Shown here: piece by piece, positions 1 through 26,677 of the stretch | Position numbering within the stretch: the stretch's first letter is position 1 | Layout: the number at the start of each line of letters is the position of its first letter | IMG/VR virus record: IMGVR_UViG_3300021365_000086 | Span: 1-26,677 of that record | Source of the DNA: a virus | Reading direction: 5' to 3' (one strand) | Length of the DNA: 26,677 bases | The notes under the pieces: model-generated | What the model was told of the DNA's origin: nothing | The model's input: only the letters and a program-made list of their open reading frames with translations | Databases searched by the model: none | Made by a program: the position numbers and the translations under genes

Positions 1-39
1 TGATTAAATAATAAACCGCTTTAATTCGGAGAAAATAAA

Positions 40-1641
40 ATGAGCGATTATATAAACGAAGGTCTTCTGAATTCAGCTTCACCTATTAAGAAGCAGAAAG
101 ATGAGGCCGCTAAGCTCGTTACTAAGTGGGAACAATCTGGACTTTTAGAAGGAATGGATAATGAATGGCAACGTTCTGGTATGGCTACATTGTTAGAAAA
201 CCAGGCACGTCAGTTAATATCTGAGAATTCTACTACTTCACCTAGCGCCGGTGGTGGTGTTGGAGATGAAGAATGGTCAGGAGTTGCTCTACCATTAGTA
301 AGACGAGTATTTGGTAATATCGTAGCACAGGAACTTGTTTCTGTTCAGCCTATGAACTTACCTTCCGGACTAGTATTCTATCTTGATTTCAAGTATGGAA
401 CTGCTGCTGGTAAATTTAGTGCCAATGATTCAATTCATGGTAAAACAGGTCCTAACTCACCATCTGGTTCAGTTGCTCCTTTCGGAACAGACGGACTTTA
501 CGGAGTTGGTAAATATGGATATTCCATCAGTCAATCTGCAGTTTCTGTTGCTATAACATCAGCTCCTGTCGCTAGTTTTAAGGACATTGATTTTAATAGT
601 GAAGATTCTGCTTCAATAACTGCTGGACTTTTCAAAATAAGTCTTGCTAAAACTAACTTTCCTGAAGCTGATTTTACAGCTGTTAGGTCATGGAACTTTG
701 CTGAAGATGGAGTAACTAATGTTCTTAATCAGTATACTAAGGTAAGTGGTGCTAATGTTGACATAATTGTTGATTCTGCTAAGGCTTTAAATGCTACTGG
801 TTCATATACAGTTAACTATGTTAAACAACCTTCTGCTGCTACTCGTGGTGATTTTGAAGATAGAATCGGTAATGCTAATGTAGATCAGTTGAGTATACCT
901 GAAGTTAACTTGGAAATGAGATCATTACCAATTGTTGCTAAGACTCGTAAGTTGAAAGCTGTTTGGTCACCTGAGCTTGCTCAAGACTTAAACGCTTATC
1001 ATTCTGTAGATGCTGAAGCTGAATTAACATCAATGTTAAGTGATTACATCTCAATGGAAATTGATTTGGAAATCCTTGATATGTTAATTAGTGATGCTCA
1101 AACAGAAGAATACTGGTCAGCAAAAGCTGGTGAGGACTTCGATTCAGGTACTAACTCGTTTGCTACAACTACTTTCTACGGAACTCGTTTTGAGTGGTAT
1201 CAGACATTAGTATCTAAGATTCAAAAAGTATCAAATGAAATTCATCGTTTGACACTTCGTGGTGGTGCTAACTTTGTAGTTGTTGCTCCAAAAGTTGCTA
1301 CTATACTTGAATCACTTCCTGGCTATGTAAGTCAACCTGGTGATGGTGGAAATGATCAATTCGGCATGGGTATCTCTAAGATAGGTCAAGCTGCTGGTCG
1401 TTACACAGTCTACAAGAATCCTTACATGACTGAAAATTCAATCTTGGTTGGATTTAGAGGAAGTAACTTCCTAGAAACTGGTGCTGTATATTCACCATAC
1501 GTTCCGTTAATTACAACTCCATTGGTTTACGATCCTAGTGATTTTACTCCAAGAAAAGGTGTGATGACTCGTTACGCTAAGAAGATGATTCGTCCAGAGT
1601 TCTATGGTTTAATTCATTGTAAGTCACTTGACTTAGTCTAA
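40..1641 (+). CDS. gp23: Major capsid protein, T4 gp23 family
   Basis: This 533-residue protein forms the hexamers of the phage head. It aligns by eye with T4 gp23 (about 520 residues) at two diagnostic places: VRRVFGNIVAQELVSVQPMN near residue 88 corresponds to the T4 stretch ending in GVQPMN, and KLKAVWSPELAQDLNAYHSV corresponds to QLKAAYSIELAQDLRAVHGM. T4 gp23 is made with an N-terminal propeptide of about 65 residues, removed by the gp21 protease after an (I/L)-x-E motif. Here I60-S61-E62 lies at the equivalent place, so maturation after E62 is predicted; L51-L52-E53 and L35-L36-E37 are alternatives. The start is supported by CGGAGAAA eight bases upstream. A strong terminator follows, as expected for a very highly expressed late gene. 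The promoter must lie upstream of the window. Confidence 0.96.
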   Translation: MSDYINEGLLNSASPIKKQKDEAAKLVTKWEQSGLLEGMDNEWQRSGMATLLENQARQLISENSTTSPSAGGGVGDEEWSGVALPLVRRVFGNIVAQELVSVQPMNLPSGLVFYLDFKYGTAAGKFSANDSIHGKTGPNSPSGSVAPFGTDGLYGVGKYGYSISQSAVSVAITSAPVASFKDIDFNSEDSASITAGLFKISLAKTNFPEADFTAVRSWNFAEDGVTNVLNQYTKVSGANVDIIVDSAKALNATGSYTVNYVKQPSAATRGDFEDRIGNANVDQLSIPEVNLEMRSLPIVAKTRKLKAVWSPELAQDLNAYHSVDAEAELTSMLSDYISMEIDLEILDMLISDAQTEEYWSAKAGEDFDSGTNSFATTTFYGTRFEWYQTLVSKIQKVSNEIHRLTLRGGANFVVVAPKVATILESLPGYVSQPGDGGNDQFGMGISKIGQAAGRYTVYKNPYMTENSILVGFRGSNFLETGAVYSPYVPLITTPLVYDPSDFTPRKGVMTRYAKKMIRPEFYGLIHCKSLDLV

Positions 1642-1671
1642 ATTATATCATAAACCTGATACATAATAATA

Positions 1672-1703
1672 GGGGGGAACATAAGTTTCCCCCTTTTGTT
1701 TTT
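1672..1703 (+). terminator. Rho-independent terminator after gp23
   Basis: GGGGGGAAC and GTTTCCCCC form a nine-base-pair stem (one G-T pair) closed by an ATAA loop and followed by TTTTGTTTTT. It starts 31 bases after the capsid stop codon and should end or attenuate transcripts before the tandem paralogs. Confidence 0.9.
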
Positions 1704-1708
1704 AACTT

Positions 1709-1716
1709 ATATTTAT
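1709..1716 (+). promoter_or_regulatory. ATATTTAT promoter-like motif upstream of the first tandem paralog
   Basis: ATATTTAT lies within TTATATTTATAGTT, a 14-base string repeated exactly at 3141-3154. It sits just after a terminator and about 100 bases before the next start codon, the expected place for a promoter. The same octamer precedes five other genes in the window. By analogy with T4 late promoters, a single AT-rich -10 type element with no -35, it may be the late promoter of this phage. Its core TATTTATA is the reverse complement of T4's TATAAATA, so the transcribed strand is inferred from gene direction. Confidence 0.5.
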
Positions 1717-1733
1717 AGTTGATATCAATGTGA

Positions 1734-1751
1734 TATTAATTTAAATTAATA
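1734..1751. repeat. 18-bp perfect palindrome in the leader
   Basis: TATTAATTTAAATTAATA reads the same on both strands. It lies between the ATATTTAT motif and the start of the first paralog, so it would be in the 5' leader of that transcript. It could be a protein-binding site or a weak AU-only hairpin. In such AT-rich DNA, chance occurrence is possible. Confidence 0.45.
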
Positions 1752-1773
1752 ACAAAGTCTTAAATGACTATAT

Positions 1774-1798
1774 GATTTTTCCCGCGGCTGGGTAAATC
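1774..1798 (+). promoter_or_regulatory. Leader hairpin immediately upstream of the ribosome binding site
   Basis: GATTT and AAATC pair, then CCC pairs with GGG across a small TT/T internal loop, closing over GCGGCT. The hairpin ends two bases before the AAGGAG Shine-Dalgarno of the gene at 1815. The CCCGCGGCTGGG patch is conspicuously GC-rich for this genome. Likely roles are transcript 5' stability or control of ribosome access; this is an inference from position. Confidence 0.45.
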
Positions 1799-1814
1799 AA
1801 GGAGAAAATCAAAA

Positions 1815-2435
1815 ATGGCAAATACAATTAAAAAAGTTACAATGAATGATGGGAGTACCTTTAATTTAGGATCTATCGAAGAAGCTGCTATCAAAGGAGT
1901 AGAGCAAGGTGCTAATGTCTTCGATGATGCACAGGTACTGAAATCAACGTTACAAGTTCAAGGACTGTCACATACAACACACTATGGTAATACTTCAGGT
2001 TCAATCATAGCTGATAGTACTGCAGCTTTATCTTTAAGTGGTTCGACTGCTTTTGGTAGAACATTTATATGTGCATTAGATGGAGCAGCTAAAACAGTAA
2101 ATTTTCCACCAAGTGTAGGTGCAGCTGATATTGGAAAACAATTTAAAATAGTCCAAGGTCCTTCATTAGTTGCTAGTGGTGTATTAACATTAAAATCTCA
2201 TACTGGAAACACATGGTCAGAAAACAGTTGGTCAAGTGGTACTGCGGTTGATGAATTTAAACCTGCTAGTCATCTTAATAATACAATAGTAATTAGTGGT
2301 GCTAATACCAATAGTGCTTTTGGTGCTGGTTCAACAATTACTGCAACTGTGGTTGCTGCTGGTAAGTATAGAACAGAGATTCAATGCATCCCATTAGGTG
2401 CAGGAAATGATGCTATAGCTTATTCAACAACATAA
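1815..2435 (+). CDS. Unknown virion-region protein, tandem paralog A
   Basis: I do not recognise this 206-residue protein. It is clearly a paralog of the next gene: both share blocks such as AAIKGVEQG, STLQVQGLSHT, GAGST, TVVAAG and a C-terminal PLGAG motif, with differences concentrated in the middle. The composition is rich in Ser, Thr, Gly and Ala and poor in charge in its C-terminal two thirds, suggesting a beta-rich, secreted-like or virion surface domain; no signal peptide or membrane segment is seen. It follows gp23 directly and has its own promoter-like motif and AAGGAG ribosome binding site. A head decoration or other abundant late virion protein is a reasonable guess from position, but there is no motif to prove it. 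Confidence 0.75.
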   Translation: MANTIKKVTMNDGSTFNLGSIEEAAIKGVEQGANVFDDAQVLKSTLQVQGLSHTTHYGNTSGSIIADSTAALSLSGSTAFGRTFICALDGAAKTVNFPPSVGAADIGKQFKIVQGPSLVASGVLTLKSHTGNTWSENSWSSGTAVDEFKPASHLNNTIVISGANTNSAFGAGSTITATVVAAGKYRTEIQCIPLGAGNDAIAYSTT

Positions 2436-2452
2436 TAACTGGAGAAGATAAA

Positions 2453-3070
2453 ATGGCAAATTCAAAAACACAAGTTACTATGAATAATGGCTCTAAAGTT
2501 AATCTAGGTGACATGGAAAAAGCTGCTATTAAAGGTGTAGAACAAGGTACTAATGTCTTTGATAGTGCAAATGTAATGAACTCAACATTACAAGTTCAAG
2601 GCCTATCACATACAAGTGCGTATGGTGATACATCCGGATCTACTATTCCAGATACTGCAGGAACTTCTTCATTAGATTCAACTGCTTTTGGTAAGACACA
2701 TTTATCTTTACTTAATGATGAGAAAAGATTAGTGATTCTTCCAACAAATGTAGGTGCTAGTGATATTGGTAAAAAGTTAGTAATTAATCAAGGTGCTTCT
2801 TTGGTAGATACTGGCGTATTGGATATAAGTACAGGAGCTGGAAATACATTAGCTATGAATAGTTGGGCTGGTGGTATTGGAGTTACTAAGTTTAGACCAC
2901 TTGGTGATGCTAATAACAGAGTAACAGTTACTGGTGCTGATACTAATAGTGCTTTAGGAGCTGGTTCAACCCTTACAGTAACAGTAGTTGCTGCTGGTGA
3001 ATACATGACAGAACTTCAATGTGTTCCATTGGGTGCTGGAAGTGATGCTGTAGCATTTTCAACTAAGTAG
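2453..3070 (+). CDS. Unknown virion-region protein, tandem paralog B
   Basis: This 205-residue protein matches paralog A end to end with almost no gaps; roughly half or more of the positions are identical. Synonymous positions have diverged widely (for example in the codons for AAIKGVEQG), so the duplication is not recent and both copies appear to be maintained as intact genes. The best conserved parts are residues 17-55 and the last 45 residues, with the central region free to vary. It has its own CTGGAGAAG ribosome binding site, lies 17 bases after paralog A, and is followed by a strong terminator, so A and B are probably co-transcribed. Function is unknown; a capsid decoration or fibre-like role is a positional guess. 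Confidence 0.75.
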   Translation: MANSKTQVTMNNGSKVNLGDMEKAAIKGVEQGTNVFDSANVMNSTLQVQGLSHTSAYGDTSGSTIPDTAGTSSLDSTAFGKTHLSLLNDEKRLVILPTNVGASDIGKKLVINQGASLVDTGVLDISTGAGNTLAMNSWAGGIGVTKFRPLGDANNRVTVTGADTNSALGAGSTLTVTVVAAGEYMTELQCVPLGAGSDAVAFSTK

Positions 3071-3098
3071 TAATTAACTTAACTACCGAGTACATAAC

Positions 3099-3133
3099 AA
3101 AGGGGAAGACTTCGGTTTTCCCCTTTTGTTTTT
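3099..3133 (+). terminator. Rho-independent terminator with UUCG tetraloop
   Basis: AAAGGGGAAGAC and GTTTTCCCCTTT form a 12-base-pair stem (one G-T pair) closed by TTCG with a C-G closing pair, the very stable cUUCGg tetraloop. A TTTTGTTTTT tail follows. It closes the transcript of the two paralogs. Confidence 0.93.
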
Positions 3134-3142
3134 ATAAACTTT

Positions 3143-3150
3143 ATATTTAT
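3143..3150 (+). promoter_or_regulatory. ATATTTAT promoter-like motif upstream of the neck operon
   Basis: This second copy of TTATATTTATAGTT lies only 18 bases before the gp13-like start codon, directly after a terminator. Transcription starting a few bases downstream would give a very short leader that still includes the AAGGAG ribosome binding site. Confidence 0.5.
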
Positions 3151-3168
3151 AGTTAAGGAGAACTATAG

Positions 3169-4344
3169 ATGCCAAAATTAGAATATGCTTATGTTGATCC
3201 GTCAACCTTTTCAAGTGGTGAAACACCATATGGAACTTATGATGCTGATAGTACATTTCAAACTGATATTGTTTCAGTAACCAAGTGGTGTGCTAAAAGA
3301 CTTGGGTTTCCTGTTTTACAATTAGAAATACCAAGTAGTTCAATTTATGCTTGTTTTGAAGAATCGGTAAATGAATACTCACAACACATAAACAACTACA
3401 ATATAAAGAATTGGATGTGGGAACAGTATGGTGAGAAAAGTAGAATATCAGGATCATTAGGTACAGGTTCTGCTAATCCTATAACTCCATCATTAGGAGC
3501 ATCAATTGGACTATCTGATAAATACGGTCAAGTTGTTAATATGGGTGAAAACTTTGACCTAAAAAAAGGACACATTGTTTTATCTGGCTCACAACAAGAT
3601 TATGATTTACAAGATGTTTGGGCTAATTCCAATGAGAGTGGTAAAAGAATTGAGGTACAAAAAGTATATAATCAGGCTCCAGCGTCTATATCAAGATTTT
3701 ACGATCCTTTTGCTGGTGGATTTGACCAAAGAAATATGCTAGATGCTTTTGGTTTTGGTAATGTCGCGCCAGGTGCAACATTTATGTTACATCCAATCAG
3801 TTATGATTTAACTAGGGCAAATCAAATTGAAACATCTGATTTGGTTCGTAAAAGCGCTTATAGTTTTGAAATACATAATAATAATCTAAGGATATTTCCT
3901 AGACCAACAACCAGAGACACCGGAGAAAAGTTATATTTTGAATACTATGTTAAAGACGATATTAGAAACACAGACAATGTTAATGCTGGTTTACAAGGTG
4001 GGGTATCGGATCCTTCTAATGTGCCATATAAATTTATTACCTATAGCTCTATCAATCAACCTGGTCGTCAATGGATTAGAAAATATACTTATGCTCTTGC
4101 TAAAGAGCTATTGGGTATTATTAGAAGCAAGTATAGTTCTATGCCGATACCTGATGGTGAGGTAACATTAGATGGTGAGGGGTTAAAAACAGAGGGTAGG
4201 GAAGAAAAACTACAATTACTAGAAGAGTTAAAAGAATTTTTAGAGTCGGTATCTTTAACTGAAAAGTTAAAAGCTGAAGCCGAAGAAGCAAATGCTCAAC
4301 AAGAAGTGTTAGGGAAAGCTCCACTACACATATACATAGGATAA
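3169..4344 (+). CDS. gp13: Neck protein, gp13-like
   Basis: This 391-residue protein probably builds the head-to-tail neck. The N-terminal part, VTKWCAKRLGFPVLQLEIP followed by a helix with acidic residues (YACFEESVNEY), matches the pattern I know from gp13 of T4-like cyanophages, which begin with a similar WC-RLG-PV segment. The C-terminal part also matches: a WIRKYTYALAKELLG helix, then a loop ending in a segment rich in Glu and Lys. It is longer than T4 gp13 (about 309 residues) because of extra sequence around residues 75-200. It begins a transcription unit with its own AAGGAG site and is followed four bases later by the gp14-like gene, the order seen in T4. The assignment rests on remembered family patterns and position. 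Confidence 0.72.
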   Translation: MPKLEYAYVDPSTFSSGETPYGTYDADSTFQTDIVSVTKWCAKRLGFPVLQLEIPSSSIYACFEESVNEYSQHINNYNIKNWMWEQYGEKSRISGSLGTGSANPITPSLGASIGLSDKYGQVVNMGENFDLKKGHIVLSGSQQDYDLQDVWANSNESGKRIEVQKVYNQAPASISRFYDPFAGGFDQRNMLDAFGFGNVAPGATFMLHPISYDLTRANQIETSDLVRKSAYSFEIHNNNLRIFPRPTTRDTGEKLYFEYYVKDDIRNTDNVNAGLQGGVSDPSNVPYKFITYSSINQPGRQWIRKYTYALAKELLGIIRSKYSSMPIPDGEVTLDGEGLKTEGREEKLQLLEELKEFLESVSLTEKLKAEAEEANAQQEVLGKAPLHIYIG

Positions 4345-4347
4345 CAT

Positions 4348-4824
4348 ATGTCTGCTACTAGACCATTTTTTATTTCCCAAAAGGAAATCAACTTAGTTGA
4401 CCATATGAATGAAGAACTCATTGATGAGATAGTCGGTCAATCAGTTGATATTTACAAGATAGCACCAGAACATACTAATTCTAACATATATGGTGAATCA
4501 ACCACTAAGTATTTCAATGTTGGGTTTAGGGTAAATTGTCTGATACGATATAATGCTCCTGAAGTAGAACAATTTAATGAAGCAGGACCTGATTCCAACT
4601 CTACAATAGATTTAATGTTTCAGAGAAATAATTTGGCTAGTGGTAGTCTGAACTTTTTTCCTGAAGCCGGTGATGTATGTGATTGGAATGAATGGTATTG
4701 GGAAATCAACGGAGTTACAGAACCACAACTTATTGGTGGTCATCCAAACTTTAGTCATGCTATAAAAGCAACAGCACATCGTAGTAGATTGTCATCTATT
4801 AACATAGAGGAAAGACCAAGATAA
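4348..4824 (+). CDS. gp14: Neck protein, gp14-like
   Basis: This 158-residue protein follows the gp13-like gene by four bases. Its N-terminal segment, ELIDEIVGQSVDIYKIAP followed by an NSNIYGESTTKYF loop, resembles the start of gp14-type neck proteins (a helix, the IY motif, then a proline-containing loop and the acidic EDTTSKF-like segment of cyanophages). It is shorter than T4 gp14 (about 256 residues). The C-terminal half contains an AGDVCDWNEWYWEINGV stretch that looks like a beta-strand region of a head-closure or stopper protein. AGGA nine bases upstream supports the start. The stop codon overlaps the next start (TAATG). A generic head-tail connector is the main alternative. Confidence 0.58.
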   Translation: MSATRPFFISQKEINLVDHMNEELIDEIVGQSVDIYKIAPEHTNSNIYGESTTKYFNVGFRVNCLIRYNAPEVEQFNEAGPDSNSTIDLMFQRNNLASGSLNFFPEAGDVCDWNEWYWEINGVTEPQLIGGHPNFSHAIKATAHRSRLSSINIEERPR

Positions 4825-5165
4825 TGGCTATTCAACTACTAGATAAGAAACTTGTGATGAAACCAAGAAGGTCTTCTGTGGTAAAGGTTGAAAAAGAACT
4901 TGACTTTGTGGAAAATTATGATAGTGATAGTGAAAATATCTACCAAGAACCAAGAGTTGATAAGTTTGATGAGATAATAGGTTTGTTAAAACAAGGTAGC
5001 GTATATGGGGAAAAAGATAATATCACATTAGGTGCTGTAGATGTTCCTATTGAAAAACAAATAGCTATTGATAAGGTATCGACTAAAGGATTAAAATCAG
5101 AAACATATAAAAATGATTCTAAAAGTAAATTAGATAAACTAAGGAAACTACGCCGTGGCAATTAA
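4824..5165 (+). CDS. Hypothetical protein in the neck operon
   Basis: I do not recognise this 113-residue protein. It starts within the stop of the gp14-like gene (TAATG) and overlaps the next gene by 11 bases, so it is translationally coupled on both sides. The sequence is highly charged and low in aromatic residues: a basic segment near residues 10-25, an acidic middle, and a strongly basic C-terminus (KSKLDKLRKLRRGN). This looks like a partly disordered linker or assembly protein. Position between two connector genes suggests a role in head-tail joining, but that is inference only. Confidence 0.65.
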   Translation: MAIQLLDKKLVMKPRRSSVVKVEKELDFVENYDSDSENIYQEPRVDKFDEIIGLLKQGSVYGEKDNITLGAVDVPIEKQIAIDKVSTKGLKSETYKNDSKSKLDKLRKLRRGN

Positions 5166-5997
5166 ACCAATAACAAACAAAGATGCTCCAAATGTATCTT
5201 CTGTTAATCGAGAATCACAAACTAGTATAAGAAGTGAGAAAGGAAACTCTAAGGTTGTCATCAAGAAACCTGGTGGTGCTAATGCTGGTAAAGGATTCTC
5301 TATTGGTTTAAAAGAAATAGATACAGCAGTTATCAAACACATCCGAAATATTATGAAACCAAAGGTAAGGGAACAAAACGAGGTAATCTCTGTTCCTGTA
5401 TTGTATGGTAATGAAGAAAGGTGGAAGTCTGTTAAAGCAAGGGGTGCTTTAAGAGATAAGAACGGAACAATAATCTTACCTGTCATGGTAATAAAAAGAA
5501 CATCAGTAGGATTTGATGATGCTATGCCTATGTCATTTGATAATGACCTACAAGGTAAGTTTATATCTGTGATTCGTTCAAGTAGTGGGTGGAGTAAAAA
5601 TAATAGATACGATAGGTTCTCAATATTAACTGGTCAACAACCGGTTCAAGAGTTTGTTAAGACCGGTATGCCAGACTTTGTGACTTGTAGCTATAGTATA
5701 GTTATGATGACATCTTATATTGAACAAATGAACGATTTAAACTCACTTTGGTTAGAACACCTAGAAACTTACTTTGGTGTTCCAACATCTTATCGTTTTC
5801 TTTCATCACTTGATGGTGATATATCAAATGAGATAGAAATGGAATCACAAGGTGAGAGGATGATTAAGAACGAGTTTACTATGACCATTAAGGGATATGT
5901 AATGCCAGAGTTTACCGATAACATCTTAGGTAAAACTGCTGAACTACAAAGAGGATATCAACCAAAAAAAGTATCGTTTTCTGAAAAAATTATATAA
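5155..5997 (+). CDS. gp15: Tail terminator / tail sheath stabilisation protein, gp15-like
   Basis: This 280-residue protein probably caps the tail tube and sheath and joins the tail to the neck. It matches T4 gp15 (272 residues) in layout: an early VREQNEVISVPVLYGNEERW corresponds to the T4 strand with RVPITYASKEHF; LPVMVIKRTSVGFDD corresponds to LPRINLHLVDFSYN; TCSYSIVMMTSYIEQMND plus a helix ending in ETYFG corresponds to the T4 segment MIYELSIFTRYEDD; and EFTMTIKGYVMPEF corresponds to SLTFEVNGWMYPP. The start codon is GTG, chosen because AAGGA lies nine bases upstream; it overlaps the end of the preceding gene. The first 45 residues are Ser/Lys rich and probably disordered, an extension relative to T4. 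Confidence 0.78.
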   Translation: MAIKPITNKDAPNVSSVNRESQTSIRSEKGNSKVVIKKPGGANAGKGFSIGLKEIDTAVIKHIRNIMKPKVREQNEVISVPVLYGNEERWKSVKARGALRDKNGTIILPVMVIKRTSVGFDDAMPMSFDNDLQGKFISVIRSSSGWSKNNRYDRFSILTGQQPVQEFVKTGMPDFVTCSYSIVMMTSYIEQMNDLNSLWLEHLETYFGVPTSYRFLSSLDGDISNEIEMESQGERMIKNEFTMTIKGYVMPEFTDNILGKTAELQRGYQPKKVSFSEKII

Positions 5998-6043
5998 TTA
6001 TATATATAAATTGTTACATCAAACTAAACAAGAGGTTTTTAAA

Positions 6044-6337
6044 ATGTCCGAAATTAAATTTACAGAAGAAGAACTAAAATCATTAGCTGAACTACAAACC
6101 AAATCTGCTACTATAACAAATAGATTTGGTCAATTAGCTATTGCTAAAATCAACTTAGAAAAACAAAACGAATCGGTTGAAGAAGAAGAGTTTAAACTTC
6201 ATGAGGAATTGGAAGGTCTTAAAAAAGAAGAACAAACACAACTAGAGTCTATTACTAAGAAATATGGTCCTGGTCAGTTAGATCCACAGACAGGTGTATT
6301 CACACCATCAGTTCAAGTAGAATCCCCATCTGAATAA
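6044..6337 (+). CDS. Small coiled-coil protein between gp15 and gp18
   Basis: This 97-residue acidic protein is mostly a long alpha-helical coiled coil (residues 5-75, rich in Glu, Lys, Leu and Gln) ending in a YGPGQLDPQTGVFTP tail. Small proteins with a helical body and a KYGPG-LDP-TG-F-P ending at a similar place occur, as I recall, in T4-like marine phages, but no function is established to my knowledge. I chose the ATG at 6044 because AAGAGG precedes it by nine bases; an in-frame ATG-less extension to a TTG at 6011 has no ribosome binding site. Position just upstream of the sheath gene suggests a structural or assembly role. Confidence 0.7.
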   Translation: MSEIKFTEEELKSLAELQTKSATITNRFGQLAIAKINLEKQNESVEEEEFKLHEELEGLKKEEQTQLESITKKYGPGQLDPQTGVFTPSVQVESPSE

Positions 6338-6369
6338 AAAAAAACTACGATTATAAATCCTTTTTTTGT
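6338..6369 (+). terminator. Possible weak terminator before the tail sheath gene
   Basis: An A7 run (6338-6344) can pair with a T7 run (6361-6367), enclosing a GATT-ata-AATC mini stem. The structure is almost purely A-T, so it is much weaker than the two terminators near the capsid gene. It is included because it ends in a T-run and precedes a promoter-like motif. Confidence 0.3.
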
Positions 6370-6387
6370 CTTTTGAGAAAATAGGTA

Positions 6388-6395
6388 ATATTTAT
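6388..6395 (+). promoter_or_regulatory. ATATTTAT promoter-like motif upstream of gp18
   Basis: ATATTTATATATG lies about 50 bases before the sheath start codon, in a 107-base gap. It matches the octamer found upstream of five other genes. Sheath proteins are expressed late and strongly in T4-like phages, which fits a late promoter. Confidence 0.45.
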
Positions 6396-6444
6396 ATATG
6401 AATAATTATATTTAAATCATTCCTAAAAGTTTCGGAGAAATTAA

Positions 6445-8340
6445 ATGGCTGAAAAAATCGTATCACCAGGTGTATTTACAAATGAAATAGACCAATCATT
6501 TTTACCCGCCGCAGCCGGTCCAGTTGGAGCTGCTATTGTTGGTCCTACTGTAAAGGGTCCTGTTTTAACACCAACCGTAGTTAATTCTTATGGTGAATAT
6601 GTTAGAACTTTTGGAGAGTTAATTCAAACTGGTAGTGATAACTATCAATATTTAACTTCTCATACTGCTAAAGAATATCTCAGACAAGGTGGTCCTCTTA
6701 CCGTTGTAAGAATAGCCGGTAATGACACAAAAAGAGCTACTGCTAACGTAGATTTAACTGTTGGAGTATCCGGTTCACGGAATACTATATTTACACTTGA
6801 AGCTTTAGGTGATGGTCCTCAGTTTAATAATTTTGTAGGAACTGGTTCAGCTTTAGGAACTGATCAATTATTAACACCGCAGATAAATTCTGCTACTAAT
6901 AAACAATTTGAATCAGGTAGTTTTGGTGGTCGTTCTGATAACTTTCGTTGGGAAATATCTAATCAAAATACTTCTAAAGGTACATTTACCCTTTTACTTA
7001 GACAAGGTGATGATACTAGCACGAAAAAGAAAATAATTGAAACACATGCTAATTTATCATTAGATCCAGAATCTACTGATTATATTTTGAAAAGAATCGG
7101 AAATGAGACAACATCGGTGCAGGTAGAAGATGGAGTTGCTTATTTAAGACCTAGTGGTGAATTTCCAAATAAATCTGGTTATGTAAGAGTAAGTAGTTTA
7201 CCTGATTCTAGGAAAACTCCTGCTTATTTAAATACTAATGGTGATGTAAATGCACCATATGCTGGGGTTGAAACAACTTATTTACCTCCGGTCGGTAGTG
7301 GTAGTTATGCTGGTGCTTTTGGATTAATTAACGGGTATCCAGTAAGTGGACTTCACACAAAACAAATTCGTGGTGATAATGGAACTAATGAGGTAGCACA
7401 TCCATATAACATGTACTTAGCACTTGATAGTGATGATAATAGTCAAGGTGTCAATTTAGCAGTAAGTTCTGTTACAGTAGGAACTGGTGGTTATGCTACT
7501 GCTATAAGTTTACTATCAAATAAAGATGAATATGCTTTTAACTTATTATTTTTACCAGGTATTGTTGATCAAACCGGAACAAATTCTAACACCATTATAA
7601 ACGATGCTATTCAATTATGTGAAGATAGAGCTGATTGTTTCTTGGTATATGATAATACTTTTCTTACAGATAGCGTAGCTAATGCTAAGACAAATACAGA
7701 AGTTCGTAACTCAAGTTATGCTGCTGCTTATTATCCTTGGGTTCAGATTCAAGATGCTACTACTGGTAATCTTAGATATGTTCCACCATCAACCGTGATT
7801 GCTGGGGTATATCATTTTAACGATGTGGTAGGACAACCTTGGTTTGCTCCTGCTGGTTTAAACAGAGGTGGAATTGATAGTGCTGTTAGGGCATACAGAA
7901 AATTAACACAAGGTAATCGTGATGACCTTTATGAATCAAATGTCAATCCGATTGCTACATTTCCTGGACAAGGTGTTACTGTCTTTGGGCAGAAGACAAC
8001 ACAGAAGAAAGCTTCTGCTCTTGACCGAGTAAATGTAAGGAGATTGTTAATTAACTTAAAAACATTTGTTGCAAGTTCTTCAAGAGGTTTACTCTTTGAA
8101 CAGAATACAAGTGATTTAAGAAATCAGTTTTTAAATGTTGTTAATCCTTATATGGAACAAGTCCAATCTAATAGTGGATTAAATGCTTTCCGTGTTGTAA
8201 TGGATGATTCAAACAACACACCAGAAACTATTGATAGAAATCAGTTGATAGGTCAGATATTTATCCAACCTACAAAAACTGCTGAATTTATAGTATTAGA
8301 CTTTGTAGTACAACCAACCGGAGCTGCTTTTCCTGAATAG
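6445..8340 (+). CDS. gp18: Contractile tail sheath protein, gp18 family
   Basis: This 631-residue protein is the contractile sheath (T4 gp18 has 659 residues). The N-terminus, SPGVFTNEIDQSFLPAA then VGPTVKGPVLTPTVVNSYGEY and TFGE, is the standard sheath start that wraps around neighbouring subunits. The C-terminal 170 residues carry the conserved core: WFAPAGLNRGGI, then ALDRVNVRRLLINLKTFV, FEQNTSDLRNQF, and a final strand near IFIQPTKTAEFIVLDFVVQP, all typical of gp18. The central part (about residues 90-360) is the variable protrusion domain exposed on the tail surface. CGGAGAAA precedes the start. The tail tube gene follows, as in T4. Confidence 0.95.
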   Translation: MAEKIVSPGVFTNEIDQSFLPAAAGPVGAAIVGPTVKGPVLTPTVVNSYGEYVRTFGELIQTGSDNYQYLTSHTAKEYLRQGGPLTVVRIAGNDTKRATANVDLTVGVSGSRNTIFTLEALGDGPQFNNFVGTGSALGTDQLLTPQINSATNKQFESGSFGGRSDNFRWEISNQNTSKGTFTLLLRQGDDTSTKKKIIETHANLSLDPESTDYILKRIGNETTSVQVEDGVAYLRPSGEFPNKSGYVRVSSLPDSRKTPAYLNTNGDVNAPYAGVETTYLPPVGSGSYAGAFGLINGYPVSGLHTKQIRGDNGTNEVAHPYNMYLALDSDDNSQGVNLAVSSVTVGTGGYATAISLLSNKDEYAFNLLFLPGIVDQTGTNSNTIINDAIQLCEDRADCFLVYDNTFLTDSVANAKTNTEVRNSSYAAAYYPWVQIQDATTGNLRYVPPSTVIAGVYHFNDVVGQPWFAPAGLNRGGIDSAVRAYRKLTQGNRDDLYESNVNPIATFPGQGVTVFGQKTTQKKASALDRVNVRRLLINLKTFVASSSRGLLFEQNTSDLRNQFLNVVNPYMEQVQSNSGLNAFRVVMDDSNNTPETIDRNQLIGQIFIQPTKTAEFIVLDFVVQPTGAAFPE

Positions 8341-8355
8341 ATTTTTGGAAAAGTG

Positions 8356-8363
8356 ATATTTAT
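8356..8363 (+). promoter_or_regulatory. ATATTTAT promoter-like motif upstream of gp19
   Basis: The octamer sits in the 41-base gap between sheath and tube genes, 18 bases before the tube start codon. If used, it would allow extra transcription of the tube gene separately from the sheath. Confidence 0.42.
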
Positions 8364-8381
8364 TATTATAGGAGATAAATA

Positions 8382-8870
8382 ATGGCCGAACTTTTAGAAG
8401 CAAATAAAATATTTTACACACCATACGAACCGAAGTTAAAAAATCGTTTTATTATGGAGATTGATGGTATACCAGCCTTTACCATAAAAACAGCACAAAG
8501 ACCTCAAATAACTTTTGACGAGGTTGCTTTAGAACATATGAATGTAACAAGATATGTCAAGGGTAAAGGAAGATGGCAGACACTACAGATAACAATGTAT
8601 GATCCTATAGTACCATCAGCTGCTTCTGCTGTTATTGAGTGGGTTAGACTTCATCATGAATCAGCTACTGGTCGTGATGGGTATCAAGACTTTTACAAGA
8701 AAAATGTTACTTTCAATGTATTGGGACCTGTCGGTGATATTGTTGAAAAATGGACACTTTATGGAACTATGATTCAAGACGCTAGTTTCGGTGACTTGGA
8801 CTTTAGTGCTTCAGAACCTGTTGAGATAACACTAACATTAAGATACGACTACGCTATACTTGAATTCTAA
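8382..8870 (+). CDS. gp19: Tail tube protein, gp19 family
   Basis: This 162-residue protein forms the inner tail tube; T4 gp19 is 163 residues. Family features are visible: an N-terminal LKNRFIMEIDGIPAFTIKTA strand pair, the RYVKGKGRWQTLQITMYDPI segment, a helix containing VIEWVRLHHE, the WTLYGTMIQDASFGDLDFS strand and the SEPVEITLTLRYDYA C-terminal strand. These build the hexameric tube beta-barrel. TAGGAG lies ten bases upstream of the start. It is immediately downstream of the sheath gene, the usual pairing. Confidence 0.94.
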   Translation: MAELLEANKIFYTPYEPKLKNRFIMEIDGIPAFTIKTAQRPQITFDEVALEHMNVTRYVKGKGRWQTLQITMYDPIVPSAASAVIEWVRLHHESATGRDGYQDFYKKNVTFNVLGPVGDIVEKWTLYGTMIQDASFGDLDFSASEPVEITLTLRYDYAILEF

Positions 8871-8904
8871 AGAAAAGTTGTAAACATACAACAAGGAGTT
8901 ATAA

Positions 8905-9651
8905 ATGTCAGAACATAAGTTCCCTACGGAAGTTATTGATTTACCATCTGGTGGAAAGGTATATCCAAAAGACTCACCACTTACTGAAGGTAAAATTGAA
9001 TTAAAATATATGACCACAAAAGAAGAAGACATCCTTATGTCTGAAAACCTTATTAAGAAAGGTGTGGTTATTGATAAACTACTAGATAGTTTGATTGTTA
9101 CAGAGGGTGTAAATCAAGCCAGTTTGGTATTGGGTGATAAGAATGCTATATTAGTTGCTGCTCGTATTCTTGCTTATGGTCCTGAATATACTGCTGAGGT
9201 AACAAACCCAAATGATCCCGAACAGAAAGTAGAACACACATTTGACCTTACTACCTGTCCTTTTAAAACTTTACCCGATGGTGTTGATTATACAGATAAC
9301 TCATTTGATTACACTACCGATATAGGTAAGAATAAAATTAAGTTTAAGTTATTAACTGGTAAAGAAGAAGCTCTAATAGAAAAGGATTTAAAACAATCTG
9401 CTAAGTTTGGATACTCTAGTGATATTACAACTAGATTGAGATATACTATTACAGAGGTAGATGGTGATAATAAACCAGAAACAATAAATTCATTTTCACA
9501 GAATATGTTAGCTCGTGATTCTGTAGCATTGAGAAATTACATTCAAGAAATTTCTCCTGATATTGACTTGACATCAGAAATAGAAATAGGGGGTGAAACA
9601 GTTAGCGTGTCAATTCCGCTTACTGTTGGGTTTTTTTGGCCTAACTCCTAA
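8905..9651 (+). CDS. gp26: gp26-like baseplate hub assembly / tail chaperone protein
   Basis: This 248-residue protein matches the gp26 family of T4-like phages: LPSGGKVYPKDSPLTEGKIE, then LKYMTTKEEDILMSENLIKKGVVIDKLL near residues 33-60, a central domain, and a terminal IPLTVGFFWP. T4 gp26 is about 208 residues. In T4 it is described as a baseplate hub protein. Here it lies between the tube gene and the tape measure gene, the place where other contractile phages encode the tape-measure chaperone (P2 gpE). The codons for its GFFW ending contain a run of seven T's, and a second reading frame continues from exactly there, so it may exist both as this short form and as an extended frameshift product. 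AAGGAG precedes the start. Confidence 0.8.
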   Translation: MSEHKFPTEVIDLPSGGKVYPKDSPLTEGKIELKYMTTKEEDILMSENLIKKGVVIDKLLDSLIVTEGVNQASLVLGDKNAILVAARILAYGPEYTAEVTNPNDPEQKVEHTFDLTTCPFKTLPDGVDYTDNSFDYTTDIGKNKIKFKLLTGKEEALIEKDLKQSAKFGYSSDITTRLRYTITEVDGDNKPETINSFSQNMLARDSVALRNYIQEISPDIDLTSEIEIGGETVSVSIPLTVGFFWPNS

Positions 9652-9859
9652 AAATAAATTAGATATACACCAGTCTATTTTTTATTTTATCTACGGAACG
9701 CCAGGTTTTTCATTTAGTGATGTATATGATATGCCTGTTCATTTAAAGAACTTTTATATCCGAGAGTTTATGGATTTAAAAAAGAAAGAAAAAGAACAGA
9801 TGGATGATGCTCAACCAAAACAGCAATCAACAATTCCTCGTAGATTTTCTCCTAAATAA
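9593..9859 (+). CDS. gp51: gp51-like / chaperone extension, +1 frame to gp26
   Basis: The open frame has a possible GTG at 9593, but the protein-like part begins at about 9632 (FFGLTPKNKLDIHQ), then FYFIYGTPGFSFSDVYDMPV, then HLKNFYIREFMDLKKKEKEQ. The GFS-xx-DVY-MPVHLK-FYIRE pattern resembles the small gp51-type proteins that follow gp26 in T4-like phages. No proper ribosome binding site serves the GTG (the purine run touches it), and the first 12 codons look like noise from the overlapping gene. Expression as a 73-residue extension of gp26 by frameshifting is more likely, giving a product of about 317 residues. In lambda and P2, such extensions help assemble the tail around the tape measure protein. 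Confidence 0.7.
   Translation: MKQLACQFRLLLGFFGLTPKNKLDIHQSIFYFIYGTPGFSFSDVYDMPVHLKNFYIREFMDLKKKEKEQMDDAQPKQQSTIPRRFSPK
9631..9637 (+). promoter_or_regulatory. Candidate +1 (or -2) frameshift site, seven-T run
   Basis: In the gp26 frame the codons read GTT GGG TTT TTT TGG CCT AAC TCC TAA. A tRNA-Phe on the second TTT can re-pair one base forward on TTT (9635-9637), after which GGC CTA ACT continues in the frame of the gp51-like ORF. A two-base backward slip gives the same frame. A -1 slip meets TAA at 9642. Polymerase slippage on the seven T's is another route. Confidence 0.55.
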
Positions 9860-9870
9860 CTCTTTTCTTT

Positions 9871-9878
9871 ATATTTAT
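9871..9878 (+). promoter_or_regulatory. ATATTTAT promoter-like motif upstream of the tape measure operon
   Basis: ATATTTATTAATG lies 24 bases before the start codon at 9903, in a 43-base gap. It would drive the operon of the small basic protein, tape measure, tube initiator, LysM protein and hub. Confidence 0.45.
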
Positions 9879-9902
9879 TAATGTAACTAGGAGAACTACA
9901 TC

Positions 9903-10109
9903 ATGTCGTTTATGGATAGAGATAATATTATTGAAGAAGGTTTGTTCGACAAACTTAAAAACTATTTTAAAGATAGAAAAAAATATGATAAACTCACTAG
10001 GATTTTAATGAAAGATCCAAAATGGAAAAAGGCATATAAAGATGTTGAAAAATCTTTAAATAAAGCTAAAAAAACAGCTGATTTAATAGCAAAACAGGCT
10101 GGTAAATAA
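9903..10109 (+). CDS. Small basic protein preceding the tape measure gene
   Basis: I do not recognise this 68-residue protein for certain. It begins MSFMDRDNIIEEGLFDKLKN and is otherwise very lysine-rich and helical, with no cysteine. Short proteins with an N-terminal I-x-E-G-(L/F)-F-D-K motif and a basic helical tail occur, as I recall, in T4-like phages. The segment I-I-E-E-G contains the (I/L)-x-E pattern used by the gp21 prohead protease, so cleavage in the prohead is a possibility, but it sits among tail genes. The start has TAGGAG 11 bases upstream, and the stop overlaps the next start (TAATG). Confidence 0.7.
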   Translation: MSFMDRDNIIEEGLFDKLKNYFKDRKKYDKLTRILMKDPKWKKAYKDVEKSLNKAKKTADLIAKQAGK

Positions 10110-12073
10110 TGGCAAAAAATAAAGTAACAGAAGAACAGATTAATAGACTTGCAGAAATCAATCGTGAGCTAGATAAGAGAACCAATAGAACTAAGGAGTA
10201 TATAGCTCTTGAGAAAGAAGCACTATCGTTACAAAAAGCTGGAGTTAAACTTGAAAAAACGATGGAAGGAATCCGAAGTTCTGAAGAGGGTATACAAAGA
10301 AGAATAAACTCAGCGATAAAAGATAGAGAAGGTTCTATTACAAATATTTTAAAATCTGCTATAAAAATGGATTTATCATCGGCTTCGGAATTATTAAATA
10401 AAAGAAAAATTGCAAGTAAAGAAAAAGAACTGGCACAAGTTCAAGAAAGTATTGCAGACTCACTTCAGAAAGATGTGAAAGCTGGAAAAATTACAGTAAC
10501 AGATAGGGCAAAAATACTTAAAATTCAAGATGGTATTGCTTCTGGTAAAATAAAAGAAAACGATGTCGGAGGAAAATTACAAGGACTTAGTGCTAAGGGT
10601 TTAGCAAATTCAAAACTATATGGTAAAAACCTTAAAGAACAAGCAGGAACTCAAAAAAATATAGGTGGTCTAATAAGTAAAAGTGCGGGTGGATTGGCAA
10701 AATGGGGAGCCAGACTTGGTGCATTTGGTGCGATAGCTGTTGGAGTGTATAGCTTGATAGCTAAGTTTGCAGCTAAAATAGATGAGGTAGGAAAAACATT
10801 TGGATTCTTGACAAGCCAAAATGAACAATTTAGAGGAGATTTAATAGCAGCTGGTAATGAGGCTATTATGATTGGAAAGAATCTTTCAGATGTTCTTTCT
10901 GTAACGGCTCAACTTTCATCTGAGTTTGGTATAACATTAGACGAAGCTGCTGATTTATCAAGAACTATTTTAGACACAGCAGTAGCAACAGGTATATCCA
11001 ACGATGAAGCTACCAAGTTATTTGGTACTTTTATGCAAATTGGAAACTTGACTTCTAAACAAGCAGAAGATTTAATAGAAGGAACTGCTCAGTTAGCTGC
11101 TCAAAAAGGTGTTGCTCCAACTGCTGTATTGCGAGATATGGCTAGTTCAGCTGAAGAGATTGCTTCTTTTACAAAAGATGGTGGTAACAATATAGCCGAT
11201 GCTGCTGTTCAAGCTAGACAAATGGGATTATCCTTATCTACTACTGCTAAAATTGCTGAGGGGTTATTGGATTTTGAAAGTTCAATAGCTAATGAAGTAA
11301 CAGCTTCAGTAATGATTGGAAAACAATTAAACTTTCAAAAGGCAAGACAATTAGCACTTGAAGGTAATATTGCTGGAGCCACTAAAAACATAGTATCTCA
11401 AGTAGGGAGTGAAGCAGAGTTTAATAAATTAAATGTATTCCAAAGAAAATCACTTGCTAAATCAATCGGTGTTTCTGTTGTTGAGATGAGTAAACTAGTA
11501 AAGGGTTCTAAAGAATTAACCCTTAGTGGTGCTTTAGCTGGAAAGAGTTTTGGTGATTTGATAGGTCAAGATTCTCTAAGTACACTTACGAGTATTGTTA
11601 ATTCCATCAAATCACTTGGTGCTACTTTACTTGATACGTTTGGTGGTCCTTTAAATGCGTTATTAGAAAAATTTAGAGATAACTTTACTGGTCCTGAGGG
11701 TATTGAAAAGATGAGAGCTACTGTTAGGAGTATAGGTGAAACATTAATTACAGTTTTAAATGGAATTATATCTGTTATTAATAAATTTACATTTGACAAT
11801 ATTACCACGATAGATAAAAATAAAGTATTTGGAACACCAACAAACGACTTTCGTGGTGGTAGAGGTGGGATAACTACAATGGCAGGACCCGCTGGTGTGT
11901 TTAAATTAAATCCAATGGATTCTGTAATTGCTACAACCAATCCAATACCAACAAATGATTTTGGTCCTCAACCTGCTGGTTCAGTTGGTGGTGCACAAAA
12001 AATTGAAGTAACTGGAACACTAATAGGAACTAGAAGTTCACTAATGGCAGTTATTGAGCAACCATTGGGGTAA
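10109..12073 (+). CDS. gp29: Tail tape measure protein
   Basis: This 654-residue, strongly helical protein has the features of a tape measure protein that sets tail length and is released at DNA injection. Residues 1-180 are Lys/Glu-rich coiled coil; residues about 199-225 are a hydrophobic, glycine-containing segment (WGARLGAFGAIAVGVYSLIA) that could insert in a membrane. A long Ala/Ser/Thr-rich helical domain follows (AQLSSEFGITLDEAADLSRT, TAQLAAQKGVAPTAV), like the tape-measure core domain of many tailed phages. The C-terminal 90 residues are Gly/Pro-rich and end in a beta-like IEVTGTLIGTRSSL segment. At about 0.15 nm per residue in a helix, the length suggests a tail near 100 nm. T4 gp29 has 590 residues; homology to it specifically is not proved. 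Confidence 0.85.
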   Translation: MAKNKVTEEQINRLAEINRELDKRTNRTKEYIALEKEALSLQKAGVKLEKTMEGIRSSEEGIQRRINSAIKDREGSITNILKSAIKMDLSSASELLNKRKIASKEKELAQVQESIADSLQKDVKAGKITVTDRAKILKIQDGIASGKIKENDVGGKLQGLSAKGLANSKLYGKNLKEQAGTQKNIGGLISKSAGGLAKWGARLGAFGAIAVGVYSLIAKFAAKIDEVGKTFGFLTSQNEQFRGDLIAAGNEAIMIGKNLSDVLSVTAQLSSEFGITLDEAADLSRTILDTAVATGISNDEATKLFGTFMQIGNLTSKQAEDLIEGTAQLAAQKGVAPTAVLRDMASSAEEIASFTKDGGNNIADAAVQARQMGLSLSTTAKIAEGLLDFESSIANEVTASVMIGKQLNFQKARQLALEGNIAGATKNIVSQVGSEAEFNKLNVFQRKSLAKSIGVSVVEMSKLVKGSKELTLSGALAGKSFGDLIGQDSLSTLTSIVNSIKSLGATLLDTFGGPLNALLEKFRDNFTGPEGIEKMRATVRSIGETLITVLNGIISVINKFTFDNITTIDKNKVFGTPTNDFRGGRGGITTMAGPAGVFKLNPMDSVIATTNPIPTNDFGPQPAGSVGGAQKIEVTGTLIGTRSSLMAVIEQPLG

Positions 12074-12076
12074 ATA

Positions 12077-14002
12077 ATGGGTTTAGAAAATTTAAAATCA
12101 GTATTTAACGACCTAACAAAAAATGTCAAAGAAGACTTTGGAGGACCACATGGTCAAGGTGTTCACGGTGGTTTAACAAACGAAAGACCATCAACACCAT
12201 CATTTCCAGATAAAAATTCTTTACTTGATAATACAGCAAATGGAGCATCAATCCCACCACAAGTTGCTAGGGTATTTCCAGATAATCGATCTATGAAACC
12301 AACATTGGAAAGTGGAAGGGGATTAAAAATAGGTTCTTCTGTTTTCTTAGATGCGACTGGTAATAGTAGATTTTCTATAGGAGATGCTCATCCTAAAAAT
12401 TATTCTATACTCGATGATATTACTCAAAATAAAATAGATAGAAATTTATTACAAAGTAAATCGCCAATTAATATATTGGGTATCGATGATACTACACAGG
12501 TAGTGGATTACAGTCCTTTTATTGAAACTCCAATAGGCACATATAGTGGAACTCAAACTTTTAATGAATTGTTATCGGATAAAATAAAGAAAAAAACTTT
12601 TGATATAACTACTTTAGGTAAAAATGGAAGATTAGGTGATCCAGAAGGACCATATGTATTAGGAACTCTTTTTAAACATAACCACAGAGGTTCACCGCAA
12701 AGAATACAAATAGATACAGGAGTTGTTAATCCAAATTCTAATATTGGCGAAACAATAAAAATAAATACCGGAAGAGCTGGTATAGGTTCGTTAAGTAATT
12801 TAGATATAAAAGGATATTCAACAAATTTTAGAACTGGTCTCATAGGTGATGGCGAACCTTATATTGTTAATGATATTGGTAGCCCAACAAATCAAGTTGG
12901 TAATAATAGAGATTTAATACCTTGGAGAGCGGCTCTTGATGATGTATCAAGGTTAGCTCAGTTTTATACATCGCCAGCTGGTCTTGCTTTTACGGTAAAA
13001 GAAAATATTACTAATGCTCTTATCGGAGATGGGTTAAAAGTAACAGAACCATTTAATTTTGTAATGGCTCCGCCTGTTCCAGTTCCAAATACAGGATTTT
13101 TAAATTTTGTACAACAATCAATTCAAGGTGCTGGATTAGGTAGTATAAGAAAACCATTCAAAGTTCAGTATTCTGATTTAACTAATTTCGGTGGATTAAG
13201 TTATGCTAATTTAGGTGACAGGCCACTTGGGCTTGCAGAATTATCACGAATAGAAATTCCAAAAGGTGATAGTTTTATTGCAAAAGCTGCCAGAAAAGTA
13301 TTAGTACCTTTTAGAAATTTAGGATTAAAAAAACTATCACAGGCAGTACAGGTTCCTTTAGTTAAAAGACCTACAAAATTTATTGATTTAAGTAAAGGGC
13401 CAAAGAAAACAAGTTATGCCGATGAAGCTGGTTCATTATTGTTGGAAGATGATAAGGCTGAAAAAACATCTGATGAGCTTTTTGAAAAAGGCGATTTTTA
13501 TGTAAAAATAAAAGATTTAAGGTCTAAGGCTTTGATTTACTTTAGAGGATATGTAACTGGTATAACAGAAAATGTCAATCCATCATTCACACCAACAAAT
13601 TACATTGGTAGAAGTGAGCCTGTTTATATCTATGAAAGAGGTGAAAGAGATATAAGTTTTAATTTAAGAGTATATCCTGCTAATTCAGTTGAACAATTTG
13701 CCATGTATGAAAAAATTGAACAACTCACAAGTTTAGCATATCCTAATTATTTACCAGAACAAAATAATAATTCTTTAATTAGAATGCAACCACCATTTAC
13801 AGAACTTTATATGGCACATATTGGAACTAAAAAACAAGGTCAATTTGGATTTATGAAATCTATATCTTATACGGTACCTGGTGAGGGTGATTGGGATGCT
13901 TTGAAGGGATTACCTAGATTATTTGACATCGCTATATCTTATCAAATTTTAAGTAAAAAACCACCACAAATGGGCGAATCATTTTACGGAAGAGGTCTAT
14001 AA
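12077..14002 (+). CDS. Baseplate tube-initiator protein, gp48/gp54-like (P2 gpU position)
   Basis: This 641-residue protein has two parts. The first ~460 residues are low in recognisable motifs, Asn/Ser/Gly/Pro-rich, and may be a phage-specific baseplate domain. The C-terminal ~180 residues (from GDFYVKIKDLRSKALIYFRG) read like a tail-tube-fold domain: YVTGITENVNPSFTPTNYIG, EPVYIYERGERDISFNLRVY, MYEKIEQLTSLAYPNY, then FGFMKSISYTVPGEGDWDAL and a final LFDIAISYQILSK strand. Such domains begin tube assembly on the baseplate (T4 gp48/gp54, P2 gpU). Its place between tape measure and LysM genes supports this. GGGG lies ten bases upstream of the start. Exact orthology to gp48 or gp54 cannot be decided here. 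Confidence 0.65.
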   Translation: MGLENLKSVFNDLTKNVKEDFGGPHGQGVHGGLTNERPSTPSFPDKNSLLDNTANGASIPPQVARVFPDNRSMKPTLESGRGLKIGSSVFLDATGNSRFSIGDAHPKNYSILDDITQNKIDRNLLQSKSPINILGIDDTTQVVDYSPFIETPIGTYSGTQTFNELLSDKIKKKTFDITTLGKNGRLGDPEGPYVLGTLFKHNHRGSPQRIQIDTGVVNPNSNIGETIKINTGRAGIGSLSNLDIKGYSTNFRTGLIGDGEPYIVNDIGSPTNQVGNNRDLIPWRAALDDVSRLAQFYTSPAGLAFTVKENITNALIGDGLKVTEPFNFVMAPPVPVPNTGFLNFVQQSIQGAGLGSIRKPFKVQYSDLTNFGGLSYANLGDRPLGLAELSRIEIPKGDSFIAKAARKVLVPFRNLGLKKLSQAVQVPLVKRPTKFIDLSKGPKKTSYADEAGSLLLEDDKAEKTSDELFEKGDFYVKIKDLRSKALIYFRGYVTGITENVNPSFTPTNYIGRSEPVYIYERGERDISFNLRVYPANSVEQFAMYEKIEQLTSLAYPNYLPEQNNNSLIRMQPPFTELYMAHIGTKKQGQFGFMKSISYTVPGEGDWDALKGLPRLFDIAISYQILSKKPPQMGESFYGRGL

Positions 14003-14271
14003 TGAGTAGATATGATAATGTAAAAAAAAATAAAAATAAAAAATTTATGTATACTGGAACATCTTATCTTCCAAAACACGAAGATAAAAACTCGGATATT
14101 CTTCTTATCGCTACACAAGGTGATAGGTGTGATTTAATAGCACAAGAATACTACGGAACAACTGAACTATGGTGGTATGTTGCTTCAGTAAATAATCTAA
14201 AATCCAATAACATTGAGGCTGGAACTCAGTTAAGGGTGCCGGTTTCAACAGAACAAGCAATTATAAAATAA
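14002..14271 (+). CDS. gp53: LysM-like baseplate protein, gp53 / P2 gpX type
   Basis: This 89-residue protein carries one LysM-like domain: DILLIATQGDRCDLIAQEYY then GTTELWWYVASVNNL and an IEAGTQLRVP ending, that is the pattern Y-x-x-x-x-GD-x-x-D-x-I-A-x-x-YYG-x-x-x-LWW-x-x-x-x-N-N then an index-like I-x-x-G-x-x-L-x-V-P. T4 gp53 has a related core (its YWVLLMCND segment), and P2 gpX is a short LysM protein at the same place before the hub gene. It probably clamps hub and wedge of the baseplate. The N-terminus is Lys/Asn-rich and probably flexible. Start overlaps the previous stop (TAATG) with GGAAGAGG upstream. Confidence 0.8.
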   Translation: MSRYDNVKKNKNKKFMYTGTSYLPKHEDKNSDILLIATQGDRCDLIAQEYYGTTELWWYVASVNNLKSNNIEAGTQLRVPVSTEQAIIK

Positions 14272-14272
14272 A

Positions 14273-17200
14273 ATGGGTAAATTTAGTGATAAGGTTTTTG
14301 GTGCTAATGTAGGCCAGAAAACCATAGACATATTTAATGCTTTACAAAAAGGTAAGTATGAGTTTAAACCAAATGAATCGGTAACTGATTTACCAGAACA
14401 CACAAAATACTTGGGTGAAAAAACTACATTTGCTAGAATGTGGGTTGCTGTTGCTGTAAGTGGTAGTGATGTTGAAAATGATATTTTTTACCATTCTATA
14501 AACGATAATAAATTTAATAGTTACTTACCCAATGAATCAATTTCAGATTCAGATATTTTTACAGAAAATGCAGATAATCCTTATTTAAAACCAAATGCTG
14601 GAATAACTTCTATATCATCAAAAACAGAAGGTGATTTAGGTGCTGTGAAAAGAACAAATGTAGAGTTTGTTGTTCATAACAAAAATGATTTTGATAATAT
14701 ATATTTACCCTTTTTTCTACGACCAGGTACTACAGTAATATGTGATTTTGGATGGTCTGATAAAAATTTAGAACTATATGATATAGGAAGTGTTTTATCT
14801 AATGCGGATACTGAATTAAAACAACTAAAAAAGTTTATTTATGGTGGTCCTGAGTCTGGTCCTGATGGGGAACAGATATTTACAAATAGTGATGGTCAAA
14901 GGTATTACCATAGTAAGCGTGATGATGGAGCAGCTGCTTTTGTTACCGATAACACATCACTTACACCTCCTGGTTTTTTACATAAACACGAAGGTTTGGT
15001 GGATACTAATATTGGTGTGGTTACTAATTATAGTTCAAAGGTAAATCAAAATGGTTCATTTGAATGTAGTGTGGAATTAGTTTCGCAAAATGCTACTATT
15101 TTAGATAATGAAATATCAGCTGATAATAATTTAAAATTTATATTTGCTAATAAAATTGAAGAAATTATAATAAATGATTTGATTGGCGTAGAAGATCCCT
15201 CCATTACACTTGCAAGTAAAATTGAAGGCTATGATGTATTAAGTAGTTCTGAAAAACAAGAATATTTTGATAATTTCTTTAGTGGATTATTATTAGAAAA
15301 TAGACAAGATGCTGATGAAGCTTCGGAAACTGCGGCTGAACAAAATGGAGAAACGCCATATACTACAGTTGGTGCTATTGGAAAAATATCAGATGTAGAA
15401 ACAAAATTAGGTATATACTTTGAAGATGCAGGAAGTAATAATCAAGATAGTTTATATATAAGTTTTGGTAAATTTAATGATTTATTTCTTAATAAATTTG
15501 TTGCTAAAAATAATAATAATGAAGAGAGATATGAAATTAATTTCAAGTTAATAGATTATCATGTAAGATATGAGAAAAATTTATATAGACGGCAAACATC
15601 AATTTTAACCGGAAACGAAGATTTGCCTGTTTTTTTATACCCAAAAAATTGGGAATATAGTAGAGATGCGGGTAAAAATACTGATATGTGTTCTGTAAAG
15701 AAACAAAAATTTGGAGATAATCCATATGGTATACCTGTAATACCTCTTAGAGAAATATTTATAAATGTTTCAATTATAAAACAGGCATTTAATAAAAAGC
15801 AAACTGTGAATGATGCTATAAATTTTATTTTACAAAGTATTAATGAAGACTCTTTTGGGGTAATTAATTTAAAAATGATATCACCAAATCGCAGTTATTC
15901 TGAAATAGGATTTCAAGATAATAATTTAATAAATACATTACCTAGCGCCGATAAACTTTTGTCATTCGATGTCACTTCAGGTAATGGTGTCGTAACTAAC
16001 ATGGATTATAGTTTTGAAACACCAAAGGGTGACTTACAAAATATGTTGGCAATAGGATCTAAAATTGACCAATCTATATTTGATGTAGCTAAATTAGATA
16101 ATTTAAATTTTTTAAATATAATGAAGAGTAAAAAGTATGAAGGAAAAAATGTATTTATAACAAGTTTACCTTTTAGTAAAGTGAACGAACCAGATGATGA
16201 GATAAATGAAACTGATGTTGATGTAAAACAAGACACGAATACAAACTATGGTAATTTAGATGAAGCCCAACTTGATAATATAAATGCTTCTTTTGATGAC
16301 CTTGTCAAGGCAATTGAACCTATAGCTAAAGAAAAATCTAAAAAACCTAAACCCAAGCCAAAAAAGAAAAGGAAGAAAAAGAAGAAACAAAATGTTCTAA
16401 GTGCAACTTCGAGGCGAGATTATTGGGGAAAGATGGCTAGAAAAGATAATGTATTAAAATCATCTACTACATCTACAGAAGAAACTATATCACCTATATT
16501 ACCTATAAATTTAACATTATCTGTTTATGGCAATAGTCATTTAAATATAGGAGATGTATTTACAATTAATTTTTTACCAAAATCATATACTCCTTATTTA
16601 TACTTTCAAATAATGGGGGTTGAACATAAAATAGATTCTAAATGGGAAACTACATATCAAACACAGTATAGAGTAAGACCAAGTGCTAAAAAGATAGTAA
16701 TATCTGAAGAAATAGAAAAATTAAGTGTTAAACTTGATGAATCAACACTTACTTCCGATTTAAGAAATTCCGGAGTTCCATCAAAAATTATAGAAATTTC
16801 TGATTTAGAAAATGCAAAGTATTTAACTTTATCTGATGATTTAAATTGGAGAGGAGAAGAAATACCCATCATTTCAAAGGAGAAAACTGATTTTACAACT
16901 ACTATATTAAATAAAATCAATGATGATAATATAAATTCACCAGAACAAGTTAGAATTGCTTATGGGTTTACAGAACTTATGTTATCGTATATAAAAAATG
17001 TACCTGATGGTAAAAAAGTAAAATACTACCCAAGAACTAAAAAAGGAATAGGGGGTTCATATGATTTAAGTGACAAAAGAGATGAAAAGTTATATGATAT
17101 TATGGTTGAATTTAATTATGATGGAAATGATCTATTCGACAGTTATCATACTCTATTTGATATTTATCGTGATAACCAATCAGGAGATGATGATGAGAAT

Positions 17201-17563
17201 GGAACTGATGATAAGGATAGAGCTAAGACGATGTTTGAACGAAACTCTAAAAGAAATCCATTTAAACAATTCATAACAGACCTTAATGGAAAAAATATAG
17301 ATATTGATGAATTATTTGTAAAGTATAATAAAGAAATAGATAAGGACTATGCTCCAATTATATCAAAAGTAAAGTTTAGATTGCGTAATGACACCGCGGA
17401 AATTCCTTCATATATATCTTTAACAGATATAGGAACTTATAATTATGATAGTCAATTATTAAATAGTATAAATATTCCTAAATGGTTTCTTAATGGCGAT
17501 GATTCTTCTACATTTATAAACAACTTTTTAAGGGCTATCGAGAATACTACACTACCTACATAA
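14273..17563 (+). CDS. Large baseplate hub protein, gp27/gpD-like
   Basis: This 1096-residue protein is probably the central baseplate hub. The N-terminal region contains GAVKRTNVEFVVHNKNDFDN, LPFFLRPGTTVICDFGWSD and GVVTNYSSKVNQNGSFECSV, resembling the first hub barrel, where a substrate-like G-W-S motif recurs in marine phage hubs. A second barrel-like region near residues 735-800 has LPINLTLSVYGNSHLNIGDV, then YLYFQIMGVEHKIDSKWETT, the usual late hub strand with an H-x-I-D-x-x-W-x-T signature. Between them lies a very basic linker, K688-K705. T4 gp27 is only about 391 residues, so this hub has several hundred extra residues, including an Asp/Asn-rich C-terminal region. No lysozyme motif is evident. 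It begins one base after the LysM gene without a clear ribosome binding site, suggesting coupling. Confidence 0.7.
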   Translation: MGKFSDKVFGANVGQKTIDIFNALQKGKYEFKPNESVTDLPEHTKYLGEKTTFARMWVAVAVSGSDVENDIFYHSINDNKFNSYLPNESISDSDIFTENADNPYLKPNAGITSISSKTEGDLGAVKRTNVEFVVHNKNDFDNIYLPFFLRPGTTVICDFGWSDKNLELYDIGSVLSNADTELKQLKKFIYGGPESGPDGEQIFTNSDGQRYYHSKRDDGAAAFVTDNTSLTPPGFLHKHEGLVDTNIGVVTNYSSKVNQNGSFECSVELVSQNATILDNEISADNNLKFIFANKIEEIIINDLIGVEDPSITLASKIEGYDVLSSSEKQEYFDNFFSGLLLENRQDADEASETAAEQNGETPYTTVGAIGKISDVETKLGIYFEDAGSNNQDSLYISFGKFNDLFLNKFVAKNNNNEERYEINFKLIDYHVRYEKNLYRRQTSILTGNEDLPVFLYPKNWEYSRDAGKNTDMCSVKKQKFGDNPYGIPVIPLREIFINVSIIKQAFNKKQTVNDAINFILQSINEDSFGVINLKMISPNRSYSEIGFQDNNLINTLPSADKLLSFDVTSGNGVVTNMDYSFETPKGDLQNMLAIGSKIDQSIFDVAKLDNLNFLNIMKSKKYEGKNVFITSLPFSKVNEPDDEINETDVDVKQDTNTNYGNLDEAQLDNINASFDDLVKAIEPIAKEKSKKPKPKPKKKRKKKKKQNVLSATSRRDYWGKMARKDNVLKSSTTSTEETISPILPINLTLSVYGNSHLNIGDVFTINFLPKSYTPYLYFQIMGVEHKIDSKWETTYQTQYRVRPSAKKIVISEEIEKLSVKLDESTLTSDLRNSGVPSKIIEISDLENAKYLTLSDDLNWRGEEIPIISKEKTDFTTTILNKINDDNINSPEQVRIAYGFTELMLSYIKNVPDGKKVKYYPRTKKGIGGSYDLSDKRDEKLYDIMVEFNYDGNDLFDSYHTLFDIYRDNQSGDDDENGTDDKDRAKTMFERNSKRNPFKQFITDLNGKNIDIDELFVKYNKEIDKDYAPIISKVKFRLRNDTAEIPSYISLTDIGTYNYDSQLLNSINIPKWFLNGDDSSTFINNFLRAIENTTLPT

Positions 17564-17570
17564 TAAACAC

Positions 17571-17611
17571 TTGACTTTCTACTAAATTATCCTTAACTTA
17601 CCATATGGTAA
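17571..17611 (+). promoter_or_regulatory. Candidate early promoter with palindrome over the polymerase start
   Basis: TTGACT at 17571-17576 is a good -35-like hexamer; a -10 at the right spacing is poor (TAACTT, 17594-17599). TTACCATATGGTAA (17598-17611) is a perfect 14-base palindrome that contains the ATG at 17605. It could be an operator at the transcription start or an RNA structure hiding the start codon. This 41-base gap separates the late tail genes from the replication operon. Confidence 0.35.
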
Positions 17612-18801
17612 AAATGGTTACTACAAAGCCTAATTGGTCAAAATCACATCCCCTAAACAAGCTAGTTCTTATGTATGATGCTATAGAACATAAGTTAGTT
17701 TATGCTGACCATTACGAACATACAACAACAGAAATAGATTATCCAGCAGACGAAGGTGTGTTAATTAATGATTGGAAGGTAGGGCATGCTTATTCCTTTG
17801 CCGGTCGCCCTAAGTATTGTGCCGACATCCTAAACTATTGGATGCTAAACCAACCACTTGAGCATATACAATGGGATAACTTTTACGACCAAGATGATTT
17901 TACATATTACTATCCGTTAGATAAGATGATAGAACAATTATGTGAAAAAGTTCCAAAATACGATAGTCTGTTTAATGAAAAAACATTTATGAAGTTTCAT
18001 AGAGATTTTGTAAATGCCTTCGGTGAGTTAGAAAAAAATGGTATTGGAGTAAATACAGACTTTACAAAGATATTCGGTGAGCATATGTTAAAGTATATTC
18101 ACAATAAAAAGATATATCAGAACTATAACTTTTTTACAACCACATCAAGGCCATCCAACTCTATACACAATCTTAACTTTGCTGCTCTTACACCTGATAT
18201 GAGAAAAGCCTTTTCACCACTTAACGATGTATTTGTTGAGTTTGACTTTGCTTCCTATCACCCAAGGTTGATTGCTAAATTGATTGACTATGACTTCGGT
18301 GACTCATCGGTTTATGGTAGGTTAGCAGATGACCTTAATGTTACAGAGTCAGAAGCAAAGACAATAACATTTCAAAATCTATATGGTGGTGTAAGAAAGG
18401 ATATTGCTAAGATGAGTGAGTTTTTCAGAGGTGTAGAAAATCTAGTAACCATACTTTATGACGAATATATGACTCGGAATCATATCCTATCACATATTTA
18501 TAAACGACCAATGAAGAGAGCTAATTTAGGTGATCTAAATGCTCAAAAGTTATTTAACTACTACATACAATCGTATGAAACAGAACGGAATGTTACTATC
18601 TTAAACAAATTACATTTATATTTATTAGAGAAGAAGACTAACATAGTTCATTATAACTACGATAGTTTTTTATTTGATTACGCTAAAGAGGATGGAAAGG
18701 AAACAATACACGACATCCAAAACATCTTACAAGAAGATGACTTTATTATTCATAGTAAAGTTGGCAATACATATGGGACATTGAAGAATTATGAGTTTTA
18801 A
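17605..18801 (+). CDS. Family-A-like DNA polymerase, short, without exonuclease domain
   Basis: This 398-residue protein carries polymerase family A motifs in order: a T-x-R-x-S-type segment (TTTSRPSNSIHNLNFAAL, near residue 173), motif A FVEFDFASYHPRLIA with D214, motif B K252-TIT-F256-QNL-Y260-G261, and motif C HYNYDSFLFDY with D353. No 3'-5' exonuclease DxE motif is seen in the first ~130 residues, so it is a polymerase-only enzyme, much shorter than Klenow fragment or T7 polymerase. The motif A Glu of E. coli Pol I (E710, the sugar-discriminating residue) is His219 here, and the motif C HDE is YDS. It may be the replicative polymerase, as in RM378 where exonuclease and polymerase are on separate genes, or an accessory one. 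No ribosome binding site is evident; ATG 17614 is an alternative start. Confidence 0.75.
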   Translation: MVKMVTTKPNWSKSHPLNKLVLMYDAIEHKLVYADHYEHTTTEIDYPADEGVLINDWKVGHAYSFAGRPKYCADILNYWMLNQPLEHIQWDNFYDQDDFTYYYPLDKMIEQLCEKVPKYDSLFNEKTFMKFHRDFVNAFGELEKNGIGVNTDFTKIFGEHMLKYIHNKKIYQNYNFFTTTSRPSNSIHNLNFAALTPDMRKAFSPLNDVFVEFDFASYHPRLIAKLIDYDFGDSSVYGRLADDLNVTESEAKTITFQNLYGGVRKDIAKMSEFFRGVENLVTILYDEYMTRNHILSHIYKRPMKRANLGDLNAQKLFNYYIQSYETERNVTILNKLHLYLLEKKTNIVHYNYDSFLFDYAKEDGKETIHDIQNILQEDDFIIHSKVGNTYGTLKNYEF

Positions 18802-20518
18802 CCTAGATAGTCTTTTTATAGAGTGGAGAAGAATTGTACCTACGGGTATACCTAATCCAAAGAACGCTTACCATTTAACCTTACTAAAAGAGATTTGTTT
18901 ATCAAAGGGTATCAGCACAGAAGTAGTAGATAGTGTAATGTTAGTTTTAGAAGCAGAAGAAAAACCTTTAGATGATAAAGAAAAAGAAAAAGCTGACAAG
19001 ATGGGTTTGAAATGGAAAGGAAAGGGGTATGGAAAAGAAAGTGAAAAGGGAATATCACATAAAAATGTTGATGGTAAGTTAGTTGCAGTAGATGGTGACG
19101 AAGAAAAAGAAGAACCAGACACATCTAAATTAAGTGGTGATGATTTTGAAGTTGGTGGGGAAGATGGGTATTTGTCAAAAGGCGGTGGCGATAACGATGA
19201 TAGCGATGACATTGAAGATAAAGAAGAAAAACCAAAAGGAACTCCTGTAGAGAAAAAATTAAGTAGTGCCGTTAAGAAAGGAGCTGCTAAAACTATAGAA
19301 AAAACGGATAATGTAATTAAGGAATTGGAAGGGGAACTAGAAGATATACTTGATAACGATGAAAGAGCAAATAAACAAGGTGAGATAAATAGATTAAAAA
19401 TATTAAAGAAAAATTGGACTAAGTTAACTGATGCTGAAACAGAAGAAGAACGAGAAGAAGCTGTTAGAGAGATGGTAGAGAATGGTCTTTTAGCCAGAAA
19501 TTCCCCAGGCAGTTCAAAACGCAAGATTTATTTTACAGAAGATGTTAGTGGAATGGGATCTAAAGATGGAATGATGACACAGAAAGGCACACCAGGAGAT
19601 GGAAATAGTTTTTCACAGTTAATAAGTGATATTATTGATAGTGGAGGAATGGAAGGTGAAGTTGGATTGATGAACACTAGTGCAGCTAGAACATTAGCTA
19701 AAGTTAGTGGTGACCACAACGAAGCTGGTGTTTGTGCTTTTTTAGATCCAAGTGAATTAAATGAAGAAAATTATAGAAAGACACAAGATAGTTATGCATC
19801 TTTGGGTGGCGATGAAAGAAGAGCAAATAAACAAAATCAGGCTGCTGCTGAAAAGGTAAAGGACTATTTATCTAAAATGGATCCACCTTGTGAGGTTGAA
19901 AAAGCTGAAGCTATGGGACATCTCGGTAATCAACAAATTAGAGACAAATATGGTATTGATCCAAAAGTAAATCCAACAGATTTTTTTGTTTATTGTAAGG
20001 ATGGTAGAAAAAAAGGTATTTCTGCTAAAATATATTCTAATCCAAAAAGTATAACAATGAAAAATTCAGGAACTAAAAAGGCTGGTGCATCTTATTTAGA
20101 TGATCCATCTATTGATGAAAAATTAGATTCTTTAAAAGAAAAACACAACATAGGTAATAACCCTACAGATAAAGAAAAATCAGCATTTAAAACTGAGTAT
20201 TTAAAACTATGGACAGATAGTATGGAAGAACTATCAAAGACACCTGATGGCCAACAAAAATTAACAAGAATGTGGAATGAAGTACATGGTTGTGGGGAAG
20301 ATGTCGCTACTTTAATTACAAATAAGAAAACTGGTGAAGTTAAACTTCATGGTCCAGATCATTATTGTGATCCAGAAGGACCACTTGAAGTAATACAGGA
20401 TAAAACAAAGATAATGGTAAAATTTGGTAAAGATGATGAATGGACAGAAATGGTATGTAAAACAGAGAAGGATGGCTCTGTAAAACTATTGTTTAACCAC
20501 AATTCAAGAAAGGCTTAA
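18791..20518 (+). CDS. Putative PD-(D/E)XK-type nuclease with N-terminal helical domain
   Basis: This 575-residue protein overlaps the polymerase stop by 11 bases. Residues 1-56 form a compact helical domain (SLFIEWRRIVPTGIPNPKNA, then YHLTLLKEICLSKGI). A K-G-W-K-G-K-GYG...HKNVDGKLVAV motif follows near 70-100, then a long acidic and charged linker to about residue 230. The C-terminal half contains NPTDFFVYCKDGRKKGISAK: D397 followed 13-14 residues later by I-S-A-K413, then NPKSITMKNSGTKKAG. That arrangement is typical of a PD-(D/E)XK nuclease core with Ser in place of the usual Glu. Proteins with a similar D...(V/I)S-x-K...N-x-G-x-K pattern are, as I recall, encoded in marine T4-like phages. 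Function in DNA processing is inferred; a virion-associated role is also possible. Confidence 0.5.
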   Translation: MSFNLDSLFIEWRRIVPTGIPNPKNAYHLTLLKEICLSKGISTEVVDSVMLVLEAEEKPLDDKEKEKADKMGLKWKGKGYGKESEKGISHKNVDGKLVAVDGDEEKEEPDTSKLSGDDFEVGGEDGYLSKGGGDNDDSDDIEDKEEKPKGTPVEKKLSSAVKKGAAKTIEKTDNVIKELEGELEDILDNDERANKQGEINRLKILKKNWTKLTDAETEEEREEAVREMVENGLLARNSPGSSKRKIYFTEDVSGMGSKDGMMTQKGTPGDGNSFSQLISDIIDSGGMEGEVGLMNTSAARTLAKVSGDHNEAGVCAFLDPSELNEENYRKTQDSYASLGGDERRANKQNQAAAEKVKDYLSKMDPPCEVEKAEAMGHLGNQQIRDKYGIDPKVNPTDFFVYCKDGRKKGISAKIYSNPKSITMKNSGTKKAGASYLDDPSIDEKLDSLKEKHNIGNNPTDKEKSAFKTEYLKLWTDSMEELSKTPDGQQKLTRMWNEVHGCGEDVATLITNKKTGEVKLHGPDHYCDPEGPLEVIQDKTKIMVKFGKDDEWTEMVCKTEKDGSVKLLFNHNSRKA

Positions 20519-20519
20519 A

Positions 20520-20915
20520 ATGAAAACACAACTATTATGTACATTTACAACTCAACACAATCTTGAGCAATCAATTCGTGATATAACGAAAAACTTTAAG
20601 ATTGTATTTGACAAAATTTATGTATTACAAAACGAAGAAAAAACAAAAGAGTTAATTTGTACTTATAATGTAGATAGAGAAGAAAAAATAGATTTTAATG
20701 CAGTAAGTAATACCATCTCTTTACATAGAAAGAAAATTACAAATACACTATACACGATAAACGCCCTAAACGAGCTGATAAAGACCATAAACAATGGTGT
20801 GTTAGACACAAACTATCAGGTCGAATGGGATACCTATAAAAATATGATATTGATTTCCAATAAGGAAGGATTACAGAAAATACCTACAAGAATACTTAAA
20901 ATAATAGAGTTATAA
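20520..20915 (+). CDS. Hypothetical protein in the replication operon
   Basis: I do not recognise a function for this 131-residue protein. It starts one base after the nuclease-like gene and ends directly against the thioredoxin-fold gene, so it is part of the same transcript. The sequence looks like a compact alpha/beta domain: a first strand KTQLLCTFTTQ, a helix (LEQSIRDITKNFKI), a strand KIYVLQN, an ELICTYNVD strand, then SLHRKKITNTLYTINALNEL and a final LPTRILKIIEL-like ending (KIPTRILKIIEL). The mixed charge and absence of membrane or signal segments suggest a cytoplasmic, perhaps nucleic-acid-associated protein. The aromatic/basic RKKxTNTLYTINALN segment is the most distinctive part and would be the best search seed. 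Confidence 0.7.
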   Translation: MKTQLLCTFTTQHNLEQSIRDITKNFKIVFDKIYVLQNEEKTKELICTYNVDREEKIDFNAVSNTISLHRKKITNTLYTINALNELIKTINNGVLDTNYQVEWDTYKNMILISNKEGLQKIPTRILKIIEL

Positions 20916-21518
20916 ATGGCATCACCAATATATTTTTTTACCAGAAGTGGTTGTATCTGGTGTCAAAAGATGAAACCGTCTATTGATAAGATAAACGAAA
21001 CATTAAATGACGAACAAAAGATAGAAATACTTTCTATTGACGACCAAAAATCAAAAACAATCTACAATAACATCATTCGTATGAATAAACTACAGAATGT
21101 TGTTCCACTAATGTATAACTCAAATATAGGAACAACGCTTTTAGGTTATAAGGATATAAGAGACATCAGAAAGTTTCTTAAAGCAGAACCAATAGACTAC
21201 AAAAAACCATTAACAACTTTACCTCACTTTGACATAAAAAATAGTTCAATAAAAGACTTGGATAATTGGAAAAAAGATGTTATATTGTGGTATGAAACAA
21301 ATAAAGCTAATCTTCCATCAAATGTCGTAGATAAGGAAAGGATGATTGATATGGTCTATAAACAATTTATGGCTTATCGAACAAAACCCTTGACAATTGA
21401 AGAAAGATTTAGTAAATTAGAGGAACAATCACAAGAATACGATGTGAGATATGAAAAGATGAATAAAGAATTGAAAAACCTAAAGCTACAAATAAAAAAG
21501 TTAAAAAGACTAAAATAA
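20916..21518 (+). CDS. Thioredoxin/glutaredoxin-fold protein with coiled-coil tail
   Basis: This 200-residue protein has an N-terminal thioredoxin fold: IYFFTRSGCIWCQKMKPSI gives the active-site C13-I-W-C16, and VVPLMY (near residue 67) is the conserved cis-proline segment, followed by GTTLLGYKDIRDIRKFL, the usual last strand and helix. It therefore probably reduces disulfides, for example as a phage glutaredoxin-like partner of ribonucleotide reductase (whose genes are not in this window). After residue 90 it carries an unrelated alpha-helical region with a final charged coiled coil (residues 158-200), which phage glutaredoxins normally lack (T4 NrdC is 87 residues). The tail may mediate oligomerisation or binding to another phage protein. 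It starts immediately after the previous stop. Confidence 0.7.
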   Translation: MASPIYFFTRSGCIWCQKMKPSIDKINETLNDEQKIEILSIDDQKSKTIYNNIIRMNKLQNVVPLMYNSNIGTTLLGYKDIRDIRKFLKAEPIDYKKPLTTLPHFDIKNSSIKDLDNWKKDVILWYETNKANLPSNVVDKERMIDMVYKQFMAYRTKPLTIEERFSKLEEQSQEYDVRYEKMNKELKNLKLQIKKLKRLK

Positions 21519-21521
21519 AGC

Positions 21522-21555
21522 TTGTTTTTTAATAAAAAAATTCGTATATTATACG
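21522..21555 (+). promoter_or_regulatory. Candidate sigma70-like promoter for gp32
   Basis: TTGTTT (21522-21527) and TATATT (21545-21550) are separated by 17 bases and resemble host -35 and -10 elements. The -10 lies in a palindrome, CGTATA-T-TATACG (21543-21555), that could be an operator. The 119-base gap contains no gene. Confidence 0.4.
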
Positions 21556-21584
21556 GATAGGTTACAAGTAAATATTTTTAATGA

Positions 21585-21592
21585 ATATTTAT
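21585..21592 (+). promoter_or_regulatory. ATATTTAT promoter-like motif upstream of gp32
   Basis: The octamer lies about 45 bases before the gp32 start codon, downstream of the sigma70-like promoter. T4 gene 32 is known to be transcribed at several stages, including from a late promoter, so an additional phage-type promoter here would be consistent. Confidence 0.42.
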
Positions 21593-21637
21593 ACTCGTAA
21601 TACTAATAATAATAAATAAACATAACGGAGAAACATA

Positions 21638-22378
21638 ATGGACTTAGATGCTATAAAAAGCCGTCTCAATCAGTTACAAAATACTACTACAAATAGTTTT
21701 TGGAAACCTCAACCTGGAAAATCACAAATTAGGATAGTACCTTATCTACATGATAAAAGCAATCCTTTTAGTGAACTTTTCTTTCACTACTCACTAGTAC
21801 CAAATAAAACGGTGTTATCACCTTTATCATTTGGACGACCTGATCCAGTTCAACAATTTGCTGACAAACTTAAAGGTTCCGGCAATAAAGATGAATGGAT
21901 TCAAGGTAAGAGAATCGAACCTAAAATGAGAACTTTTGTTCCTGTGATAGCTCGTGGTGAAGAATCCGAGGGTGTTAAGTTTTGGGGTTTTGGTAAAACT
22001 GTTTATCAAGAACTTCTTGGTATAATTGCTGATCCAGATTATGGTGATATCTCAGACTCTACTACAGGTCGTGATATTGTTGTCGAAAGACAAACACCTG
22101 CTGAAGCTGGTAATCAATATGGTAAGACAACTATTCGTGTCAAACCAAATCAAACAGCACTCTCCGATGATTCTGCTATGTTGCAGAAACTTTTGGAAAA
22201 CCAAGCTAATTTGACAGAGTTATATAATGAACCAACCTATGATGAGTTAAAAGAACATTTATCAGGTTTCTTGAATCCACAAGATTCTACAACAGAAACC
22301 ACAAAGGAACCAGAAATGGTTGCTACAGAAAAATCTTCTAATGTAGAAGATGATTTCGATAAGTTATTTAATTCGTAA
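21638..22378 (+). CDS. gp32: Single-stranded DNA-binding protein, gp32 family
   Basis: This 246-residue protein is the replication and recombination SSB. It begins with a short basic helical N-terminus (DAIKSRLNQLQN, the region used for cooperativity in T4 gp32), then the NSFWKPQPGKSQIRIVPYLH strand common to gp32 homologs, and SELFFHYSLVP. The OB-fold core runs to about residue 195, and the C-terminal tail is acidic (NVEDDFDKLFNS), the usual site for contacting other replication proteins. The T4 zinc site (His plus three Cys) is not preserved: H50 remains, but the aligned positions are S61, D69 and Q72, and the protein has no cysteine at all. It is shorter than T4 gp32 (301). CGGAGAAA precedes the start, and a strong terminator follows. 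Confidence 0.88.
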   Translation: MDLDAIKSRLNQLQNTTTNSFWKPQPGKSQIRIVPYLHDKSNPFSELFFHYSLVPNKTVLSPLSFGRPDPVQQFADKLKGSGNKDEWIQGKRIEPKMRTFVPVIARGEESEGVKFWGFGKTVYQELLGIIADPDYGDISDSTTGRDIVVERQTPAEAGNQYGKTTIRVKPNQTALSDDSAMLQKLLENQANLTELYNEPTYDELKEHLSGFLNPQDSTTETTKEPEMVATEKSSNVEDDFDKLFNS

Positions 22379-22392
22379 TTAACCGCGTGGTC

Positions 22393-22436
22393 GAGGTGTG
22401 CTGGTTTCCTCCTTTTTCCGGCACACCTCATTTTTT
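22393..22436 (+). terminator. GC-rich terminator between gp32 and uvsX
   Basis: GAGGTGTGCTGG and CCGGCACACCTC form a 12-base-pair stem (one G-T pair) with a 13-base pyrimidine loop (TTTCCTCCTTTTT), followed by ATTTTTT. It lies just before the GGAG ribosome binding site of uvsX, so it probably keeps uvsX expression below that of gp32. No separate promoter for uvsX is evident, so partial read-through is likely. Confidence 0.92.
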
Positions 22437-22446
22437 GGAGAAATAA

Positions 22447-23544
22447 ATGTCAAATAAAGATGAATTAGCCGGTATCCTTGCCGGTGAATTAAACAAACAA
22501 TTTAAATCACATCAAGTTGCTTACTTCTTAGATGGTGCTCAACAAACTCCAACCGATATTACGGATTGGGTTGGAACGGGTTCTACCTTATTAGATTTAG
22601 CAATATCAAACAGACCTAATGGTGGTTTGGCTGCTGGTAGGATTACTGAAATAAACGGACTAGAGGGAACTGGTAAATCACTTATCGGTGCTCACGCTCT
22701 TGCTTCTACGCAGAAGAAGGGTGGTTTAGCTGTTTATATCGATACTGAATCTGCTGTATCAGCTGAGTTTTTACAATCAATAGGTGTGGATACAAAATCT
22801 ATGATGTATATCCATTTAGAAACTGTTGAGGATATATTTGATGCGATTGAAACAATTGTAACAAAAATAAGAGAATCAGACAATGACCGATTAGTTACGA
22901 TTCTTGTAGATAGTTTGGCTGCTGCTTCTACTAAGGTAGAGATGGATGCTGACTTTGATAAAGATGGTTGGGCTACAAGTAAAGCTATCGTCTTATCTAA
23001 AGCTATGAGAAAGATAACTCAATTAACTGCTCGTCAAAAAGTATGTTTGATTTTTACAAATCAATTAAGACAAAAGATGGGCGTAATGTTCGGTGATCCT
23101 TGGACTACAAGTGGTGGTAAAGCTTTACCTTTCCATGCTTCTACTCGTATTCGTTTAAAGAATATGGGACAAATCAAAGATACCAAAAAGAATACTATTG
23201 GTATTAAGATAAGAGCTCAAGTAATCAAGAACAGATTAGGTCCACCTTTAAGAAGTGCAGAGTTTCCTTTATACTTTGATAAGGGTATTGATGACTTTGG
23301 TAGTTGGCTAACTATAATGAAAGACCATAAGTTAGTTAAACAAGCTGGTGCTTGGTATACTTATACCGACCAGAATGGTAAAGACCATAAGTTTCAATCA
23401 AAAGACTTTGGTGCTTTAATTTCCGATGAGGAAACACAAAAATACATATACAAATCTATCTGTGAAAAAATAATACTAAAGTATGACTCTGCTCAACTTG
23501 GTATTGATGATGTAACAACAGAAGATGAGTTTGCGGATGAGTAA
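22447..23544 (+). CDS. uvsX: RecA-like recombinase UvsX
   Basis: This 365-residue protein is the strand-exchange recombinase of T4-type phages (T4 UvsX has 391 residues). Walker A is G71-LEGTGKS-78 following GRITEINGLEG; Walker B is VTILVDSLAA with D155. A loop-2-like region has FTNQLRQKMGVMFGDPWTTS then GGKALPFHASTRIRL, which is characteristic of RecA/UvsX. The C-terminus is acidic (TTEDEFADE), as in other recombinases regulated by their tails. It works with gp32 upstream and with replication restart by gp41 downstream. The start has TTGGAGAAA upstream. Its end overlaps the next gene by about 20 bases, indicating co-transcription and translational coupling. Confidence 0.93.
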   Translation: MSNKDELAGILAGELNKQFKSHQVAYFLDGAQQTPTDITDWVGTGSTLLDLAISNRPNGGLAAGRITEINGLEGTGKSLIGAHALASTQKKGGLAVYIDTESAVSAEFLQSIGVDTKSMMYIHLETVEDIFDAIETIVTKIRESDNDRLVTILVDSLAAASTKVEMDADFDKDGWATSKAIVLSKAMRKITQLTARQKVCLIFTNQLRQKMGVMFGDPWTTSGGKALPFHASTRIRLKNMGQIKDTKKNTIGIKIRAQVIKNRLGPPLRSAEFPLYFDKGIDDFGSWLTIMKDHKLVKQAGAWYTYTDQNGKDHKFQSKDFGALISDEETQKYIYKSICEKIILKYDSAQLGIDDVTTEDEFADE

Positions 23545-24595
23545 ATCCGATAAGAATCTATTAACAAAAAGATTCTATGAAGTTAAAGAAGAGATTGACG
23601 TAAATCCAGAAACTAAGAATTTAAACGACCATGTTTTATTGGTCGATGGTTTTAACACATTCATTCGTAGTTTCAGCGTCAATCCCTCTTTAAACGAGGA
23701 TGGTGCTCATGTAGGTGGTTTAGTAGGGTTTTTAAAATCGATAAGATATACAATTAACAAGTTTAAACCAACTCGTTGTATTATTGTATTTGACGGCAAA
23801 AACTCTTCTAAACCACGACAAAAGATATATCCACAATACAAAGCTGGTCGTAAAGTTAGAAGCAGACTAAATCGTCTTGTAGATTGGGGTGGAGGTCCAC
23901 ACAATGAACGAGAGAGTATGGGAATGCAACTTAAACGACTAGTTGAGTATTTGGAATGCTTACCACTAACTATTGTATCTATTGATAACTTAGAAGCAGA
24001 CGATATAATGAGTTATATTCCTAGTGTTATACTTAACAAAAGTAAGTTTACAATAATGTCTTCTGATAAAGATTTCTATCAGTTAGTGGATGAAAGGGTA
24101 AAGCTTTATTCACCTACGAAAAAAGTTCTATATGATAGAGATTTAATAAAAAAAGAGTTTGGAGTTTACCCGCAAAATGTGTTAACTTGTAGGGTGATAG
24201 ATGGAGACAAATCAGACGAAATACCTGGAGTAAGAGGTGTGGGTGTTAAAACTTTAGTTAAAGAATTTCCACTTCTAACAGAAGATAAGACCTTTACAAC
24301 TAAAGACCTTTTAGATATGGCTAACTCTAAAGATAGTAGAGTATCAAATCTAATAAAAGATAACGAATTAGTAATAAAGAGGAACTACCTATTAATGCAG
24401 TTATCAAATCCTGATATAAAAAATCAGACAAAACTAAAAATCGGAGACTCGGTCAGGAGTATGGCGCCAAGTTTAGTAAAATATCAGTTGCAAACTTTGT
24501 TTGTAAAGGATAAATTATGGGGACAAATACCTAACTTTGATAATTGGATAACAGAGTTCAATATCCTTGACCATTATTGGAAAAATAAAAAATGA
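23525..24595 (+). CDS. rnh: RNase H / 5'-3' exonuclease, T4 Rnh family (FEN-like)
   Basis: This 356-residue protein removes RNA primers from lagging-strand fragments in T4-type replication (T4 Rnh has 305 residues). Conserved metal-binding motifs are in order: LLVDGFNTF (D41), CIIVFDGKNSSKPRQKIYPQ, a NLEADD motif (E157, D159, D160), MSSDKDF (D181, D183) and a VIDGDKSDEIPGVRGVGVKT helix-hairpin region (D226, D228, D231), the latter being the helix-3-turn-helix that grips DNA. The start is either ATG 23525 or ATG 23537; both overlap the end of uvsX and neither has a strong ribosome binding site. The stop overlaps the helicase start (ATGA). An extra ~35 residues precede the first motif compared with T4. 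Confidence 0.9.
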   Translation: MSLRMSKSDKNLLTKRFYEVKEEIDVNPETKNLNDHVLLVDGFNTFIRSFSVNPSLNEDGAHVGGLVGFLKSIRYTINKFKPTRCIIVFDGKNSSKPRQKIYPQYKAGRKVRSRLNRLVDWGGGPHNERESMGMQLKRLVEYLECLPLTIVSIDNLEADDIMSYIPSVILNKSKFTIMSSDKDFYQLVDERVKLYSPTKKVLYDRDLIKKEFGVYPQNVLTCRVIDGDKSDEIPGVRGVGVKTLVKEFPLLTEDKTFTTKDLLDMANSKDSRVSNLIKDNELVIKRNYLLMQLSNPDIKNQTKLKIGDSVRSMAPSLVKYQLQTLFVKDKLWGQIPNFDNWITEFNILDHYWKNKK

Positions 24596-25953
24596 GTAAA
24601 ACAAAAAACATTTCAGAATTTGGATATAGCTTTCAAGTAAAGTTTATCGTATGTTTAATAACTGATAAGCTGTTCTTGGAACAAATCGTTGATATATTAG
24701 ACGAAAAGTATATTGATAATGATGGTTTTAAGTGGATTGTAAAAGAAATCCGTGAATATTACCAAGAATACAAAACAACCATTACTATGGAAGTGTTTAA
24801 GATTAAAATAAAAGAAATAGAATCGGATTTACTTCAAGTTAATGTAAAAGATTCACTAAAAGAGATTTTTAAGAGTATAGAAGCTGATGATTTAGAATAT
24901 ATCAAAGATAAAGCATTAGAATTTCATAAAACACAAGTATTAAAGGATGCTGTTATACAATCAGCACAAATATTAGAGGTGGATGGTAATAATGATGAAA
25001 TAAAATCACTTATTGACCATGCTATGCAAGCTGGTGTGGAAAGAAATCTAGGACACGACTATTTACAAGATATAGATGAAAGATACGAAGAATCTGCTCG
25101 TGTAACATCACCAACTCCTTGGGATATAATGAACGAGTTGATGCAAGGTGGATTGGGTGCTGGTGAGTTAGGAGTTGTAGTTGCTCCTGCTGGTATTGGT
25201 AAATCTTGGGTGTTAAGTGCTATGGGTGCTTACGCTATCTCACAAGGATTAAATGTAGTTCATTATACATTAGAATTAAATGAGGCTTATGTTGGATTAC
25301 GATATGATAGTATCTTTACTGGCGTAGAAAGTCAAAATCTTAAATATCATAAAGAAGAAGTAATGGAAAAGTTATTTAAGTTAGAAGGTAACCTAACCAT
25401 TAAGTATTACCCAACAAAAGCTTGTACAGTAAATACACTATCTGCTCACTTAAAGAAAGTAACTACATTTGGTGAAAAGGTAGATATGGTATTAGTTGAT
25501 TATGCTGATATTATGAAAGATGTAAGTAAGGCTCAAGAAATGAGACATGCTCTTGGAAACATCTACGAAGATTTACGAGGTATGGCTGGTGAATTACAAG
25601 TTCCTGTATGGACGGCGTCACAAGCTAATAGAAGTGCGTTAGATGAGGATGTTATTGAGGCTAGTAAGGTTGCTGAAAGTTACTCAAAGGTAATGACGGC
25701 AGACTTTGTTATGTCGTTAAGTAGAAAGATAGAAGATAAGATAGGTAATACCGGTAGATTTCATGTTATTAAAAACAGATTTGGTCCTGATGGTTTAACT
25801 TATCCAGCAAAGATAAATACAAATATCGGTAAGATAGAAATCTTTGAAAGTAATTCAGTTCAAGGTAAAGGTGTTCAAAACAAAATCAATAACAGAGATA
25901 ATCAAGTCAAAAATATGTTATCTGCTCGTTATGAAGATTTGATGAGTGAATAA
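24592..25953 (+). CDS. gp41: Replicative DNA helicase, gp41 / DnaB family
   Basis: This 453-residue protein is the hexameric 5'-3' replicative helicase (T4 gp41 is 475). An N-terminal helical domain covers about residues 1-165 and begins with SEFGYSFQVKFIVCLITDK. The ATPase core has Walker A A198-PAGIGKS-205 and, after LNVVHYTLELNE (a DnaB motif H1a-like segment with E), Walker B MVLVDYADIM with D303. WTASQANRSAL is the H3 sensor segment, and the C-terminal HVIKNRFGPDG is the DnaB-type K-N-R-x-G motif. It overlaps the rnh stop by four bases (ATGA), forming a uvsX-rnh-gp41 cassette. No primase gene is visible yet downstream within the window. Confidence 0.93.
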   Translation: MSKTKNISEFGYSFQVKFIVCLITDKLFLEQIVDILDEKYIDNDGFKWIVKEIREYYQEYKTTITMEVFKIKIKEIESDLLQVNVKDSLKEIFKSIEADDLEYIKDKALEFHKTQVLKDAVIQSAQILEVDGNNDEIKSLIDHAMQAGVERNLGHDYLQDIDERYEESARVTSPTPWDIMNELMQGGLGAGELGVVVAPAGIGKSWVLSAMGAYAISQGLNVVHYTLELNEAYVGLRYDSIFTGVESQNLKYHKEEVMEKLFKLEGNLTIKYYPTKACTVNTLSAHLKKVTTFGEKVDMVLVDYADIMKDVSKAQEMRHALGNIYEDLRGMAGELQVPVWTASQANRSALDEDVIEASKVAESYSKVMTADFVMSLSRKIEDKIGNTGRFHVIKNRFGPDGLTYPAKINTNIGKIEIFESNSVQGKGVQNKINNRDNQVKNMLSARYEDLMSE

Positions 25954-26677
25954 CAATCCTACTATATTAACAGATGTTTTTGGGTTCAATAAAAATGATG
26001 TTGAATATGAAAAAGTAACTTCTGATCTAAGAGGTCATGATCCTGAATATGGAATAGAAGTTATTTTCAAGTATTGGAGAAAGAAAGGTTTTCCACATTA
26101 TCAGGTTAGAGAAGATGAAAAACATAGTATGATGAGAAAACTACAAAGGTTTGATACAAATACTATTTTTAATGATAATAGAATCAATCAAACAATGCAC
26201 GGTTTAAGATTAGCTTGGACTTACTTTCCACATTGGGTTGATATACAATGTGGTAATGCTCCAAGAACACCGATGGATACATTTATGGACGATGATAAAC
26301 TTAAAGCTGTTATCAAAAAATGTTGGAGATGGTGTTCTACTCAATTTGCTGGGGAAGAGGGTATAGATAAAAACAGATTTAGAGAGAATAGATTTAGACA
26401 ATCATTAAAGATTTATACAGGTACACAAGCAGTAAGTAATTTCCGACCAACTGCTGCTAAAATGATATATGAAAAGTTTGGCGGTGATGCTATTTGGGAT
26501 ATGTCGTGTGGATGGGGTGGTAGATTACTTGGATTTTTAGCTAGTTCAAGACCAAAGTATATTGGTACAGAACCATCAAGTTTAACCTTTGAAGGATTAA
26601 AAAAGATAAAAAAAGATTTTTTTTACTTGACAAAGTCAGTAGAATTACATAAATTAGGTAGTGAAGAATTTGAACCA
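25946..26677 (+). CDS. SAM-dependent methyltransferase-like protein, partial at window end
   Basis: An open frame of 244 codons runs from a GTG at 25946, overlapping the helicase stop, to the window edge without a stop. The C-terminal part shows a Rossmann methyltransferase start: NFRPTAAKMIYEKFGGDAIW then D185-MSC-G189-WGGRLLG (motif I) and YIGTEPSS with E209 in the ribose-binding position (motif II). Proteins with a similar W-D-x-S-x-GWGGRLLG segment include phage DNA methylase-like enzymes. The catalytic motif lies beyond the window, so DNA versus other substrate cannot be decided. The N-terminal ~150 residues are rich in Trp, His and Arg and may bind nucleic acid. The ribosome binding site is weak; coupling to the helicase is likely. 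Confidence 0.65.
   Translation, partial: MNNNPTILTDVFGFNKNDVEYEKVTSDLRGHDPEYGIEVIFKYWRKKGFPHYQVREDEKHSMMRKLQRFDTNTIFNDNRINQTMHGLRLAWTYFPHWVDIQCGNAPRTPMDTFMDDDKLKAVIKKCWRWCSTQFAGEEGIDKNRFRENRFRQSLKIYTGTQAVSNFRPTAAKMIYEKFGGDAIWDMSCGWGGRLLGFLASSRPKYIGTEPSSLTFEGLKKIKKDFFYLTKSVELHKLGSEEFEP

Follow-up and report, generated by a model that had tools for sequence, protein, structure and literature searches.

The window analyzed here, a stretch of 26,677 bases from an IMG/VR virus record, carries a gp26-type tail assembly chaperone gene that ends in a run of T's, and behind this run an overlapping frame reads on as protein. The question raised by this locus is whether ribosomal frameshifting joins the two frames into an extended chaperone and, if so, in which direction the ribosomes would slip. 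An earlier note on this DNA had proposed such an extended product. Comparative sequence evidence strongly supports that reading, and we predict, at a probability of roughly 0.87, that +1 programmed ribosomal frameshifting produces the long form of this T4-type tail assembly chaperone.

The chaperone locus and its two domains

The window has several genes of T4-type myoviruses (gp23-type capsid, sheath, gp19-type tube, RecA-type recombinase, and DnaB-type helicase). The chaperone pair sits between the tail tube and tape measure genes in the window, as it does in phages immuto, Mel-JY01, SP-15, and HTVC008M, and a tape measure protein is annotated at the equivalent position in immuto, LIS04, and HTVC008M. 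The features of the locus are as follows.

8382..8870, + strand: tail tube protein (gp19 type), directly upstream of gp26 (PF06841, E = 4.4e-6, slightly below its cut-off)
8905..9651, + strand: TAC-N, gp26-type tail assembly chaperone, short form, 248 aa, 0 frame (PF12322, phrog_150, and AlphaFold model)
9586..9599, + strand: G-rich Shine-Dalgarno (SD)-like stretch 5' of the slip site (SD-like 4-mers enriched in relatives)
9631..9642, + strand: predicted +1 slip site TTT TTT TGG CCT, in 0-frame codons, with the T7 run at 9631-9637 (conserved in the clade and relatives)
9638..9859, + strand: TAC-C, +1-frame C-terminal domain, 73 aa, GLTPKNKLDIHQ...RRFSPK plus stop (dN/dS, profile matches, and three-helix model)
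9643..9651, + strand: 0-frame end of the short form, AAC TCC TAA (stop 1 to 4 codons past Trp-Pro or Tyr-Pro in 257/257 loci)
8905..9859, + strand: TAC-NC, predicted 317-residue frameshift fusion, long form (translation with a single shift at TGGC)
9903-10109: 68-aa lysine-rich ORF between the chaperone pair and the tape measure gene (no family assigned)
10109..12073, + strand: probable tape measure protein (phrog_33360 tape measure, E = 0.0011, and position)

The 3' end of the gp26 ORF (8905-9651) reads GGG TTT TTT TGG CCT AAC TCC TAA, with seven T's at 9631-9637. The overlapping +1-frame ORF spans 9593-9859; past the slip site it resumes at GGC (9638-9640) and ends with the stop at 9857-9859, and reading TTT TTT (T) GGC gives a single 317-residue protein. 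The -1 frame past the T run stops at TAA (9642-9644). The sole upstream start in the +1 frame is a GTG at 9593, which lies within the G-rich stretch and has no spaced ribosome binding site. These coordinates and the translation agree with what the earlier note had described, namely, a gp26 gene ending in seven T's with a +1 overlap behind them, a -1 slip that meets TAA at 9642, a product of about 317 residues, and a +1 frame without a usable ribosome binding site.

The two halves of the predicted fusion, TAC-N and TAC-C, were modeled separately. TAC-N matches PF12322 (E = 2.2e-8; 34.5 bits against a cut-off of 24.5) and the baseplate hub family phrog_150, and a fold search with its AlphaFold model (pLDDT 92.7) recovered phage baseplate hub and hub assembly proteins (e.g., that of SP-15; TM 0.83). 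The TAC-C model consists of three helices (pLDDT 81.7), and the fold search with it was uninformative. Sequence and fold searches of the PDB gave no significant match; the HK97 tail chaperone (2ob9), which appeared at rank 4 with E = 1.7, was not used.

Both T4 gp26 and T4 gp51 match PF12322, indicating that gp51 consists of a gp26-like part extended at the C terminus. Thus, the second frame of the window would correspond to the C-terminal domain of gp51 only, and the fusion would be the counterpart of the whole of gp51. Of the merger of gp26 with gp51 that had been suggested earlier, the gp26-type N-terminal part stands, and the reading as gp26 plus an entire gp51 is to be corrected accordingly. 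The profile of TAC-C matches the -1-frame domain of Kyanoviridae-type phages (probability 92), which in turn matches the C terminus of T4 gp51 (probability 93); the direct match of TAC-C to gp51 is insignificant (probability 0.3), and its link to gp51 is therefore an indirect one through the -1 group. Weak matches to phrog_634 were recovered with 13 of 80 members. TAC-N is present as a single copy in immuto, Mel-JY01, SP-15, RM378, and three large contigs, each with one TAC-C except RM378, whose C-terminal part is too divergent for the profile. With one copy per domain, immuto, Mel-JY01, and SP-15 have no T4-style duplicate.

Conservation of the junction in the clade and in wider relatives

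Within the clade of the window, the exact string G-TTTTTTT-GGCCT is found at the end of gp26 in 80 of 81 copies (window included), and the single exception (L031) retains the T7 run but has an early stop codon 5' of the slip site. None of the 81 copies has six T's, and this degree of conservation goes well beyond chance. The codon before the run varies (GGG, GAG, GCG, or ACG), but its third base is always G, and both Phe codons are TTT in all 69 distinct genes of the clade, with TTC making up about 16% of Phe codons overall. GGCCT can be explained by dual coding (Trp-Pro in the 0 frame and Gly-Leu in the +1 frame), which leaves the T's and the preceding base as the informative positions. Judged by its substitutions, the +1 tail is evolving as a protein under purifying selection, with a dN/dS of 0.19 in the +1 frame and diversities of 0.129, 0.085, and 0.326 at codon positions 1, 2, and 3.

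Nucleotide searches of the phage collection gave no match, and wider relatives were found by protein searches; a scan seeded with SP-15 recovered nothing but SP-15 itself. We gathered 257 loci with an automatically readable junction in four scans of viral contigs and a protein search against named phages. At 255 of these (227 distinct genes in about 131 clusters), the +1 frame directly past the slip site is open into the second domain, which has 65 to 114 residues where complete, the indel of L001 aside; none of the 257 loci has an in-frame fusion of the two domains. The commonest motif is TTT TTT TGG CCT (196 loci), followed by TTT CTT TGG CCT (35), TTC TTT TGG CCT (14), TTT CTA TGG CCT (4), CTT TTT TGG CCT (3), TTT TTT TAC CCT (2), and three others found once each. 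By eye, the same +1 layout was recognized in Flavobacterium phage immuto, Microcystis phage Mel-JY01, Rhodothermus phage RM378, Bacillus phage SP-15, Listeria phage LIS04, Streptococcus phage GXN1, and one huge metagenomic phage, as well as at 10 further loci on contigs from genome bins. In two loci without the +1 extension (L259 and L264) and in a huge phage (L088), a gene of its own, with an ATG start and in the -1 frame, encodes the second domain; thus, the fusion is not universal.

This comparison of relatives, in which the frame relation is conserved and the clade keeps the T run, also disposes of the alternative raised in the earlier note, that an assembly or sequencing error in the homopolymer conceals a plain in-frame fusion gene. 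Homopolymers are indeed prone to errors, and one copy (L001) has a one-base difference elsewhere in its tail. However, seven T's recur in 80 of 81 clade copies from independent assemblies, and the layout is kept at variant sites that are not homopolymers and in isolates such as RM378, SP-15, and immuto, leaving an error with a practically negligible probability.

Some individual records deserve comment. The one-base difference of L001 closes the +1 frame of its tail, and the early stop of L031 precedes the slip site; assembly errors may account for the two cases. In the public records of immuto, Mel-JY01, and SP-15 (L081 3348-3458, L082 3237-3473, and L084 3309-3428), the +1 domain appears as a separate, mostly truncated hypothetical protein. 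Two T4-type phage contigs (L364 and L372) come from bins labeled Woesearchaeota and Thaumarchaeota and are probably mis-binned.

Direction of the predicted shift and possible stimulators

Many clusters have a +1-frame stop just before the slip codons, and others have a 0-frame stop 9 nt after the start of TGG; between them, these stops leave about five codons within which a shift could take place. These stops bear on the possibility that gp26 and a small TAC-C are two separate proteins, the latter made by internal initiation or termination-reinitiation at a start of its own. Such a layout is present in the three relatives mentioned above (L259, L264, and L088); moreover, SD-like 4-mers cluster 25 to 48 nt 5' of the slip site in the relatives (378 observed versus about 204 expected from coding, an approximately 1.85-fold enrichment), and some relatives have a GTG or ATG near them. 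Yet 45 of 132 clusters are devoid of any ATG, GTG, or TTG in the +1 frame from the upstream stop to 12 codons into the domain, the +1 stop lies right before the slip site in many clusters, the conserved domain begins exactly at the GGC behind it, and the GTG at 9593 in the window has no spaced binding site. Separate synthesis of the two parts is hence very unlikely.

The sites of the +1 group lack the X XXY YYZ heptamer of -1 frameshifting. The base before T7 is T in 0 of 175 distinct genes, versus 38% T at the third positions of the same genes, which means that the T TTT TTT heptamer is avoided, and the -1 frame closes at once in most of the 257 loci. Thus, the earlier restriction to a +1 or a -2 shift is upheld as far as it discounts -1, and the variant sites allow the two remaining directions to be weighed. 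A -2 shift, as in phage Mu, would move the ribosome two bases back on the U run, so that UUU would be read twice and the product would carry the same +1-frame tail plus an additional Phe. Re-pairing of this kind is as good as that for +1 at the T7 site itself, and the -2 shift known in Mu does add one residue (PMC5009743). By inspection, +1 re-pairing (UUU-U, UUU-C, or CUU-U) is possible at nearly every variant site, whereas -2 re-pairing is not available at every member's site, failing at TTC TTT T, TTT CTT T, and TTT CTA T. There is accordingly no clean -2 re-pairing at TTC TTT TGG (14 loci), TTT CTT TGG (35), and TTT CTA TGG (4), nor at the distant sites TTC TTT CGT and AAC TTT CTA, all of which permit +1; at the distant site of LIS04 (TTT TTT AGT), +1 and -2 are not clearly told apart. 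Hence, the sites as a whole favor +1 over -2, and we consider a -2 shift unlikely.

The same variants speak to transcriptional slippage on T7, which would yield mRNAs of two kinds, some with six U's and others with seven. Most members do have a homopolymer, but seven T's are short for polymerase slippage, and in about 60 relatives the same +1 frame follows a site in which the longest T run is 3 to 6. The variant sites (TTT CTT, TTC TTT, and TTT CTA) rule out transcriptional slippage as a general mechanism, and we give it very little credence for the window.

Searches for elements that might stimulate a +1 ribosomal shift found no SD-like 4-mer close to the slip site in the window or its relatives and no stop codon in the A site, the A-site codon being TGG or TAC. 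The RNA 3' of the slip site has a fold that is weakly favorable relative to mononucleotide shuffles (mean z = -1.2), and an Rfam search gave one sub-threshold chance match on the opposite strand. The SD-like cluster 25 to 48 nt upstream was rejected as a +1 stimulator because this spacing is too large; to our knowledge, it is matched by no known spacing.

Proposed mechanism and comparison with known systems

On the preferred reading of +1 ribosomal frameshifting, one gene would give rise to two forms of a T4-type tail assembly chaperone. Most ribosomes would stop at 9651 and release the short form (gp26, TAC-N). In a minority, where the P site has tRNA-Phe on UUU and the A site (UGG) is slow, the tRNA would move one base forward on U7 and re-pair with UUU; such ribosomes would go on at GGC in the +1 frame and produce the 317-residue TAC-NC, the probable counterpart of T4 gp51. 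By analogy to lambda G/GT, many short and few long copies may coat the tape measure protein, with the C-terminal domain of the long copies recruiting tail tube subunits. The sequences themselves show the layout and its conservation, the purifying selection on the +1 frame, the narrow limits of the shift zone, and the family to which the N-terminal part belongs, whereas the ribosomal shift, its efficiency, and the chaperone role in these phages are all points that we infer. If this is correct, a large group of phages, both cultured and uncultured, probably relies on forward slippage to make the chaperone family of T4; among them are isolates deposited with the two frames left unjoined. A +1 site as simple as this, located on sense codons and independent of an SD, would be useful as a reporter, too.

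Frameshifted tail chaperones, and -1 shifts in T4-like phages, are already known; -1 poly-T signals in the TAC-N genes of T4-like phages are cited as such from Vladimirov et al. 2022 (PMC12846349). The conserved +1 version appears to be undescribed in the searchable literature, in which Vladimirov et al. 2022 is represented through the papers that cite it.

One comparison is with the gp26/short gp51 pairs of Kyanoviridae, Emdodecavirus, and Menderavirus, which are homologous to the pair in the window and likewise have a slippery T run ending gp26 and the second domain in another frame. In the Kyanoviridae-type phages, the related cyanophages of the ocean among them, however, T_TTT_TTY is present in 62 of 62 distinct loci and the second domain, usually of 57 to 66 residues, lies in the -1 frame; the +1 frame is closed within 14 codons, and an SD-like GAGGG lies about 10 nt 5' of the slip site, the classic -1 spacing. 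This layout is shared by HTVC008M, S-ShM2, MED4-213, phiN3, Marzo, and Vibrio phage D481, and Ackermannviridae and Vibrio phage K357 have the second domain in the -1 frame at other sites. The T7 run is thus never preceded by T in the +1 group and the run is always preceded by T in the -1 group, which provides a clean natural experiment on slip direction. It is conceivable, if rather doubtful, that one homologous pair has switched direction, being shifted -1 with the help of an SD in Kyanoviridae-type T4-like phages and +1 independently of an SD in a large group that mainly infects Bacteroidota, and that selection on the flanking base has been opposite in the two.

The host of the nearest isolate is Flavobacterium and several related contigs fall in Bacteroidota bins, making a host from Bacteroidota likely for the virus of the window. 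A switch of direction may reflect hosts whose ribosomes hide the anti-SD, and we put forward the link between SD use by the host and shift direction as a hypothesis. Ribosomes of Bacteroidia hide the anti-SD, yet prfB there still has a +1 site with an SD (PMC8710568). SP-15 and Mel-JY01, which have the +1 layout, infect hosts outside Bacteroidota.

Among other known systems, lambda G/GT resembles the window in having a short protein and a frameshift-extended form encoded between the tail tube and tape measure genes, but the lambda shift is -1, whereas here it is predicted to be +1 and concerns proteins of the T4 gp26 family (PF12322). The bacterial prfB shift (CUU UGA) is likewise a forward slip in the P site, and CUU U is used by 35 relatives; unlike these slip sites, prfB has a stop codon in the A site and an SD 3 nt upstream. 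Phage Mu also accesses the +1-relative frame in its tail chaperone gene, but by a -2 shift (PMC5009743), and the haloarchaeal virus HSTV-2 is similar by description, with a probable +1 shift in its tail chaperone (PMC5009743). T4 itself is listed as an exception to tail chaperone frameshifting (PMC5009743), its solution of a short gene plus a longer fusion gene being credited to Vladimirov, Gautam and Davidson 2022 (PMC10885494). TAC-N is a homolog of T4 gp26, and the predicted fusion would correspond to gp51 as a gp26-like part with a C-terminal domain; in contrast to the two separate genes of T4, the +1 genomes checked have one copy per part.
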